In this document: one piece after another, positions 1 to 58,105 of the stretch
How the letters are laid out: every line of letters starts with the position of its first letter
How positions within the stretch are numbered: the stretch's first letter is position 1
Assembly: GCA_022565695.1 (NCBI GenBank)
Contig: JAIUME010000014.1
Span: forward strand, 1 to 58,105
Direction: 5' to 3'
Origin: Alcanivorax sp.
GTDB taxonomy: Bacteria; Pseudomonadota; Gammaproteobacteria; Pseudomonadales; Alcanivoracaceae
Length of the DNA: 58,105 nt
The notes under the pieces: model-generated
What the model was told of the DNA's origin: nothing
Seen by the model: the letters and a program-made list of their open reading frames with translations, nothing else
Database searches by the model: none
Made by a program: the position numbers and the translations under genes

Positions 1-82
1 CGCCGCGGCTTTGGGTATCTGCTCGGGCCGGGCTAACCATACATTATCAAGCCAAACGAATTGGGCGCCTCGGGCGGGGGCA

Positions 83-670
83 TCACTCTGTGCAGTTGCC
101 CTGCCCGGCCGCCCGCTCAACGCGCGGTCGGCCGGCCCAGTTCATGACGATGCGTCGGCCTGTGCTGCCGCTGCAAAGCTGAAAGTGACCGTTCTGGAAG
201 TGCAGGATGCCGCTGCGCCGAAAAATCAGGGCGTTGCCCCTGAAACGTGACCAACTCACTGTAGTGTCGTGGGGCAGGGTCAGTGTCGCCAGCGGCGGAC
301 CTGGTGCAGGACTGACCGGGTTGTCGGGATCGGCCCGCACAAGAATGAGGTGCCGTGTCGTTGCGAAGTCCTGGCAGGCATGGTTTGCATCACACAACAT
401 GACCGGGCCACCGGTCATGGATTCGCTGCGCGCAAGCTGCATCAATGTCATGACGGCATTGGTCGCGGCGGCAAGGCGCTGCTGAGCGAGCAAGTGCGAC
501 ATGGCGGGGAGCGCCGTGGCGAGGAGAAGGGTGGTGATGAGGAGTGCTGTCAGTAGCTCCAGCAATGTCACGCCTCGTTGCAGGGGCCGAGATGAGGCCT
601 GGTGTGCGATAACATGGCATCGGTGAAAGTCGCTGGGTTCAGAATCTGTCAAGGTATGAGCCTCCGGCAA
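83..670 (-). CDS. fimT: GspH/FimT-type pseudopilin
   Basis: This is a minor pilin or pseudopilin of the type IV pilus/type II secretion family. A prepilin peptidase site is visible at residues 33-38 (G^VTLLE), with the +5 Glu, followed by a hydrophobic helix at about residues 36-58. Two late cysteines (about 106 and 166) could form a disulfide. The leader before the cleavage glycine is about 32 residues, longer than usual, and I see no better start codon downstream. It is transcribed away from the pilE-like gene at 773. In Pseudomonas, fimT lies next to pilR and a thiO-like gene, and the same neighbours occur here. The exact paralogue (FimT, FimU or GspH) cannot be settled by eye. Confidence 0.8.
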   Translation of the reverse strand: MPEAHTLTDSEPSDFHRCHVIAHQASSRPLQRGVTLLELLTALLITTLLLATALPAMSHLLAQQRLAAATNAVMTLMQLARSESMTGGPVMLCDANHACQDFATTRHLILVRADPDNPVSPAPGPPLATLTLPHDTTVSWSRFRGNALIFRRSGILHFQNGHFQLCSGSTGRRIVMNWAGRPRVERAAGQGNCTE

Positions 671-772
671 AGCCTGCTAGCAAGGTGATTGACCGGAGGT
701 TAGCAGTCGGTGTCGGGCGCAAACGTAAGCCGTGACCGAAAAACGTGTAAGCTTTCAGATATGGGGATCGTC

Positions 773-1192
773 ATGAATAGTCCACGACAGCGGCGGGAAG
801 CGGGCTTTACGCTGGTTGAGCTGATGATTGTGGTTCTGATAGTCGGGATTCTGGCTGCAGTGGCCTATCCGGCGTATACCCGGCAGGTGCAAAGTACCCA
901 GCAATCCCGGGCTCAGGGCCAGATGGTGTCAGCGATGGCGGCGGCAGAATCCTGGCGCTCCCAACGTTTCAGTTACACCGGTTTTACTCTGCCGGCGGCG
1001 ATGGCCAATTCTGATCGCTATACTTTCACGGCAACCATCGCAGACGGTGGTCGGTCCCTGCAGATACTGGCCCGGCCCGTGGGTCCTCAGGCGGGAACAG
1101 GCGCGATGGCTATCAATCATCGAGGCGAAAATTGCCTGAACACTGGCAGCGATGCCGTCTGCACCATCGGTACACACGGCACCTGGAAGTAA
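773..1192 (+). CDS. pilE: type IV pilin-like protein, PilE type
   Basis: This is a small type IV pilin of about 139 residues. The leader MNSPRQRREAG is cleaved before FTLVELMIVV, and the +5 Glu is present. A hydrophobic N-terminal helix follows, then a short globular part with a C-terminal cysteine pair (about residues 122 and 131) forming a likely disulfide loop. In Pseudomonas PilE is a minor pilin that primes assembly together with FimU and PilVWX. The start at 773 gives a normal-length leader; an in-frame ATG at 761 is also possible. The gene is separated from fimT by about 100 bases and points toward thiO. No pilV, pilW, pilX or pilY1 is seen in the window. Confidence 0.82.
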   Translation: MNSPRQRREAGFTLVELMIVVLIVGILAAVAYPAYTRQVQSTQQSRAQGQMVSAMAAAESWRSQRFSYTGFTLPAAMANSDRYTFTATIADGGRSLQILARPVGPQAGTGAMAINHRGENCLNTGSDAVCTIGTHGTWK

Positions 1193-1281
1193 TTCATTCC
1201 GTGTCATGCCCTGCGGGCTGTTTCCTTTCTCCGCCACGGCGTTATCATCACTGACTTTGCAGGCACGGTCGGGCAGCGCGG

Positions 1282-2343
1282 ATGAAGGACGTAGTGGTAA
1301 TCGGCGGCGGGGTCCTCGGGCAGCTTACGGCGCTGGCTCTTTCGGATCGGGGTCGTCAGGTACATGTGCTTGACGCTGGCCCCGTCCGGCCGCCTGCTTC
1401 CTGGGCCGGTGGCGGCATCCTCTCTGCGTTATTCCCCTGGCGCTACCCTGAAGCACTGACCGCGCTGACCCGCGATGCATTGTCGGCCTACCAGGCTATC
1501 GGTGAGCGTATGCTTTCCGCTGGCGGGCCAGATCCGGAAGCGCGTGCTACCGGAATGCTGGCCTATGCGGGCGACGATCAGGCGGCGGCGCTGGCCTGGG
1601 CTGCGCGCCATGGTGTGCGTGCCGAGGCGGGGGATGCCTTTCTGGCCGCCGCCCCATTGCCGCCGAAACCGGGCAGCGTCTGGCTGCCAGGCGTCGGCAC
1701 CTTGCGTAATCCTCGCTTGCTCAAGGGGTTGGCGCGTTTGTTGCCAGCGTGCGGCGTGTCTGTCGAGCGCCCTGTTTCCGTGAGCCAGCTGACACCCATT
1801 CCAGGTGGCTGGAACATCATCACCGACAAGGGCAATGTGACCGCGCGGCAGGTGCTGATTGCGGCGGGCGCCTGGTCCGCCGCACTGCTCAAGCCGCTCG
1901 GTGTGACATTGCCATTGGTGCCCGTGCAGGGCGAAATGCTGCTTTATCCTGCCGGGACGCCATCGCCCGGCGCGGTCCTTCTGGCACGCGAGGGCTATGT
2001 CATTCCCAGGGCGGATGGGCATATTCTGGTGGGTTCAACGCTCAGGCGGGGTACGTGGGATCAGCGTCCGACAGCGGAAGCTGCCGAGGCGCTCCGGGGT
2101 ATGGCTGCGGAGATCTGGCCGCCTTTGGCAGAGGTGACGCCGGTCGCTCAATGGGCGGGTCTGCGCCCTGGCAGTGACAGGGCCTGGCCGTGGTTATCCG
2201 GTGTGCCGCAAGCGCCTGGCGTCTTTGTTGCCGCCGGCCACTATCGCAACGGGCTGGTCAGTGCGCCCGCCAGCGCAGCCCTGTTGGCCAGCCTGATGTG
2301 CGGCGAGACACCGGCAACCGATCCAGCGGCTTACTCTCTGTAA
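1282..2343 (+). CDS. thiO: FAD-dependent glycine oxidase-like protein ThiO
   Basis: This is a DAO-family flavoprotein of 353 residues. The N-terminal dinucleotide-binding motif VVVIGGGVLGQLTALAL occupies residues 4-20. The region ending in HYRNGLVSAPASA near residue 325-337 resembles the C-terminal FAD-contact segment of the family. Family members oxidise glycine to the imine used for the thiazole ring of thiamine, but no other thiamine gene is near, so the substrate is inferred. It sits between pilin genes and pilR, as does the corresponding gene in Pseudomonas. It ends 30 bases before the convergent pilR stop. Confidence 0.8.
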   Translation: MKDVVVIGGGVLGQLTALALSDRGRQVHVLDAGPVRPPASWAGGGILSALFPWRYPEALTALTRDALSAYQAIGERMLSAGGPDPEARATGMLAYAGDDQAAALAWAARHGVRAEAGDAFLAAAPLPPKPGSVWLPGVGTLRNPRLLKGLARLLPACGVSVERPVSVSQLTPIPGGWNIITDKGNVTARQVLIAAGAWSAALLKPLGVTLPLVPVQGEMLLYPAGTPSPGAVLLAREGYVIPRADGHILVGSTLRRGTWDQRPTAEAAEALRGMAAEIWPPLAEVTPVAQWAGLRPGSDRAWPWLSGVPQAPGVFVAAGHYRNGLVSAPASAALLASLMCGETPATDPAAYSL

Positions 2344-2373
2344 GGCTCAGTTGGTACAGGGTATGGTGCCCGG

Positions 2374-3780
2374 TTACGTCGCGCCGTGCTCATCATCAGC
2401 GTCCGTATCGTCATCCTCTCCGCCCTGATCAAGCCCCAGCTTTTTCAGGCGATAGCGCAACGATCGGAACGTCATGCCCAGTTTCTTGGCGGCGGCCGTA
2501 CGATTCCACAGCGTTGCATCCAGTGCGCGAAGAATTTCACGTTTTTCGATTTCCTGAAGATAGTCTTCAAGCGGTTGGCTGGCAGGGCGCGATACTTCCG
2601 CGCTGGAATGGCCGGCGCTGCTGCCTGCAGGCTCCACATTATTGCGTAACTGCAGATGCCGTGTATCGATCTCGGTGCCATCCGCCAGCGTGAGTGCGCG
2701 CTCGAGAATATTCTCCAGCTCGCGAACGTTGCCCGGGAAAGAGTACTGCATCAGCGCATCCCTGGCCTGCCGGTTGAGCGCCGGGATGCTGATCTGCCAT
2801 TGCTGGCACAGGCGTTCAAGAATGTGCTGTATCAGCAGCGGCAAGTCTTCAATGCGCTCACGCAGCGGTGGCACGTTGGCTTCGATGACATTCAGGCGAT
2901 AGTAAAGATCCTGCCGGAAGCGCCCCTGCACGACTTCTTCAGCCAGATGCTTGTGGGTGGCGCACAGGATGCGCAGGTTGACCTGGAATTCCCGAGGCTC
3001 ACCCACGGGGCGTACGCTTTTCTCCTGAATCGCACGCAGCAATTTGACCTGCATGTGCAGGGGCAGGTCGGCGACTTCATCCAGAAACAGGGTGCCGCCA
3101 TCCGCTTCGCGGAACAGGCCTTTGCGGTCCTCGAACGCGCCGGTGAAGCTGCCCTTGCGGTGGCCGAAGAACTCGCTTTCCATCAGTTCAGATGGAATGG
3201 CGCCGCAGTTCACCGCTATGAATGGCTTTTCCTGACGCGGGCCAAGCATATGGATCAGCCGGGCAACCCGTTCCTTGCCGCTGCCGGATTCCCCGCTGAT
3301 GTAGATGGGTGCCTGGCTGCGGGCCAGCTTGACGATCTGCCGGCGCAGCTGTTGCATGCCGGGTGCTTCGCCGACGAGTTGATCTTCGACCGGGGTGTCA
3401 GGGGTTCTGTCGCGGATGCCGAGGCCGTCGTCGACGAGTTGGCGCAGGCGATCGAGTGATACCGGTTTGGCGATGAAATCGAAGGCGCCTTCTTTCATCG
3501 CCAGTGTGGCCGTTTCCATATTGCCATGGGCGGTGATCATGGCGACGGGCAGATCGCTGTGGTGCTGATTGATGTGCCGAACCAGCTCGATACCGTCGCC
3601 ATCAGGCAGGTTCATGTCAGTCAGACAGAGGTCATACTCGCCTTTGCCCAGTGCCTCGCGGGCTTCACTGACCGTACCCACCGCGTGAGCATCAAGTTTC
3701 ATGCGGCCAAGCGTGATGACCAGCAGTTCGCGCAGATCTGCTTCGTCATCAATAACCAGAATACGTCGTTGTTGAGTCAT
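2374..3780 (-). CDS. pilR: sigma-54-dependent response regulator PilR
   Basis: This is an NtrC-type regulator of 468 residues. The N-terminal receiver domain carries the phospho-acceptor Asp in CLTDMNLPDGDG (about residue 56). The central AAA+ domain has the Walker A motif GESGSGKERVA, the sigma-54 contact loop GAFTGA and the Walker B region GGTLFLDEV. A C-terminal Fis-type helix-turn-helix follows (about residues 415-450, AAKKLGMTFRSLRYRLKKLG). It follows pilS with no intergenic base, so the two are co-translated. PilR activates sigma-54 transcription of the major pilin gene, which is not in this window. The tail is rich in Asp and Glu. Confidence 0.93.
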   Translation of the reverse strand: MTQQRRILVIDDEADLRELLVITLGRMKLDAHAVGTVSEAREALGKGEYDLCLTDMNLPDGDGIELVRHINQHHSDLPVAMITAHGNMETATLAMKEGAFDFIAKPVSLDRLRQLVDDGLGIRDRTPDTPVEDQLVGEAPGMQQLRRQIVKLARSQAPIYISGESGSGKERVARLIHMLGPRQEKPFIAVNCGAIPSELMESEFFGHRKGSFTGAFEDRKGLFREADGGTLFLDEVADLPLHMQVKLLRAIQEKSVRPVGEPREFQVNLRILCATHKHLAEEVVQGRFRQDLYYRLNVIEANVPPLRERIEDLPLLIQHILERLCQQWQISIPALNRQARDALMQYSFPGNVRELENILERALTLADGTEIDTRHLQLRNNVEPAGSSAGHSSAEVSRPASQPLEDYLQEIEKREILRALDATLWNRTAAAKKLGMTFRSLRYRLKKLGLDQGGEDDDTDADDEHGAT

Positions 3781-5361
3781 TTATTGGAATACCCGATCCG
3801 GATGAGCAAACGTTATCACAAAGCTGGCGCCCGGATCAGCTGCTTCATGGTCGAGCCGGGCCTGGTTACTTTCGCAGAGTTCCCGGCACAGAAAAAGACC
3901 CAGGCCGGTTCCTTCGCGCGATGTGGTGAAAAACGGCTCGAACAGATTTTTCACGGCCTCGGGCGCAACGCCCGGGCCATAGTCGCGAATTTTCAGCCAG
4001 GGCAGGCCGGTGACGGGGTGTGCCCCGGCGGTGATATCGATTTTCCCGCCACCACCATGCCGCAGTGCGTTGCCGAGCAGATTATCCAGCACCTGATCCA
4101 GTTGGCGCACATCGAAGCGGACATCCGGCAGCTTGTCAGGAATCATCGCGCGTAACAGCGCCGGGTCATGGCCTCCCTCTCGCCAGCGGTTGACGCAGTT
4201 GCCGACGATCTGGCGCAGACTGAGTTTCTCCGCACTGCTGGCCTGTCGGCGCGACAGCCCGAGAATATCGGTGATGATACCGTTTACCCGTGCCACATGT
4301 TTCTGGATGATGCCCAACAGTTTCTTGTCTTCCTCGCTGGCAATGCCTTCTTCCAGTAACTGTGAGGCATGGTTGATGGCACTGAGGGGATTGCGGATTT
4401 CATGGGCGATGGTGGCGGACATGCGCCCCAGCGACGCCAGTTTGAGCTGCTGCACTTCCTGCATCAGGCGTGCACGATCTTCCAGAAAGACGATCACCGA
4501 GGTGTTATGGCTGTCGCCGCTGTCCAGCAGGGCAAAGCGCGCATCCAGCGCCGGCCTCTCGCGATCAGCTGCCAGCGGCGCGAGTTGCTCGTCCGGAGCC
4601 GCCTCCCATTGGCGGAAATGTGCCGTCAGGCAGCTCGGCAACTTCCGGCCCTCCGCCGTGCCGGGAAACAACTCCTGCGCTGAGCGATTGCACAGTTCGA
4701 TGGTGAAATCCGTGTTGAAGACCAGAATGCCGGTGCGCATGCGCTCGACGACCTGCTGATTGAGTGCCTGCAGATGCTGGATTGCACCATGTTGGCGCGC
4801 TGCCAATTGCTCACTGCTGGCCAGTCGCTGCGCAACCTGGCGGGTAATCAATGCGACGGCAAAAAACGCCACGCCCAGCGTGCCGGATTCGGTCATCTGG
4901 AAAGGGTCGTCAGCTGCGGCCTGCAGCGCGAAATACACCTGCTCGAACATCACCGCAAACGTGGCCAGTGCCGCTGTCAGCAGCCCCAGCCTGCCGGGCA
5001 GGATGATACTTGCCGCCGCTACTGTGACCAGCAGCAACACGGTCAGATTGCTTTCTATGCCACCGCTGGCATGGATCAATAGCGTCAGCACCAGCACATC
5101 CGATAGCACCGGCACCAGGGGCATCAGAGGACGGCCCCGATACAGTGGCGCCTTCAACAGCACGGACATGAACGTCAGCCCGACATAGGCCACGCTGGTA
5201 TACAGAAACAGCGACGGGTTGAACTGCCCCAGCATGGGGGCCTCGGTGCTGGCCAGAAAGACCACCAGCAACAGCACCGCCAGTAAAATACGGTAGGCGG
5301 TGTAGACCCGAATGGGCGTCCAGAGCTGGTTATCCTCCAGAGTCCGGGCGTTATCAATCAC
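3781..5361 (-). CDS. pilS: membrane sensor histidine kinase PilS
   Basis: This is the sensor partner of PilR. About six hydrophobic segments span residues 17-170, followed by a PAS-like region. The HisKA box contains IAHEIRNPLSAINHASQLL with the phospho-acceptor His, and the ATPase domain contains DNLLGNALRHGGG and GTGLGLFLCRELCE. I chose the GTG at 5361: it has a GGAG ribosome site 8 bases upstream and overlaps the last codons of the PP0621-like gene by 8 bases. The longer reading from 5508 runs through that upstream gene and gives a non-homologous N-terminus. The order PP0621 gene, pilS, pilR is typical of Pseudomonas relatives. Confidence 0.92.
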   Translation of the reverse strand: MIDNARTLEDNQLWTPIRVYTAYRILLAVLLLVVFLASTEAPMLGQFNPSLFLYTSVAYVGLTFMSVLLKAPLYRGRPLMPLVPVLSDVLVLTLLIHASGGIESNLTVLLLVTVAAASIILPGRLGLLTAALATFAVMFEQVYFALQAAADDPFQMTESGTLGVAFFAVALITRQVAQRLASSEQLAARQHGAIQHLQALNQQVVERMRTGILVFNTDFTIELCNRSAQELFPGTAEGRKLPSCLTAHFRQWEAAPDEQLAPLAADRERPALDARFALLDSGDSHNTSVIVFLEDRARLMQEVQQLKLASLGRMSATIAHEIRNPLSAINHASQLLEEGIASEEDKKLLGIIQKHVARVNGIITDILGLSRRQASSAEKLSLRQIVGNCVNRWREGGHDPALLRAMIPDKLPDVRFDVRQLDQVLDNLLGNALRHGGGGKIDITAGAHPVTGLPWLKIRDYGPGVAPEAVKNLFEPFFTTSREGTGLGLFLCRELCESNQARLDHEAADPGASFVITFAHPDRVFQ

Positions 5362-5584
5362 CCTGTTGCTCCAGCCATGCCTGGCGGTGCTCGTGTGAGC
5401 AGAAGTGATGCGTCTTGTGCGGCAATGCCAGATGTTCCGGCACATAGACACCACAATGGGCGCAACGCAGCATACGCTCGGTACTCTGGGGCACGGACTT
5501 GCTGCCACGTGACGTGACTGTCTTGATCAGGCGCCAGACCAGGTAAACCAGCAGCGCGAGGATGATGAGTCGGATCAGGCCCAT
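5354..5584 (-). CDS. PP0621 family small membrane protein
   Basis: This is a 76-residue protein with one N-terminal transmembrane helix (residues 3-20). A compact C-terminal metal-binding-like motif follows: a CAHCGVYVPE pair of cysteines, then HHFCSHEHRQAW. The pattern matches the family annotated after Pseudomonas putida PP0621, whose function is unknown. It is the first gene of the unit with pilS and pilR and overlaps the pilS GTG start by 8 bases, which suggests translational coupling. Any role in PilS signalling is inference from position. Confidence 0.85.
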   Translation of the reverse strand: MGLIRLIILALLVYLVWRLIKTVTSRGSKSVPQSTERMLRCAHCGVYVPEHLALPHKTHHFCSHEHRQAWLEQQGD

Positions 5585-5712
5585 TCCCGGATTCCTTGAT
5601 GATCAGTAAAAAACGAGGTTCCTAGATTCTACGGAACCGGTGCGTATCGCAAGTGCCGGCAATCGCGGCAGAGGGTACAATCTCGGCTCTGGCAAACGAG
5701 AGGCGGACAGTC

Positions 5713-7338
5713 ATGCGAGTGGTCATCGCACAGCGCAATATGCTGGTGGGCGACATAGAGGGCAACGCCGAGCGCATTCTTGCTGCGGCAGACGAGGCCC
5801 GGCGGCTGCTCGGGGCCGATCTGGTGGTGTTTCCGGAACTGGCGCTGACCGGCTATCCGCCTGAGGATCTGCTGCTGCGACCCAGCCTCAACACGCGCAT
5901 CGAAGAGGCGATTCACGGCATCGCGGCGGCTACCGAAGTGCCGTTGGTGATTGGCTATCCGGGCGTGCGCAACGGGTTGCGCTATAACGTGGCCGGCCTG
6001 ATACGCCCCGGCGAGGCGACGGCGGCCTGTGAATATTTCAAGCAGTGCCTGCCCAACTACCGTGTTTTCGATGAGAAGCGCTATTTCCATGCCGGTGACC
6101 GGCCGCAGATATTCGAGCTCGACGGTTTGCACTTTGCCCTGTCGGTGTGTGAAGACATCTGGCACCCGGGCCCGACGGTGGCAGCCCGCGATGCAGGCGC
6201 CGAAGTGGTACTGAATCTCAATGCGTCGCCGTTCCGCCGGGACAAGCATGAGGAGCGCCTGGCGCAGGTGCAGGCTCGTGCCCGGGATACCGGGCTGCCG
6301 GTCATCTACTGCAATCTGGTGGGTGGCCAGGATGAGCTGGTCTTTGACGGTGGTTCATTCGCGCTGAACGGCGCCGGAGAGTGTGTGGTGCAGGGCGGTT
6401 TTTTCGAGGAAGCGTTGATTCCGCTGGATATTCATCGCGGGGCCACGGGCCTGATTCTCGAAGGCGAGCAGCTGCCGGCGCCGGACGAGGAAGAGAGCGT
6501 TTATCGGGCATTGGTACTGGCGGTGCGTGATTACGTCGGCAAGAACGGCTTTCGCGGTGCGCTGCTGGGGCTCTCAGGCGGTATTGATTCCGCCCTGACC
6601 CTCGCCATTGCCGTGGACGCCCTGGGGCCGGAGCGGGTCGAGGCCGTCATGATGCCATTCCACTATACGTCCGATATGAGCCGTGAGGATGCTGCCGCCC
6701 AGGCCCGGACCATGAATGTGGGCTATCGCGTACTGCCGATCGAAGGGATGTACGAGAACGCCATGACAGTGCTGGCCGACAGCTTTGCTGGCCTGAATGC
6801 CGACACTACCGAAGAAAATCTCCAGGCACGCTGCCGCGGCGTCCTGCTGATGGCCCTGTCGAACAAGCTCGGCCATGTGGTGTTACCGACCGGGAACAAG
6901 AGCGAGATGGCAGTGGGTTATGCCACGCTCTATGGTGACATGGTGGGCGGGTTCAGCGTGCTCAAGGATGTGTCCAAGACCTGGGTCTATCGCCTGGCAA
7001 CCTACCGCAACAGGAAAGCGGGCCAGGAAATCATTCCCCAGCGCGTGATCGACCGCCCGCCCTCTGCGGAGTTGGCGCCGGACCAGGTAGACCAGGACAG
7101 CCTGCCGGATTACAGCGTGCTGGATGCCATTCTCGGGCTCTATGTAGAGCAGGATTACAGCGCCGAGGCGGTGATTCGTGCCGGGTTCGAGCGGGAGGAT
7201 GTGTACCGGGTGGTGCGCATGGTGGATCGCAACGAATACAAGCGGCGCCAGAGCGCCGTCGGCCCCCGGGTAACGCGCCGTGCCTTTGGCAAGGACCGTC
7301 GCTACCCGATCACCAACGGCTGGCGGCCAGGCGACTGA
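5713..7338 (+). CDS. nadE: glutamine-dependent NAD+ synthetase
   Basis: This two-domain enzyme of 541 residues makes NAD from deamido-NAD, ATP and glutamine. The N-terminal nitrilase-like glutaminase domain shows the Glu in VVFPELALTGYPPEDLLLR, the Lys region YFKQCLPNYRVFDEKRYF and the nucleophile Cys in LSVCEDIWHPG. The C-terminal synthetase domain carries the ATP-pyrophosphatase loop LLGLSGGIDSALTLAI and PTGNKSEMAVGYATLYGD. The ATG at 5713 starts directly at the conserved MRVVIAQ strand; the reading frame continues upstream to 5653 but without homologous sequence. Its stop codon abuts the convergent bamD stop with no gap. Confidence 0.95.
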   Translation: MRVVIAQRNMLVGDIEGNAERILAAADEARRLLGADLVVFPELALTGYPPEDLLLRPSLNTRIEEAIHGIAAATEVPLVIGYPGVRNGLRYNVAGLIRPGEATAACEYFKQCLPNYRVFDEKRYFHAGDRPQIFELDGLHFALSVCEDIWHPGPTVAARDAGAEVVLNLNASPFRRDKHEERLAQVQARARDTGLPVIYCNLVGGQDELVFDGGSFALNGAGECVVQGGFFEEALIPLDIHRGATGLILEGEQLPAPDEEESVYRALVLAVRDYVGKNGFRGALLGLSGGIDSALTLAIAVDALGPERVEAVMMPFHYTSDMSREDAAAQARTMNVGYRVLPIEGMYENAMTVLADSFAGLNADTTEENLQARCRGVLLMALSNKLGHVVLPTGNKSEMAVGYATLYGDMVGGFSVLKDVSKTWVYRLATYRNRKAGQEIIPQRVIDRPPSAELAPDQVDQDSLPDYSVLDAILGLYVEQDYSAEAVIRAGFEREDVYRVVRMVDRNEYKRRQSAVGPRVTRRAFGKDRRYPITNGWRPGD

Positions 7339-8166
7339 TCAAAGCAGATCGAAAGTGATCAGGCTGAGCCAGGTGCGCTCATCCCGCGGCCACCAGTCCA
7401 GCGCCACCCGCTGCCGACCATCCAGATACTCGCTGTCGGGCCAGTTGTGCGCCAGCACCGTCTGGCTGCGGCTGGCCAGTTCGTCCTCGCCGAGAGAGCG
7501 ATAGGCGCGCGCCATGATGGCCAGCGCCTCTTCCACGGAGGGCGTTTCCTGATAGTGCAGCACGACCTGCTGCGCGCGATTGATGGCTGCCACGTATGCA
7601 CTGCGGCGCGCATAGTAGCGTGCGACATGCAGCTCCTGCTCCGCCATCTGGTTACGGATATACACCATCCTTGAGCGTGCGTCCGGGGCGTATTCACTGT
7701 CCGGGAAGCGACGGGCCAGCTCGTGGAAATCCCGGAACGCCTCACGCCAGGACGTCAGGTCACGGGACGCCCGGTTGGTGCGTACCAGGCGATCAAACAG
7801 GCCGCGCTGCATGTTGTAGTTGGCCAGCCCCTTCATATACAGCACATAGTCCATGTGCTCGTTGGCCGGGTAGTTGCGCATGAAGCGCGACGCGGTGGCC
7901 GCCGTCGCCGGGTAGTCCAGCGCCCGGTACTGGGTATAGATCAGATCAAGCTGCGCCTGCTCGGCAAAATCGCCATAGGGAAAGCGTGCTTCCAGCTCGC
8001 GCAATTCATCGATGGCCGACAGGAAGTTGTTGCGGTCAAGTTGCTTGCGCACTTCCTGATAATGCTCCGACTCCGTGCGCTCCGGGCGTTCCTTTGGCCG
8101 ATTGGAACAACCGGCTACGGACAGCAGCAGGGCGATGATGACGAGAAAACTGATATGTGCGCGCAT
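7339..8166 (-). CDS. bamD: outer membrane assembly lipoprotein BamD
   Basis: BamD is the essential lipoprotein of the BAM complex that folds beta-barrel proteins into the outer membrane. The protein has 275 residues, a signal peptide, and a lipobox LLSVAGC with the lipidated Cys near residue 20. A series of helical TPR-like repeats follows, visible as SAIDELRELEARFPYGDFAE and RDFHELARRFPDSEYAPDA. The start at 8166 is the last ATG before the signal peptide; the frame runs on upstream without a plausible N-terminus. Divergent bamD and rluD is the classic arrangement in gammaproteobacteria. Confidence 0.94.
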   Translation of the reverse strand: MRAHISFLVIIALLLSVAGCSNRPKERPERTESEHYQEVRKQLDRNNFLSAIDELRELEARFPYGDFAEQAQLDLIYTQYRALDYPATAATASRFMRNYPANEHMDYVLYMKGLANYNMQRGLFDRLVRTNRASRDLTSWREAFRDFHELARRFPDSEYAPDARSRMVYIRNQMAEQELHVARYYARRSAYVAAINRAQQVVLHYQETPSVEEALAIMARAYRSLGEDELASRSQTVLAHNWPDSEYLDGRQRVALDWWPRDERTWLSLITFDLL

Positions 8167-8371
8167 GATGACCTGAAGTTGGTAACTCATTGATTGTCGG
8201 GCAGCCCTGCCGCACGGGGCGTCACACCCTCGCTGCGGCAGGGCCAGCGCCCGCCATTTAAGCATGGGCAGCCTGGCACGGCCACCCGGTGTATACTGCC
8301 GCCAGAAGCAGGGCGCCGCACCGTCGGCACCCTTCACACCTGATGCCGCCATTGTTTGCCGAGGTTCCCTG

Positions 8372-9346
8372 ATGGGACAACCGACCACCGATAAAATTCA
8401 GCTCAGCGCCCGGGCTGCCCCGGAACACGCGGGCCAGCGCCTGGACCAGGTGGCTGCCGAGCTGTTTGACCGCTTTTCCCGCTCCCGCCTCCAGCACTGG
8501 ATCAAGGCCGGCACCCTTACCGTGAATGGCAAACAGGCCAAGCCCAAGGACAAGCTGATGGGCAGCGAAGAGCTGGTCATCGATGCTGAACTGGAGATCG
8601 AGGTAGACGATGCGCCCCAGGCCATCGATCTGCCGGTGATCTACCAGGACGACGATCTGCTGGTGATCAACAAGCCCGCCGGACTGGTGGTGCATCCCGC
8701 CGCCGGCCACCATGACGGCACGCTGCTCAATGGCCTGCTGCATCAGGACCCGGGCCTCAACAACCTGCCCCGGGCGGGCATCGTGCACCGTCTGGACCGG
8801 GATACCACCGGGCTGATGGTGGTGGCCCGCACCCTGGAGGCGCACACCTCGCTGGTGGCCCAGCTCCAGGACAAGTCCCTGTACCGGGAATACGAAGCGG
8901 TGGCCGTCGGTGTGATGACCAGCGGCGGCATGGTGGATGCGCCCATTGGCCGCCACCCCCAGGACCGCAAGCGGCAGGCGGTGGTAGAAGGCGGCAAACC
9001 CGCCGTCACGCACTACCGCGTGATCAAGCGCTACCGGGGCCACACCCACATCCGCGTGCAGCTGGAAACCGGGCGGACGCACCAGATCCGCGTGCACATG
9101 ACCCATATCCGTTATCCGCTGGTGGGTGACCCGGTCTACAGCGGCCGCCTGAAACTGCCCGCTGGCGCGACCCCGGCACTGCGTGAGGCCATTCAGGGCT
9201 TCCGCCGCCAGGCCCTGCACGCTCGCAAGCTGGGCCTGATCCATCCCACCTCCGGTGAATACATGGAATTCGAGTCGCCGTTGCCGGCGGACTTCGAGGC
9301 GCTGCTGGCCAGCCTGCGCGCTGACGTGGCCGAGCAGGCCGACTAG
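8372..9346 (+). CDS. rluD: 23S rRNA pseudouridine synthase RluD
   Basis: This enzyme makes pseudouridines 1911, 1915 and 1917 in helix 69 of 23S rRNA. An N-terminal S4 RNA-binding domain (about residues 20-80, GQRLDQVAAELFDRFSRSRL) is followed by the catalytic core. The catalytic motif is GIVHRLDRDTTGLMVVA, with the active Asp, and the C-terminal part has LETGRTHQIRVHM. The ATG at 8372 follows a GAGG ribosome site. The length of 324 residues is typical. It overlaps or abuts pgeF without a gap. Confidence 0.95.
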   Translation: MGQPTTDKIQLSARAAPEHAGQRLDQVAAELFDRFSRSRLQHWIKAGTLTVNGKQAKPKDKLMGSEELVIDAELEIEVDDAPQAIDLPVIYQDDDLLVINKPAGLVVHPAAGHHDGTLLNGLLHQDPGLNNLPRAGIVHRLDRDTTGLMVVARTLEAHTSLVAQLQDKSLYREYEAVAVGVMTSGGMVDAPIGRHPQDRKRQAVVEGGKPAVTHYRVIKRYRGHTHIRVQLETGRTHQIRVHMTHIRYPLVGDPVYSGRLKLPAGATPALREAIQGFRRQALHARKLGLIHPTSGEYMEFESPLPADFEALLASLRADVAEQAD

Positions 9347-10105
9347 ATGAAAGACGTCGCGCAACTTCCCGCGCTGAGCGACTGGCTGATCCCTGACTGG
9401 CAGCCGCATCCCCGGGTGCGCGCCTGTGTGACCACGCGCGCCGGCACGCTGTCGCCGCCGCCCTGGCGTGGGTTCAATCTCGGCGCCAACTGCGGCGACG
9501 AGCCGGAGCGGGTCGAGCAGGCCCGGCGCCATGTGCACCGGCTGTTGGCCACCCCGCATCCGCCGACCTGGCTGCGCCAGGTGCATGGCGTGGTACTGGT
9601 GCCTGCGGGGCAGGCCGATGCGGAAGCGGACGGCGTCTGGACCGACAAGGCCGGTTGGCCCTGCGCCGTGCTCACCGCAGACTGCCTGCCGGTGCTGCTG
9701 GCTCGCCGTGATGGCCAGGCGGTGGCGGCGGTGCATGCGGGCTGGCGCGGTTTGCAGGCGGGCATCATCGAACGGGCCGTGGCGCAGCTTGCCCCCGGCG
9801 GCGAAGCGCTATCGGCCTGGCTGGGCCCGGCCATCTCCCAGCCCTGCTACCAGGTCGGGCGGGATGTGTACGAGGCGTTTGTCGGGAGCGATCCCGCTGC
9901 CAGCGCCGGGTTCGAACCGGACGGCACGCCAGAGCACTGGCATCTGAGCCTGACCGGACTGGCTGGCCAGCGTCTTGAGCGTGCTGGCGTAACAGATGTC
10001 AGCGGCGGCGAGCAATGCACGGCCTCCGACCCGTCCCGCTTCTACTCTTACCGCTACGAAGGCCAGACCGGCCGCTTTGCCAGCCTGATCTGGCTCGACG
10101 CCTGA
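9347..10105 (+). CDS. pgeF: PgeF/YfiH family multicopper-like hydrolase
   Basis: This is the conserved partner downstream of rluD (252 residues). Family motifs are visible: LRQVHGVVLVPA, a CAVLTADCLPVLLA Cys segment, and VHAGWRGLQAGI with the metal-binding His. The family has been described as laccase-like polyphenol oxidase, purine nucleoside phosphorylase/adenosine deaminase (LACC1 relatives), and as a peptidoglycan editing factor (PgeF) in E. coli. It starts immediately after the rluD stop codon, so the two are translationally coupled. Which activity matters here cannot be told from sequence. Confidence 0.92.
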   Translation: MKDVAQLPALSDWLIPDWQPHPRVRACVTTRAGTLSPPPWRGFNLGANCGDEPERVEQARRHVHRLLATPHPPTWLRQVHGVVLVPAGQADAEADGVWTDKAGWPCAVLTADCLPVLLARRDGQAVAAVHAGWRGLQAGIIERAVAQLAPGGEALSAWLGPAISQPCYQVGRDVYEAFVGSDPAASAGFEPDGTPEHWHLSLTGLAGQRLERAGVTDVSGGEQCTASDPSRFYSYRYEGQTGRFASLIWLDA

Positions 10106-10214
10106 GCCACGCTGTCCGCATCACCCCTGTCCACGTCCCTGCCCACATCCCTGCCCACATCACCGTCTGCCTCCCCGTTTGTTGATCTGGCGCAACTCAC
10201 GCTCCCGTCGTGTG

Positions 10215-10243
10215 CTTGAAAATCGACCATGCTGGCCTCATTT
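10215..10243 (+). promoter_or_regulatory. sigma-32 (RpoH)-type heat-shock promoter of clpB
   Basis: A CTTGAAA box at 10215-10221 is followed after 14 bases by CCTCATTT at 10236-10243. This is close to the RpoH consensus (CTTGAAA, 11-16 bases, CCCCATnT). It lies about 40 bases upstream of the clpB start, a gene that is heat-shock controlled in other gammaproteobacteria. Confidence 0.75.
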
Positions 10244-10283
10244 TCAGATCATCTGAAGCGATGCCTGTAATGAGGAAAACAAC

Positions 10284-12863
10284 ATGCGTCCTGATCGTTT
10301 TACCAGCCGTTTGCAAGAAGCGCTGGGCGAAGCCCAGTCCCTTGCCGTCGGCGCCAGCCATACCACCATCGAGCCAGTGCACCTGATGCTCGCGCTGCTG
10401 CGTGCCCGTGGCGGCAGTGCCCGGCCATTGCTGGAAAAAGCCGGCGCCAACGCCAACGACATCGATACCGCCCTGCAACTGGCCATGGAAAAACTGCCCA
10501 CCACGCAACAGTTCAGTGGGGATGTGCAGCTGTCCCGTGCCCTGGGCAACCTGCTGAATCTGGCTGATCGCGAAGCCCAGCAGCGTGGCGATCAGTACAT
10601 TTCCAGCGAAGCCGTGTTGCTGGCGGCCTGCGACGAAAGCGGTGAGCTGGGCAAGCTGCTCAAGCGCGCCGGTGTGGTGAAAAAGGTGCTGGCACAGAAG
10701 ATTGATGATGTGCGCGGAGGCGAGACCGTGAATGATCCCAACGCGGAAGAAAAACGGGAAGCGCTCGACAAATATACCGTAGATCTCACCAGCCGCGCCG
10801 AAGACGGCAAGCTGGACCCGGTAATCGGTCGCGACGATGAAATTCGCCGTACCATTCAGGTGCTGCAACGGCGCACCAAGAACAACCCGGTGCTGATCGG
10901 CGAGCCCGGCGTCGGCAAAACGGCCATCGTCGAAGGTCTGGCCCAGCGCATCGTCAATGGCGAAGTCCCGGAGGGCCTGAAAGACAAGCGCGTGCTGTCC
11001 CTGGATATGGCGGCCCTGATCGCTGGCGCCAAGTATCGCGGTGAATTCGAAGAGCGCCTCAAAGCCGTGCTTAACGAGCTTTCCAAACAGGAAGGCCGCA
11101 TCATTCTGTTTATCGACGAGCTGCACACCATGGTTGGTGCTGGCAAGGCCGATGGCGCCATGGATGCCGGCAACATGCTCAAGCCGGCCCTGGCCCGTGG
11201 TGAACTGCACTGCGTAGGCGCTACGACACTGAACGAGTACCGTCAGTACATCGAAAAAGATGCTGCCCTGGAGCGCCGTTTCCAGAAAGTGCAGGTGGAC
11301 CAGCCCACGGTGGAAGACACCATCGCCATCCTGCGCGGCCTGAAAGAACGCTATGAAGTGCATCACGGTGTGGAAATCACTGACGGCGCCATCATTGCGG
11401 CAGCCAAACTGTCACAGCGCTATATCACTGACCGCCAGTTGCCGGACAAGGCCATCGACTTGATCGATGAATCTGCCAGCCGTATCCGCATGGAAATGGA
11501 TTCCATGCCGGAAGAAATGGACCGCCTCGATCGCAAGCTGATCCAGCTGAAGATGGAGCGCGAAGCCGTGCGCAAGGAAGAGGATGACGCCAGCAAGAAG
11601 CGCATGGAAAAACTGGAAGAAGACATCAGTCGGCAGGAGAAGGAATACGCCGACCTGCGTGAAATCTGGGAAGCAGAAAAAGCCAGCCTCATGGGCGCCC
11701 AGGAATACAAGGCCGAGCTGGAAAAGGCCCGCGTCGAAATGGACCAGGCCCGCCGTGCCGGCGACCTGACCCGTATGTCCGAATTGCAGTACGGCCTGAT
11801 CCCCGAGCTGGAAAAGAAAGTCGCCGCAGCCCAGGGCCAGGAACAGCAGGACATGCAGCTGCTGCGCAACAAGGTGACCGACGAAGAGATTGCCGAAGTC
11901 GTGTCCAAATGGACCGGCATCCCGGTATCCAAGATGCTCGAAGGCGAACGCGACAAGTTGCTGCGCATGGAAGATGCCCTGCACGAGCGCGTGGTGGGCC
12001 AGGACGAAGCCGTCCAGGCTGTGGCCAACGCCGTGCGGCGTTCCCGCGCCGGGCTGTCTGACCCCAACCGCCCCAACGGCTCCTTCCTGTTCCTGGGCCC
12101 CACGGGTGTGGGCAAGACCGAGCTGTGCAAATCCCTGGCGTCTTTCCTGTTTGATACGGAAGAGGCCATGGTGCGTATCGACATGTCCGAGTTCATGGAG
12201 AAGCACTCTGTAGCACGGCTGATTGGCGCGCCGCCGGGATACGTCGGCTATGAAGAGGGCGGCTACCTGACCGAAGCCGTGCGCCGCAAACCCTATTCCG
12301 TGCTGCTGCTCGACGAGGTGGAAAAAGCCCACCCGGATGTCTTCAACATCCTGCTACAGGTGCTCGAAGACGGCCGACTCACCGACGGCCAGGGTCGCAC
12401 TGTGGATTTCCGCAATACCGTGGTGGTGATGACGTCGAACCTGGGCTCGGATCTGATCCAGCGGCTGGCGGGTGAAGAACAGTACGACACCATGAAGGCG
12501 GCAGTGATGGAGGTCGTCGGCACCCACTTCCGGCCCGAGTTCATCAACCGGGTGGATGAGGTGGTGGTGTTCCACCCACTGGCCAAAACGCAGATTCGCG
12601 GCATCGCCGAGATCCAGCTGGCCGGGCTGCGCAATCGCCTGGCCGAGCGCGATATGCGTCTGGCGCTCACCGATGGCGCTCTGGACCTGCTGGTGGAAGC
12701 CGGCTTCGACCCGGTCTATGGGGCGCGCCCCCTGAAGCGGGCGATTCAGCAGAAGATCGAGAACCCCCTGGCATCCGCCATCCTGCGCGGCGACTTCGCC
12801 GCCGGAGACCTGATTCAGGGGGATGTCAGTGGCGAGGGCCTGGTATTTGGCAAAGGCCACTGA
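10284..12863 (+). CDS. clpB: ATP-dependent disaggregase ClpB
   Basis: ClpB is a cytoplasmic hexameric Hsp100 chaperone that pulls apart protein aggregates with DnaK. The protein has 859 residues, the usual length. The N-terminal Clp repeat domain spans about residues 1-145. AAA domain 1 has Walker [16 protein letters not shown] near residue 206. A long coiled-coil middle domain (about 400-525, rich in Glu, Lys and Arg) marks ClpB rather than ClpA. AAA domain 2 has [15 protein letters not shown] near residue 605, and a D2-small domain ends the protein. The GAGG-like ribosome site precedes ATG 10284. Expression is probably driven by the RpoH-type promoter just upstream. Confidence 0.98.
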
Positions 12864-12881
12864 CGGGGTCTTACTCCGTAA

Positions 12882-13385
12882 TTACTCGCAGGCGCGCAGC
12901 TCGTCCCGCGTTTCGTCGATGAGCTGATTGCGGCGATCACGGTCCAGCGTCATGACCTGCCCGGTCTCCGGGTCGGTCATGCGCACGATGGGCCGGTTCT
13001 CCAGCTTGTCCAGATTCTGGCGCAGCTGGTCGCAGTACTGGGGATCGGGCCGTGGCAGATTGCGTGACGCAGCCTCTTCGCCGGCGCGTGCTGCAGCGTC
13101 ACGGTTCTCACCATCCTGCGCGCGACGTTGCTCAAGGCGCTCCAGTTGCCGGGGCTGGTCAGAAGAAGGCCGGCTCTGCGTCCGTATTTCACGGCTCTCA
13201 TGGCCCTCTGGCGGGCTCTCGGAGTAATGGGTGACGCCACTGTCATCTACCCACCGATAGAAGCTCTGGGCGCTGGCGGCCTGACTCAGCAGTGCCAGGC
13301 CGAGTAATGCCAGGATGGCGCCTGATAATGTGACTCCAGGCAAGGTGGCACCTGATGTGGCACGGATCGTTGTTATACGGTTCAC
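12882..13385 (-). CDS. DUF4124 domain-containing exported protein
   Basis: This is a 167-residue protein with a long N-terminal signal peptide (cleavage likely after SQAASA, about residue 39). A DUF4124 motif follows at once: QSFYRWVDDSGVTHYSESPP. The central part (about 70-115) is very rich in Arg, Gln and Glu and probably coiled. The C-terminal part has cysteine-containing short helices. DUF4124 proteins are envelope proteins of unknown function common in gammaproteobacteria. It is convergent with clpB and 18 bases from its stop. Confidence 0.85.
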   Translation of the reverse strand: MNRITTIRATSGATLPGVTLSGAILALLGLALLSQAASAQSFYRWVDDSGVTHYSESPPEGHESREIRTQSRPSSDQPRQLERLEQRRAQDGENRDAAARAGEEAASRNLPRPDPQYCDQLRQNLDKLENRPIVRMTDPETGQVMTLDRDRRNQLIDETRDELRACE

Positions 13386-13547
13386 GCTGTTGTCTCCCCA
13401 CCCTGATGATTGACGATGATTGTCACGGGCTCAGTTATCTTCAGGGGCCACACTTTCTGGAGAAGGCGACCCCGGACAGCGTTTAGCATGCCTGCTGCCC
13501 ACCCCGGTCCGCAACTGCCCATGTCACGTTTTCCTGCTGCCAAGTGT

Positions 13548-13575
13548 TTGACACCACGCACAAATCTGCGACAAT
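13548..13575 (+). promoter_or_regulatory. candidate sigma-70 promoter of ilvBN with long leader
   Basis: TTGACA at 13548-13553 and GACAAT at 13570-13575 are separated by 16 bases. Transcription from here would give a leader of about 300 bases before ilvB. The whole stretch 13386-13886 lacks a convincing gene. An open frame on the + strand (13410-13799) has no ribosome site and non-protein-like composition. Long leaders before ilvB often hold an attenuator, but I could not identify a leader peptide followed by a terminator. Confidence 0.45.
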
Positions 13576-13886
13576 CGAGGCTTCCGGAAATCGGGACCCC
13601 TGCATCTTACCCAGGTGACAGTGCGGCCGGGACCGGGGGCGTCATTACCGTGGCGCTCAATGCAGTGACACTGCCGCATCGTCCCAGCTTCCACCTGTCC
13701 GCGTTCTTGCCGGCCACCTCCGCAAGAGCCCCCGGGAAACCAAATCAGGGTTTTCTATCTGCGGACACTCTTACTGAAACGTTGACGAAACGTAGATGAA
13801 CTTATCTGCTGCGCAGGCCGCGTGGCGCAGGCCTTGATGCCTGCGTTGCCTTGTGTCCGGCGCAGCGAGCAACCGAGGTGACAGTC

Positions 13887-15608
13887 GTGGAAAAGCTTAG
13901 CGGTGCGGAGATGATCGTCCGTGCGCTCCAGGACGAAGGGGTGGAATACCTGTTCGGCTATCCTGGTGGTGCGGTACTGCACATATACGATGCGATATTT
14001 CAGCAGGACAAGGTGCACCACATTCTCGTGCGCCACGAGCAGGCAGCCACCCATGCGGCAGATGGCTATGCGCGCGCCACCGGCAAGCCCGGCGTGGTGC
14101 TGGTCACCTCCGGCCCCGGTGCGACCAACGCCGTAACCGGCATTGCCACCGCATACATGGATTCGATCCCCATGGTCGTGATCTCCGGCCAGGTGCGTTC
14201 CGACTGGATTGGCGATGACGCCTTCCAGGAAACCGACATGGTCGGCATTTCCCGACCCATCGTGAAGCACAGCTTCATGGTCCGCGATCAGTCCGAAATC
14301 CCGGAGATGATGCGCAAGGCGTTTCACATCGCCACCACCGGCCGGCCCGGCCCGGTGCTGATCGACATCCCCAAGGACAAGACAGCGCCCAACGTGAAGG
14401 TGCCCTACGAGTACCCGAAAAAGGTGAAGATGCGCTCTTACACCCCGGTGACCCGTGGCCACGCCGGCCAGATCCGCAAGGCGGTGGAAGAACTGCTCAA
14501 GGCCCGGCGCCCGGTGATCTATGCTGGTGGCGGCGTCATCAGCGGCGAAGCCAGCGACCTGCTGACCACCCTGGCGCGCAAGCTCGGCTACCCCGTCACC
14601 AATACCCTGATGGGCCTGGGCTGCTACCCGGCTACGGACAAACAGTTCGTCGGCATGCTCGGCATGCACGGCACCTACGAAGCCAACATGGTCATGCACA
14701 ACTCCGACCTGATTCTGGCCGTGGGCGCCCGCTTCGATGACCGCGCCACCAACGACACCAGCAAATACTGCCCCGGTGCGACCATCGTTCACATCGACGT
14801 GGACCCGGCGACCATTTCCAAGAACGTGCGCGCCGACGTACCCATCGTCGGCCCTGTTCAGCAGGTGCTGGAAGACATGATCACCATGCTCGACGAGCAC
14901 GGTGGCCAGCCAGACCAGAAAGCCCTGGCCCGCTGGTGGGAAGAGATCAACGGCTGGCGCGAAGTCCACGGCCTGCGCTACGAGGTCAACAAGGACGGCC
15001 CGATGAAGCCCCAGCAGGTGGTCCAGGCGCTGTACAAGGCCACCAAAGGCGACGCCTACGTCACCAGCGACGTGGGCCAGCACCAGATGTTCGCGGCCCA
15101 GTACTACCACTTCGATAAACCGCGGCGCTGGATCAACTCCGGCGGCCTCGGGACCATGGGCTTCGGCCTGCCTGCCGCCATGGGCGTGCAGCTGGCATTC
15201 CCGGATGCGATGGTTGCCTGCGTCACCGGCGAAGGCAGCATCCAGATGAACATCCAGGAGCTGTCCACCTGCCTGCAGTACAACCTGCCGGTGAAGATCG
15301 TCAACATCAACAACCAGGCTCTGGGCATGGTGCGGCAGTGGCAGGACATGCAGTACGGCGGCCGCCACAGCCACTCCTACATGGATTCCCTGCCGGACTT
15401 TGTTCGTCTGGCTGAGTCCTATGGCCACGTCGGCATCCGGGTGGATCACATCGAAGACCTCGATGCCGCCATGGAAAAAGCCTTCAGCCTGAAAGACCGG
15501 CTGGTCTTCCTGGACGTGTATGTAGACCCCTCGGAGCATGTGTACCCGATGCATATCGCAGACGGCGCCATGCGTGACATGTGGCTGAGCAAGACGGAGC
15601 GGACCTGA
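13887..15608 (+). CDS. ilvB: acetolactate synthase large subunit (AHAS III-like)
   Basis: This thiamine-diphosphate enzyme makes acetolactate or acetohydroxybutyrate, the first common step to valine, leucine and isoleucine. It opens with [20 protein letters not shown] and then [13 protein letters not shown]. The catalytic Glu lies in [17 protein letters not shown]. The C-terminal ThDP/Mg site reads [20 protein letters not shown] chose the GTG at 13887 because GAGGTGA sits about 7 bases upstream and the protein then begins as the family does. Its TGA overlaps the ilvN ATG (ATGA), showing tight coupling to the regulatory subunit. Confidence 0.95.
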
Positions 15609-16099
15609 TGCGACGCATTATCTCGATCCTGATGGAAAACGAGCCGGGTGCCCTGTCACGCGTTATCGGCCTGTTCTCCCAGCGTGGATACAACATTGAA
15701 ACCCTGACCGTGGCCCCGACAGAAGACCAGACCCTGTCGCGCCTGACCCTGACCACCATCGGTGATGACCGCACCATCGAGCGCATCACCAAGCACCTCA
15801 ATAAACTCATTGAGGTGGTGAAGCTCGTGGACCTCACCGAAGGTGCTCACATCGAGCGCGAGCTGATGCTGATCAAGGTCAAGGCCACCGGCGCCCAGCG
15901 CGCCGAAGTGAAACGCTCCGTGGATATCTTTCGCGGGCAGATCGTCGACGTCACCAGCACGGTGTACACCGTGCAACTGGCGGGCGCCAGCGACAAGCTT
16001 GACGCCTTCATCGGCGCCATCGGCGAAACCCAGGTGCTGGAAGTTGTTCGCTCCGGCGTCAGCGGCATTGCTCGTGGAGAAAAAGTGCTGAGCATATGA
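15608..16099 (+). CDS. ilvN: acetolactate synthase small (regulatory) subunit
   Basis: This is the regulatory subunit, also called ilvH in some species (163 residues). An N-terminal ACT domain begins [20 protein letters not shown] and binds valine for feedback inhibition. The C-terminal half (about 80-160) carries the LVDLTEGAHIERELMLIKV segment typical of the family. The start ATG overlaps the ilvB stop by four bases. The frame extends upstream to 15581 but inside ilvB. A rho-independent terminator follows at about 16133. Confidence 0.95.
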   Translation: MRRIISILMENEPGALSRVIGLFSQRGYNIETLTVAPTEDQTLSRLTLTTIGDDRTIERITKHLNKLIEVVKLVDLTEGAHIERELMLIKVKATGAQRAEVKRSVDIFRGQIVDVTSTVYTVQLAGASDKLDAFIGAIGETQVLEVVRSGVSGIARGEKVLSI

Positions 16100-16132
16100 C
16101 GGCACGTTGATATCGCTGCAATGACGTACACA

Positions 16133-16162
16133 ACAGACCCCGCCTTGAGCGGGGTTTGTTGT
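16133..16162 (+). terminator. rho-independent terminator after ilvBN
   Basis: An inverted repeat pairs ACCCCGC with GCGGGGT around a CTTGA loop; the flanking AACA/TTGTT bases extend the stem, and a T-rich tail follows. It sits 35 bases after the ilvN stop. The rest of the gap to 16419 (about 250 bases) shows no gene or clear motif. Confidence 0.75.
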
Positions 16163-16419
16163 TGTTGGGGGTTGTCATCACATCAGGGCCGGGGCAGGGC
16201 GATACCTGATCCTGGAGATTCTGCATACCAGGCCGGCCTGCGGAAGCCATCTTCGTTGCAGCACCGCCTGTCATGCTGTGTATTTCACACGGAGCAGGGC
16301 GTGGAGTATGCTGCGAATGAGGTCCGGGCTCTGCCGGCATGTGCCTGAACGTGTCCATGTAAAGTGGTAGCAGATCATGCCGGCTGACAGAGATATTATC
16401 GTCGGGGAGGCGCGAAAAC

Positions 16420-16800
16420 GTGGAGAAAGTTGTCACAGGGCTGCTCGTGCTCGTGGGTATCATTCACCTGTTGCCCGTTTCTGGCGTTCTGGGCGTTGGG
16501 CGTCTCGCTGCGTTATACGGCGTATCGTTGAATGATCCGAACCTCGAAATCCTGATGCGTCATCGTGCGGTGTTGTTCGGGCTGCTGGGTCTATTCCTGA
16601 TTTATGCCGCATTTCAGCCTTCACTGCAGTTGCTGGCAATCGTCGCGGGCTTCGTGAGTGTTCTGACCTTCATCGCCATCGCCTGGTCAGTTGGGGGATA
16701 CAATGAATCAGTCCGCAAGGTCGTTATCGCGGACATCATTGCGGTAATTGCACTCCTTGCAGCGGGGGTGATCCATGTTGTCAGCCGCTATCACGTCTAG
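16420..16800 (+). CDS. small four-helix integral membrane protein
   Basis: This is a 126-residue hydrophobic protein with four predicted membrane helices, roughly residues 4-24, 48-66, 70-90 and 98-120. It starts with GTG at 16420, preceded by a strong GGGGAGG ribosome site about 9 bases upstream. The conserved-looking loop between helices 1 and 2 is GVGRLAALYGVSLNDPNLEI. Similar proteins are found in many proteobacteria under uninformative names. I do not recognise a function. It stands alone between the ilvBN terminator and a gene on the other strand. Confidence 0.7.
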   Translation: MEKVVTGLLVLVGIIHLLPVSGVLGVGRLAALYGVSLNDPNLEILMRHRAVLFGLLGLFLIYAAFQPSLQLLAIVAGFVSVLTFIAIAWSVGGYNESVRKVVIADIIAVIALLAAGVIHVVSRYHV

Positions 16801-16915
16801 CCGTTCGCGCATTGAGTCGCCGCGTGTTCAAAACTGGTTGCGTCAGGGCTTCTCCGCTGCCTTCGCAGGTTTGGGAGCGCAGCTGGCTGTTGCAGAGAGG
16901 TGATGTGGCCCCGCT

Positions 16916-17797
16916 TCATGCCGCCTTGTCTGTCACCGGATTAAATCGATCCATTTGCCCCGTCACGGCCAGATACGCTGGCGGCAAGTACCGCGCCTTT
17001 GCCGGTATCAGCGGTAGCAGGAGCCTGACCAGAGCGCGTCGTCGTGCATAGCGTCGCGCCAGGCGGTCGTTCCAGTCCACGTCGAGCGTTTTTCGCAGGC
17101 GTTCCGGCAGAGTGGCGGCGGTGGCCAGGCGGGCGTTTTTACCCAATTGGCTGTAGATCAGGTTCCACAGCCAATGAGGCATCCAGCCAAGTTGAGGTGG
17201 TCTTTTCACTTTCCAGAGGCTGACATCCAGCAAATAGCGTGCGGTGTCTGTATTCTCCAGCCGCTGGGCCACCATGTTGTCGAAGTATTGCCAGAAAGCG
17301 GCCAGGTCCTGTGGCATGTCCTGGTCGCGAATCCCCAACACTTTGCCCTGCTGTACCCATTCCAGGTAGAGCTGTTCCGCTTCCTCTGGCGTAAAAGGTC
17401 GCTTGCCGAACGCCTGTTGCGTGGTGATCATGGTGAAATAGGTGGTCATGTGGACCCAGGCGTAGGCTTCCGGATCCAGGGCGAAATAGCGTCGCCCTTT
17501 CTCGTCTTGTCCCTTGATGTCTCTGTGCAGGTCGCGCAGTGCCTGGCCCGCTTGCGGTGAGCCGTCCTGCCCGCCATAGAGCAGGCGCAGGCCCCACTCA
17601 GTGGTGCGTTGCAGGCGGCCCCAGGGATCTTTTTTGAAGACGGAGTGATCGCCTACACCGGCCCCGACGATGGGGTGAGAGACCTGCAGCAGCAGGGTAG
17701 TACCGGCCATCAGCAATTGCAGGTTGTCGCCGGCATGGGTCCAGGCCAGTGAATCGGGACCCAATGCGGTGGTTTGCTGTGCGTGGTGAGTGGCCAT
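16916..17797 (-). CDS. MpaB-like oxygenase (DUF2236 family)
   Basis: This 293-residue protein shows the DUF2236/MpaB pattern. An N-terminal helix region has LLMAGTTLLLQVSHPIVGAGV with the His. Next come DPWGRLQRT and then a conserved stretch with YAWVHMTTYFTMITTQQAF. The C-terminal half has WNDRLARRYARRR. Characterised relatives (latex-clearing proteins, mycophenolic acid MpaB) are heme oxygenases; the substrate here is unknown. I chose the ATG at 17797 because upstream sequence in the frame is not protein-like and belongs to the gap before the divergent methyltransferase. No signal peptide is seen. Confidence 0.82.
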   Translation of the reverse strand: MATHHAQQTTALGPDSLAWTHAGDNLQLLMAGTTLLLQVSHPIVGAGVGDHSVFKKDPWGRLQRTTEWGLRLLYGGQDGSPQAGQALRDLHRDIKGQDEKGRRYFALDPEAYAWVHMTTYFTMITTQQAFGKRPFTPEEAEQLYLEWVQQGKVLGIRDQDMPQDLAAFWQYFDNMVAQRLENTDTARYLLDVSLWKVKRPPQLGWMPHWLWNLIYSQLGKNARLATAATLPERLRKTLDVDWNDRLARRYARRRALVRLLLPLIPAKARYLPPAYLAVTGQMDRFNPVTDKAA

Positions 17798-17928
17798 GCC
17801 GGGTGCTCCCTGTCTGCATGTATGGCGGCTTGCTGTGATGAGACAATATTTATCATATGTATCATTTTGTGGGTGGGCAGCCATGCTGACAAGTGACAGA
17901 TTGCGGGGATTTGTAGAGGGCCTGCGTT

Positions 17929-17956
17929 GCAGGCATACACAGGCAGGCATACACAG
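17929..17956. repeat. two tandem copies of a 14-bp repeat
   Basis: GCAGGCATACACAG occurs twice in perfect tandem, ending 12 bases before the methyltransferase ATG. The divergent gap also has a direct repeat TATCAT-ATG-TATCAT near 17850-17866. Either could be a regulator site, or the tandem could be a slippage product next to the ribosome-binding region. Confidence 0.6.
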
Positions 17957-17968
17957 GGAGTGATATTG

Positions 17969-18646
17969 ATGACAGCCACAAACGAGCAGGCCATCGCCGG
18001 GCAGGCGGTGTATACAAAGAAGGTGCTTTTCGCTTACGACATATTGGTTCTCGGCATATCCAGCAGCTATATCTGGAAGTGCCCGTCGAAAATAATCGAG
18101 CAGCATTACAACCGGCATATATCATCGAACCATCTGGATGTCGGGGTGGGCACCGGGTACTTCCTGAACCGCTGTCAGTTTCCATCAAGCACTCCGCGCA
18201 TTGCCTTGATGGACATGAACCCCAATTCCCTGGATTTTGTCTCCCGGCGCATCGCGCGCCATAACCCGGAAACCTGGCAGCAGAATATTCTGGAGAAAAT
18301 AGAGAGCGATATCGCGCCGTTTGACTCTGTGGGCGTGAATTATCTGTTTCATTGCTTGCCGGGCGCCATCGAGGAAAAGGCGGTGGCGTTTGACCACCTG
18401 AAGTCGGTGATGAAGCCAGGGGCTCGCATCTTTGGGTCGACTATTCTGCAAGGCGGTGTGAAAAGAGGGTGGGCGGCCCGGAAACTGATGGCGATCTACA
18501 ACAAAAAGGGTATTTTCGATAACACAGGAGATGGCGTGGCGAACCTGGAGGCCGCGTTGCGTCAACGGTTCGAGGACGTCCAGCTGGAAGTTGTGGGATG
18601 CGTGGCGTTATTTTCAGCCAGGGTCGGTGATGAGATGAGCCTCTGA
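17969..18646 (+). CDS. class I SAM-dependent methyltransferase
   Basis: This 225-residue protein carries a clear SAM-binding motif I, LDVGVGTGYFLNR (about residues 57-69). An acidic motif II follows (ALMDMNPNSLDFV). A post-II segment DSVGVNYLFHCLPG lies near residue 119. The N-terminus (YDILVLGISSSYIWKCP) resembles small-molecule or lipid methyltransferases of the UbiE type, and the C-terminal LFSARV fits the last strand. The substrate is unknown. The start is the ATG after GGGAG. The gene diverges from the MpaB-like oxygenase, so the two may share regulation. Confidence 0.82.
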   Translation: MTATNEQAIAGQAVYTKKVLFAYDILVLGISSSYIWKCPSKIIEQHYNRHISSNHLDVGVGTGYFLNRCQFPSSTPRIALMDMNPNSLDFVSRRIARHNPETWQQNILEKIESDIAPFDSVGVNYLFHCLPGAIEEKAVAFDHLKSVMKPGARIFGSTILQGGVKRGWAARKLMAIYNKKGIFDNTGDGVANLEAALRQRFEDVQLEVVGCVALFSARVGDEMSL

Positions 18647-18703
18647 GCACGGTGTGTGGCGCGATATGAAGAATGACCAACCAGATGGAAAGAGGTGCAG
18701 GAA

Positions 18704-19126
18704 ATGTACAGGTGTATCGCGATCATTCTGGTGATGCTTGTGGCCTCGGGTTGTACCAGGGATTGGTATACTGGTGAGTGGACAGTAACGGAGGCAAGGT
18801 TTCCCGGTATCAGCGCCATGGGGTTGGATGAGGCTCGGGAGTGGTATGGCTCTCAAGCAGTCTATTCAGCGTCATCGGTGACGTTTCGAGGCAGACGCTG
18901 TGAGGAGCCTCGATTCTCGGTCAGTGAAATGAATGAGGCAGCTTTCCGCAATGCGTATCGGGCAACCTTTTCAGCGCTGGATATTGATGGTTCATCAGTG
19001 CAAATACTGGAAGTGGGGTGCCCGGACGGCTGGGCGCACCCTGGCGCCCTGTTGATTGAGGCAGGCCCTGAATCGGCCTACATAGTATGGGATGGCGTAT
19101 TTTTCAAATTGGTGAGAACGGATTAG
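18704..19126 (+). CDS. hypothetical lipoprotein
   Basis: This is a 140-residue exported protein. The signal sequence MYRCIAIILVMLVASGC ends in a lipobox with Cys at residue 17, so it should be an acylated envelope protein. The mature part has four more cysteines' worth of potential pairing (RRCEEPRF, EVGCPDG). I do not recognise a family. The ATG at 18704 follows an AGAGG/AGGA ribosome site; a GTG at 18695 is in frame. Its last four bases overlap the convergent trmY stop. Confidence 0.65.
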   Translation: MYRCIAIILVMLVASGCTRDWYTGEWTVTEARFPGISAMGLDEAREWYGSQAVYSASSVTFRGRRCEEPRFSVSEMNEAAFRNAYRATFSALDIDGSSVQILEVGCPDGWAHPGALLIEAGPESAYIVWDGVFFKLVRTD

Positions 19127-19719
19127 CCCGCCAAATCCAACTCATTGTGAATCAACACCACACACTGTGATGCAAACAACATGGTGGGCCCCAGGCTGAT
19201 CTTTTCGGCACCCAACCGTTTCAGGCTATTAAACGTCTTCTTTGGCATGGGAATGTGGTCGGTCAGCAGGAAGCAGGGGTTATCGGCGAAACCCAGCCCG
19301 CGAGCAGGTGTGCCTTTTCTGTCCATCATGTAAAGCTGGTGGTCTTCCGCCAGGTCTTTCACCAGTCGTTCAAAGCTCAGAGTGCGCACGCGGATGCCCG
19401 GCTCCACGGCCTTTTCCTGTTCCTTGCCCAGCCCTTGTGAGGCATCCAGCGCCTTCGCCACCTTGGCGAGCAGTGCCTGTTCGTGAAAGCCGCCGATATG
19501 CTGCATCTCGGCGGCCGTAAAGGTGATGGTGCGGGAAAAGTCCCGGGTGCTCTCCAGCACCAGATGTACGATTACATCGTCCCGGTGAGATTGGGCCACA
19601 AACAGGCTGTTCATCAGCGTATGGGCCAGAATTTCTGTATGGGCGTCGCCGCCGACGTTGGCCAGCAGGTCCCGGCTGTCGGTGGGCGCGGCGCGGGCGC
19701 GGAGCACGAAAGTACGCAT
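19123..19719 (-). CDS. trmY: TrmY-like tRNA pseudouridine-54 N1-methyltransferase
   Basis: This 198-residue SPOUT-fold protein matches the TrmY/COG1901 family: MRTFVLRARAAPTDSRDLL at the start, HLVLESTRDFSRTITF in the middle, and C-terminal trefoil-knot segments CFLLTDHIPMPKKT, KRLGAEKISLGPTMLFASQ and CVVLIHNELD. In archaea TrmY methylates pseudouridine 54 of tRNA. Bacterial homologues exist, mainly in gammaproteobacteria such as Vibrio, but most bacteria have ribothymidine at position 54, so the bacterial substrate is uncertain. The longer open frame upstream (to 20538) lies antisense to the YcaO gene and is not real; MRTF is the natural start. Confidence 0.88.
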   Translation of the reverse strand: MRTFVLRARAAPTDSRDLLANVGGDAHTEILAHTLMNSLFVAQSHRDDVIVHLVLESTRDFSRTITFTAAEMQHIGGFHEQALLAKVAKALDASQGLGKEQEKAVEPGIRVRTLSFERLVKDLAEDHQLYMMDRKGTPARGLGFADNPCFLLTDHIPMPKKTFNSLKRLGAEKISLGPTMLFASQCVVLIHNELDLAG

Positions 19720-19959
19720 CAAGGGTCGCTGGTTAGAAAGACGCGCCCAGTATAGCGGATCACGGCGGCTTCGCCTGCGTTTGCGGGTTGTCTTCACCTC
19801 TGACGCGAGGCAGTATCGAAGCGGGCCTGAAACCACTGAATCCACAGCGTCTGGCCGATGGATTCCATGGGCCGCATTCCGCCACGAACAAGACGCCAGC
19901 CTCCAAAAGCTGGATAATGGCACCATTCTGCTACAAGTCCCCCACGCCCGGTGCTCCCC

Positions 19960-22152
19960 ATGGAAATCAAGGTCAACTATCTCGACAACCTCCGTCTGGA
20001 GGCAAAGTTTGACGACTTTACCGTCATCTCCGACCAGCCCATCCGCTACAAGGGAGATGGCTCCGCCCCCGGGCCGTTCGATTACTTCCTGGCATCCTCG
20101 GCCCTGTGTGCCGCCTATTTCGTCAAGGTGTACTGCAAGACCCGGGACATCCCTACCGAGAATATCCGCCTGTCGCAGAACAACATCATTGACCCGGAGA
20201 ACCGCTACAAGCAGATCTTCCGCATCCAGGTAGAACTGCCCGAGGATATCTCCGACAAGGACCGGCAGGGCATCCTGCGCGCCATCGACCGCTGCACCGT
20301 CAAGAAGGTGGTGCAGGCCAATCCCGAATTCCAGATCGAGACCGTCGAGAACATTGACGAAGATGCCCAGGCTCTGCTGATGGCCGTGCCCGATGAGGCC
20401 GGCAGCACCTGGATTGAAGGCAAGGACCTGCCGCTGGAGCAGACCATCGCCAACATGAGCGGCATTCTCGCCGGCCTGGGCATGAAGATCGAGATCGCCT
20501 CCTGGCGCAATATCGTGCCCCATGTGTGGTCCCTGCATATCCGCGATGCCGCCTCACCCATGTGCTTCACCAACGGCAAGGGCGCCACCAAGGAAAGCGC
20601 CCTGTGCTCTGCGCTGGGCGAATTTATCGAGCGGTTGAGCTGCAACTTCTTCTATAACGACCAGTTCTTCGGCGAAGAGATTGCCAACAGCGCCTTCGTG
20701 CACTATCCCAATGAAAAGTGGTTCCAGCCTGGCCCGGACGACGCCTTGCCCGATGGCATTCTGGATGAGCACTGCCGGGCGATCTACGACCCGGAAGGCG
20801 AACTACTTGGCTCGCACCTGATCGACACCAACTCCGGCAAGACGGCACGCGGCATCGTCGCGCTGCCGTTCGTGCGCCAGTCCGACGGCGAGACGGTGTA
20901 CTTCCCCTCCAACCTGATCGAGAACCTCTACCTGAGTAACGGCATGAGCGCCGGCAACACCCTGCAGGAAGCCCAGGTGCAGTGCCTCTCGGAAATCTTC
21001 GAGCGCGCCGTCAAGCGCGAGATCATCGAACAGGAAATCATACTGCCGGATGTGCCCGACACCGTGCTCGCCCAGTACCCGGCCATCGTCGAAGGCATCA
21101 AGGCATTGGAAGCACAGGGCTTCCCCGTGCTGGTGAAGGACGCCTCCCTGGGTGGCCAGTACCCGGTAATGTGCGTCACCCTGATGAACCCCCGCACTGG
21201 CGGTGTCTTTGCCTCCTTCGGCGCGCACCCCAGCTTTGAGGTGGCGCTGGAGCGCAGCCTTACCGAACTGCTGCAGGGCCGCAGTTTCGAGGGCCTGAAC
21301 GACCTGATGCCCCCGACCTTCAACAGCTTGGCCCTGACCGAGCCCAACAACTTCGTCGAGCACTTTATCGATTCCTCGGGGCTGATTTCCTGGCGTTTCT
21401 TCAGCAGCAAGGCGGATGTCGAGTTTGTGCATTGGGACTTCTCGAACGGCGCGGGCAGCAACGACGAAGAAGCTGCCACCCTGTTCGGCATCCTTCAGGG
21501 CATGGAGCTGGAAGCCTATATGGCCGTGCACGAAGACCTGGGCGCCCCCGTATGCCGCATCCTGGTGCCCGGCTACTCCGAGGTGTACCCCGTGGAAGAC
21601 CTGGTGTGGGACAACACCAACAAGGCCCTGCTGTTCCGCGAAGACATCCTCAACCTGCATGCCTTGAGCGACAAACAACTGACCGCCCTGCTCGAACGCC
21701 TGGAAGAAACCCAGATCGACGAGCACATGGACATCATCACCCTGATCGGCATCGAGTTCGACGAGAACACCGTGTGGGGCCAGCTGACCATCCTCGAACT
21801 GAAGTTGCTGATCCACCTGGCCCTGGGGGCGCATGAAGACGCCCTTGAGTATGTGGAAATGTTCCTGCAGTACAACGACAACACCGTGGAACGCGGCCGC
21901 TTTTATCAGGCCATGCAGGCTGTGCTCACCATCCTGCTGGATGATGAGCTGGAACTGGATGATTACCTCTATAACCTGACCCGCATGTTCGGCCAGACCA
22001 CCATGGATGCCGTGGTGGGCTCCACCCAGGGCACGGTGCGCTTCCACGGCCTCACGCCCACCAATATGCAACTTGATGGCCTGGAGAAACACCAGCGCCT
22101 GATCGAGAGCTACAAAAAGCTGCATGCGCATCGCGCTGCCCGGGCAGGCTAG
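19960..22152 (+). CDS. OsmC-YcaO fusion protein
   Basis: This 730-residue protein joins an N-terminal OsmC-like domain (about residues 1-140, with PGPFDYFLASSALCAAYFVK and a Cys) to a YcaO domain (about 165-560) and a helical, TPR-like C-terminal extension (about 570-725). YcaO ATP-binding features are visible in GKGATKESALCSALGEFIER and in the QCLSEIFERAVKREIIE helix. YcaO proteins activate amide backbones with ATP. E. coli YcaO contributes to beta-methylthiolation of ribosomal protein S12. Fused OsmC forms are widespread in marine gammaproteobacteria. The start at 19960 matches the MEIKVNYLDN strand. A strong GC hairpin follows the stop. Confidence 0.9.
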   Translation: MEIKVNYLDNLRLEAKFDDFTVISDQPIRYKGDGSAPGPFDYFLASSALCAAYFVKVYCKTRDIPTENIRLSQNNIIDPENRYKQIFRIQVELPEDISDKDRQGILRAIDRCTVKKVVQANPEFQIETVENIDEDAQALLMAVPDEAGSTWIEGKDLPLEQTIANMSGILAGLGMKIEIASWRNIVPHVWSLHIRDAASPMCFTNGKGATKESALCSALGEFIERLSCNFFYNDQFFGEEIANSAFVHYPNEKWFQPGPDDALPDGILDEHCRAIYDPEGELLGSHLIDTNSGKTARGIVALPFVRQSDGETVYFPSNLIENLYLSNGMSAGNTLQEAQVQCLSEIFERAVKREIIEQEIILPDVPDTVLAQYPAIVEGIKALEAQGFPVLVKDASLGGQYPVMCVTLMNPRTGGVFASFGAHPSFEVALERSLTELLQGRSFEGLNDLMPPTFNSLALTEPNNFVEHFIDSSGLISWRFFSSKADVEFVHWDFSNGAGSNDEEAATLFGILQGMELEAYMAVHEDLGAPVCRILVPGYSEVYPVEDLVWDNTNKALLFREDILNLHALSDKQLTALLERLEETQIDEHMDIITLIGIEFDENTVWGQLTILELKLLIHLALGAHEDALEYVEMFLQYNDNTVERGRFYQAMQAVLTILLDDELELDDYLYNLTRMFGQTTMDAVVGSTQGTVRFHGLTPTNMQLDGLEKHQRLIESYKKLHAHRAARAG

Positions 22153-22171
22153 CGCTGCCTTGTGCCACAAG

Positions 22172-22210
22172 TGCCCGCCCCGGGGTTGCCATCATCCCGG
22201 GGGCGGGGCA
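22172..22210 (+). terminator. GC-rich hairpin after ycaO, possible terminator
   Basis: TGCCCGCCCCGGGG at 22172-22185 pairs with CCCGGGGGCGGGGCA at 22196-22210 over a short loop, 20 bases after the ycaO-type stop. It lacks a T tract, so termination would be weak or factor-dependent. From here to 22554 no gene is recognised apart from a 20-codon open frame. Confidence 0.5.
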
Positions 22211-22434
22211 GTATCGAGGCAGGGTTAATGGGCGGCGGACAAGCACCGGAGAAAAAATAACGAAAGTAAGCAGATGCTCGCCGAGGCACGGACAGTGCGC
22301 GGAATGTCGGGCATGGCGGTAGCGTGCCGGGTTTAGTGCGGACACTGATAATGGCGAACGCGAATTGCATTGCGCACCTGATCACGCAACCGTGGTTGCC
22401 TGTCGCTGTCCTTGCGCATGGCGATACTCTTATG

Positions 22435-22450
22435 CTGTCCATGCGGACAG
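22435..22450. promoter_or_regulatory. LexA-like palindrome CTGT-N8-ACAG
   Basis: CTGTCCATGCGGACAG is a perfect 16-base palindrome that fits the CTGT-N8-ACAG form of LexA operators in gammaproteobacteria. It lies 10 bases before the ATG of a 20-codon open frame and about 105 bases before the first attC-like site. Integron integrase promoters are often LexA-controlled, but no integrase gene is present. The GC-rich centre is unlike strong LexA boxes, so this may be another operator. Confidence 0.4.
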
Positions 22451-22460
22451 TATTATTGAA

Positions 22461-22523
22461 ATGGAAAAAGAAGAATTCAAGCGAATGGGTCGGGAACTCG
22501 GCGGGGCGCTGGTAAGTCTTTGA
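22461..22523 (+). pseudogene. 20-codon open frame, possible stub of a disrupted gene
   Basis: An ATG at 22461 directs MEKEEFKRMGRELGGALVSL and stop. The sequence looks like a real helical protein N-terminus rather than random translation, and a palindromic operator-like site lies just before it. It stops shortly before the AT-rich left end of the cassette array. It could be the 5' end of a gene truncated when the array was inserted or rearranged, or a genuine small protein. I cannot assign a family. Confidence 0.3.
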
Positions 22524-22554
22524 TTTTTATTATCTATTCATCAATATATAAATT

Positions 22555-22622
22555 TGCTAACTGTGATAGGCTGCCGGCGTTGTTATTGGATATATGCGCC
22601 GGCGTCCTAATGCCTGTTATGT
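22555..22622 (+). other. attC-like site 0 (left end of array)
   Basis: R'' TGCTAAC (22555-22561) and R' GTTATGT (22616-22622) flank an imperfect inverted repeat whose core GCCGGCG pairs with CGCCGGC around a 17-base AT-rich loop. The hairpin favours attC over attI. No matching cassette start (GTTAGCA) is seen upstream, so the cassette it closed has been lost. An attI site remains an alternative. Confidence 0.6.
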
Positions 22623-22637
22623 GTTGGTAGGGAGCGC

Positions 22638-22874
22638 ATGAGATTTCTACTGGGTATATCCGCGCTAGTGAGCTTTATCATCGGCGGAGCGGCGATGTAC
22701 ATGGCATGGGATCACAATCCTCAGTGTGAGATCCACTGTGAAGGTGCGGCCCACTGGGCATATTGGACTTTTATTGGAGCAATTTGGGCTGTCTCGGTAT
22801 TTTTGCTTTGCTCTGGCGTGATTTGTGGAGTGGCGAAGATTCGTGCTATTGGAAAAGTTGGTGATGACACATAA
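22638..22874 (+). CDS. cassette 1: small two-helix membrane protein
   Basis: This 78-residue protein has two predicted membrane helices (about residues 3-23 and 43-67) joined by a loop with two cysteines (CEIHCEG). The family is unknown. An AGGGAGC ribosome site precedes the ATG. The TAA stop lies inside the R'' box of attC site 1, a compact arrangement typical of cassettes. The cassette starts at GTTATGT (22616) and its R'' is ACATAAC, a perfect complement. Confidence 0.65.
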   Translation: MRFLLGISALVSFIIGGAAMYMAWDHNPQCEIHCEGAAHWAYWTFIGAIWAVSVFLLCSGVICGVAKIRAIGKVGDDT

Positions 22875-22942
22875 CAAGCAGCGGCAGCAAGGCACCTTCG
22901 GTGCCGGACGCGCTTCGCACGCCGCTGCGCAGGTCGTTAGCC
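22869..22942 (+). other. attC site 1
   Basis: R'' ACATAAC (22869-22875) and R' GTTAGCC (22936-22942). The 74-base site contains the paired arms GCAGCGGC and GCCGCTGC, plus a nested stem-loop around GGCACCTTCGGTGCC. It closes cassette 1. Confidence 0.9.
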
Positions 22943-22960
22943 AAATGGAACGATTTAGTA

Positions 22961-23332
22961 ATGTGCAAAACTCAATTCACGGCCAAAGACGGAACCATCG
23001 CAAACATCGTGATCGACCAAGATGGTACAGTCATATCGGTGTGGATCGGAGGTGCGGAAACAGGAAGCATTGAGCTGACGATGGGCGATGGTCCCTATCA
23101 CTTCCATATAACACACATGTTCCTCAACAAATGCAAAGGTAAGGGAATTGGGCGCGCTTGTTTGAGGTTTCATAAGGAATGTTTTGCAGCACCACTGACT
23201 GCGTCGTCGCCGTTCGAACCAGGACAGAAGTTGGACGGCAGTCATTTGACAGGGGACGGGCTGCCATCTATCTCGAAAATGCGAGACGAGGGCATAGTGT
23301 GTCGCCACTCAGACGAGTATGACCAGGGCTAA
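22961..23332 (+). CDS. cassette 2: hypothetical protein, weakly GNAT-like
   Basis: This 123-residue protein has a beta-rich N-terminal half followed by CKGKGIGRACLRFHKECF (about residues 61-78). That segment resembles the acetyl-CoA loop and helix of GNAT acetyltransferases (R/Q-x-x-G-x-G/A). The resemblance is weak and the rest does not confirm it. The ATG at 22961 is the first clear start after attC 1. A second ATG at 22946 is out of frame. The stop lies in the R'' box of attC 2. Confidence 0.55.
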   Translation: MCKTQFTAKDGTIANIVIDQDGTVISVWIGGAETGSIELTMGDGPYHFHITHMFLNKCKGKGIGRACLRFHKECFAAPLTASSPFEPGQKLDGSHLTGDGLPSISKMRDEGIVCRHSDEYDQG

Positions 23333-23385
23333 CAAGGTCATCCAGCCGACGCTCGTACCTCGCGCGGCTGATGACGGCGTTATGA
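23327..23385 (+). other. attC site 2
   Basis: R'' GGCTAAC (23327-23333) and R' GTTATGA (23379-23385). The arms GTCATCCAGCCG and CGGCTGATGAC pair around GCTCGTACCTCGC. Cassette 2 begins GTTAGCC, the exact complement of this R''. Confidence 0.9.
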
Positions 23386-23408
23386 GCCAATCAACATCGA
23401 GAGTATGA

Positions 23409-23852
23409 ATGGACGATAGAGTCAAAAAATTAGATACGCCAGAAAAGTGCGCGATATTTGCCAAGAACTGTATTGAGCGCGGTCGAGAGGATTTGGCTCA
23501 AGAGGCAAAAGAGCGTGCTCTACAGCTCCGAGCAGAAGCGCACGGCGCAGAGACGGAAGCAGAACGTGAAGCTCTTGAAGCTGTATATGCCTACGAAGAG
23601 GTCTTGAGCACAAGAAATGGAAAGAGAACACGCGCTGGACGTACTTGGCAAATGATTGAGCGTCATGGAATTATCGGCGCGGTGGAGCGTGCGGTAAACC
23701 GCCCAACGGAAACGCAGGGATATACCTCACTTGTTGAAATGGGCCTCGAAGACTATGCCTTTGAAAATGTAATCCTTCGTTATCCCAATCTATTCAGCGA
23801 GCAAGCAGTAAATATTTCCAAGGCGCGCATCGATCAGTGGCGTAGCTCATAA
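23409..23852 (+). CDS. cassette 3: hypothetical protein of integron cassettes
   Basis: This soluble, mostly helical protein has 147 residues. The first 70 residues are highly charged (KNCIERGREDLAQEAKERAL) and look like helical repeats. A middle segment NGKRTRAGRTWQMIERHGII resembles a basic helix-turn-helix-like surface. The C-terminal part (ENVILRYPNLFSEQAVNIS) is conserved-looking. I recall similar sequences in environmental integron cassettes but no function. The start ATG 23409 follows GAGAGT. The stop overlaps the R'' box of attC 3. Confidence 0.7.
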   Translation: MDDRVKKLDTPEKCAIFAKNCIERGREDLAQEAKERALQLRAEAHGAETEAEREALEAVYAYEEVLSTRNGKRTRAGRTWQMIERHGIIGAVERAVNRPTETQGYTSLVEMGLEDYAFENVILRYPNLFSEQAVNISKARIDQWRSS

Positions 23853-23930
23853 CAAGGCCAGGCACGGCGACGGCTTTTTCGTTGCGGCTTCGCCTACACT
23901 ACAAAGCCGCGCGTGCTGGCGGCGTTAGGT
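23847..23930 (+). other. attC site 3
   Basis: R'' TCATAAC (23847-23853) and R' GTTAGGT (23924-23930), 84 bases. The inverted arms include GCCAGGCACG with CGTGCTGGC, and CGGCTTT with AAAGCCG. Cassette 3 begins GTTATGA, the exact complement of this R''. Confidence 0.9.
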
Positions 23931-23950
23931 CTACATTCAAGGCGGCCTGA

Positions 23951-24301
23951 ATGAGTGAGACGAAAAAGCGGGAAATCTTCTTCGAGCAGCTTAAAGAGGC
24001 CCGCGACGGCTACTTCGTCGAGTACAACCCGCCGGGTGGAGAAGTAAGGTTTGCGTGGCTCACGCTTGTTTTTCACGAAGGCGCGACGCCTGACTTCGCA
24101 AAGGCGGCTATGGAACATGAGGCCGCATTATGGACGCTGCGATATCCAGTGCCGGTTATGGTTTTCGCGTGCGACGAAAAAGGCGATACGGTAGAGATCA
24201 GCGAGGATTGGGGTCGGAACAACCTGATTGCCTGGCGGTGTTCTGATGGCAGTCTAGATATGTACTGGGAGTATCTCAAAGACGAGGTCATACAGATGTA
24301 G
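23951..24301 (+). CDS. cassette 4, gene 1: hypothetical protein
   Basis: This 116-residue acidic soluble protein is Trp- and Tyr-rich. Conserved-looking segments are REIFFEQLKEARDGYFVEYN, PVMVFACDEKGD and DMYWEYLKDEV. I do not recognise a family. It starts 20 bases after the R' box of attC 3 and is followed 20 bases later by a membrane protein in the same cassette. The pair could act together, but no motif shows how. Confidence 0.65.
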   Translation: MSETKKREIFFEQLKEARDGYFVEYNPPGGEVRFAWLTLVFHEGATPDFAKAAMEHEAALWTLRYPVPVMVFACDEKGDTVEISEDWGRNNLIAWRCSDGSLDMYWEYLKDEVIQM

Positions 24302-24321
24302 CGCTTTCGGCCGAGTATCTC

Positions 24322-24735
24322 TTGAAGACCTATGAGGGAGTGCCCTACAGGACTGCGGAGGAAGTAAGGCAACAAGCCGGCACCAATTGGAAGAGCCGTT
24401 CTAAGGAGCTTCGTATCGGTTTTGCAATTATCTTCTGCTGGGCAGTAGCAGTCCCGGCAGCCATTGCGTTGCTGGGATGGACAAGCCCGTTGGTTGGCTT
24501 CATGGTCATGGTCTACGCATTGGGCACGGCCGTCCGTCAAGCAGGCCTGATGCTTGGCAGGTTCAAGCCTTTGCCACATGAGAGTGAAACGCGGCAGAAG
24601 GAGCAACTAATGCGTCATTACTATTATCACTGTGAGCGAAATCCAGATGCATTCAGGCGGCTTGTCGTTGAAAATTTTGAGCAGGATCAGCGAGAAGCCG
24701 AGGAGCTAACAAGCGCATCGAGCGGACGCGGCTAA
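24322..24735 (+). CDS. cassette 4, gene 2: hypothetical two-helix membrane protein
   Basis: This 137-residue protein has two adjacent membrane helices (about residues 34-52 and 57-75) between a basic N-terminal segment and a charged cytoplasmic C-terminal helix. The frame has no ATG before the helices, so translation likely starts with TTG at 24322. The stop lies well inside attC 4, so the last ten residues or so (SASSGRG) are encoded by the recombination site and would change if the cassette moved. Confidence 0.5.
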   Translation: MKTYEGVPYRTAEEVRQQAGTNWKSRSKELRIGFAIIFCWAVAVPAAIALLGWTSPLVGFMVMVYALGTAVRQAGLMLGRFKPLPHESETRQKEQLMRHYYYHCERNPDAFRRLVVENFEQDQREAEELTSASSGRG

Positions 24736-24764
24736 AGCCGCGCCGCTCATGCTTGGCGTTAGCA
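24704..24764 (+). other. attC site 4
   Basis: R'' AGCTAAC (24704-24710) and R' GTTAGCA (24758-24764). Arms AAGCGCATCGAGCGG and CCGCTCATGCTT pair around CGCGGCTAAAGCCGCG, itself a stem-loop. Cassette 4 begins GTTAGGT, one mismatch from the complement of this R'', the only imperfect match in the array. Confidence 0.9.
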
Positions 24765-24805
24765 TTTTTAGACTTAAACCTATGGGTAATCTTAAAGGTC
24801 AACAT

Positions 24806-25777
24806 ATGAGCAATAAAGAAAGTTTTGGAAGTGTGAGCCTAGTTCGTCAGGGAGAGCATAGGTTTTACTCATTCACTATGCCCAGTGATATCCTTGCGGA
24901 AACGTGTTACGTGATCAACCGCGATGAAGATCCCATAGAAGGATTTCAGCGAGAGCTGGATAAAAAAAGAGCGATGGAAATTGCAAATTATATTGATTCA
25001 GGACTTGGGACTATTCCTAGCTCAATAGTTTTATCAGCGCAGGAAGATTGCGATTTTACATACGATTCAAAAACAAAATCAGTGAGCTTTAAAAACATAA
25101 ATAAGGCATTCCTTATCATTGATGGGCAGCATCGAGTGTATGGATTCAAGCTCGCGAACACGGCACTAAGAATTCCTGTTGTAGTATACGAGAACTTGTC
25201 AAAAAGAGATGAAACAAGGCTGTTTATTGATATAAATTCTAAGCAAAAGGGGGTGCGAACAGAACTTCTTCTAGATATCAAGAAGATGGCTGAGTATGAG
25301 AATGATGCTGAGCAATACCTAAGAGAGATATTCGATACATTCTTAACAGAGAATGACAGCGCTCTCTACAATAGGCTTTCAGCTTCGAAAAGAGAAAAGG
25401 GAAAGATCACTAGATCTGTTTTCAATACGGCGATTAAGCCTTTGGTTAAAGTTTTTGGAAACAAGACGCCAACGGAAATATATGAGATATACAACGCATA
25501 CCTAATTGCTTTCAATGAAGGGATATTGGTCCCCCATGGCATTCAAGACCAGGCTTTCAACACGACTGTATTCAAGGCCATTGCCGGATTCTTCCCTATT
25601 ATAACCGCAAGAGTTAAAGATCGGTTTGGTGCCATTTATACAGTTGATAACTACCATGAATTTACAGAGATTATTGGTCAGAGAATCAAGCCTATAAAGC
25701 TAGAAAATCCGACTAATGCATATAAGCCTATTGTTGATCATCTTGAAGAGTCATTAAAGCAGGAGTTTACTCTTTAA
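24806..25777 (+). CDS. cassette 5, gene 1: DGQHR-domain (DndB-like) protein
   Basis: This 323-residue protein carries the hallmark IIDGQHRVYGF (about residues 104-114) and the second conserved segment RLFIDINSKQKGV (about 142-154), both diagnostic of DGQHR/DndB-type proteins, which are ParB-fold relatives. DndB regulates and takes part in DNA phosphorothioation modification. No dndACDE genes are present here, so a full Dnd system is not encoded. An N-terminal strand region (FGSVSLVRQGEHRFYSF) also fits. I chose ATG 24806, which follows AAAGG by 7 bases; ATG 24782 is in frame. The stop is directly followed by the ATG of the HEPN-like gene. The base composition is much more A+T-rich than the core genome. 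Confidence 0.8.
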   Translation: MSNKESFGSVSLVRQGEHRFYSFTMPSDILAETCYVINRDEDPIEGFQRELDKKRAMEIANYIDSGLGTIPSSIVLSAQEDCDFTYDSKTKSVSFKNINKAFLIIDGQHRVYGFKLANTALRIPVVVYENLSKRDETRLFIDINSKQKGVRTELLLDIKKMAEYENDAEQYLREIFDTFLTENDSALYNRLSASKREKGKITRSVFNTAIKPLVKVFGNKTPTEIYEIYNAYLIAFNEGILVPHGIQDQAFNTTVFKAIAGFFPIITARVKDRFGAIYTVDNYHEFTEIIGQRIKPIKLENPTNAYKPIVDHLEESLKQEFTL

Positions 25778-26743
25778 ATGACGCCTGAGATTAAGCTTAT
25801 TCACCAGTTATCACATAACGCAATATTCGAAGTATCTTCGAAAAATGAGACTGACCTAAAAGCTTGGGTTGCGAATGGTCAGTATCTGATGGATCAGGCG
25901 TTAGTGCCAAATCCACAAGGAAGGGCTAGCGAATTCAAACTCCGATTTCAAGACGCTGACAAACTAAATATTGCCTTAGCGAATGATTGTAACCGTTTTT
26001 CACAAGCCGCGATTGAGTCTATGTGGTGCATTGGAAAGGTGGAAAAGTTACCAAGAAGCACTGCCTGGGCTACTGTTCAAATGTATTATTCTGCATTTTT
26101 CGCCGTGCATGCGTTATTGAGAATTTTTGGCAGAGCTTGCACGCAATTGGATAGCAGCCATGTTGAGGCAGTATATCAAGTGGCAAGCGCTACCAATATG
26201 GATGGCAGTTCATCCTGCATTGAAAATGGGTTTTACATCTCGGTGATAGATAATAACGGTATTGAATACAAAAAATTAAAAGATTCACATGCAGATACTT
26301 GGCTGTCGTTCTCGAATTTGTTGACTTGGATAATTAATAACATTGAGAGCACTACAGGCTTGGGGAAACACAAGTCCGATGCTATCGATCTTGTTTCAAA
26401 ACTCAAACAGGCGATGTCACAGTCCGGAGCAGCTAAAGGTAATTGGCCTTCGCAAGTAAGGAATAGGGTTAACTATCAACACAGTCATGGTGTTTGGTAT
26501 CCGTACAAAAATGCATTGCATGATCACGAGGCTATACTAAGAAACTCAGAATGGTTAAAGCAACCACAGACCTTTGATCTAAATCCAAATACCGGAGAAA
26601 TTCAATCACTATTCAACATTAGTAATTCGATACTATCGCTGATGTACCAGCTAATGAAGTACGGCTATGACCGTGCAGGTAAAATTTCGCTGCCATTAGC
26701 GAATGGAACATTTCGACTTATAAATCAAATCCGAGCAGCATGA
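25778..26743 (+). CDS. cassette 5, gene 2: HEPN-like protein
   Basis: This 321-residue protein has a helix ATVQMYYSAFFAVHALLRIF (about residues 98-117), typical of the first core helix of HEPN domains. Near residues 228-235 it has RNRVNYQH, which contains the R-x4-6-H signature of HEPN ribonucleases. Many HEPN proteins are toxins or defence effectors. The domain call is by eye and the fold outside these parts is unknown. The ATG abuts the stop of the DGQHR gene with no gap, so both are made from one message by coupled translation. A regulator/sensor plus effector module is a reasonable inference. Confidence 0.65.
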   Translation: MTPEIKLIHQLSHNAIFEVSSKNETDLKAWVANGQYLMDQALVPNPQGRASEFKLRFQDADKLNIALANDCNRFSQAAIESMWCIGKVEKLPRSTAWATVQMYYSAFFAVHALLRIFGRACTQLDSSHVEAVYQVASATNMDGSSSCIENGFYISVIDNNGIEYKKLKDSHADTWLSFSNLLTWIINNIESTTGLGKHKSDAIDLVSKLKQAMSQSGAAKGNWPSQVRNRVNYQHSHGVWYPYKNALHDHEAILRNSEWLKQPQTFDLNPNTGEIQSLFNISNSILSLMYQLMKYGYDRAGKISLPLANGTFRLINQIRAA

Positions 26744-26791
26744 TGCTAACAAAGCAATGCACGCGACAAGCGCGTGATAGCGGCGTTAGCG
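26744..26791 (+). other. attC site 5
   Basis: R'' TGCTAAC (26744-26750) and R' GTTAGCG (26785-26791), only 48 bases, the shortest in the array. Arms GCACGCG and CGCGTGATAGC pair around ACAAG. Cassette 5 begins GTTAGCA, the exact complement of this R''. Confidence 0.85.
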
Positions 26792-26807
26792 ATCAAGGAA
26801 GAGTTTG

Positions 26808-27278
26808 ATGCAAGTTTCGTGTTTTATCCTTGAGGAGTCAGCTAAAACCATAATCGGACTGGCTACTACCGGCCTTTCCGGGGGGCTAATATGGCTTGCG
26901 CTTCTCCGCTATCGGAGCCATACGATCCGAGTTCTCTTAAAGAATTCAACTAGAGTGTTTATCTTCTACTATCGGGGAGATCACGATACATCCCACAAGA
27001 AGCGCTTAGCTTTCAATGCCGATGGCTCGATCAACGACGGAAAGCACCCTAACGAGTGCTACTGGGATGTCGCCTGGGGACTGCTAGTGATCTACACAAA
27101 CGGTAGGAAGGTATATAGCAAGTTCAGGTGGGATCAGAAAGTTGGAAGACTCATCCATACAAATAATCCAAACCTCCCGTCCGTGATGGGCCAGTGTATA
27201 GTGCCCCTGTTCATTCCTGCTGGACAGAATCGAGAGATATACTTGCAGAGCCTAGGAGTTGATGGCAATGGACGCTAA
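26808..27278 (+). CDS. cassette 6: hypothetical single-pass membrane protein
   Basis: This 156-residue protein has one N-terminal membrane helix (about residues 14-34, TIIGLATTGLSGGLIWLALL). A soluble beta-rich domain follows (VFIFYYRGDHDTSHKKRLAF, ECYWDVAWGLLVIYTNG). The pattern suggests a membrane-anchored sensor or effector domain, but I recognise no family. The ATG at 26808 follows AGGAAGAG. The stop TAA overlaps the R'' box of attC 6. Confidence 0.6.
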   Translation: MQVSCFILEESAKTIIGLATTGLSGGLIWLALLRYRSHTIRVLLKNSTRVFIFYYRGDHDTSHKKRLAFNADGSINDGKHPNECYWDVAWGLLVIYTNGRKVYSKFRWDQKVGRLIHTNNPNLPSVMGQCIVPLFIPAGQNREIYLQSLGVDGNGR

Positions 27279-27377
27279 CAATCAGCTGCACCGGACAAAT
27301 TTCCGCTGTCATCTTTTGTGCATAGAGCCGCACAAATGCCGCCATCAAAAATTTACCCGGTGGGCCGGGCGTTATAT
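27273..27377 (+). other. attC site 6
   Basis: R'' CGCTAAC (27273-27279) and R' GTTATAT (27371-27377), 105 bases, the longest in the array. Outer arms include CACCGG with CCGGTG and a long AT-rich central hairpin around TTTGTGCATAGAGCCGCACAAA. Cassette 6 begins GTTAGCG, the exact complement of this R''. Confidence 0.85.
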
Positions 27378-27395
27378 GCAAAGAGAGTTCATCTC

Positions 27396-28061
27396 ATGAA
27401 TCAAGACAAGTACAGCTCTAAGTTTGAAACAAATGACAAAGAGTCAAAATTGCTGAAAGCTGCTTTTGACCAAGTTTCAGACATACGAAAATTTGAGGTT
27501 GAGCTTTACTGGAAAAGAGCAACTTATTTTTGGGCATTAATAGCGGTAGCTTTTGCTGGTTACTTCTCGATTCTGGCTTCTGAACATATGCCCAGTAAGT
27601 TTTTTCTGTCACTTATAGTTTCTTGTATTGGTTTTGTATTTACCTTTGCTTGGTTTCTTTCAAGTAGGGGGAGCAAGTACTGGCAGGAGAACTGGGAGAA
27701 TCACCTTGACCTCCTAGAAGACAATGTAACTGGTCCCTTATACAAAACCTTACTCGAACGGCCTGGCCACATAAATCTGGCGGAAAAACTTATAACTGGT
27801 CCTTTGAGTGTATCCGTTTCTAAAATAAACCAGTGGGTTGGTATTTTCATCGTTTTTGCGTGGTGTTTGTTGGTCGGGTTCTCTGCTTATAACTCTTTAG
27901 ATCCGCTTGGGTTATCAAAGGATCAATGGCTAAATATTGGACTGCATGCGTTTGTTATAGCCATCACCTTGGTGGCCTGCTTTATGATGTTTGGTTTCGG
28001 AAAGACACACAAAGACAAGCATTCACCCAAAGTTGTAGAGCGAGAAACGAGAATTAAGTAA
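27396..28061 (+). CDS. cassette 7: four-helix membrane protein
   Basis: This 221-residue protein has four predicted membrane helices, in two pairs (about residues 45-63 and 70-90; 148-168 and 185-205). A charged cytoplasmic N-terminus carries DIRKFEVELYWKRATYFWA at the first membrane entry, and a basic tail follows the last helix. The segment between the pairs holds KYWQENWENHLDLLED and may be a helical soluble domain. Membrane proteins of this layout occur in defence and integron contexts, but I cannot name a family. The true start is ATG 27396; the frame extends upstream into attC 6. An AAAGAGAG site precedes the start. Confidence 0.7.
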   Translation: MNQDKYSSKFETNDKESKLLKAAFDQVSDIRKFEVELYWKRATYFWALIAVAFAGYFSILASEHMPSKFFLSLIVSCIGFVFTFAWFLSSRGSKYWQENWENHLDLLEDNVTGPLYKTLLERPGHINLAEKLITGPLSVSVSKINQWVGIFIVFAWCLLVGFSAYNSLDPLGLSKDQWLNIGLHAFVIAITLVACFMMFGFGKTHKDKHSPKVVERETRIK

Positions 28062-28063
28062 GC

Positions 28064-28124
28064 ATATAACAATCGCGTCAATTAGGACGCTCGCAAGCTC
28101 TCGCCTATTACGCGGGCGTTAATC
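28064..28124 (+). other. attC site 7
   Basis: R'' ATATAAC (28064-28070) and R' GTTAATC (28118-28124), 61 bases. Arms CGCGT with ACGCG and AATTAGGACGC with GCGGG-type partners form an imperfect hairpin. Cassette 7 begins GTTATAT, the exact complement of this R''; the match extends to GTTATATGC with GCATATAAC. Confidence 0.9.
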
Positions 28125-28144
28125 GTTTCAAAGGTGGAGGATGT

Positions 28145-28441
28145 ATGCGAGATTTTGGCTCAATGAAACAGTCTTATGAGGCAATGGGTTACGACGAGAG
28201 GCTGGCCTTTCTTTCTGGGTTAAAAGTTATCCTGGAAGCAGAAATGCAAAAGATTGGTCAGAATTATGATGAAACGGATTCTAGGGACGTCCGTATTAGG
28301 TTATTGAAAAAGACTTCAGAGCTACAAGAGGCCATACATGCCGTAAAGGACAGTTCGAAGGAGTCTAGCAAAGAGCCTGCGGTGGTAGATGATGGTTTCT
28401 GGGGAACTCTGGAACAGTATCTTATCTCCGGAGTCGATTAA
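28145..28441 (+). CDS. cassette 8: small helical hypothetical protein
   Basis: This 98-residue soluble protein is mostly helical, with heptad-like spacing in residues 20-75 (LAFLSGLKVILEAEMQKIGQ; RIRLLKKTSELQEAIHAVKD). It has a flexible Ser/Lys-rich linker and an aromatic C-terminal segment (FWGTLEQYLISGV). The family is unknown. A GGTGGAGG ribosome site lies just before the ATG. Its stop overlaps the R'' box of attC 8. Confidence 0.6.
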   Translation: MRDFGSMKQSYEAMGYDERLAFLSGLKVILEAEMQKIGQNYDETDSRDVRIRLLKKTSELQEAIHAVKDSSKESSKEPAVVDDGFWGTLEQYLISGVD

Positions 28442-28489
28442 CAAGGCAAGGCAGCGGGCGCCTTCGGCCCTCTGCTCGCGACGTTATGC
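28436..28489 (+). other. attC site 8
   Basis: R'' GATTAAC (28436-28442) and R' GTTATGC (28483-28489), 54 bases. Arms AGGCAGCGGGC and GCCCTCTGCT-type sequence pair around GCCTTCGGC. Cassette 8 begins GTTAATC, the exact complement of this R''. Confidence 0.88.
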
Positions 28490-28522
28490 GCGCAGCCATC
28501 TGCGTCAACCAAAGAGAAAAAA

Positions 28523-28834
28523 ATGACAGAACCTAACGAAACAGAAATTAAAGTCAGTGACGCTACCAACGAAAGCAATGATTTTTCATACGATGATTAT
28601 TTTCATTCGAAAGAAGCTTTTTTGATTTTCGTACTATTGTATGTTGATGGTGAAAAAAGAGCCGACTTCCTTGGTATTAAAGAAGAAATGTATGAGTCAA
28701 GAGCCAAGGCAAAAGAATGGCGAAATTCTTTGGTTAAAGTACTTCATTCTGACCGTTGCAAGCACCTATCTGCGGATGAGGCCACAGCGAAAGTCAACGA
28801 AATCTATTCAAGGATGAAAAAGCATGCCGAATGA
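28523..28834 (+). CDS. cassette 9, gene 1: small J-domain-like protein
   Basis: This 103-residue acidic protein has a C-terminal half with WRNSLVKVLHSDRCKH (about residues 66-81), then DEATAKVNEIYSRMKKH. This mirrors the layout of J domains (helix II, HPD, helix III with a K-x-N-E-x-Y core), with HSD in place of HPD. The resemblance is my inference and DnaK stimulation is not implied. It overlaps the following HNH-nuclease-like gene by 11 bases, so the two proteins are probably made together and may bind each other. Confidence 0.65.
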   Translation: MTEPNETEIKVSDATNESNDFSYDDYFHSKEAFLIFVLLYVDGEKRADFLGIKEEMYESRAKAKEWRNSLVKVLHSDRCKHLSADEATAKVNEIYSRMKKHAE

Positions 28835-29525
28835 GGAAGAGAAGAAGAATAGCACTAGCAAGCTTCCTGTAACTTTAAAACCGGTTGACTTTGAATACAA
28901 AAAACCAGAAAGAAGAAACGAATTAACTGAGCCAAAAAAATACGACAAGATCGATTCGAAAATTGGTGAACTAGTAAAGCTCGGCACTAATGGCGTAATT
29001 TACGTAGATGAAGATACTTTTTCTACAATATTTCAAACCACTTGGCCGAAAGCTGCTTTTATATTTGAAAACCAGATTCCAGATGCAGACAAGAAAAGTT
29101 TTGATGGTAAAAATTACGCTCATAGCTCGGCAGTGGTTGGGTTGACCGAAAAGAAATCACAAGAATTCAGAGATGCCGAAAAGCAAGCCTTGCTTCAATA
29201 TGCTCGGGACTCGCTCATTAGTGTATCAGACTCACCTGAGGCGCAGGATATGAGAAGAAAGGTTGATTCATTCACATCCAAAATCCTTCCAAAACTCCGC
29301 GACGAACGAGGCGTAAATACTGATGAAGTAACTGGTGAAGATAGAAGAAGAGGTTTTGCATTTCATCATGTTAATCCAAAGGAATTGCATACAGACCCAG
29401 AGGACGTATTAGATCCTACTAAGGGGCGGAATTTGAATCCTGAAACTCATGCGGACGTACACAGAAATAACATCAACAATGAGGAGCAGTTTGAGAAGTA
29501 TCAGACTGAAAATAAGCCGAAGTAA
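28824..29525 (+). CDS. cassette 9, gene 2: HNH-type nuclease-like protein
   Basis: This 233-residue protein has a charged, Lys-rich N-terminus and a C-terminal HNH-like region. FAFHHVNPKELHTDP (His 181 and 182) is followed by GRNLNPETHADVHR (Asn 203, His 209, His 213). The spacing is that of HNH/endonuclease VII-like toxins of polymorphic and defence systems, where paired His, Asn and His bind metal. No secretion signal is seen. It starts inside the preceding J-like gene, with GAGGAAGAG-type purines just after its own ATG and GGATG upstream. Confidence 0.68.
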   Translation: MPNEEEKKNSTSKLPVTLKPVDFEYKKPERRNELTEPKKYDKIDSKIGELVKLGTNGVIYVDEDTFSTIFQTTWPKAAFIFENQIPDADKKSFDGKNYAHSSAVVGLTEKKSQEFRDAEKQALLQYARDSLISVSDSPEAQDMRRKVDSFTSKILPKLRDERGVNTDEVTGEDRRRGFAFHHVNPKELHTDPEDVLDPTKGRNLNPETHADVHRNNINNEEQFEKYQTENKPK

Positions 29526-29528
29526 AGC

Positions 29529-29598
29529 GCATAACAATTTGCTGCACGCGGAAAAATACTCGCTGCGCTCGCATTTTCCGGTGAGCAAGGCGTTATAC
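29529..29598 (+). other. attC site 9
   Basis: R'' GCATAAC (29529-29535) and R' GTTATAC (29592-29598), 70 bases. Arms TTTGCT and AGCAAG, and CGGAAAA with TTTTCCG, pair around a central CTCGCTGCGCTCG. Cassette 9 begins GTTATGC, the exact complement of this R''. Confidence 0.9.
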
Positions 29599-29610
29599 GC
29601 AAGGAAGGTC

Positions 29611-29895
29611 ATGAGCATCATTCGATAAATTGCAGAGTCATGGGGTTGGGTAGATATCGATCCCATCCAGGTGGTCGGAGTGGGGGAAGTCCACTCCCCG
29701 TGGGTGACCCTTTTCATGCCAGCTCTTGTGTTGATTGTGGGGCTTGCATGGCCGCGCAAAAGGCGCCGCGATGCCTGGTCGATCTCGCTGGGTGCGGGCT
29801 TTCTGGTTCTGAGCTTCGTGCCCATCCTTGTGTCGGGGTATCTGCCGACATGGAATATTGGGGCCTGGATATTACCCCTGACAAGGTGTCGCATT
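29611..29895 (+). pseudogene. truncated cassette 10: broken Tdi1/DUF1851-like gene plus membrane-protein fragment
   Basis: After attC 9 the frame from ATG 29611 reads MSIIR, stop, then IAESWGWVDIDPIQVVG. This resembles the N-terminus of DUF1851/Tdi1-type immunity proteins, which usually continue with a GENxFGN motif. Here the similarity ends after VVG (about 29679). The same frame then carries an unrelated hydrophobic stretch (VTLFMPALVLIVGLAW and AGFLVLSFVPILVSGYLPTW) that runs into the next gene. So both a nonsense codon and a deletion junction mark this as a decayed cassette. No closing attC (it would read GTATAAC) follows. The Tdi1 call is from memory of the family. Confidence 0.5.
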
Positions 29896-30459
29896 ATGGG
29901 ACTCTTGACCTTTAGCATCAACGTCACCCTGGACGGCTGCGTCGATCATCAGGAAGGAATCGCCGACGACGAGACACATGCTTTCTTCACCGGACTGATG
30001 GACGAGAGCGGGGCGATGTTGTGGGGCCGTATCACCTACGAGATGATGGAGAGCTACTGGCCGGCGGTAGCCAGTGGCGAGGAGGAGGCGACGCCAGCGA
30101 TGCGCGAGTGGGCGGTTAAACTGGAAGCAAAGCCGAAGTACGTCGTATCGTCGACGCGAAAGAACTTCCCATGGACCAACAGCCACCACATTGCTGGCGA
30201 TCTGGGCGCGGGCGTGCAGAGGCTGAAAGACGCCACCCCGGCGGGCATACTCCTCGGTAGCGGCAAGCTCGCGACCGAACTGGACAGGCTGGATCTGATC
30301 GACGAGTACAAATTCCTCGTCCATCCCAGGGTCGCCGGCCACGGCCCGACGCTGTACCAGAGTGGGCTGCCCGGCGCGCGGCGGCTCGAGCTTGTTTCGG
30401 CGCAGCCGCTCCGCTGCGGCGCGGTCGCCATGCACTATCGGCGCGCGCGTGACGGGTAG
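29896..30459 (+). CDS. dihydrofolate reductase-like (RibD C-terminal) protein
   Basis: This 187-residue protein of the DHFR/RibD_C superfamily starts MGLLTFSINVTLDGCVDH and has AMLWGRITYEMMESYW, ILLGSGKLATELDRLDLIDE and the strand FLVHPRVAGHGPTL. Such single-domain proteins bind NADPH; most have no known substrate. The ATG at 29896 fits the conserved first strand; the frame extends upstream into a hydrophobic fragment that is unrelated. It is the first intact gene right of the truncated cassette array. A different-subtype relative lies at 35433. Confidence 0.85.
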   Translation: MGLLTFSINVTLDGCVDHQEGIADDETHAFFTGLMDESGAMLWGRITYEMMESYWPAVASGEEEATPAMREWAVKLEAKPKYVVSSTRKNFPWTNSHHIAGDLGAGVQRLKDATPAGILLGSGKLATELDRLDLIDEYKFLVHPRVAGHGPTLYQSGLPGARRLELVSAQPLRCGAVAMHYRRARDG

Positions 30460-30497
30460 CCCGTGGCTATCGCTTCAAATTTACACAGGAGGTAAAG

Positions 30498-31070
30498 GTG
30501 AGCGAAAAAGGATACCTGAAGCCACCGGAAGAGATTGACATGGCACAGGCCGAGAGATCGATTCGCGTGGCGGGTCTCATCAGTGTGTTGGCGCTGGCGG
30601 GCGCTGTTCCGGCCGCCTATTTTATGTTGCCTGCATTATTTTCCTTTCCTGAAGAACTGCCGGAACGGCTTGCCTTCGCGGCTCAAGCGAGCATATTCGT
30701 GCTGCTTTGCGCGGTTGTCGCCATAGGAATGGTTTCGACTGCCCGCAGGTTTTCACCAGAAGATATTGGGGGCTCTGCCGCTCGGGCGCCTAGTAAGCGT
30801 ATCGCCATTTATGTGGCATTCCTTCAAAATACCTTGGAGCAGTCAGTAATAGCCGTAGGCCTTTACTTTGCCTTGGCGGTGCTTCTGAGCGGCCCATGGC
30901 TTTCCCTCATAGTGGTCGGCGTAATCTTCTTCTTGATTGGGCGGGTGCTCTTTTTTCGGGGCTATTCCAGAGGTGTCGAAGGTAGAGCTCTGGGTATGAC
31001 ATTGACTATGATGCCTACGGCATTTGGCTACCTGTTGGTACTGGTGCTTATGGGTGCCAAATGGATTTGA
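30498..31070 (+). CDS. MAPEG-family membrane protein
   Basis: This 190-residue protein has four membrane helices (about residues 25-48, 62-84, 108-148 as a pair, and 162-186). The segment RVLFFRGYSRGVEGRALGMT followed by a final helix matches the MAPEG family of membrane glutathione/eicosanoid enzymes. In bacteria the function is usually unknown. It starts with GTG 30498 after an AGGAGGTAA ribosome site. It lies in a cluster of small accessory genes on the same strand. Confidence 0.78.
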   Translation: MSEKGYLKPPEEIDMAQAERSIRVAGLISVLALAGAVPAAYFMLPALFSFPEELPERLAFAAQASIFVLLCAVVAIGMVSTARRFSPEDIGGSAARAPSKRIAIYVAFLQNTLEQSVIAVGLYFALAVLLSGPWLSLIVVGVIFFLIGRVLFFRGYSRGVEGRALGMTLTMMPTAFGYLLVLVLMGAKWI

Positions 31071-31134
31071 CGGATTTCTTCACCTGCCTTATGGATGAGC
31101 GAGGGGCGCTGGCCGATTCTTCTGAGAGACATCC

Positions 31135-31530
31135 ATGAACTGGAACGAAAGCACGATCAACCCGAAAGTCATTCTCGGATACTACGATAGTGCGCCGAGC
31201 CTTGAGCATGTCGATGTCCATCGCATCTCGTTGATGCGCGACGGGCCAATGGCCGAGATCACGTTTGACGTAGGCAGCTTTCCGGAAAGGCCATCTCGAA
31301 AATGGCCGCCTGGTGCCAATACCTGTCAGATCACAGTTCGTGCTTTCGGCTTGGTCGAGGCGGAATTAACGCGCTGGAGCAATCAGTCGTCTGGCACGTT
31401 GAATGTTGGAGTTGTGCAGGGCGGCATAGAGGTTGCCTTCAGCGGTGAGGCAAAATTCAGGCTGCTGTGTTCGCACCTGGATGTGGCTGGTGTGACCGGC
31501 TATGTCAACGATATCTCAGGTACAGGATGA
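31135..31530 (+). CDS. Imm50-like protein
   Basis: This 131-residue soluble protein has the layout of Imm50 family immunity proteins: an N-terminal VILGYYDSAPSLEHVDVHRI, then alternating strands (GPMAEITFDVGSFPE, LNVGVVQGGIEVAFSGEA) and a C-terminal FRLLCSHLDVAGVTGYVND. Imm50 proteins are predicted antidotes in polymorphic toxin loci, but no toxin is adjacent. Its stop codon overlaps the ATG of an AraC-type regulator by four bases, an unusual partner for an immunity gene. Confidence 0.6.
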   Translation: MNWNESTINPKVILGYYDSAPSLEHVDVHRISLMRDGPMAEITFDVGSFPERPSRKWPPGANTCQITVRAFGLVEAELTRWSNQSSGTLNVGVVQGGIEVAFSGEAKFRLLCSHLDVAGVTGYVNDISGTG

Positions 31531-31994
31531 GCCAAAGCCCCGAACTATTACGCAGGCTGCTGCGGTCGAAAGACAGAATGGACGGTGCTCCCTATGAGGA
31601 GTGGCCAGTCCGGCGGCTGGCCGAGGTGAGCGCGGTGTCGGTGGCTCACTTTGCGCGAGAGTTCAAAAAGGCGTTCGGCATGCCGCCACATCGGTACTTG
31701 CTGACTCGCCGCATAGAGCGAGCCACTGCGCTACTCCGTGATACGGACTTGCCTGTTACCGAGATTGCACTCGAAACCGGCTGGAGAAGCATTGGTACAT
31801 TTGGGCGTGTCTTCAATGACATTACGGGGATGACGCCAGGGGAGTGTAGAGAGCGTGCACACGAGATGCCGCATGGGCGGAAGGCTGTGCCCGAATGCCT
31901 GATGCGCGCTGCCGAGCGGCCTGACCTCAATATAGCAGTTTCGGAGAAGCGCCGGCTCAAGGCGGATGGCAAGCTCGAGACTCAATCCAGTTGA
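31527..31994 (+). CDS. short AraC-family transcriptional regulator
   Basis: This 155-residue protein is almost only the AraC DNA-binding domain. The first helix-turn-helix is VRRLAEVSAVSVAHFAREFK; the second is TEIALETGWRSIGTFGRVF, ending ITGMTPGECRERA. No N-terminal ligand domain is present, so the protein may respond to dosage or to a partner. The ATG overlaps the preceding Imm50-like stop (ATGA). It probably controls one of the neighbouring small enzymes, such as the VOC gene 9 bases downstream. Confidence 0.85.
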   Translation: MSQSPELLRRLLRSKDRMDGAPYEEWPVRRLAEVSAVSVAHFAREFKKAFGMPPHRYLLTRRIERATALLRDTDLPVTEIALETGWRSIGTFGRVFNDITGMTPGECRERAHEMPHGRKAVPECLMRAAERPDLNIAVSEKRRLKADGKLETQSS

Positions 31995-32003
31995 GGAGGT
32001 TCC

Positions 32004-32417
32004 ATGGCTATCGGGGTGAGTACAGCAGGCTTGTATGTGCGTGATCAGGATGAAGCGCTCGCATTCTACGTAGAGAAACTCGGGTTTGTCGTTCATACCG
32101 ATGTTCGTAACGGGGACTACCGTTGGCTGACGGTTCAGCATCCGGATCAACCGTTCTTCCAGCTGGGATTGTTCAAGCCCGGCCCTCCGGTGCATGACGC
32201 AGCGACGGCGCAGACCCTGTTGGAAGTGGTGGCCAAGGGGGCTATGCCGCCGCTGGTGCTCATGGTGGATGACTGTCGTGCCGTCTACGAACGCATGAAC
32301 GCGTGTGGTGTCGAGTTCACGCAGGAACCAGTAGAGCGATATGGCACCGTGGATGCCGGCTTTCGAGATCCATCCGGCAACGGATGGAAGATGATCTCGG
32401 CTGTAGAGGGCGGATAG
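32004..32417 (+). CDS. VOC (glyoxalase/bleomycin-resistance fold) protein
   Basis: This 137-residue protein has the beta-alpha-beta-beta-beta pattern of the vicinal oxygen chelate fold. It shows TAGLYVRDQDEALAFYVEKL near the start, VHTDVRNGDYRWLTVQHPD, and the terminal YGTVDAGFRDPSGNGWKM. Possible metal ligands are the Glu and His of the paired strands, but a catalytic set is not certain. A GAGGAGG ribosome site precedes the ATG. It follows the AraC regulator by 9 bases and likely shares its transcript. Confidence 0.88.
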   Translation: MAIGVSTAGLYVRDQDEALAFYVEKLGFVVHTDVRNGDYRWLTVQHPDQPFFQLGLFKPGPPVHDAATAQTLLEVVAKGAMPPLVLMVDDCRAVYERMNACGVEFTQEPVERYGTVDAGFRDPSGNGWKMISAVEGG

Positions 32418-32418
32418 T

Positions 32419-32994
32419 TCACGTCACTGCTGAATAGGGTGTTTCGGCCTGCGCCAATCGGCAGGCCATAGCCCACCAGCCAAGTTGCGCCAACACACGA
32501 TTCAAGGTTTTCTTCGGGCGTTCAGGATTGCGCAGATTCCCCTCATTATCGAATTGATCCCAGATATCGGGTAGCGCGAGGGAATCCCGAGTGCTAATCG
32601 CGTGCAGTTCAGTGAATACCAGACGTAACTGTTCGACAGCCCGGATGCCGCCCGATTGTCCTCCATAGCTGACAAATCCTACCGGCTTGGCCTGCCACTC
32701 GTGGTAGGCGTAATCGATCAGGTGTTTCAGCGCAGCGGGGAAACTATGATTATATTCGGGAACCAGAACTAAAAAGGCATCGGCCTTGGCCAGTTGCTGT
32801 GTCAGTGCAACGACATCAGCATGGCTGTCGTCAGCCATAGTGGCAGGCAGATCGAACATCAGAGGGTCAACCAGGGAGTATGTGATGCCCGGGTGTTGAT
32901 CCAGTTGGCTGCAGACCCAGGCCGCAACCGAATCGGCGAGGCGCCCCTTCCGGCTACTGCCGATGATGACGGCTATATGAAAATCGATGTTCAT
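32419..32994 (-). CDS. NADPH-dependent FMN reductase
   Basis: This 191-residue flavodoxin-like reductase has the FMN phosphate loop IIGSSRKGRLADSVAAWV (about residues 10-27). A second cofactor contact is VLVPEYNHSFPAALKHLID, and a third is GFVSYGGQSGGIRAVEQL. Relatives (ChrR, SsuE-like, azoreductase-like) reduce FMN, quinones or chromate and help in oxidative stress. An AAGGAG ribosome site precedes ATG 32994. A MerR/SoxR-type promoter lies about 75 bases upstream on the same strand, suggesting control by SoxR-like redox sensing. Confidence 0.9.
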   Translation of the reverse strand: MNIDFHIAVIIGSSRKGRLADSVAAWVCSQLDQHPGITYSLVDPLMFDLPATMADDSHADVVALTQQLAKADAFLVLVPEYNHSFPAALKHLIDYAYHEWQAKPVGFVSYGGQSGGIRAVEQLRLVFTELHAISTRDSLALPDIWDQFDNEGNLRNPERPKKTLNRVLAQLGWWAMACRLAQAETPYSAVT

Positions 32995-33065
32995 ACCTTG
33001 CTCCTTTTCTGGAATGCGGGTGGGAAAATCCCGGATTCACACTGATCTGGAAGTGCTCGGGGATG

Positions 33066-33096
33066 ATTCTAGAACCTAAAGTAAGATTGAGGTCAA
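33066..33096 (-). promoter_or_regulatory. SoxR/MerR-type promoter with 19-bp spacer
   Basis: On the minus strand TTGACC (33091-33096) and TAGAAT (33066-33071) are separated by 19 bases, the long spacer typical of MerR-family promoters. The operator CCTCAATCTTACTTTAGG (33075-33092) differs from the SoxR consensus half-sites by few bases (CCTCAA-N6-TTTAGG against CCTCAA-N6-TTGAGG). It reads toward the FMN reductase. The rest of the gap to 33405 holds a palindrome at 33317 and no gene. Confidence 0.75.
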
Positions 33097-33316
33097 GGCC
33101 TCGTCAGTATGCGCTTTACGGGCGGCGCAAACCCTGGCCTTGAGGTTTGAGCTACGTTTCACGGCGTTGGCCCGGATGTCTTCCTGACTTCCCTCTGGGC
33201 TCTGCAGCATGTCGTTGCAGGCCGTGATACGGCGAGGCGTTATGATGCCGGGGAGATATGGATTCTTCGCCGCTTTACCGTGCAATACGGGATTCGGGCA
33301 GGGGATTGGTCGATAA

Positions 33317-33337
33317 TTCTGGATAATTTATCCAGAA
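33317..33337. promoter_or_regulatory. perfect 21-bp palindrome, operator candidate
   Basis: TTCTGGATAA and TTATCCAGAA flank a single T, giving ten perfectly paired bases per arm. It lies 69 bases before the SDR start. Size and position fit a dimeric repressor or LysR-type activator site. The nearest regulator gene is the LysR protein at 34440, in the same run of genes. Confidence 0.7.
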
Positions 33338-33405
33338 CTTCCTGTCTAGTCGCTTCCGGTAGTGCTGCCTAGACTGAAATCTCTACGTGATGAGGAGAGA
33401 TTTCC

Positions 33406-34179
33406 ATGGCTGACCATTCCATCAAGGGAAAAACAGTATTGATCGCCGGTGGCGGCAAGAATCTTGGCGGGCTGATCGCCCGGGATCTGGCTGGGCAGGG
33501 CGCCAGAGCTATTGCCATTCACTACAACAGCGACAGCAGTAGAGAAGCCGCCGAGGCGACAGTCCAGGACGTTAAGGCCCTGGGTGCCGAGGCTGTCGCG
33601 CTGAAGGGTGACCTGACCCGGGCCGGTGCTGTGGCAACGCTGTTCGCCGACACCATTGCAGCTATCGGAAAACCTGACATTGCCATCAATACCGTAGGCA
33701 AGGTGCTGAAGAAGCCGATGCTCAATGTGAGCGAGGCTGAATACGATGAGATGACGGCCATCAATAGCAAGTCGGCATTCTTCTTCCTGAAAGAAGCGGG
33801 CCAGCACGTTAACGACAACGGCAAGATCGTTACCCTGGTGAGCTCGCTTCTGGGTGCTTTTACACCTTTCTATGCCACCTATGCGGGCACCAAGGCACCC
33901 GTGGAGCATTTCACCCGTGCCGCAGCGAAAGAGTTTGGCGAGCGAGGCATTTCCGTGACAGCGGTGGGACCGGGCCCGATGGATACACCCTTTTTCTACG
34001 GGCAGGAAAGCGATGAGTCGGTGGCCTATCACAAGACAGGGGCAGCCCTGTCGGCCTTCAGCCCCAGCGGGCTGACGCATATAGAAGATGTGGTACCCTT
34101 TATTCGCCACCTGGTCAGCGACGGTTGGTGGATCACCGGCCAGACCATCCTGATCAATGGGGGCTACACCACAAAATAG
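33406..34179 (+). CDS. short-chain dehydrogenase/reductase
   Basis: This 257-residue SDR has the NAD(P)-binding start TVLIAGGGKNLGGLIARDLA (a G-G-G-K-N-L-G variant of TGxxxGxG), a NTVGKV-type strand, and the catalytic Ser and Tyr region VTLVSSLLGAFTPFYATYAG with Lys four residues after the Tyr (YAGTK). A C-terminal WWITGQTILINGGYT completes the family pattern. The substrate is unknown. An AGGAGAG ribosome site precedes the ATG. It is followed by a small membrane gene and a LysR regulator with tiny gaps, so these three are probably one unit. Confidence 0.92.
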   Translation: MADHSIKGKTVLIAGGGKNLGGLIARDLAGQGARAIAIHYNSDSSREAAEATVQDVKALGAEAVALKGDLTRAGAVATLFADTIAAIGKPDIAINTVGKVLKKPMLNVSEAEYDEMTAINSKSAFFFLKEAGQHVNDNGKIVTLVSSLLGAFTPFYATYAGTKAPVEHFTRAAAKEFGERGISVTAVGPGPMDTPFFYGQESDESVAYHKTGAALSAFSPSGLTHIEDVVPFIRHLVSDGWWITGQTILINGGYTTK

Positions 34180-34190
34180 GTGAGGTAGCG

Positions 34191-34439
34191 ATGCGTACCC
34201 TGATCCTTGTTGTCATTGGCTTGTTACTGGCGGCAGCTGCATTGCGGCTGGCGCCTCCTGTATACCGTACCGCTGCAGCGGGGGTATTCACCCTGGTATG
34301 GCTGGGGGTGTGTAGCTGGAACCTGAGGTTGGGCTTGTCCCACGGCTACAGTATGGCTGTGGAGTTGCCGATTCACCTGCTCCTGTTCGGCTTGCCCGCT
34401 GCTGCTGCCTGGAGCATGTGGTGGGCGTGGCGGACCTAG
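34191..34439 (+). CDS. small hydrophobic membrane protein
   Basis: This 82-residue protein has three hydrophobic segments (about residues 3-20, 27-43 and 57-78). It starts at ATG 34191 after TGAGGTAG, 12 bases beyond the SDR stop, and its stop TAG is immediately followed by the LysR ATG. The family is unknown. Tight packing suggests it is really translated, though small hydrophobic frames can be spurious. Confidence 0.65.
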   Translation: MRTLILVVIGLLLAAAALRLAPPVYRTAAAGVFTLVWLGVCSWNLRLGLSHGYSMAVELPIHLLLFGLPAAAAWSMWWAWRT

Positions 34440-35354
34440 ATGGATCGTTTCGAGCAGTATCGGGTTTTTGCACAAGTGGCGGAGATGGGTAGCTTCACCA
34501 AGGCTGCCAAGCTGTTGAAGATACCGCGCGCCTCGGTCTCCGCCGCGGTGCAGCAACTCGAGGCGCAGGTTGGAACGCGCTTGCTCCATCGAACCACGCG
34601 GAGCGTACAGGTCACGCCCGATGGGGAGCAGTTGCTCAAGCATATCTACCCGCTACTGATCGAAGTAGAGAGCATCGAGAACCTGTTCCAGAGCCCCCGG
34701 CAGCAGGTGTCTGGCCGCCTTATCATCGAAGCCCCCAGCCGTATCGCCAGGCGCATCATCGCCCCGGAGCTGCCCGGGCTGCTGCGTAAGCACCCGGCGC
34801 TTCAGGTGGTAATGAGTTCGGCAGACCGCGCCATCAACCTGGTGGAGGAGGGCGTGGATTGTGCGGTGCGTGTGGGTGAACTGCACGATGGCAGCCTTGT
34901 GGCGAAGCCACTCGGCAGCATTGCACTCGCCAACTGCGCCAGCCCGGAATACCTGCACAAGTACGGTGAACCCGGTGATCCGGATGCGCTTGCTGAGGGC
35001 CACTGGGTTGTCGGGTATGCCGCCTCCCGAAGCGGCAAGGAAGAGCCCTGGGAATATTGTCTGCCCAATGGTGATACGCAGCAGCTCACCTTGCCCGCCT
35101 GGGTAACGGTAAACAATGCGGAAAACTACATAGCCTGCTGTATCGCAGGGCTCGGCCTGATTCAGGTTCCCCGTTTCGATATTCAGCATCTGCTGGACAG
35201 TGGAAAGCTGGTTGAGGTGATGAGCAGTCACCGTGCGCCGGCCATGCCAGTGTCGCTGGTATATCCCCACCGTCGGCAGAATTCCAGGCGCTTGCGTGTG
35301 TTTATGGCGTGGTTCTCTGAAACCATCAGGCCGCATCTGGAAGCCAGTGCGTAA
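34440..35354 (+). CDS. LysR-family transcriptional regulator
   Basis: This 304-residue protein has an N-terminal winged helix-turn-helix (MGSFTKAAKLLKIPRASVSA, about residues 16-35) with RLLHRTTRSVQVTPDG. A two-lobed effector-binding domain follows (VSGRLIIEAPSRIARRIIAP; AENYIACCIAGLGLIQVP). The wording of these segments matches the subgroup around CrgA/DsdC-like or PA2206-type regulators that control nearby SDR genes. It starts directly after the small membrane gene stop. The palindrome upstream of the SDR gene could be its target. Confidence 0.92.
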   Translation: MDRFEQYRVFAQVAEMGSFTKAAKLLKIPRASVSAAVQQLEAQVGTRLLHRTTRSVQVTPDGEQLLKHIYPLLIEVESIENLFQSPRQQVSGRLIIEAPSRIARRIIAPELPGLLRKHPALQVVMSSADRAINLVEEGVDCAVRVGELHDGSLVAKPLGSIALANCASPEYLHKYGEPGDPDALAEGHWVVGYAASRSGKEEPWEYCLPNGDTQQLTLPAWVTVNNAENYIACCIAGLGLIQVPRFDIQHLLDSGKLVEVMSSHRAPAMPVSLVYPHRRQNSRRLRVFMAWFSETIRPHLEASA

Positions 35355-35432
35355 TAAGTCGGGATGGCCGGTCGATCTGGTCTTTCTCCATTCGACTACT
35401 GGGCACGACTGCCAGATAGACCAGGAGGAACG

Positions 35433-36086
35433 ATGACAAGAGTACGCGTTGAAAGCTTCACCCTCTCTCTTGACGGGTATGGCGCAGGCCCGAATCAGGA
35501 TATCGACAACCCGCTTGGCGTTGGTGCAGAAAAACTGCATCAGTGGCTACTCCCGACACGTACATTCCAGCGCACCGTGCTCGGCAATGAAGGCGGTACG
35601 ACCGGGGTGGACGATGACTTCGCCGCGCGCGGCTTTCAGAATGTCGGCGCCTGGATCCTTGGCAGAAACATGTTCGGGCCTGTTCGCGGCCCCTGGCCGG
35701 ACATGAGCTGGAAAGGCTGGTGGGGCGACAATCCTCCCTATCACTTCCCCGTTTTCATCCTGACCCACCATGCGCGCCCGTCCATCGAGATGGAAGGCGG
35801 CACGACTTTCCACTTCGTCACGGGCGGCATCCGCGAGGCACTTGAGCGTGCGCGCGAAGCTGCTGGCGAACTGGATGTACGCATCGGCGGCGGGGCGAAC
35901 ACCATCCAGCAGTATCTGCGTGAGGGCCTTATCGACGAAATGCATATTGCCATTGCGCCGGTTCTGCTGGGGAGTGGAGAGCGACTGTTCGAAGGGATAG
36001 ACTTGAAGGGTCTGGGTTACGAGTGCGTTGAATTTGTGGCGCCGGAGAAGGCGACGCATGCGGTTCTGCAGCATCAGAGGAGGTAG
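35433..36086 (+). CDS. dihydrofolate reductase-like (RibD C-terminal) protein
   Basis: This 217-residue RibD_C/DHFR-superfamily protein has MTRVRVESFTLSLDGYGAG at the start, then GAWILGRNMFGPVRGPW, VFILTHHARPSIEMEGG and VRIGGGANTIQQYLREGLID. It ends with EMHIAIAPVLLGSGERLFE. These segments match the family commonly annotated YyaP/YwjB-like or 'dihydrofolate reductase family'. The ATG at 35433 follows GGAGGAA. It is followed two bases later by the cupin gene, so both are probably translated together. Confidence 0.88.
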   Translation: MTRVRVESFTLSLDGYGAGPNQDIDNPLGVGAEKLHQWLLPTRTFQRTVLGNEGGTTGVDDDFAARGFQNVGAWILGRNMFGPVRGPWPDMSWKGWWGDNPPYHFPVFILTHHARPSIEMEGGTTFHFVTGGIREALERAREAAGELDVRIGGGANTIQQYLREGLIDEMHIAIAPVLLGSGERLFEGIDLKGLGYECVEFVAPEKATHAVLQHQRR

Positions 36087-36088
36087 CG

Positions 36089-36487
36089 GTGAGTTCAGCC
36101 AAGGACATTCTCAGCACATACCTGCACTTCCAGGAGAGTGGGCGGGCGGAAACGATTTCCGTGTCGGAGTCGTTCTGGAGCAAGGTAGCTGCCGGGGAAC
36201 GTCCCGAACTGGATCAAGGCCGGCTCATGTCAGCGTTCACTTTCTCCGGGCCGTGGTCCATGTGGGAGCGCCATCCTGCCGGTGAGGAACTGGTCATGCT
36301 GCTTTCGGGGACTGCCACACTGGTGCTCGAGGAGTCCGGCCAGGAGCGGGAGGTCGAACTCAGCACTCCCGGTTCTTACGTCCTGGTGCCGCAGAACATC
36401 TGGCATACGGCAAGAACCATGGCGCCAACCACGCTGCTGTTCCTTACGCCAGGTGCTGGCACGGAGCATCGTCCGGTGGGCACCTAG
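36089..36487 (+). CDS. cupin-domain protein
   Basis: This 132-residue protein has the two cupin motifs: ERHPAGEELVMLLSGTATLV (first metal-binding strand pair, with His and two Glu) and PGSYVLVPQNIWHTARTMAP (second, with His). It starts with GTG 36089, preceded by an AGGAGG ribosome site that overlaps the end of the DHFR-like gene. The cupin fold could make it an enzyme, a binding protein or an anti-sigma-like factor; the sequence does not decide. Confidence 0.88.
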   Translation: MSSAKDILSTYLHFQESGRAETISVSESFWSKVAAGERPELDQGRLMSAFTFSGPWSMWERHPAGEELVMLLSGTATLVLEESGQEREVELSTPGSYVLVPQNIWHTARTMAPTTLLFLTPGAGTEHRPVGT

Positions 36488-36519
36488 CGGATTTCTGATA
36501 ACTACCAGGCATATGAAGA

Positions 36520-36816
36520 ATGCGTAATGCCCATAAAGTTGGATCCGGTCTTTCATTGATACATGGCGTATTGATAATCACTGCCTTGTGGTCTGGATTC
36601 GATATCCTCCTGTTTATCTGTGCGGCATCAATCTATCTTCCATTGACCGCGTTCGCGCACTCGGGATTGCCTGTTTTTGAAGCGGGATCGGGATGGGGGT
36701 GGTCGGAGCCCACTGCCTTGGGCTATGTGCTCGCCCTCGTGTTCTGGCCAGGCATCTGGTTCCTTGTTGGCTACATGATGGAAGTTGTGTTGAAGCGATC
36801 AAGAAATATCGGGTGA
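36520..36816 (+). CDS. small membrane protein
   Basis: This 98-residue protein has two or three membrane helices (about residues 12-44 and 69-90) and a basic C-terminus (LKRSRNIG). The loop between helices is Gly- and Trp-rich (EAGSGWGWSEP). The family is unknown. It begins 33 bases after the cupin stop. No strong ribosome site is seen, which lowers confidence. Confidence 0.55.
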   Translation: MRNAHKVGSGLSLIHGVLIITALWSGFDILLFICAASIYLPLTAFAHSGLPVFEAGSGWGWSEPTALGYVLALVFWPGIWFLVGYMMEVVLKRSRNIG

Positions 36817-36910
36817 GCACCGGAGCCGGCGATTGGGATGTTGGTGCCAGAGAATGTAAAGCCCCTGCAGGCAGTGTAAGCACGGCCTGGGTGGCAGGAG
36901 AGACTTGTCT

Positions 36911-37645
36911 GTGAATTGGTGCGGTGAGTTCGTATTTGGTCAGGCGTGGGTCGCCTTTCGTGGGCATTGTGGTGATAACGGATATCATCGACACGCTACC
37001 GCCCAGGTGACCATTGGTATTAATGGCCCAGTGACAATTCGCCAGCCTGGCAGTTCCTCTGTTACTGGCAGTGCTTTGTTCGTCAGGCCCGGGGTGAGCC
37101 ATGCGCTTGATCCGACGGACTCCGCATTGCTTATCCTGGTTGAACCACAAACATTGATTGGGCGTAAACTGATTGCGCTCTCTGAATCGAGTGATGTTTC
37201 GGTATTGCCGCGGTTTGTACGGGAGCTGATAGATGCTCGCGGTGTGCTTTCCCAGTGCCTGGATAAATTTCATCATGAGAATGCGCATAGTGAGCCACTT
37301 GATGAGCGTCTGGGTGCTGCATTGATATTTATAGAAAGCGCTCAAGGAGCGCGTGTTATTGAACGTGCCGCAGCGGTGGTACAACTATCCAGCTCGAGGC
37401 TTCGGGCGCTTGCCCAGCGGTATCTTGGTATATCATTGGCAAAGTGGGTGATGCTGCGTAAGTTGCATCATGCTGCCAGGGCCCTGTCATCGGGCTGCTC
37501 GCTTGCTGAGGCGGCGGCTGATGCAGGATTTTCTGATCAGGCGCACCTCACTCGCAGTATGCGGCAGGTATTCGGTGTTACCCCTTCTACAGCAGCCAGT
37601 ATGATTTCTCCGGCGCAGGCGAAACCTTCAAGAGATCGAAAGTAG
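36911..37645 (+). CDS. AraC-family regulator with cupin-like N-terminus
   Basis: This protein of about 244 residues has an N-terminal ligand-binding part with short beta strands (QVTIGINGPVTIRQPGSSS and FVRPGVSHALD). The C-terminal AraC domain shows ERAAAVVQLSSSRLRALAQR and LAEAAADAGFSDQAHLTRSM, ending FGVTPSTAA. The start is uncertain: GTG 36911 lies about 8 bases after GGAGA, whereas an in-frame TTG at 36905 is only four bases after AGGAG. The target is unknown; small enzymes on both sides are candidates. Confidence 0.85.
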   Translation: MNWCGEFVFGQAWVAFRGHCGDNGYHRHATAQVTIGINGPVTIRQPGSSSVTGSALFVRPGVSHALDPTDSALLILVEPQTLIGRKLIALSESSDVSVLPRFVRELIDARGVLSQCLDKFHHENAHSEPLDERLGAALIFIESAQGARVIERAAAVVQLSSSRLRALAQRYLGISLAKWVMLRKLHHAARALSSGCSLAEAAADAGFSDQAHLTRSMRQVFGVTPSTAASMISPAQAKPSRDRK

Positions 37646-37692
37646 GCAGGGTTATCTTCTATGTATCTATGTGATGCAGGGAGATATATCAA

Positions 37693-38127
37693 ATGAGAGC
37701 TGAATTAGCCGCTGCCTTTCGCGAAGAGATGAAGAAGGCCAGGGCTGCCAGGGCGAATGGTGATATCAAGGCCTGCTTAAAATACCTGGAAAGGGCCCAC
37801 GTTCTCGGACAACGCAACCTGTGGCCTCATATTCTGACGCATGCCTGGATGCTGCGAGTGGGATGGCGGCAGCGTGACTATCGCGAGGTGTTCGGCCAGA
37901 TCCTGCGATTGGCGGCTACGGTGCCCGGCGCATTGACAGGGTGGGTGCCCGCTGGAAACACGGGGAGGGCCAATGTCTCTGCTCTCAGGCGGATGCCCAT
38001 TCCGGCGGAGTTCAGACCTTATTTTGCTGATCAGAGCATGCTGCGCAGCGTGCTGATTCGACTGTCTGCTATTGCGCTTTTGGTCGTATTGGCCATCACA
38101 GGCACTAATATACTTGCTGCGGTGTAG
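37693..38127 (+). CDS. DUF3703 family protein
   Basis: This 144-residue protein matches DUF3703: AAFREEMKKARAARANGD, LKYLERAHVLGQRNLWPHI and MLRVGWRQRDYREVFGQILR. The helical N-terminal part looks like a TPR-like pair. A single hydrophobic segment ends the protein (about 120-140, ALLVVLAITGTNILAAV), so it is probably membrane-anchored. The function is unknown. The gene follows the AraC regulator by 47 bases. Confidence 0.8.
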   Translation: MRAELAAAFREEMKKARAARANGDIKACLKYLERAHVLGQRNLWPHILTHAWMLRVGWRQRDYREVFGQILRLAATVPGALTGWVPAGNTGRANVSALRRMPIPAEFRPYFADQSMLRSVLIRLSAIALLVVLAITGTNILAAV

Positions 38128-38220
38128 CAGGGCCTGCCTGGCCGGGATTGCATCCTCCTCTGTGCAGTTGATACCTTCAGCTATCGGCTGGCTCAGCTCA
38201 ACCTCAGGAAGGGGGATGGA

Positions 38221-38769
38221 ATGCGTTTGATGGTCTTCTTGTGCGCCACTATTGTCTCACCGGTCTATGCGGACGTGCTCTTCGAGTTGCATGTCGGCGC
38301 CGAGTGGTTCTATGAGATGGAAGGTACAGAAAACCGGCAAGGCGTCGTGCGCATTGAAACGGCCCATACCGTTGATGGTGTCCTCTGGTATCGGCTGAAC
38401 GAGTTCGGTGAAGTGTTCTGGATACGTAACGGCGATGGTGGCCAGATTGAAGCGCTCAATGTTGACGAAGATGGCCCCTACATGCGCGGCGATGCAGACG
38501 ATGAGCTACTGGTTTTCCACTACCCGGCCGAGGCGGGCGATCGTTGGTCGTTTTTTGACACCGAGGTCACCTACCAGGGCGTGCAGAGCATGACCCTGCC
38601 GGCAGGTAGCTTCGATTGCCACGCTTATCATCTGGATATGGGCGACGGGGACTACTCCCTGTCGTGTTTTACGCCCGAGGTGGGGCTGGTCTACAACGAA
38701 GCGGTGCTCGATGGCGGTCCGAAAACCATTGCGCGCTTGATACGCTTCAGCGTCCCCTCCGGGCATTGA
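38221..38769 (+). CDS. hypothetical exported protein
   Basis: This 182-residue protein has an N-terminal signal peptide (MRLMVFLCATIVSPVYA, cleavage near residue 17). The rest is a beta-rich domain of short amphipathic strands (WFYEMEGTENRQGVVRIETA; VTYQGVQSMTLPAGSFDCHA) with two cysteines (about 140 and 152) that may pair. I do not recognise the family. An AAGGGGGAT site precedes the ATG. It is convergent with the ABC-F gene, which ends one base after its stop. Confidence 0.7.
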   Translation: MRLMVFLCATIVSPVYADVLFELHVGAEWFYEMEGTENRQGVVRIETAHTVDGVLWYRLNEFGEVFWIRNGDGGQIEALNVDEDGPYMRGDADDELLVFHYPAEAGDRWSFFDTEVTYQGVQSMTLPAGSFDCHAYHLDMGDGDYSLSCFTPEVGLVYNEAVLDGGPKTIARLIRFSVPSGH

Positions 38770-40419
38770 TCAGGTAGCAGAAGAAAATACCGCCTTTGCG
38801 AACCCGCTCATCATAATCTCGCCCTCCAGCTTCAATTCCTCCGCAAACGTTTCGCTATGCGTCACCACAATCAGACTCCCCCGATATTGCCGCAGCATGT
38901 CAGCCAGCAGGGCCTGGCTTTCCAGATCCAGGTGATTGTCCGGTTCATCCAGCAATAACAGTTGCGCTGTTTTCGGCCCCATAAGGCTGCAGGCCGGCGT
39001 TGCTTTCAGGCGCTCGCCACCGCTGAGTCGGCTGATGGGTTGTAGTGCCTGATCACCTCGTATCCGCAATAGCGCCAACCGGTCCCGATAGGCCGTGTCG
39101 GACCAGCCGGGATTCAGGCGCCGGAAGTTATTCAGTGCGCTGTGTTCGGGGTTCAGCAGACTCAGATGTTGGTCCAGCCGAAGCACGGAGCCGCGCCGGT
39201 GGACCTGTCCGGAAAGCGGTGTAACCGCGCCACAGATGGCCGCGAGCAGCGTGGATTTGCCGCTACCGTTGGCACCGCGCAGCCGCCATCGCTCGCCGCT
39301 CAGAATGTGTTCGCTCAGCGGTGACACGTTGTTGATCCAGGGCAGGCGAACCTTGTCCAGCACCAGCACAGGACCGGAGATCGGCGTTGGGTCAGTCAGG
39401 GGAAAGGCCAGCAGGCTATCCTGAAAAATGCCGTTGTGGCCGAGCACGGACTCTGCAGCCTGCATTCGCTGTTGTTCTTCGTCCTGCGTCGCCTGATGTT
39501 TCCGGGCGATACGCCCGCCGGTCGCTTCGCTGCGGTCCTTGCGCGCATCCAGCAGAACTTTGGGCATGTCTTTTCTGCGGGCCTTGGCGCGTCCTTTGGC
39601 GGCACGCTGCTCATGTCGTTCGCGCTCGGTTTGCTGCTGTTGGCGCGCCTCCTTGAGGGTCTGGCGTGCATGGGTTTTATCGTGCTGCGCTTTTGCTATC
39701 ACCTGAGTGCGCGTCTGTTGATACTCGGAAAAGCCTTGCCCGTGCCGATGCAACTGGCCGTTCCGCAGCGCCAGCAGGTGCGTGAAAGTCATCAGCAGGG
39801 TCTGGTCATGGGTAATCACCAGCGTGCCAGCAGCGCGCTGGTGGATCCAGGTGGCCAGCCATTGCCGGCCTGCCTGATCCAGGTGGTTGGTCGGCTCGTC
39901 CAGGATGAGAAAAGCATCGGGTTGGCTGGAGAGCTTCAGCAGGTGCAGGCGGGTGCGTTGCCCGCCGCTGAGGGCGCAAACGGGGGATCGCAGGCAGCCG
40001 GGCGGAAGCTGGAACGCGGCCAGCCGGGCCTCCAGATCCTGCCTCAGAGTCCATCGTTCATCCAGAACAGCGAGATCGTCCACCCGGCCCGCGCCAGCGG
40101 TCAGTCTGTCCAGGGCCGCGAGCTGCGACTCGACGCCAAGGAATGCGGCCGCGCTGCGAGGGTCTTGTTGCTCTGCAGCGAGTTGTGGCAGGAAGCCCAC
40201 CTGCACATGATGTTGCACCGAGCCGCTCTGGGGTGTGCAAATACCCGCCAGGCACTCGGCCAGCACGCTTTTGCCGGCGCCATTGGGGCCGATCAGCGCC
40301 ACGGGCTCTGCCGACAGATGCACGTCGAGGGCACGAAAGACGGGGGGAGCAGGTTCAAAAGCGACGGTCAGATCCGTCGCGGAAATACAGGCCATGGCCA
40401 TGGGCAACACCTCTGTCAC
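38770..40419 (-). CDS. ABC-F family ATPase
   Basis: This 549-residue soluble protein has two ABC ATPase domains and no membrane helices, so it is a ribosome-associated ABC-F protein, not a transporter. Domain 1 has Walker A GPNGAGKS, signature LSGGQRTRLHLLKLS and Walker B FLILDEPTNHLDQAGRQW. Domain 2 has GANGSGKSTLL, signature LSGGERLKA and LLLLDEPDNHLDLESQ. The linker between them is long and Arg/Lys/Gln-rich (about 245-310). ABC-F proteins relieve stalled ribosomes, and some protect against antibiotics; the subgroup here is not clear. ATG 40401 is an alternative start. Confidence 0.93.
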   Translation of the reverse strand: MTEVLPMAMACISATDLTVAFEPAPPVFRALDVHLSAEPVALIGPNGAGKSVLAECLAGICTPQSGSVQHHVQVGFLPQLAAEQQDPRSAAAFLGVESQLAALDRLTAGAGRVDDLAVLDERWTLRQDLEARLAAFQLPPGCLRSPVCALSGGQRTRLHLLKLSSQPDAFLILDEPTNHLDQAGRQWLATWIHQRAAGTLVITHDQTLLMTFTHLLALRNGQLHRHGQGFSEYQQTRTQVIAKAQHDKTHARQTLKEARQQQQTERERHEQRAAKGRAKARRKDMPKVLLDARKDRSEATGGRIARKHQATQDEEQQRMQAAESVLGHNGIFQDSLLAFPLTDPTPISGPVLVLDKVRLPWINNVSPLSEHILSGERWRLRGANGSGKSTLLAAICGAVTPLSGQVHRRGSVLRLDQHLSLLNPEHSALNNFRRLNPGWSDTAYRDRLALLRIRGDQALQPISRLSGGERLKATPACSLMGPKTAQLLLLDEPDNHLDLESQALLADMLRQYRGSLIVVTHSETFAEELKLEGEIMMSGFAKAVFSSAT

Positions 40420-40471
40420 ACCAGAAAAGGAAACCGGGTTCAGAGTGCTGACTTCATTGGCATGACTCCTG

Positions 40472-40507
40472 TGTTGAGGGCGTTCAGTTGTGTTGAGGAC
40501 ATTCAGT
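40472..40507. repeat. direct repeat pair upstream of the ABC-F gene
   Basis: TGTTGAGGGCGTTCAGT (40472-40488) and TGTTGAGGACATTCAGT (40491-40507) match at 15 of 17 positions with a 19-base period. They lie 53-88 bases before the ABC-F start, so they could be regulator sites on its leader. The remainder of 40420-40720 holds no gene, only a promoter candidate for the next lipoprotein. Confidence 0.55.
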
Positions 40508-40651
40508 GTCTAGCAAATATGAACGTAGTGTAGCCAACGGCAATAGCCCCCGCAATATCGGCCGTGTCTTGATCCTGGCATAGCCAGGCCATGACGCATC
40601 GTTCATGGCAATATCTCATTTTTTAAAGAAAATCTGCCTCGTGCTGCCAGC

Positions 40652-40681
40652 TTGACCTGACGTTGATGCCGTCGATATGAA
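40652..40681 (+). promoter_or_regulatory. candidate sigma-70 promoter of the DUF4397 lipoprotein
   Basis: TTGACC (40652-40657) and TATGAA (40676-40681) are separated by 18 bases, about 40 bases before the start at 40721. The match is moderate. Confidence 0.4.
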
Positions 40682-40720
40682 TCTGTCGGTTCTTCCATTT
40701 TGTGGCATGGGGTGACAGAG

Positions 40721-42127
40721 ATGCGGTTAATTAAAGTAACTGGTGGCCTGCTTGTGGCCGCGGGTGTGTTGGGGTTGGCGGCGTGTGGTGGCAGCAGCAG
40801 TAGCGGCAGTCGTCCGACAGCAGATATCAGGGTAGTCCATGCGGCAACAGACGCGCCGGATGTGAATGTGCGCGTGAATGGTGGCGCGGTATCGTCATTG
40901 CAGAACGTGCCTTTCGGGAGCGGTTCCGAGTTCCTGCGTGTGCGTGCGGATCGGTATGACGTGGATGTCGATGCGCTGGCTGCTGCAGGCGTGCTCGAAG
41001 GTGTGATCAGCGAATCGGTAGCGCTGGAGCGGAATACCCAGACCACGGTTATCGCAGCGGGCCTGCTGGCGGATGAGAGTTTCGGGCCGCAGGTGATCGT
41101 CAATGAGCGTGCCAGCGTGCCCGCTGACAGTACCCGTGTACAGGTGGTACATGCAGCGCCGGGAGCGCCTGAAGTATCTGTTTTCGTTACCGCGCCAGAT
41201 GGCATGCTGGATATGCCGCTGACCACCTTTTCTTTTTACGACAATACGGAGCAAGTCACGGTGCCGGCGGGGGAGTACCGCATTCGTATCACTGCAGGCA
41301 GCAGTAACGCGGAAGACGATGTGGTGTTTGATTCCGGCGCGGTGACGCTGCCCGGTGGCGCGGATCTGCTGGTCCTGGCGCTGGACAATACAGGCCCCGG
41401 CGCACCGGTCGATCTGCTGGTCTCCACGGGTGCGGGCAATGACTTCGTATTGCGCGATGTGAACAACGGTGCATCACTGCGGGCAGTGCATGCGGCGTCG
41501 GGTGTTGGCACGGCGGAGATTTTTGCGGGCCCTGCACCGCTTGCGGGTGATGCTACGCCGGTCGTCGAGATGATCGAATTCGCCCAGGATCTTACCCTGG
41601 ATGGACTGACCTCGGACGAATATGAGCTGCGTATCGGCGTGGCGGGGCAGGGTGTGGATGCCGCGCCGATCGTGGCCACTGCGCTGCTGGAGGCCGGCAC
41701 TGCCTACACCGCGTTGGCGGCGGGCGACTTGCCTGCGGACATGGGCGAGCCGAACCTGTTTGCCCTGCTGGCCGAAGATGATCGACGGTCGGTTGCGACG
41801 GATGCCCGGGTGCGAGCCATCCACGCGGCGTCTCTGGCAGGCACCGTGGATGTGTTTGTCACCCCGAGTGCGGAGGCGGTCACTGTCAATCAGATTGAAA
41901 TGGGTGAAGTGATGCCGACCTTGCCGGAGTTCGAAGTAGGCGACATCACGCCATATCTGGCCTTGCCCCCGGGCACTTACGATGTGCGGGTACGGGCGGG
42001 CGGCAGCGTGGCGATCGACGTGGAAGCCATCGAGATCAATGGAGGCTCGGTGACGACGCTGGTAGCACGCAATGCTGATTTGGAAGCAGGGCTGGAAGAC
42101 TTTGGTTTCATCGTGCTCGCTGATTGA
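40721..42127 (+). CDS. DUF4397-repeat lipoprotein
   Basis: This 468-residue exported protein has a lipoprotein signal (LLVAAGVLGLAAC, Cys near residue 22), then a Ser/Gly linker. Four related units follow, each opening with a V/A-x-HAA motif: RVVHAATDAPDVNVRVNG, VQVVHAAPGAPEVSVFV, LRAVHAASGVGTAEIFA and RAIHAASLAGTVDVFV. They fit DUF4397 domains, each made of two halves. DUF4397 proteins are cell-envelope beta-sandwich proteins of unknown role. The ATG at 40721 begins the signal peptide; the frame runs seven codons upstream. Confidence 0.88.
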   Translation: MRLIKVTGGLLVAAGVLGLAACGGSSSSGSRPTADIRVVHAATDAPDVNVRVNGGAVSSLQNVPFGSGSEFLRVRADRYDVDVDALAAAGVLEGVISESVALERNTQTTVIAAGLLADESFGPQVIVNERASVPADSTRVQVVHAAPGAPEVSVFVTAPDGMLDMPLTTFSFYDNTEQVTVPAGEYRIRITAGSSNAEDDVVFDSGAVTLPGGADLLVLALDNTGPGAPVDLLVSTGAGNDFVLRDVNNGASLRAVHAASGVGTAEIFAGPAPLAGDATPVVEMIEFAQDLTLDGLTSDEYELRIGVAGQGVDAAPIVATALLEAGTAYTALAAGDLPADMGEPNLFALLAEDDRRSVATDARVRAIHAASLAGTVDVFVTPSAEAVTVNQIEMGEVMPTLPEFEVGDITPYLALPPGTYDVRVRAGGSVAIDVEAIEINGGSVTTLVARNADLEAGLEDFGFIVLAD

Positions 42128-42151
42128 GGGGTTGGATGTTGGCAGACGAGC

Positions 42152-42178
42152 AGGGCGGCGTAAGCCGCCCTGTTTCGT
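42152..42178. terminator. bidirectional rho-independent terminator
   Basis: AGGGCGGC and GCCGCCCT form an 8-bp stem around GTAA, followed by TGTTTCGTT. It lies between the DUF4397 stop and the convergent epimerase stop and can serve both strands, although the T run is interrupted. Confidence 0.8.
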
Positions 42179-42201
42179 TCTGCATGATGAGCTATAGCGA
42201 T

Positions 42202-43245
42202 TTACTGACCAGAACTGACATACCACCGCGCATTGGTGGCTATTACCTCCTCGATATCCGGGCGCTCCACCTGATGCTGCTGCAGAAAGCTGTCAGCTAT
42301 GCCGGTATCGAATCGCGTTGGCTGGATGAAGTGCAGGGCTTCCGGCCAGGTGTTCATCAGGCGTGGCATGCCTGGTATCCGTAGCAGGGCTGCGAGGAGG
42401 GGTATTGGCAAGTGGTGTCGGGGCGCACGTCGACCGAGTACCCCGGCTGCGATGGCCAACAGGCCCCGCAGATTCGGTGTGGCCGGGTCCAGTGCCAGCA
42501 GTCTTGGCGGCACATCGTCGGCGGTTGCCGCCAGGGCGATCACCCTTGCCAGATGATCCGCCGGCACCAGCGGTAACCAGTGCGCGGTGGAGCCGGGCAC
42601 CATGGCCATCCGCCCCCGTGCCAGGTTGTCCAGCAGGCTGAACAGGGGTTGGGCGGGGTCCAGAACACCGCTGGTGCTGTGTCCGGCAACGGTGGCGGGC
42701 TGTACCTCAATCATCTCCAGATCGTGTTCGGCTGCCAGGGCGCGCACGCGGATGGCGGCCTCCAGCTTGCTGGCTTCATAGCCACCAGCCCGTCGATAGA
42801 CGTGCTGCCAGTTCACCTGTTCCGGGTCGTCGCGGGTGATGCCCAGGCGTTGCAGATGTCCGTGGTTCCCCAGCATGAAGCCGCTGACAAACACCAGCCT
42901 GCTGTTGTGGCGGCGTGCCAGCTCAGCCACTGCCAGGCTGCCAGCGACATTCGTGCGCCGGGCGCTTTCCTGGTCCAGTTGCCAGGCAAAACGGGCCCCC
43001 AGATGAATGATGGCCTCCGGCGAGGCCAGCTTGTCCGGCAGGCCCAGCCCGGGGAGGTCCAGATCTCCCTTCACCGCATGAATGCGGCTGCCGTCTCCGC
43101 CCAGGGCATTTACCTGCTCGCGCAAGGCAGGGAGCTGTGAGTCCGGCTGTCGTAGCACGGCGCAAAGCGCCTGTTTCTCGCGGGTCAGCTGAGCGCAGAC
43201 GTGGCGGCCGATAAAGCCCGTAGCGCCCGTAATCAAAAGGGTCAT
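42202..43245 (-). CDS. NAD-dependent epimerase/dehydratase (extended SDR)
   Basis: This 347-residue extended SDR begins MTLLITGATGFIGRHVCAQL with the NAD-binding TGxxGxxG motif. It has VFVSGFML in the Ser strand and the catalytic YEASK-type signature in RRAGGYEASKLEAAIRV. The C-terminal part has EALHFIQPTRFDTGIADSF. Substrate could be a sugar nucleotide, a flavonoid-like or a sterol-type alcohol; the sequence does not decide. A MerR-type promoter lies upstream, and a MerR regulator gene is divergently transcribed 76 bases away. Confidence 0.9.
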   Translation of the reverse strand: MTLLITGATGFIGRHVCAQLTREKQALCAVLRQPDSQLPALREQVNALGGDGSRIHAVKGDLDLPGLGLPDKLASPEAIIHLGARFAWQLDQESARRTNVAGSLAVAELARRHNSRLVFVSGFMLGNHGHLQRLGITRDDPEQVNWQHVYRRAGGYEASKLEAAIRVRALAAEHDLEMIEVQPATVAGHSTSGVLDPAQPLFSLLDNLARGRMAMVPGSTAHWLPLVPADHLARVIALAATADDVPPRLLALDPATPNLRGLLAIAAGVLGRRAPRHHLPIPLLAALLRIPGMPRLMNTWPEALHFIQPTRFDTGIADSFLQQHQVERPDIEEVIATNARWYVSSGQ

Positions 43246-43285
43246 GGCAGGTCTCCGTGATGAGGTCTGCCACCACCCTAAAGTA

Positions 43286-43306
43286 TAGAGTATGCTCTAA
43301 GGTCAA
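43286..43306 (-). promoter_or_regulatory. MerR-type operator/promoter between epimerase and merR gene
   Basis: A perfect dyad TAGAG-TATG-CTCTA (43286-43299) sits just inside a minus-strand TTGACC box (43301-43306). The layout matches promoters activated by MerR-family proteins. A -10 is less clear (TAGGGT-like with a 20-base spacer). The site is between the two divergent starts, so the regulator probably controls the epimerase gene and itself. Confidence 0.65.
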
Positions 43307-43321
43307 TGCCCGGGAGGTGCC

Positions 43322-43693
43322 ATGCAGATCGCGGAACTGGAACAGCGTACCGGCGTGAGCCGACACACCCTGCGTTACTACGAAAAAGCCGGTTTGCTGC
43401 GGGAGGTGGAGCGGCGCGGCAACAATTACCGCGACTACCCCGCCAAGGCGGTAGAGCGTGTGGCGATGGTGCGCCAGTTGAAGGCGTTGGGGTTTTCCCT
43501 GCGGGAAATCCATGAGGTGCTTGATGCGCTACGCAGCGACAGCATCGATTGCGCACAAGGCGCCCGGTTGATGGCGGAAAAGAAATCAGCGGTGGATCGG
43601 CGAATCGCCGAACTGAAACAGGTCAGTGCCATGCTGGGGAAAGAGCAGAAACGTCTTGAAGCCAGTGCGGAGGTCAACCGGTTGGCAGAGTAA
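43322..43693 (+). CDS. MerR-family transcriptional regulator
   Basis: This 123-residue protein has the MerR winged helix-turn-helix MQIAELEQRTGVSRHTLRYY followed by EKAGLLREVERRGNNYRDY. A long C-terminal dimerisation helix follows (about residues 75-118, KSAVDRRIAELKQVSAMLGK). The single cysteine (DCAQGARL) is not enough for a metal site, so it is more like the small-molecule or unclassified branch. The ATG follows GGGAGGTGCC. It diverges from the epimerase gene. Confidence 0.9.
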   Translation: MQIAELEQRTGVSRHTLRYYEKAGLLREVERRGNNYRDYPAKAVERVAMVRQLKALGFSLREIHEVLDALRSDSIDCAQGARLMAEKKSAVDRRIAELKQVSAMLGKEQKRLEASAEVNRLAE

Positions 43694-43732
43694 AAATGAA
43701 AAATCAACCATAAGCAGGAGGGGGCTGGCGAT

Positions 43733-44341
43733 ATGAAAAAACGGAATGGGTTGGCAGCAATGCTCATCGTGACAGCGCTTGTCGGGTGCTCCGCTACAGA
43801 AATGACCAGGACGAGCATCAATGAGAGCGGAAACAGGGAGAGTGTCACCTACACGAAATACTACAGTGCCGGCGAATGGGCCGTCCCTGGTGAGATTGGA
43901 TTGGAAATCTGGATGGATCATGAGAAGAAGGTCGGCCCATTTTACTCGATTCAGCGGGCATTGGGTGCTTTGGGTCCAAATGATCTTCGGGCAGAAGGCC
44001 TTGTGACTATCTATTTCGTCAATCTGGATGATTCGCCCAGGAGAGTCACAGATATCAACGTTTCCCTTGTTCGTGGCGCCGCTGAGCCTTTGGAGGTCGA
44101 GTCTCTGGAGTTGGCACCCCGTTCTGTAACAAAAGCGGTGCCGGGGCGCTTTCCCATATCCAATTATGGGACTGAAGCGGCGGTTTCTGTTCAGTTCAGG
44201 ATTGATGACCTGCCTTTGTCCACATCGACAACGCTCCGTCGGCTGACGCATGCTGAGTTGCAGGATCCGCGAAAGGACTTCCCGTATTTCCAGGCACCCT
44301 ACTATCCATTTGATCCGCCGCTTGCCATGCCCCAGGATTAA
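43733..44341 (+). CDS. hypothetical lipoprotein
   Basis: This 202-residue protein has the lipoprotein signal AAMLIVTALVGC (Cys near residue 19). A beta-rich mature domain follows, with RVTDINVSLVRGAAEPLEVE and TEAAVSVQFRIDDLPLSTST, looking like an immunoglobulin-like or cupredoxin-like sandwich. The C-terminus is proline- and tyrosine-rich. I do not recognise a family. It follows the MerR gene by 39 bases with AGGAGGG before the ATG. Confidence 0.7.
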   Translation: MKKRNGLAAMLIVTALVGCSATEMTRTSINESGNRESVTYTKYYSAGEWAVPGEIGLEIWMDHEKKVGPFYSIQRALGALGPNDLRAEGLVTIYFVNLDDSPRRVTDINVSLVRGAAEPLEVESLELAPRSVTKAVPGRFPISNYGTEAAVSVQFRIDDLPLSTSTTLRRLTHAELQDPRKDFPYFQAPYYPFDPPLAMPQD

Positions 44342-44453
44342 AGGGCGCGCCTTTAGCTGTTTTGGCCCGTCAGGTTTTTACAGTAAAGCCCTGCGCGCGC
44401 CGGAAGCGCGAGAGCAGGTGTAATTGATTCTGGCCCCTGATGAGGAAGCTGCC

Positions 44454-45071
44454 ATGTCTGTATCTACGACTTTCCATGTGCCTTTGCTGGTGCTATGCCT
44501 GACGGTGTTGTCTGGTGCTGCGGTGGCCAATGATGGCGCTGATCCGTTTGAGGTGTTGGTGATCAGCGCCGTGATTGGCGCGCAGGAAGACCTGGATCTG
44601 CGCCCCTGTGCAGACAGCCAGTGCCGGGTGGCGCGTGGCCAGGACAATCTGAAAAGAACGCTGGCGGAGATGGAGCGGCAGCGGGACCTTTGCCGGCGCG
44701 TCACGGACTTCACGCTGGTGGATGAATTTACCGAGTACTACCTGGCCGGAAACGAGCGTAGCCCGGGAGCGACCCCGCAGGTCTACCATGCGCGGATGGC
44801 GACCCTCTCCGAGCGTCTTGCGGCGGGCTTTAACGGCCATCCGCAAAGCAACCTGACCTGCCAGAGTCTGGTCGATACCTTTGCCCCCGCGTCAGCGGGG
44901 CAGGCCAGTGGCCCCGAGTATACGCGGTATATTCAGGAAGCCTGTCAGCCGCTGGTGCTGCTGCGCAACTGCCTGATCGATCACCACCGGGTGGGCATTC
45001 GTGTCTATGATGACGTCAGCCCTCGTCGTGGCCACTGGCGTACCTACGAAGATCGCTACAAGCCGCGCTGA
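44454..45071 (+). CDS. hypothetical secreted protein, paralogue of the 47068 gene
   Basis: This 205-residue protein has a signal peptide (VPLLVLCLTVLSGAAVA, cleavage about residue 23). The mature part has about six cysteines spaced for disulfides (PCADSQC; LCRR; TCQSL; ACQPLVLLRNC). The C-terminal segment YIQEACQPLVLLRNCLIDHH and RRGHWRTYEDRYK closely resembles the end of the minus-strand gene at 47068, so the two are paralogues. The start ATG 44454 begins the signal peptide. The function is unknown. Confidence 0.7.
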   Translation: MSVSTTFHVPLLVLCLTVLSGAAVANDGADPFEVLVISAVIGAQEDLDLRPCADSQCRVARGQDNLKRTLAEMERQRDLCRRVTDFTLVDEFTEYYLAGNERSPGATPQVYHARMATLSERLAAGFNGHPQSNLTCQSLVDTFAPASAGQASGPEYTRYIQEACQPLVLLRNCLIDHHRVGIRVYDDVSPRRGHWRTYEDRYKPR

Positions 45072-45185
45072 TTTGCCGAGTGGGTTGGCGCGCAGGTAAA
45101 CACCCCGGCGCCGATCCGCGTATACTCTGCAGCATATGCCACCCGACAGGGTGCCCGCACCGGCCAGAGTGATTGTCAGCGTTCC

Positions 45186-46040
45186 ATGAAAACCCCCAAG
45201 TCATTGATCCCGTTACAGGAAGAAGGCGTTATCAGCGAAGTGCTGTACCAGTTGCAGAGCGGCAAGGAGGCCACTGTGTATCTGGTACGCGCTGGCGGTG
45301 ATGAGCTGTGCGCCAAGGTGTACAAGGATGCGGCCCAGCGCAGTTTCCGGCAGGCAGCCACCTATCGGGAGGGGCGCGGCACGCGCAACACCCGCGACGC
45401 CCGTGCCATGGCGCGCGGCTCGAAGTTCGGCAAGCAGGTCACGGAAGGCAGTTGGCGTAATGCCGAAGTTGATGCGCTGTACCGTCTGGCCGAGGCCGGC
45501 GTGCGGGTGCCCAAGCCCTACGGGGTGTTTGACGGCATCCTGCTGATGGAGCTGATTACGGACGACGAAGGGCAGGTGGCATCGCGCCTGTGCGAGCTGG
45601 TCTTCAGTGAGCAGGAAGCGCTCGAGGTCCACGAGGAGCTGATCGGTGAGGTGGTGCGCATGCTGTGCGCGGGGCTGGTTCATGGTGACCTGTCGCAGTA
45701 CAACATCCTGATGGATGCCTGGGGCCCGGTGATCATCGATCTGCCCCAGGCGGTGGATGCTGCCGGCAACCCCCATGCCAAGGGCATGCTTGAGCGAGAT
45801 GTGAACAATCTGCGCGATTTCTTTGCCGAGTTTGCACCGTCATTGCGCGAGACGCGTTATGCCGCCGAGATATGGGGGCTATACGAAGACGGCGCCCTGA
45901 CGCCGGAGACGCCCCTCACCGGGCACGCAGAAGAAGACCTGCACGAGGCAGATCTGGTCAGCGTGCTGCGCGAGATCGAGGACGCGCGTCTGGAAGAGGA
46001 AGAGCGTCGCCGCCGCATGGCAGACCCGGACGACGACTGA
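45186..46040 (+). CDS. RIO-type serine/threonine kinase
   Basis: This 284-residue protein resembles bacterial RIO1-like kinases (PA4780 type). The N-terminal lobe has GKEATVYLVRAGGDELCAKV, with the ATP-binding Lys. The catalytic loop is LVHGDLSQYNILMD and the metal-binding DFG-equivalent is VIIDLPQAVD. An acidic, basic-mixed tail (about 255-284) follows the kinase fold. In eukaryotes RIO kinases mature ribosomes; bacterial targets are unknown. The start has no strong ribosome site but opens at the conserved MKTPKSLIPLQEEGVI. Confidence 0.9.
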   Translation: MKTPKSLIPLQEEGVISEVLYQLQSGKEATVYLVRAGGDELCAKVYKDAAQRSFRQAATYREGRGTRNTRDARAMARGSKFGKQVTEGSWRNAEVDALYRLAEAGVRVPKPYGVFDGILLMELITDDEGQVASRLCELVFSEQEALEVHEELIGEVVRMLCAGLVHGDLSQYNILMDAWGPVIIDLPQAVDAAGNPHAKGMLERDVNNLRDFFAEFAPSLRETRYAAEIWGLYEDGALTPETPLTGHAEEDLHEADLVSVLREIEDARLEEEERRRRMADPDDD

Positions 46041-46186
46041 ATCCGGCTCTTGAACACGTTCCTGAACGCCCTGTTGAACAGGATGCTGAACGCGTTTCGT
46101 CTCTTCGTGCCATAAGGGCGCCTGTCTCTCCCTTTTGCGGCATAACCTCGTCAGACTTTTCATCGTATTCACGATGGAGAGTCATC

Positions 46187-46993
46187 ATGCGTCCCAAGGT
46201 AATGTCGCACGTCTTTTACCCCTTTTCTGCCCTGCTGGTTTTTCTGGTTTTGCTCGGTTGCAGTGCGCCGGGAGGCTACCATTCGGCCACACAGCCGCGT
46301 CCGATGCCGGTGGTGACAACCACTGGGCCGATAGCGGCTGACGATAATGTTGTCTCCGAAAAAGTGGTCAATGAGGTTCCGCTCGCTGAAATGTCGGAAC
46401 GTTTCCCAGCGCAGATTGTGGTGGCGCGGGTCGTGCCGCGCAGTGAGCATCGCGGTGCCTACATGTGCCAGGCAAGCAGCCATTATTGCCTGGTCACATC
46501 GCGGGATGTCGAATCGCAGGAGCAGTATTCCCGGCTGATGTCGCTGCCGGGCATCACCGGTATGCGGATGCTGACACCGCTGATTGTGTCCGGGAAAATC
46601 ATGAATATGGAAGATCTGCGCGTGGCGGCCGCAGGGCTTCATGCCGACATGTTGCTGGTTTACATGGTGCAAACCCAGGAGAACACGTCCATAGGCCGAA
46701 GCTGGCCTCTGGATGTCGCCACGCTGGGCCTGCTGCCGAGCAAGCAGAATAATCTGGTAGTGACGGCGTCGGCGACCTTGTATGACACACGTACGGGATA
46801 CGTCTATGGCACGCTGGAGGCGGCTACGCGGGCTGACCTGCGAACCTCCATGTGGAACGGTGGGCTCGTTGATGCATCGCGTATCGCGGCGCTGGAGCGT
46901 GAGGCCTTCGCCACACTGGTGGAGCGTTTTGAGCCCTTGTGGGAAAGTGTCTTGCGTATTCATGCGGCAGAGCTGCTGGCGCACGGGCCATGA
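46187..46993 (+). CDS. hypothetical lipoprotein
   Basis: This 268-residue protein has the lipoprotein signal FSALLVFLVLLGC (Cys near residue 23). A Pro/Ser-rich linker and a mixed alpha/beta domain follow: AQIVVARVVPRSEHRGAY, MLLVYMVQTQENTSIGRSW, NLVVTASATLYDTRTGYVYG. The layout recalls outer-membrane lipoproteins of secretion or efflux systems, but I do not recognise a family. The open frame extends far upstream into the RIO kinase gene; ATG 46187 is the natural start before the signal peptide. Confidence 0.72.
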   Translation: MRPKVMSHVFYPFSALLVFLVLLGCSAPGGYHSATQPRPMPVVTTTGPIAADDNVVSEKVVNEVPLAEMSERFPAQIVVARVVPRSEHRGAYMCQASSHYCLVTSRDVESQEQYSRLMSLPGITGMRMLTPLIVSGKIMNMEDLRVAAAGLHADMLLVYMVQTQENTSIGRSWPLDVATLGLLPSKQNNLVVTASATLYDTRTGYVYGTLEAATRADLRTSMWNGGLVDASRIAALEREAFATLVERFEPLWESVLRIHAAELLAHGP

Positions 46994-47067
46994 GGCCCGG
47001 CGCCGTCAGGCGGACGTGGGTGTGCGCCCGCCAGGTCGTCGTCGGTGGAGGCGGGGTGAATGTCCGT

Positions 47068-47724
47068 TTACATTCTGACCTCGTAGGTGTCCTGGTAATT
47101 TCTCCAGTGGCCTCTTCTTCCCGGTGCACTCAGTGTGTCATGAAGCTGCCGCGCCTCGGGATGCTTGTCCACCATGCAGTTCCTCAGCGTTACCACCGGT
47201 TGACAGGTTTCCTGGATGTACCCGCGCACCGCCATCCTGTTCACAGCATCAGTGTTTCTCTGAAGCGCCGCCCTGATACTGTCGTCGGCCTCGGGGGCTT
47301 GCCGCGATGCTCTGGCCTGTATCTCATCAGCATGATACTTCTGCACCAGATCCTGGCAATTGAGAAAATATTCATTTTCCTCGAAGAATCGCCCGGAAAT
47401 ACTATGCGGCGGGCTGTCTAAAATGGTTTCTGAACTGTACTCCTTCATGTCGTCAATGAAAGAAAACGTCTTGGCTTCAGTTTCGCAATAGGCAGATTGC
47501 AGGGCTGCTTCATCAAGTATTCTGGCCAGAATATCCTGGGCCCTTTCTTCCCTGCATGCCCGGAGCAAACAAGTTATTTTCGGATCAATGTTGTACTTGG
47601 TGATGAGTGTCGTGATGATGGTGGATTCGAATTCGTCGTGTGTAGCAGCACCAGCGTGGGCCTGCGCATAAAACGACATAGACGCCGTGAGGCATGCCAG
47701 AACGGCAAACTTCCCTGCTTTCAT
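47068..47724 (-). CDS. hypothetical secreted protein, paralogue of the 44454 gene
   Basis: This 218-residue protein has a signal peptide (VLACLTASMSFYAQAHA) and about seven cysteines. Its C-terminal part has YIQETCQPVVTLRNCMVDKH and RRGHWRNYQDTYE, nearly the same as the 44454 protein, so they share a common origin. The N-terminal half is less alike, although both have a similar central helical region. Start ATG 47724 follows GAGGGTA. The genes lie 2 kb apart on opposite strands, with the RIO kinase and a lipoprotein between them. Confidence 0.7.
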   Translation of the reverse strand: MKAGKFAVLACLTASMSFYAQAHAGAATHDEFESTIITTLITKYNIDPKITCLLRACREERAQDILARILDEAALQSAYCETEAKTFSFIDDMKEYSSETILDSPPHSISGRFFEENEYFLNCQDLVQKYHADEIQARASRQAPEADDSIRAALQRNTDAVNRMAVRGYIQETCQPVVTLRNCMVDKHPEARQLHDTLSAPGRRGHWRNYQDTYEVRM

Positions 47725-47747
47725 GTTGGTACCCTCATAAAGGCTGA

Positions 47748-48353
47748 TCAGAAAAAGAAAAGATACCCCAATTCTATCTGATTGGCTTCTGCATCAAAGA
47801 AACGTGTCAGGGTCACGGTGAATCTGTCGTAAGACAGTCCTGCGCGGAGGCTGGCCTGGTCCACGAGGTCGTTGGTGTCATAGCGGAGCACACCTTCAAT
47901 CAGCATGCGTGGATCGGGGGCGGTGCGAAAACCCGCCTCTACACCGAAGCCAACATCATCAAAATTGTCGGATGCCCCCTCAATGCTGACCAGTTGAAAG
48001 TTCAGGTCTGCCGCTGCGTAGGCAATGGTCGGGCTGGCCGTTTGCAAACGGCTCTGATACCCGGCGCCCAGGTAGGTGCCGAAGGTCATGACGTCGCTAT
48101 TGGAAAAGCCGCCAAAGCGCAGATCCATATGTACCACGACGCCGTTGCCATCCTCGTTGCCGCTGAAGCCGGCGGCGTCATACCAGCGCCAGAAAATGCC
48201 ATCCAGATCATTGTCGTCATTGGTATAAACACCAATGGTATTCAGGCGCTGCATCCATTCCGGTGTCGCCGGGCCTTTGGCGATGGCAGGGCTGATGAGG
48301 CCTGCGGTCATCAGCCCTGCTATCAGCAGGCGCGTCAGGGTGTGCTTTTTCAT
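47748..48353 (-). CDS. predicted outer-membrane beta-barrel protein
   Basis: This 201-residue protein has a signal peptide (LLIAGLMTAGLISPAIA, cleavage about residue 25) and then alternating amphipathic strands, for example VVVHMDLRFGGFSNSDVMTF, LIEGVLRYDTNDL and RAGLSYDRFTVTLTRFFD. It ends LGYLFFF, and a terminal Phe is a sorting mark of outer-membrane barrels. Members of the YfaZ-like small barrel group look similar, but the identity is unsure. It precedes the paralogous secreted protein on the same strand by 23 bases. Confidence 0.7.
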   Translation of the reverse strand: MKKHTLTRLLIAGLMTAGLISPAIAKGPATPEWMQRLNTIGVYTNDDNDLDGIFWRWYDAAGFSGNEDGNGVVVHMDLRFGGFSNSDVMTFGTYLGAGYQSRLQTASPTIAYAAADLNFQLVSIEGASDNFDDVGFGVEAGFRTAPDPRMLIEGVLRYDTNDLVDQASLRAGLSYDRFTVTLTRFFDAEANQIELGYLFFF

Positions 48354-48460
48354 CGTTGTCGTTCCTCTGTGTGGTTAACCTGCCCTGTAAGAAAGCTGCG
48401 GGGCCAGCAGGTGAGAGGGACGGACGGGCGTGCTTGAACAGCGAGGAAGCTCAGGGCGGA

Positions 48461-48482
48461 AGACGCCCACTCAGGGGCGTCT
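48461..48482 (-). terminator. hairpin after the GST gene, possible terminator
   Basis: AGACGCC and GGCGTCT form a 7-bp stem just after the GST stop on the minus strand. The T tail is short, so termination is uncertain. Confidence 0.4.
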
Positions 48483-48486
48483 CCGA

Positions 48487-49317
48487 TCAGGGTAACGCGC
48501 TGCGACCGGGCTGAGGTTGCCACTGGCCACGCCAGTTACCCGCTGCATGTCGGTGGTGGGTGTAAATGTGCAGTGCATACTGGCCTACGGGGCGCTCCCG
48601 CAGGGCCTGTTGCACGGCCAGAAGGTCAGGGCTGATATGCGCCGCTGCGTGCTGTGCGTCGGGGGCATGGAGGGAGTCTGGCACTGACCAGGGGGTGTCC
48701 GGAGGCAGCAGAATCGGACCCAGCATGCTGCACAGAGCGATGTCCGCCAGGCTGAGGTGATCGCCTGCGATAAAGTCGCCGCAGCGTGCCAGCGCCAGAC
48801 CGTCGGCGGTGTCCAGCAATGTGTCCAGCGCCTCACGGGTTGCGGGCAGGTGGCGTGGATGTGCCTTGTAGAGCGTTTTCACCGCTGTGCGGAAGGTGGC
48901 TTCGGCCATGCGTCGCCTGAACGCAGACACCGGGGCATCCTGGAAATACATAGCCACGGGAATGGGCGTATCGATCAGATGCGACATCACCAGTTGCCGT
49001 ACTTTCTCGCCGATGCGTTCGGCCAGCATGTTGATCGCCAGCTGTGTAGCGCGCAGTTGCGGTGTTGCGGCCAGCAGCTGCGGTGCTTCCGGATAGGCGT
49101 CGTCCAGATACAGGGCGATGGCGGTGCTGTCGCCTGTCCAGTGGCCATTGTCGTTCAGTGCAGGAATGGTGCAGACACGGGTTCGCGGCCATAAAAAGAA
49201 CCGGTGCAGGCCCGGATAAAGATTGCGGATCGCATAATCCAGGCCCTTGGCATCGAGCAGCCAGCGGCTCTTCTCGGCAAAATGGGACAGCGGGAACTGA
49301 TAGAGCGTCCTTGTCAT
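48487..49317 (-). CDS. glutathione S-transferase family protein
   Basis: This 276-residue protein begins with a thioredoxin-fold TRTLYQFPLSHFAEKSRWLL. The glutathione-binding part (about residues 50-70) shows TIPALNDNGHWTGDSTAIAL. The helical C-terminal domain has DFIAGDHLSLADIALCSML, the conserved N-capping box of the GST all-alpha domain. The long C-terminal extension (about 225-276) is unusual. ATG 49317 opens the fold; the frame continues upstream with no clear protein. Confidence 0.85.
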   Translation of the reverse strand: MTRTLYQFPLSHFAEKSRWLLDAKGLDYAIRNLYPGLHRFFLWPRTRVCTIPALNDNGHWTGDSTAIALYLDDAYPEAPQLLAATPQLRATQLAINMLAERIGEKVRQLVMSHLIDTPIPVAMYFQDAPVSAFRRRMAEATFRTAVKTLYKAHPRHLPATREALDTLLDTADGLALARCGDFIAGDHLSLADIALCSMLGPILLPPDTPWSVPDSLHAPDAQHAAAHISPDLLAVQQALRERPVGQYALHIYTHHRHAAGNWRGQWQPQPGRSALP

Positions 49318-49340
49318 GTTGTACCTCGCATGTTGCACGC

Positions 49341-49874
49341 TCACCAGAGCGTGGTGTCGTTGAACAGATCGACCACCACCACCTCGCCGTCGCGGCGTGC
49401 CAGGGTCAGCGTCGTGACGTTGCGCTGACCACTGTCCCGGTTGAACAGGGTGTGTCGCTCGGTTTCGGTAAATGTCAGTTTCAGCGAGCCATCGGCCTGC
49501 GGGGTGTAGCGCGGGCTCTCGAGGCGTTGACGTATGTCGGTGGCAAAATGCCAGAGGGTGCGCCGCAACTGTACAAAGCGCGCCCGGGTCAGAGTGAACG
49601 TTTGTGCGGGTTCATCGCCCGGCTGCTGCAGGGCAATGCGCAGCGGCGCGTCCTCGGCAATCATGGCGCTGAGCTGGTCGGCGGATCTGGCTGACAGCAT
49701 GTCCTGATAGCGTTGAAAAAAGAGTTCGCCGTCGCGGCGCGTGAGGGCGTTGTCAGTGTCTGCAGGCTGGCTCCACAAGGCGCTGGCACTGCACAGACAG
49801 GCGAGGCTGATCAGCAGGCGCAACATGCTATGGCGAACAAGGGTATGGCGAACCAGGGCGTCATTCACGTTCAT
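49341..49874 (-). CDS. hypothetical exported protein, NTF2-like layout
   Basis: This 177-residue protein has a hydrophobic signal segment at about residues 17-36 (MLRLLISLACLCSASALWSQ). A domain of one helix pair and antiparallel strands follows (LFFQRYQDMLSARSADQLSA; LTLARRDGEVVVVDLFND), which recalls the NTF2-like fold. The first ATG at 49874 gives a long n-region but has a GGAG site and overlaps the end of the upstream gene, so translation is coupled; ATG 49826 would give a standard signal peptide. The function is unknown. Confidence 0.65.
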   Translation of the reverse strand: MNVNDALVRHTLVRHSMLRLLISLACLCSASALWSQPADTDNALTRRDGELFFQRYQDMLSARSADQLSAMIAEDAPLRIALQQPGDEPAQTFTLTRARFVQLRRTLWHFATDIRQRLESPRYTPQADGSLKLTFTETERHTLFNRDSGQRNVTTLTLARRDGEVVVVDLFNDTTLW

Positions 49875-50865
49875 CAGTGCACTCCGGCCGGTCGGGTTGC
49901 CGGGTACAGCGCACCCGCTTCATTAATCGCATCATCAAGGGGTCATAGAGGCCGGCCTCGGTGAGCGCAATGCGAGCATCGTCCAGCAGTTGATCGTAAG
50001 CCGAGCGGTCGGCATCCGGTGGCGGCAGGAAAAACAGCATCTCGGATTCGGCCGCATGCACCAGCCGCATGGCGCGGGGGAATTGCGCCAGAAAGTGCGC
50101 GCGGGCCTTCTGGCCGTAGTCCGGCGGAAAGCGGTCGTGGCGCAACACCAGCTGCAAGCTCAGTTGTGCCACGGGCAAGTCCACCACGGCGCCGGTGGCG
50201 CCGACACCGCGATACAGTTCAAGTGGCATATAGGCGGTCGCCGGCGCCGCAATGACATCCACGGCGCCGTTGTTGAAACGGTTGGCGAAGTTGCTGATAT
50301 CCGAGGGCACCGGCTGGGCGCCGATACGCAGGGCCATCATCTGTTGCGCGGGATCATGCTCCAGCACGGCCAGTCGTTTGCCAGCGATCTTGCTGACGTT
50401 GTTGATACGGCGGTCGTTCAGAAAAATATACGCCGCGCCCAGCGGCATCAGGCCGGCGATTTCATAGGGGCCCTGGCGCATGCGTTCAGCCAGCTCAGGC
50501 CGGGCCAGCGCCGCCAAGAGCATTTCCAGGCCGTCGTAGTCCTGCAGGCCGCCAATGGCGTCGACGCTACCGGTGAAGGCGTTGAACTGCCGTGCGCGCA
50601 TGCCGGTGAGCAGTGCTGCATCGCACTGTCTGGCTTGCAGGTCTTCGGCGGCGATGCGTTCGTTGGTGATCGGTTGCAGGGTCAGGGGCACGCCCCAGCT
50701 CTGCGAGGTCAGTGCGAAGTCGCGGAGCGTGTCATAGGGTTCGCCATGCACGCCGACCAGGCTGAACACGCAGACGGTCCGTGGCACACTCCCTGGCGTA
50801 GCGGCGGCGTTGCTGGTGGCCAGGCCCAGCAGGAGGGTCAGGGCGAAAAGGGTTGTTCGTGTCAT
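49861..50865 (-). CDS. putative solute-binding protein (DUF6091-like)
   Basis: This 334-residue exported protein has a signal peptide (LFALTLLLGLATSNAAA). A periplasmic-binding-like pattern follows: TVCVFSLVGVHGEPYDTLRD, AAEDLQARQCDAALLTGMRA, and GNxFANRFNNGAVDVIAAPA. The family is usually annotated as putative solute-binding protein. No transporter genes are adjacent. The C-terminal Cys/Arg-rich end (CTRQPDRPECTDERE) is unusual. It overlaps the NTF2-like gene by 14 bases and diverges from a TetR gene 45 bases away, so TetR may control it. Confidence 0.78.
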   Translation of the reverse strand: MTRTTLFALTLLLGLATSNAAATPGSVPRTVCVFSLVGVHGEPYDTLRDFALTSQSWGVPLTLQPITNERIAAEDLQARQCDAALLTGMRARQFNAFTGSVDAIGGLQDYDGLEMLLAALARPELAERMRQGPYEIAGLMPLGAAYIFLNDRRINNVSKIAGKRLAVLEHDPAQQMMALRIGAQPVPSDISNFANRFNNGAVDVIAAPATAYMPLELYRGVGATGAVVDLPVAQLSLQLVLRHDRFPPDYGQKARAHFLAQFPRAMRLVHAAESEMLFFLPPPDADRSAYDQLLDDARIALTEAGLYDPLMMRLMKRVRCTRQPDRPECTDERE

Positions 50866-50877
50866 GGCGGTCCGTCA

Positions 50878-50928
50878 TGTGTACAATGTTCACATTGATC
50901 CTGATGGGAAATGTATACAGTGTCAACA
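50878..50928. promoter_or_regulatory. paired operator-like repeats before the TetR gene
   Basis: TGTGTACAATGTTCACA (50878-50894) and TGTATACAGTGTCAACA (50912-50928) share the pattern TGT-n-TACA-n-TGT-nn-ACA and are 34 bases apart. The first also contains an ATGTG/CACAT dyad. They lie between the two divergent starts, and the second overlaps the TetR start codon, so autorepression and control of the solute-binding gene are likely. Confidence 0.6.
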
Positions 50929-51504
50929 TCGAATCATCGTTATCATCATGGCAATTTGCGCCAGGCGCTGGTGGATGCTGCGCTCGCGCTGATGGTCGAG
51001 ACGGGTGGCACGGATTTCAGCCTGCGCGAAGCGGCCCGGCGTGTCGGGGTCACGGTCAATGCCAGCTACCGCCATTTCCGCAACAAGGACGCGCTGATGG
51101 TGGCGATTGCGGCGGAAGGTTTCCGCCGCTTCGGCAGGGCATTGATGGAGGGGGCGCTGGAGGCGGATGACCCGCAGGGTCGTTTGCTGGGTAGCGGCCG
51201 GGCCTATGTGCGTTTCGCGCGGGCCAACCCTTCACTGTTCCGCCTGATGTTCAGCAGTTTCAATGTCGGGCGTCAGGAGGAAGAGTTGACGCTGGCGGGG
51301 AATCAGGCCTTCGACGTGCTCAAGTCGGGGCTGGCCACCTTTCTCGACAAGCCCGCCGACAGCCCCGACGTGGCGGTGGCCGCGTTACGGGCCTGGTCGC
51401 TGGCGCATGGTCTCAGCTATCTGATCCTCGATGGCCAGTTGGCCCATCTGCCGCTGGACGAAGACACCCTGATCGAGCGCGTTATCAGCAACCACGCCGG
51501 TTAG
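50911..51504 (+). CDS. TetR/AcrR-family regulator
   Basis: This 197-residue protein has an N-terminal DNA-binding domain RYHHGNLRQALVDAALALMV with the second helix FSLREAARRVGVTVNASYRH and FRNKDALMVA. An alpha-helical C-terminal ligand domain follows (TetR_C_33 type, AVAALRAWSLAHGLSYLILD). The start at 50911 has no strong ribosome site and lies within an operator-like repeat, so the message may be leaderless or weakly translated. It diverges from the solute-binding gene. Confidence 0.9.
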   Translation: MYTVSTSNHRYHHGNLRQALVDAALALMVETGGTDFSLREAARRVGVTVNASYRHFRNKDALMVAIAAEGFRRFGRALMEGALEADDPQGRLLGSGRAYVRFARANPSLFRLMFSSFNVGRQEEELTLAGNQAFDVLKSGLATFLDKPADSPDVAVAALRAWSLAHGLSYLILDGQLAHLPLDEDTLIERVISNHAG

Positions 51505-51522
51505 CCCGGTCATCTGGTCCGG

Positions 51523-52410
51523 TCATCCCAGTTCCGGCTGATGCCAGAAGGCGTCGATCAACGGCTCGCTGAGGCGTTTCTCCAGCGTGAACAGGCCCAC
51601 TTCATAGGGAGTGAGCTGCGGCTGGACATCCAGAACGCGAATGCGACCGGCCAGCGGGCTGTTGTCCAGCACGATCTGTGGCACCACGCCGACACCGAAG
51701 CCCAGGCTCACCATGCTGACAATGGCCTCGTTGCCGCTCACCTGAGCGTAGATTTCCGGGCGCAGTCCAAGATCGCGAAACCAGCGGTCGGTGCGCTCGC
51801 GTGCCAGCCCTTCCTCCGAGAGGATCATCGGCATATCTCGCCAGGCGTCGGCCCGGGCGTCGCCAGCCAGGCGCTCGGCCAGTTGCGGCTGGCTGGCCGG
51901 AGCAATAAACAGCAAGGCGGAGCGGGTGATGGGGTGAAAGGCGATTCCGCTGGGCAACTGCGCCGGGCGGGCGCCGATGGCGATGTCTTCGGTGCCCGCC
52001 AATACCCGCTCCACTGCCTGGGCCGGGTCGCCGGTGTGCAGCGTGATCTCGATGCGCGGGAAGTTCTGCCGGAAGCTGCTGAGCATATCGTGCAGGAAGC
52101 TGTAGCTGGCGGTCACCGAGCAATACAGGCTCAACTCGCCGCGCAGCACCTGCTGCTCATCCTGTAGCGCCAGGCGCACGGCGCGCCAGTCGCTCAGGGC
52201 CTGGCGGGCATAGTCGCGGAAGCGCTCGCCCTCGCGGGTCAGGCTGACACGCCGGTTGTCGCGGTAGAAGAGGGTGGTGTCGAGTTCGGTTTCCAGCTGG
52301 CGGATGCTGCGGCTTACCGCCGAGGGGCTGACGTGGCACAGGCGGCTGGTACGGCCGAAGTGCAGGGTCTCGGCCAGGGTCAGGAACAGCTCAAGCGGGC
52401 GGGTATCCAT
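51523..52410 (-). CDS. ilvY: LysR-type regulator IlvY
   Basis: This 295-residue LysR protein has the N-terminal helix-turn-helix LAETLHFGRTSRLCHVSPSAVSRSI and ETELDTTLFYRDNRRVSLT. The middle CSVTASYSFLHDMLSSFR, TLHTGDPAQAVERVLAG and GNEAIVSMVSLGFGVGVVPQ match E. coli IlvY closely by memory. IlvY activates ilvC in response to acetolactate and acetohydroxybutyrate, the substrates of IlvC. The start at 52410 is the family start MDTRPLELFLTLAE. It diverges from ilvC. Confidence 0.93.
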   Translation of the reverse strand: MDTRPLELFLTLAETLHFGRTSRLCHVSPSAVSRSIRQLETELDTTLFYRDNRRVSLTREGERFRDYARQALSDWRAVRLALQDEQQVLRGELSLYCSVTASYSFLHDMLSSFRQNFPRIEITLHTGDPAQAVERVLAGTEDIAIGARPAQLPSGIAFHPITRSALLFIAPASQPQLAERLAGDARADAWRDMPMILSEEGLARERTDRWFRDLGLRPEIYAQVSGNEAIVSMVSLGFGVGVVPQIVLDNSPLAGRIRVLDVQPQLTPYEVGLFTLEKRLSEPLIDAFWHQPELG

Positions 52411-52435
52411 CGTCGTTTCATTAATCGGCATGTAA

Positions 52436-53563
<1,128 letters not shown>

Positions 53564-53597
53564 TCAGCCTTCCCGTCAGGGAAAGCGGATACACAGA

Positions 53598-53621
53598 CGC
53601 GGCCTTCGGGCCGCGTTTTTT
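53598..53621 (+). terminator. rho-independent terminator after ilvC
   Basis: CGCGGCC and GGCCGCG pair around TTCG, followed by TTTTTT. The stem and T run are textbook. It lies 35 bases after the ilvC stop. Confidence 0.93.
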
Positions 53622-53681
53622 GTTGGCGGCGACTCGGTTACACTGAGTGTCCTGCCAGTCAGCGCCCGACGAGACCAGACC

Positions 53682-54482
53682 ATGACGGAAGATAACAAGA
53701 CGCCTGCGGAGCAGCAGGAAGAGCATCACGGCTTCGAGGTCATCGAGCCAGGGCCGGACCGCCACGGTACGCGCCACAAGGGGGTGTATCTGCTGCCCAA
53801 CCTGATCACCACGGCCGCCCTGTTTGCGGGCTTCTATGCCATTGTGGCGGCGATGAACGGCATGTTCGGCCATGCCGCGATTGCCATTATCGTGGCGGGC
53901 ATTCTGGATGGCATGGACGGCAGTGTGGCCCGCATGACCAATACCCAGAGCCGGTTTGGTGCGGAGTATGATTCGCTCTCCGACTGTGTCGCCTTTGGTG
54001 TTGCGCCGGGCCTGGTGGCCTATTCCTGGGGGTTGTCGGAATTGGGCAATCTTGGCTGGGCTGCGGCATTCATCTATCTGGCCTGTGCCGCGCTGCGGCT
54101 GGCCCGGTTCAACGTGCAGGCGGCGAGTTCCGACAAGCGCTTCTTCACCGGGCTGCCGAGCCCGTCAGGCGCCGGTCTGGTGGCAACGCTGGTATGGCTG
54201 GGGGCGAGCCGGGAGATCGACGGCAATGACATCAGCTATCTGGTGGCCTTCTTCACCGCCGGCGCCGGTCTGTTGATGGTGTCCTCCATCCGTTACAACA
54301 GCTTCAAGGAGTTCAGCATTGGCCGGGTGCCATTCCGCATGCTGCTGGGTGTGATTGTAGCGTTCGCCATCGTCTTCCTTGATCCGCCGCTGGTGCTGCT
54401 GACCGTGGCCGTGGCTTATGTCGCCTCCGGCCCCCTGCAGACGCTCTGGGAGTTACGCAAGCGCCGCGCTGCCGGCACCTGA
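53682..54482 (+). CDS. pssA: CDP-diacylglycerol-serine O-phosphatidyltransferase
   Basis: This 266-residue membrane enzyme makes phosphatidylserine from CDP-diacylglycerol and serine, the precursor of phosphatidylethanolamine. The CDP-alcohol phosphotransferase motif is D-G-x2-A-R-x8-G-x3-D-x3-D, seen in DGSVARMTN and FGAEYDSLSD. Membrane helices occur at about residues 40-60, 66-84, 110-140 and 180-245. An acidic cytoplasmic N-terminus (about 25 residues) precedes them. The pssA gene after ilvC is also seen in Pseudomonas. Confidence 0.93.
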   Translation: MTEDNKTPAEQQEEHHGFEVIEPGPDRHGTRHKGVYLLPNLITTAALFAGFYAIVAAMNGMFGHAAIAIIVAGILDGMDGSVARMTNTQSRFGAEYDSLSDCVAFGVAPGLVAYSWGLSELGNLGWAAAFIYLACAALRLARFNVQAASSDKRFFTGLPSPSGAGLVATLVWLGASREIDGNDISYLVAFFTAGAGLLMVSSIRYNSFKEFSIGRVPFRMLLGVIVAFAIVFLDPPLVLLTVAVAYVASGPLQTLWELRKRRAAGT

Positions 54483-54553
54483 CTTGCTGACAAGCGGCGT
54501 TTGGCGTTCAGGCGTCCTGCTGGTACATTGGTGCCAAAAAAGGACGCCTCCCC

Positions 54554-56101
54554 ATGCCTGACGTCGTATCCGATATTCCGGTCATCAATCCCGCCACAGG
54601 CGCGCAGCTCTACGTCATGAAATCCGCCACCGATCTGGAATGCGCGGCTGCCATGGGCGCCGCACGATCAGCGGCGGAGGCGTTACGTGCCACGCCGCTG
54701 TCCGCTCGTCTGGCGGCGCTCACGGCTTTTCTGGATTACCTGCGCGACAACCGCGAGGCGCTGCTGGACCAGATTGTGGCGGAGTCCGGTCGCAGCCGTG
54801 GCGACGCCATGCTGTCGGATATCTTCCAGCTCACCGAGGATTGCCTGTGGTTGCGTGATCATGCTGCGGCAGTGCTGGCGGATGAGAAGGTGCCCACCCC
54901 CATCAGCCTGCTCGGCAAGCATTGCCGTATTCGTCGTGATGCCCACGGCGTGGTGCTGGTGATCTCGCCCTGGAATCTGCCACTGGCGATTGGTATGACA
55001 GCTGCGATGTTTGCCTTCGTTGCTGGCAACGCGGTGATTCTCAAGCCGTCGGAGCACACGCCCATGGTGGCGGTGTTCGAGGCGATAAGGCAGCTCCACC
55101 CCCTGTTATACCTCGGCCTGCAGGTGGTGCAGGGCGGTGGTGATGTGGGCGCACGGCTGGTGCAGGCGCAACCGGATCTGGTGGTCTTCACCGGTAGCCA
55201 GCCCACCGGGCGGCATATCCTGGCCAGTGCTGCGCCGCTCTTGATTCCCGTATTGCTGGAGCTGGGCGCCAAAGACCCCATGCTGGTGTTCGACGACGCG
55301 GATCTGCCCCGTGCAGTGGCCGCCGCCTGCTGGGGCAATCTGCATAACAGCGGGCAGAGTTGCACGGCGGTGGAGCAGCTGCATGTGCAGGCGGGCATCT
55401 ACGACGCCTTCCTGGCGGCGTTGGTGGCGGCCAGTGGCGATATTCGGCTGGGCACCGGCGCGGACCATGACCTGGGCGCCGTGACCACGCCATTCCAGAT
55501 GGCGCATATCGAGGCGCTGGTGCAGGACGCGGTGGCCAAAGGCGCGGTTGCCCACTGTGGCGGCCGGCGTAGCGACTGCGGACATTTCTATTTGCCGACG
55601 GTGCTTACCGGGGTCACCCCGGCCATGCGGATCAGTCGGGAAGAAATCTTTGGCCCCGTGGTGGCGGTGTATCCCTTTACCTCGGAAGCGGACATCGTTG
55701 CCCGGCACAACAGCAATCCCTCTGGGCTCAGCACCAGCGTCTGGACCCGCGACAAGACACGCCAGCAGCGGCTGGAGCGTGCGCTGGCCACCGGTTGCCT
55801 CAACATCAACAACATCATGCTCACCGAGGGTAACGCCGCACTGCCGTTCGGCGGCGTGCGGGAATCCGGTTTCGGCCGCATGAAGGGCGCTGAAGGCTTG
55901 CGGGGCATGACGCGCAGCAAGGCCGTGCTGGAAGACCCGACCCGCGGCAAGCCGGAGCCGAACTGGTACCCCTATTCAGCAGAGAAGCTGGCCCTGACCG
56001 GGGAATTGCTGGACCTGTTGGGGCAAAAAGGCCTGCGCCGCTGGTGGCGGCTGGCGAAGGTGGGGCTGGCCATTGACCGGCTGATCAAGCGTCAGCGATG
56101 A
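54554..56101 (+). CDS. aldehyde dehydrogenase family protein
   Basis: This 515-residue ALDH has the NAD-binding WNLPLAIGMTAAMFAFVAGN and KPSEHTPMV. The active-site Glu is in LLELGAKDPMLVFDD and the catalytic Cys in SGQSCTAVEQL. A C-terminal PFGGVRESGFGRMKGAEGL is the conserved closing motif. A C-terminal tail of about 40 residues (RRWWRLAKVGLAIDRLIKRQ) looks amphipathic and may bind membrane, as in fatty or coniferyl aldehyde dehydrogenases. The natural aldehyde is unknown. It stands between pssA and msrP with no close partner. Confidence 0.9.
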   Translation: MPDVVSDIPVINPATGAQLYVMKSATDLECAAAMGAARSAAEALRATPLSARLAALTAFLDYLRDNREALLDQIVAESGRSRGDAMLSDIFQLTEDCLWLRDHAAAVLADEKVPTPISLLGKHCRIRRDAHGVVLVISPWNLPLAIGMTAAMFAFVAGNAVILKPSEHTPMVAVFEAIRQLHPLLYLGLQVVQGGGDVGARLVQAQPDLVVFTGSQPTGRHILASAAPLLIPVLLELGAKDPMLVFDDADLPRAVAAACWGNLHNSGQSCTAVEQLHVQAGIYDAFLAALVAASGDIRLGTGADHDLGAVTTPFQMAHIEALVQDAVAKGAVAHCGGRRSDCGHFYLPTVLTGVTPAMRISREEIFGPVVAVYPFTSEADIVARHNSNPSGLSTSVWTRDKTRQQRLERALATGCLNINNIMLTEGNAALPFGGVRESGFGRMKGAEGLRGMTRSKAVLEDPTRGKPEPNWYPYSAEKLALTGELLDLLGQKGLRRWWRLAKVGLAIDRLIKRQR

Positions 56102-56188
56102 CATGCATTGCGGCAGTTTCCGTCTGGCTTCACGCGGTCTATGGTAAACAGGAGTTCAGTCGCCTGAACAGCCATCTGGAGAGCCAAC

Positions 56189-57193
56189 ATGCTGATTCGC
56201 CACCGTCGCCGGGGAGACATTGCCGCCTCCGAGATTACCCCGGAATCCGTCTACCTGCGCCGCCGGGAATTCATGGCGGGTGCGGCGGGCGTGCTGGCAC
56301 TCGGGGCCGCCGGCCCGACGCTCGGTGCACTGATTGACGACCCTGCGGCGGAGGACCCGGCGCGCCCCCAATGGTGGCGTGATGCAGTGCGTGCGCGGAC
56401 CGACGGCAAGCCGGATACCAGCGAGAGCCTGACGCCCTATAGTGACGTGACCCGCTACAACAACTTCTACGAATTCGGTACAGACAAGGGCGATCCTGCG
56501 CGTAACGCCGGCCAACTCCGGACAGACCCCTGGACCGTGACGGTCGCGGGCGAAGTCGGCAAACCGGGTGATTATGCGCTGGAAGACATCCTTGCCGCAC
56601 ACCCGCTGGAGGAGCGCATTTACCGGTTTCGCTGCGTGGAAGCCTGGTCCATGGTGGTGCCCTGGGTCGGCTTTTCTCTCGCGGACATGTTGCGGCGGTT
56701 CGAGCCGACGTCGAAGGCGAAATACGTTGCCTTCACAACCTTGCACGATCCGGAGCAGATGCCGGGACAACGGGCGCGGTTGTCCGGTATTCGCTGGCCC
56801 TATGTGGAGGGGCTGCGGCTGGACGAAGCCATGCACCCGCTGACGATGATGGTAACGGGCCTGTATGGGCGCACGCTGCCGAATCAGAACGGTGCCCCGC
56901 TGCGATTGATGGTGCCGTGGAAGTACGGCTTCAAATCCATCAAGTCGATTGTGCGCATCGAGCTGACTGAAAAGCAGCCGCCCACGACCTGGAATATGAT
57001 GCAGCCCGGCGAGTATGGCTTCTACGCCAACGTCAATCCGGCGGTCAGTCATCCGCGCTGGAGCCAGGCGCGGGAACGGCGCTTGCCAACCTCCCTGTTC
57101 AATCCCAACTGGCGCGAGACCTTGCCGTTCAACGGCTACGGCGATGAGGTGGCGAGCCTGTACCGGGGAATGGATCTGAGCAAGTTCTACTGA
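56189..57193 (+). CDS. msrP: periplasmic methionine sulfoxide reductase catalytic subunit MsrP
   Basis: This 334-residue molybdopterin protein carries a twin-arginine signal, [19 protein letters not shown] (about residues 24-42), for folded export. The molybdenum-ligand Cys is in [16 protein letters not shown], and cofactor contacts include [19 protein letters not shown]. Together with the heme membrane protein MsrQ it repairs oxidised methionines in periplasmic proteins. It overlaps msrQ by one base (TGATG), so the pair is translated together. The ATG precedes the signal with GGAG about 9 bases upstream. Confidence 0.95.
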
Positions 57194-57831
57194 TGACCGG
57201 TGCGCGGCGAGGGTTGTGGCTGATCTGGCCGCTGGGGCTGGTGCCGTTGGTGGTGGTCCTGTGGCAGGGGGTGTCTGGCGCTCTGGGCCCAGACCCGGTA
57301 CTGGTGCTGATATTCCGGCTGGGCTGGTGGGGATTGCTGCTGCTGGTGCTCACGCTGGCGGCGCGACCACTCGCCGTACTGAGCCGGCAGGGTTGGTTGG
57401 TGGCGTTGCGGCGCCCCCTCGGATTACTGGCGTTTGGCTACCTTTGCCTTCACCTGCTGGCCTGGGCCGGCTTGCTGCTGGGCTGGGACCCGCAGTTTAT
57501 CGGACCGGAGCTGATCGAGCGCCCGTATATCGTGTTGGGCATGCTGGCCTGGCTACTGTTGCTGCCCCTGGCGCTGACCAGTACGCGCCGGGCGCGCCGG
57601 CGGCTGGGGCGGCGCTGGGGTCAATTGCATCAGCTCGTTTTTCCGGCCATTCTTCTTGGTCTGGCGCATCAATGGTGGATTCAGAAGTCCGATTACACCG
57701 AGCCGGTGCTGTTTTCTCTGGTGGTGTTGGTGCTGATCGGATGGCGATGGCGTCATCGTCGCTCCGCAGCGGCCACACAAGCGGCCGCACGGGATGGGAA
57801 AAAGGTTAAAAAACCACCGCTAAGCACCTGA
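57193..57831 (+). CDS. msrQ: MsrQ, heme-binding membrane subunit of MsrPQ
   Basis: This 212-residue protein has five or six membrane helices and is the electron donor for MsrP. Conserved heme-ligand histidines appear in LGFGYLCLHLLAW-type and LGRRWGQLHQLVFPAILLGL segments, with a further HQWW in the next helix. In related bacteria it takes electrons from the quinone pool or a flavin reductase. The start ATG shares a base with the msrP stop. The C-terminal basic tail (RDGKKVKKPPLS) is short. An rRNA operon promoter follows. Confidence 0.93.
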   Translation: MTGARRGLWLIWPLGLVPLVVVLWQGVSGALGPDPVLVLIFRLGWWGLLLLVLTLAARPLAVLSRQGWLVALRRPLGLLAFGYLCLHLLAWAGLLLGWDPQFIGPELIERPYIVLGMLAWLLLLPLALTSTRRARRRLGRRWGQLHQLVFPAILLGLAHQWWIQKSDYTEPVLFSLVVLVLIGWRWRHRRSAAATQAAARDGKKVKKPPLST

Positions 57832-57908
57832 TTTTTGATCAAAAAGCACCCGAAGCGTGAAGAATTGGCTAAAAGGTGACCGGTTGATGAAAATGCTCGA
57901 AAAAAGTG

Positions 57909-57936
57909 TTGACCGGCAGCCAAATCTCTCTAGAAT
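57909..57936 (+). promoter_or_regulatory. rRNA operon P1-type promoter
   Basis: TTGACC (57909-57914) and TAGAAT (57931-57936) are 16 bases apart, the short spacer typical of rrn P1. GC-rich GCGCCTCC follows as a discriminator, and an A+T-rich, Fis-like region precedes it (57832-57905). A 57820-58041 open frame on the minus strand is not credible. The 16S gene should begin shortly to the right of the window. Confidence 0.82.
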
Positions 57937-57979
57937 GCGCCTCCACAACGACGGCACATGGCAACAACGGTGACCGACG

Positions 57980-57992
57980 CGCTCTTTAACAA
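57980..57992 (+). promoter_or_regulatory. boxA antitermination element of the rrn leader
   Basis: CGCTCTTTAACAA matches the boxA core TGCTCTTTAACA used by NusB/S10 antitermination in rRNA leaders. It is about 40 bases after the predicted start of transcription. The remaining leader to 58105 contains no gene. Confidence 0.85.
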
Positions 57993-58105
57993 TCAGGCAG
58001 ACAAACGTGTGGGACCTGCTCTGTGTCGGGTTTAGTAACATTCGGCATTAGAGCAAGTTCAACTCATTATGAGTGTAATTTGCGATTTATGCTGAGCATG
58101 TATTA

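Follow-up and report, generated by a model that had tools for sequence, protein, structure and literature searches.

The locus considered here raises the question of whether two adjoining genes of an Alcanivorax contig, one for a protein with a DGQHR domain and one for a protein with HEPN-like motifs, form a single functional unit, and if so what that unit may do. The window, by which we mean the whole stretch of 58,105 nucleotides that was analysed, carries the pair at 24806-26743, and we refer to the two proteins as P1 and P2. Their features and those of the flanking DNA are as follows.

24705-24763, + strand: attC-like site (GCTAAC ... GTTAGC), 5' flank of the cassette, passed by the scan.
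24806-25777, + strand: gene for P1, a DGQHR-domain (ParB/Srx-like) protein of 323 aa, start assigned by comparison with relatives.
25121-25135, + strand: DGQHR motif of P1 (D106-R110), unchanged in 27 aligned rows.
25778-26743, + strand: gene for P2, 321 aa, a candidate effector with HEPN-like motifs and with no Pfam or NCBIfam family.
26084-26131, + strand: P2 motif YYSAFFAVHALLRIFG (Y103-G118), with Y103 in 38/38 relatives, Y104 in 37/38 and G118 in 37/38.
26288-26302, + strand: P2 H171-x3-W175, candidate alternative active-site His, both residues in 38/38.
26459-26476, + strand: P2 R228-N-x-x-N-Y233 (Rx4Y, not Rx4H), R228 and Y233 in 38/38, H235 in 15/38.
26745-26790, + strand: attC-like site, 3' flank, recognised by eye and not passed by the scan.

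The translation of 24806-25777 has both IIDGQHR and FIDINSKQKG, the TAA stop codon of P1 directly precedes the ATG of P2 (25777/25778), and P2 carries YYSAFFAVHALLR and RNRVNYQH (R228-H235), all as read in a preliminary description of this DNA. The automatic start of P1, at 24749, falls within the attC site, and the relatives in L004 and L006 (related loci are given as L numbers) start at the position to which 24806 corresponds.

The pair thus lies in an integron cassette with attC-like sites on both sides, one found by scan and one by eye. A first attC scan found nothing in the window and a second passed one site, that at 24705-24763, which scored 13.0 against a score line of 10 and was the sole window position above it; the control was one shuffled window, with a top score of 5.5. 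The downstream attC-like site starts one base past the P2 stop codon, and its first 30 bases are identical to those in Oceanimonas smirnovii (L002). The 42 bases that separate the upstream attC from P1 show no sigma-70-like site, and the cassette may therefore be silent in the window.

Pairing, inheritance and settings

So that P1 was not presupposed, relatives were sought with P2 first. These searches gave 17 relatives besides the window, from two plasmid records, six genome contigs, two viral-collection contigs and, for the remaining seven, from genome samples: four from the order (293 genomes), two further from the phylum (398) and one from the class (369). Plasmid hits of the Providencia P2 (19 records, 15 from Providencia and 4 from Burkholderia) are excluded from this count, because that P2 had itself been found via P1. 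Two of the relatives, L003 and L033, have no upstream DNA and are outside the comparison; L033 is probably the L006 locus, as the downstream sequence is identical. For the 15 with upstream DNA, a DGQHR gene is directly upstream of P2 in 14. The sole exception is L011 (3959-4888, L131; a Tritonibacter plasmid), where IS21-like genes, recognised by eye, are directly upstream of P2, and where any DGQHR match in the 14.5 kb examined is at E 0.042 or worse. A further P2-first scan of the viral collection gave 12 contigs, all of them paired (12/12) and none new.

The viral collection was also searched from the DGQHR side, and 39 contigs were found: 23 that are close and complete, one that is cut by the end of its contig (L043) and 15 that are distant (L059-L073), a close gene being one with a profile E below 1e-45. 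P2 is next to the DGQHR gene in 21 of the 23 close contigs, a number that includes near copies, and in none of the 15 distant ones. Of the others in the close group, L041 has a DGQHR gene with only a short frame resembling the start of P2, and L053 has no P2. In the order sample (293 genomes) eight DGQHR places pass E 1e-15, of which five, including the window, are close and followed by P2, one (L030) has a P2-like gene of just 182 aa, and two are without. In the class sample (369) nine places pass E 1e-10: two close ones, again including the window, come with P2, two more encode large one-chain proteins and five are distant. In the pairs P1 comes first and P2 second, frequently with 4-base overlaps or a spacing of a few bases.

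The genes of the pair are inherited together. Distances among P1 proteins correlate with those among P2 proteins with a Mantel r of 0.906 for 38 pairs (0 of 2000 permutations) and 0.868 for the 23 non-redundant pairs (0 of 5000 permutations), which shows that the two are co-inherited but does not show that they are in contact. A tree built from 65 DGQHR regions places 36 of the 38 P2-linked rows, together with L041 and L053, in one group with support of 81/74, and leaves the P2-linked rows L057 and L075 outside it; its inner groups are well supported, support for the main group is modest, and there is a warning of long branches. L030 counts in this tree as a row without P2 despite its short P2-like gene.

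The coupling of the two genes suggested in the preliminary description is thus borne out, with homologues repeatedly found together (14/15, 21/23 and 12/12) and distances correlated at r 0.868. Chance pairing was considered and is ruled out by the P2-first adjacency, the pairing in the order sample and the distance correlation.

The closest relatives come from Oceanimonas smirnovii (P2 97%) and a Halomonas MAG (92%, on a contig that ends before P1). In a sample of seven genomes of the genus the only copy is that of the window, so the module is scattered and not inherited with the genus.

It had also been proposed that the cassette is mobile, and the pair is indeed found in integron, plasmid and prophage settings. 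Flanks of cassette type were recognised by eye in four loci (L002, L003, L005, L023), were less clear in L004 and were not seen in L006. In 12 of the 23 close viral-collection contigs the pair is followed, in the opposite direction, by a portal gene of the gpQ type of phage P2, and in 10 of these 12 it is preceded by a replication gene of the gpA type (weak in L048, at 31%). These assignments have PHROG backing for the portal in 2/2 loci tested (L042 and L050) and for the replication protein in 5/5 (L042, L049, L050, L052 and L056), the remainder being by protein similarity to the PHROG-backed loci; L046 and L049, and also L047 and L048, look like near copies. The other 11 of the 23 contigs, like the 15 distant ones, showed neither a gpA nor a gpQ relative. 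P2-like prophages have been described as having a hotspot for anti-phage systems in the interval between gpA and gpQ (PMC9122126).

In Pseudomonas phage PfAC19 the pair adjoins the repressor. The accessory genes that flank the Pf core are reported to be mostly related to anti-phage defence, and the entry for PfAC19 in the same source reads 'TA; PfsE' and does not itself name the genes meant (PMC11878078). In an Acinetobacter plasmid (L008) the pair is behind an N6/N4 DNA methyltransferase and a NotI-family nuclease, and in an Acinetobacter phage a distant pair is behind cI and a methyltransferase. In two Providencia plasmid records the pair is flanked on one side by a short umuC-like frame or by umuD and on the other by an annotated umuC; in one of these plasmids (L009, 4161-8277) the flanking genes are the short umuC-like frame, seen by eye, and the annotated umuC. 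Several genomic copies have neighbours that look ordinary by eye. With two probes the pair was not found in 5,426 complete E. coli genomes, so that screens centred on E. coli could miss it.

Some separate observations were made at the related loci. In L020 (3500-4456, genome G251) a gene beside the pair on the opposite strand has SHVRNAFYGHGLI, which by eye is an R-x4-6-H of the canonical HEPN type. Downstream in L031 there is another DGQHR-like frame, and L094 has a TGT-family gene.

The two proteins

P1 scores 157.6 bits against the NCBIfam DGQHR model (TIGR03187, cut-off 58.85) and 60.5 against Pfam DndB (cut-off 29.1), passing both. D106-R110, F140 and N144 are invariant across 27 aligned rows and Q48-R49 is present in at least 90% of them, so P1 has the QR, DGQHR and FxxxN motifs of DGQHR domain proteins. 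Such proteins have been related to GmrS/DUF262, with which they share the motifs QR, DGQ(H/Q)R and FxxxN, and are predicted to have a ParB/sulfiredoxin fold (PMC4619093). Among the profile matches of P1 in the PDB the best, with E 0.034, was to a protein designed de novo.

With regard to DndB and DpdB, P1 shares with them the DGQHR domain family and differs in being far under both equivalog cut-offs (28.9 of 328 bits for DndB and 58.1 of 300 bits for DpdB) and in having P2 as its steady partner. A profile search for DndC, as the dnd gene sought, found no match in the window genome, and DpdA gave only a match below cut-off (30.7 bits against 200) that is perhaps the housekeeping Tgt. The statements in the preliminary description that phosphorothioation genes are lacking and that this is not a normal Dnd system both hold, the first with DndC as its scope. 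P1 as a stray DndB or DpdB was rejected, given the missed equivalog cut-offs, no DndC and no DpdA over the cut-off.

The role of P1 can be approached by analogy. In SspE the Arg of DGQQR is required for GTP hydrolysis, and hydrolysis upon meeting phosphorothioate DNA licenses the nuclease (PMC13251355); this DGQQR domain, a relative of DGQHR and the GTPase switch of SspE, is also found in GmrS (PMC4619093). P1, with its invariant R110, is likely to be an NTP-dependent sensor or regulator, and by the same analogy would be the sensor-switch to which P2 is the effector. The likeness to SspE and GmrSD is in the NTPase signature motif and in the theme of a mark-sensing NTPase that gates a nuclease (PMC13251355, PMC4619093). 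In contrast to the pair, with its DGQHR and separate P2, these systems combine DGQQR with HNH, either within a single chain or divided between GmrS and GmrD; the HNH family has no match in P1 or P2, and the pair does not belong with GmrSD/SspE.

Neither Pfam nor NCBIfam has a family that matches P2, and searching the PDB with its sequence gave no match of note. Among the 38 aligned relatives Y103, H171, W175, R228 and Y233 are invariant, W97, Y104 and G118 are each altered once, and N232 is N in 33. In the preliminary description R230 and H235 were taken as the active pair of a HEPN RNase with an Rx4H site. That pair has to be abandoned, since position 230 is R in only 4/38 (the window, L002, L034 and L058) and position 235 is H in 15/38, against 38/38 for the neighbouring R228 and Y233. 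A conserved Rx4-6H is absent from P2, the residue at the Rx4 position being Tyr in all 38.

The part of the HEPN proposal that survives is the pattern of a variant motif. AbiV and HEPN-T proteins of the AF0298 type are described as typically without the His of Rx4-6H, the basic residue being kept, and as having a strongly conserved upstream His that may substitute (PMC3710099). The residue pattern of P2 resembles this variant HEPN: it keeps the motif Arg (R228, 38/38), loses the motif His and has a conserved upstream His (H171, 38/38). The stretch from YY to G has equal ungapped length and the same key positions in P2 and in four HEPN-T rows, and the His and then R-x3-[DN]-Y come in the same order in both. 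P2 differs from HEPN-T proteins in being more than twice as long and in having a steady DGQHR partner. On this pattern it is plausible that P2 is an RNase with an active site other than that first proposed, and we describe it as HEPN-like and do not call it HEPN.

The best surviving alternative is that P2 is not a HEPN protein, being instead an unrelated helical effector or a DNA-binding partner in which YY and RN-NY have arisen by chance, and this would be compatible with defence and toxin-antitoxin functions alike. In its favour, none of the HEPN models of Pfam matches any of 25 P2 members at E up to 1, in a scan in which 12 families were matched overall. Profile comparison of P2 with the four HEPN-T rows argues against it, with P 8e-4, a probability of 25% and a score of 28.9 that exceeds all 200 column shuffles (maximum 19.1) and the reversed form (17.9), although the four rows were selected for the YY motif and the P-value therefore flatters. 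The P2 subgroup most like the window gave P 1.5e-4 and a probability of 51% with the same rows, and two other subgroups gave P 0.02 and 0.04. Against a wider set of 26 HEPN rows (24 of the 30 loci L099-L128, with L076 and L129; row L104 looks misread) P2 gave P 0.06 and a score of 17.2, which falls short of the top score among 60 column shuffles (20.2). The HEPN profile similarity thus depends on the reference set and is suggestive at best. The equal YY-to-G length and the preserved order of the His and R-x3-[DN]-Y also weigh against coincidence, and we take a P2 unrelated to HEPN to be a serious possibility, if somewhat short of an even one.

The reading of P1 as sensor and P2 as HEPN-like effector draws some support from relatives that have DGQHR and Rx4H in one chain. 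Single proteins in L092 (796-3135), L093 (808-3156) and L130 (3788-6097) have a central DGQHR and a C-terminal R-x4-H, examples of the latter being RNNWAH and RQYTAH. The N-terminus has a nuclease-like stretch, for which L092 has only sub-cut-off matches to Hjc and NERD. The C-terminus of L092 is matched by no HEPN model and that of L130 has a weak match, at E 1.7e-4, to the phage-defence candidate family PDC-M34B, so the case for HEPN in the one-chain proteins is that of the motif. L093 has a D12 methyltransferase gene upstream, where L092 has, as judged by eye, a comparable short frame. In the tree the DGQHR parts of the one-chain proteins share a supported group with two divergent P2-linked rows, with long branches flagged.

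The L130 protein is from Novosphingobium pNL1 and, from its tag, may be Saro_3948, which has been named as a HEPN-ParB fusion in a paper that also has MAE_28990, a HEPN protein in an operon with ParB and a DNA methylase (PMC3710099). The HEPN-ParB proteins of Anantharaman et al. 2013 are like the pair in coupling ParB-like to HEPN parts (PMC3710099); the pair differs in being two genes, and in that P2 has neither a conserved Rx4-6H nor a match to any HEPN model. Coupling a ParB-fold sensor to a nuclease is already a known theme and ParB-HEPN fusions are published, and the pair is a variant of this theme. We recognised no description of the pair itself in the open-licence PMC literature that was searched.

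Possible functions of the pair

A role in defence or conflict is likely, given the spread of the pair over mobile contexts and above all its presence in the gpA-gpQ hotspot. The reading that we prefer, and consider about evenly poised between right and wrong, is that of a two-gene module that defends the cell, prophage or plasmid, in which P1 senses and P2 is a HEPN-like RNase effector. P1, as a ParB/sulfiredoxin-like protein and putative NTPase, would sense an invader-linked DNA or nucleotide cue and would hold or release P2. P2 would be the effector, most likely a variant HEPN-like RNase in which H171 with R228 and Y233 replaces Rx4-6H. The logic would be that of SspE, 'recognise, hydrolyse, activate', divided between two proteins.

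A more specific form of this defence reading, which we put forward as a speculation more apt to fail than to hold, is a split machine in which a DGQHR NTPase that reads a DNA mark or structure gates a non-canonical HEPN RNase (H171, R228, Y233). If so, a class of sensor that gates DNA nucleases would here gate an effector that cuts RNA and stops growth, and would be carried as cargo of prophages and plasmids and as an integron cassette.

Alternatively the pair could be a toxin-antitoxin pair like those of type II, retaining its carrier (array, plasmid or prophage), with P2 as toxin, P1 as antitoxin or autoregulator, and defence as a secondary effect. The gene order, with 4-base overlaps or short spacing, and the mobile contexts would suit this, as would the finding of P1 with a short piece of P2 in L041 and of P2 without P1 once. 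However, P1 and P2 are each over 300 aa, which is large for toxin-antitoxin pairs, the window cassette shows no promoter of its own, and the gpA-gpQ position in 12/23 contigs suggests anti-phage cargo beyond addiction alone. The report of DndB as an ATP-dependent negative regulator (PMC10853773) is consistent with such a role for P1, and 'TA; PfsE' is given for phage PfAC19, in an entry where the genes are not specified (PMC11878078). Taken together these points leave a toxin-antitoxin pair rather unlikely.

The weakest alternative, a restriction-modification accessory in which P1 reads methylation or another mark and is itself the nuclease, with P2 structural or regulatory and no RNase, has for it a methyltransferase directly or one gene upstream in L008 (with the NotI-family nuclease) and L075, the D12 methyltransferase that adjoins the fusion gene in L093, a C5 methylase that in L034 lies downstream by two genes and on the opposite strand, and the mention of ParB/Srx proteins with DNA-nicking activity (PMC12839542). 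Few methyltransferases, however, were noticed among the genes around 36 loci, which are not a census, as the family scan covered a small part of these genes, and we judge this alternative improbable.

If the pair is protective, as in the defence reading that we prefer, it would be a compact two-gene system for which P2 has no model in PADLOC (2023). The PADLOC matches of P2 are weak and scattered: 25 rows matched four families, each by a single row, the best at E 0.0016 (a CARF family), and the window protein matched DpdK at 0.02. A protective pair would also give a function of their own to orphan DGQHR proteins, which are easily mistaken for Dnd or Dpd leftovers, and it would raise the question of whether ParB-fold NTPases switch RNases as well as DNA nucleases.

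The apparent cassette cluster in the window

The region 23328-29605 has eight attC-like sites, one found by scan and seven by eye, and between them are small genes on the + strand, their function mostly not known. No integron integrase above the cut-off was found in the genome (22 contigs, 99.9% complete), and weaker integrase matches occur alike in the window genome and in 14/14 control genomes. The region looks like an integrase-less cassette cluster.

Two of the other cassette genes can be described further. That at 27318-28061 has a Pfam match, at E 6e-39, to 8xMP, a family of octameric membrane proteins. That at 28824-29525 has no Pfam match, and by eye its C-terminal region (FHHVNPKELHTDPEDVLDPTKGRNLNPETHADVH) resembles HNH. 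At 29671-31530 there is a RibD_C-type gene, where a 37-base stretch (29982-30018) is repeated at 31075-31111 with 81% identity, the second copy being immediately ahead of a gene for an Imm50 immunity protein. At 19951-22152 an OsmC domain is fused to a YcaO protein that includes the YcaO C-terminal domain.

Follow-up and report, generated by a model that had tools for sequence, protein, structure and literature searches.

The window analysed here, a stretch of 58,105 nucleotides from an Alcanivorax sp. contig (JAIUME010000014.1), carries on its forward strand two genes that share a single integron cassette. The TAA stop codon of gene 1 directly abuts the ATG of gene 2 in the sequence, and an AGGAG located inside the end of gene 1 makes a translational coupling of gene 2 possible. 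The features of the two genes are the following.

24806..25777, forward strand: gene 1, encoding a DGQHR-domain protein of 323 aa (ParB/Srx fold, relative of DndB and DpdB); ATG at 24806, TAA at 25775-25777
25121..25135, forward strand: DGQHR motif, residues 106-110 (IIDGQHR, 104-110), with 5/5 residues identical in 20/20 paired homologues
25223..25252, forward strand: FIDINSKQKG motif, residues 140-149, with F140 and N144 in 20/20 homologues, D142 and I143 in 19/20
25761..25765, forward strand: AGGAG, possible ribosome-binding site of gene 2 within the 3' end of gene 1, read from sequence only
25778..26743, forward strand: gene 2, encoding a HEPN-like protein of 321 aa, putative RNase effector; ATG at 25778, TGA at 26741-26743
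26084..26122, forward strand: YYSAFFAVHALLR helix of gene 2, residues 103-115, with Y103 in 20/20 and R115 in 17/20 partners
26288..26302, forward strand: HADTW motif of gene 2 (H171, W175), both residues in 101/101 close rows; H in 40/40 and W in 39/40 rows of the diverse set
26450..26476, forward strand: SQVRNRVNY motif of gene 2 (S225, R228, N229, Y233), all four in 101/101 close rows

The coordinates, frames and motifs of both genes given in the original prediction were recovered when the sequence was read again. The RNRVNYQH motif, which had been placed near residue 230, is indeed present and spans residues 228-235, its arginine being R228 and not R230. The mechanical open reading frame of gene 1 begins at 24749, within the upstream attC site; position 24806 was taken as the start because it agrees with the starts of the relatives. 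The search for a cassette promoter found no sigma-70-like match before gene 1. The pair is more than a chance arrangement of reading frames, since dN/dS lies between 0.03 and 0.14 for both genes (only 4 of 10 locus pairs having a computable dS) and a database search with the gene 2 protein yields 125 homologues at E<=0.001.

The first protein scores above the curated cut-offs of two profiles, with 157.6 bits for the NCBIfam DGQHR family TIGR03187 (cut-off 58.85) and 60.5 bits for the Pfam DndB family PF14072 (cut-off 29.1). It has the ParB/Srx fold with the GxxR phosphate motif, and the DGQHR motif contains such a GxxR. The DGQHR/ParB-fold identity proposed for this protein is thereby confirmed. 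An assignment as a DndB or DpdB equivalog was ruled out, the scores being respectively 28.9 of 328 bits and 58.1 of 300 bits. No match to the dndC or dndD profile was found in the entire 3.53-Mb genome, which is 99.92% complete; this rules out a Dnd phosphorothioation system and, for these two profiles, extends to the whole genome the earlier statement that phosphorothioation genes are lacking.

The pair had been described as lying inside one cassette, and this is supported by attC-like sites that flank it within a run of nine. The elements of this array are given below, the cassette cut points having been set by eye from the GTTAG cores.

24759..26785, forward strand: integron gene cassette of 2,027 bp between two G/TT recombination points, containing both genes and its own attC
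24705..24762, reverse strand: attC of the preceding cassette (the bottom strand folds), DNA fold of -20.4 kcal/mol, z -4.0, 0/200 shuffles
26745..26789, reverse strand: attC of the pair's own cassette, fold of -10.4 kcal/mol, z -2.0, with 9/200 shuffles folding equally well
22870..29596, forward strand: array of nine attC-like sites detected by an ad hoc finder, an integrase-less cassette cluster
22870-22940, 23328-23383, 23848-23928, 24705-24762 and 26745-26789: attC-like sites 1-5 of the array
27274-27375, 28065-28122, 28437-28487 and 29530-29596: attC-like sites 6-9 of the array

The finder returned 10 matches in the window, all within 22870-29596; the match at 27791-27915 was dropped, as it lies inside an open reading frame, and nine sites were kept. 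The same finder gave 0-4 matches in 20 single-nucleotide shuffles of positions 22101-30500, against the 10 real ones, and 0-3 matches, several of them within genes, in each of 13 related loci. Five sites of the array, folded as single-stranded bottom strand, have z values of -4.0, -2.0, -3.0, -1.4 and -2.1. Three of them, including the site of the pair's own cassette, are modest in energy and rest on position and core sequences. A site near-identical to the one at 26745-26789 stands after the copy of the pair found in O. smirnovii. The G+C content of the pair is 39.9%, against 61.2% in the window left of 22000 and 59.9% right of 30500. The array is called integrase-less because no integron integrase scores over cut-off in the whole genome; TIGR02249 matches below cut-off at two genome loci, which are the only PF00589 matches and were read as XerC/XerD-like. 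A neighbouring cassette (27396-28061, in an open reading frame listed as 27318-28061) encodes a member of the octameric membrane protein family (8xMP, PF24838, 133.5 bits). Another one contains two overlapping frames, 28523-28834 and 28824-29525, the second of which matches no Pfam family and has a His-rich end reminiscent of HNH-type nucleases.

The mobility of the cassette, also part of the original prediction, is supported by the settings of the pair in other organisms. The pair was detected as a cassette by the finder in O. smirnovii (L002) and Shewanella (L005), and by eye in a Halomonas MAG (L003) missed by the finder. In one further genome (G385) it comes first among the cassettes, next to an IntI gene whose frame is open (TIGR02249, 441.4 bits, cut-off 265) and from which an ISL3 transposase separates it. 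An apparent decayed attC site is present at L004, and no attC is recognisable at the remaining loci. These include phages, where the pair follows a repressor in the inovirus (Pf phage) PfAC19, follows cI and an N6/N4-type methylase in Acinetobacter phage MD-2021a, adjoins an S24-type repressor in a viral contig (L013) that also encodes a P2-type gpA, and stands upstream of TerL in a second such contig (L063). On plasmid pTR3_4 the two genes follow those for a DNA methyltransferase and a NotI-family endonuclease within one operon, and on a Providencia plasmid they lie between umuD and umuC. A MobA/MobL gene is found beside the pair at L009, and a C5 methylase about 1 kb away at L014. In Neptunomonas, a gene with a SocA/Panacea antitoxin domain (L006, 8503-9378) lies about 1.5 kb downstream of the pair. 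Genes of lysogenic conversion, lambda rexAB for example, classically occupy the slot adjacent to a repressor, and a role in defence is favoured for this reason.

Conserved adjacency, proposed earlier as a check of the prediction, was found at most loci of this survey. Starting from gene 2 homologues, 18 loci were collected (13 loci, 2 plasmid records and 3 genomes besides the present one, further repeats among genomes being possible), and a DGQHR gene lies directly upstream in 15/18. Two exceptions, L003 and L012, begin at the gene because of contig ends, and L012 repeats the L006 region; the third, L027, is a true orphan with an IstB-like neighbour (read from its open reading frame) and no DGQHR gene within 5 kb on each side. 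Gene 2 is present in 4 of 398 genomes drawn evenly from the phylum, each time with a DGQHR gene upstream. Of the 120 partner entries listed, 49 stand on contigs equal in size to one of the 120 DGQHR entries listed, against a mean of 1.8 and a maximum of 5 in the shifted control. The pairwise distances of the two genes over 20 pairs are correlated with r 0.94, the best of 2000 shuffles reaching 0.58, which shows co-inheritance and not contact. Gene 2 is sporadic, since it was found in its own genome alone among 28 relatives. The reverse linkage fails: among 30 DGQHR matches in 24 genomes, 4 including the present one have a gene 2 partner and 1 has a weak relative. Gene 1 is the more conserved of the two in all 19 comparisons with the window (88% vs 66% at L006), and its dN is 2.6-3.1 times lower than that of gene 2 in 8 distant comparisons and 1.3-1.4 times lower in 2 close ones.

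The predicted structure of gene 2 is confident (pLDDT 96). Its best structural matches are Roquin HEPN-ROQ rows, which are weak and stand in the same list as GPCR and rhodopsin rows read as helical-bundle noise; Foldseek against the PDB and viral predictions gave nothing below 0.001. Gene 2 could be assigned to no family in Pfam, NCBIfam or PADLOC, and its sole PHROGs match has an E value of 0.077. A Pfam scan of 40 close relatives matched no HEPN family, and one of 40 diverse relatives produced a single PF05168 match (E 0.0012, under cut-off). The profile-profile comparison by hhalign of the family with PF05168 and PF18735 members was negative. Two of the 120 homologues listed were named UPF0332 by JGI. 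Neither gene 2 nor its relatives match a nuclease family, and a CARF match in one relative (E 0.0016) was judged to be due to chance. The HEPN assignment of the original prediction is therefore supported by the structural matches and the sub-threshold PF05168 hit and weakened by the profile-profile tests: judging from the model, gene 2 is likely, short of proof, a HEPN protein. Its lack of a defence-library family is corroborated, as only a chance-level match (DpdK, E 0.02) was obtained, and no PADLOC system is known for the pair. Elsewhere in the same genome (G000:C1:238927-239532), a RiboL-PSP-type HEPN match was recorded (PF18735, 55.7 bits, cut-off 28.4).

The residues of a candidate active site emerge from two alignments. 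The first contains 101 rows, drawn from the 120 homologues listed after fragments and near-duplicates, 19 in total, were left out. The second contains 40 diverse rows with a median pairwise identity of 0.20, chosen by the analyst, as were the 20 pairs, among the retrieved sequences, and including 26 of the 28 members of one protein batch. In this diverse set R228, N229, Y233, H171 and Y103 are each found in 40/40 rows and S225 in 38/40. At position 232, 90 of the close rows have N and the other 11 have H. H235 is a histidine in 93/101 close rows but in 7/40 diverse rows, and is replaced in at least one of the homologues left out (P0016); R230 is an arginine in 13/101 close rows. The Rx4-6H motif of the HEPN superfamily is thus not conserved, R228 and N229 being invariant and H235 variable. 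Catalysis by R230 and H235, on which the original prediction relied, is contradicted by this variation, and the R230A/H235A test was aimed at the wrong residues, since H171, R228, N229 and Y233 are those that do not vary. By analogy, H171 may be an alternative catalytic residue and play the part of the N-terminal histidine of AbiV/AF0298.

A signature, H-x3-W ... S-x2-R-N-x2-[NQH]-Y, drawn up after viewing these sequences, is present in 20/20 partners and in 0/20000 shuffles of each of three partners. Among 117 open reading frames of 13 loci it retrieves only the 13 partners, and among 117 frames next to DGQHR genes 4 partners; L044, a weak relative of gene 2, is devoid of it. The family profile, in a search of ten sequences, recognises the remote partners of the Providencia plasmid (E 1e-9), the Pf phage (6e-9) and the Burkholderia plasmid (4e-5). 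In the same search the partner of the Acinetobacter phage (L026) did not reach significance (E 0.19), and its kinship is therefore judged from signature and position.

DGQHR proteins are also found in other arrangements. On pNL1 (L128, 2293-4602), a 769-aa protein joins a DGQHR domain to a C-terminal Swt1-type HEPN stretch, which is below threshold (PF18731, E 8e-4, 20.1 bits, cut-off 27.5) and carries a motif RQYTAH read by eye. At L041 (814-3099), the domain follows a sub-threshold NERD/HSDR_N-like N-terminus and the gene adjoins a D12 class methylase. The order methylase, hypothetical frame, DGQHR gene occurs without HEPN-like partner at L036 (1-2655) and L025 (2062-5051). The simplest reading of DGQHR proteins paired with varied partners is that of a sensor with a swappable effector.

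The pair is probably an undescribed anti-phage defence module. An abortive-infection type, a mobile two-gene module composed of a DGQHR sensor and a HEPN-like RNase effector, is favoured because of the linkage, the phage-accessory and defence settings, the invariant H/R/N/Y residues and the Roquin HEPN-ROQ matches, and is given an even chance. Gene 1, the ParB-fold sensor or regulator akin to DndB and DpdB, would bind NTP and respond to a phage- or DNA-state signal such as foreign, modified or unmodified DNA, or a nucleotide imbalance. It would then unleash gene 2 on RNA, by contact or in a DNA-bound complex. Gene 2 would be an RNase in which H171, R228, N229 and Y233 form an alternative active site replacing the usual R...H pair, and its attack on RNA would stop the infection. 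A model of the two proteins fused in one chain has a pTM of 0.54 and no confident interface. The full formulation, an unnamed anti-phage system in which a ParB-fold NTP switch gates a new-family HEPN-like RNase (active residues H171, R228, N229 and Y233), the two genes having been dispersed together over integrons, small plasmids, R-M operons and both filamentous and tailed phages, is advanced tentatively, as somewhat less than an even bet. It builds on what is observed: the identity of gene 1, the conserved linkage, the residue conservation and the mobile contexts.

Two abutting genes on mobile elements would also suit a classical toxin-antitoxin system, with gene 2 as a constitutively active HEPN toxin and gene 1 as antitoxin and DndB-like autorepressor, the whole stabilising cassette arrays. 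HEPN is indeed a toxin fold in the excerpted literature on such systems, and DndB is an ATP-dependent repressor in the excerpt of PMC12704722. This solution is nevertheless unlikely. At L007 (3322-4292, a MAG) and L010 (4971-5962) a frameshift interrupts the gene 1 homologue and gene 2 remains open, even if a sequencing error is possible in these cases, and at L027 gene 2 stands alone; a toxin that is active would not be expected to persist once its antitoxin is lost. Antitoxins are typically not the slow-evolving partner, unlike gene 1. The role of gene 1 is therefore more likely that of an activator than of a simple antitoxin.

A DNA-directed accessory of restriction, where the pair would read DNA modification and the partner would cut or mark DNA together with R-M enzymes, agrees with the Dnd/Dpd kinship of gene 1, with the pTR3_4 operon and with the methylases directly upstream in the Acinetobacter phage and close by at L014, as well as with the other DGQHR genes that adjoin D12 methylases, one of them fused to the NERD stretch. 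Such a function is quite unlikely: no methylase was recognised in the other loci with neighbours listed, a reading partly by eye and unsystematic, and gene 2 lacks any nuclease family. A general R-M linkage of the pair was dropped, being limited to few loci. Gene 2 could finally be a non-catalytic RNA-binding scaffold in the manner of Roquin, its top structural match, and the pair a regulator of lysogeny or gene expression that does not kill, which would account for the unconserved canonical HEPN histidine and the proximity of phage repressors. This appears improbable, as a polar H/R/N/Y set invariant at low overall identity looks catalytic and the integron and R-M contexts offer no lysogeny to regulate.

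If the sensor-effector module is real, DGQHR proteins outside Dnd and Dpd would gain a role, as portable sensors driven by nucleotides to which an RNase can be coupled. A two-gene candidate would join the integron defence stock, with a testable accessory pair beside phage repressors, and exact residues are named for its mechanism: H171, R228, N229, Y233 and the DGQHR motif.

DndB and DpdB share with gene 1 the same DGQHR/ParB-fold domain; they differ in that gene 1 is far under the equivalog cut-offs, lives in a genome without dndC and dndD and has a dedicated HEPN-like partner. Binding of both ATP and GTP is described for a DndB-like protein (PMC12704722, excerpt), and HEPN genes were reported in Dnd neighbourhoods (PMC10853773, excerpt). 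DndI, according to the excerpt of PMC11662687, is a ParB-fold NTPase that senses the state of DNA and drives a nuclease. DndI and SspE are thus comparable to the pair as DNA-state sensors controlling a nuclease effector; in these, however, a DUF262 NTPase is fused to an HNH nickase in one phosphorothioation-dependent chain, whereas two chains with a HEPN-like partner are found here. Makarova et al. (2012) linked the AIPR/AbiU1 abortive-infection family to the DndB N-terminal domain and a HEPN domain (PMC3506569, excerpt); the pair is likened to it by description, neither gene having an AIPR match in the Pfam scans. Chromosomal and mobile integrons are stores of defence genes (review PMC12409362, excerpt), and the pair resembles their anti-phage cassettes as a candidate defence unit carried in the same way. 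The literature search, which did not include the primary integron-defence papers (Darracq, Kieffer, Getz 2025), found no paper joining DGQHR and HEPN, and the excerpt of the DefensePredictor paper (PMC13092281) does not mention DGQHR, DndB or ParB.

The novelty claimed for the module nevertheless has to be restricted, as Anantharaman et al. (2013) had already tabulated HEPN-ParB operons and fusions and tied them to the guarding of R-M systems (PMC3710099). In the excerpt, their table includes a ParB-HEPN fusion typed by Saro_3948, which is probably the 769-aa protein of pNL1, the tag being inferred from position, a HEPN operon with a ParB nuclease and a DNA methylase (MAE_28990) and a RiboL-PSP-HEPN operon with ParB. 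These modules likewise associate a ParB-fold protein with a HEPN or HEPN-like protein, sometimes with a methylase. They keep, or mostly keep, the Rx4-6H motif, in contrast to the gene 2 family with its invariant upstream histidine, and gene 2 belongs to a different, unnamed family, as a separate 321-aa gene carried by integrons. The same excerpt describes HEPN proteins of the AbiV and AF0298 types that lost the motif histidine and have another conserved N-terminal histidine, proposed as an alternative active site. Gene 2 shows the same loss and a conserved upstream histidine; the Pfam scans detect no sequence relationship with these types, for which the excerpt mentions no DGQHR partner. What is new here is the unlabelled partner family, its alternative set of residues and its near-constant pairing with DGQHR over integrons, phages and plasmids.
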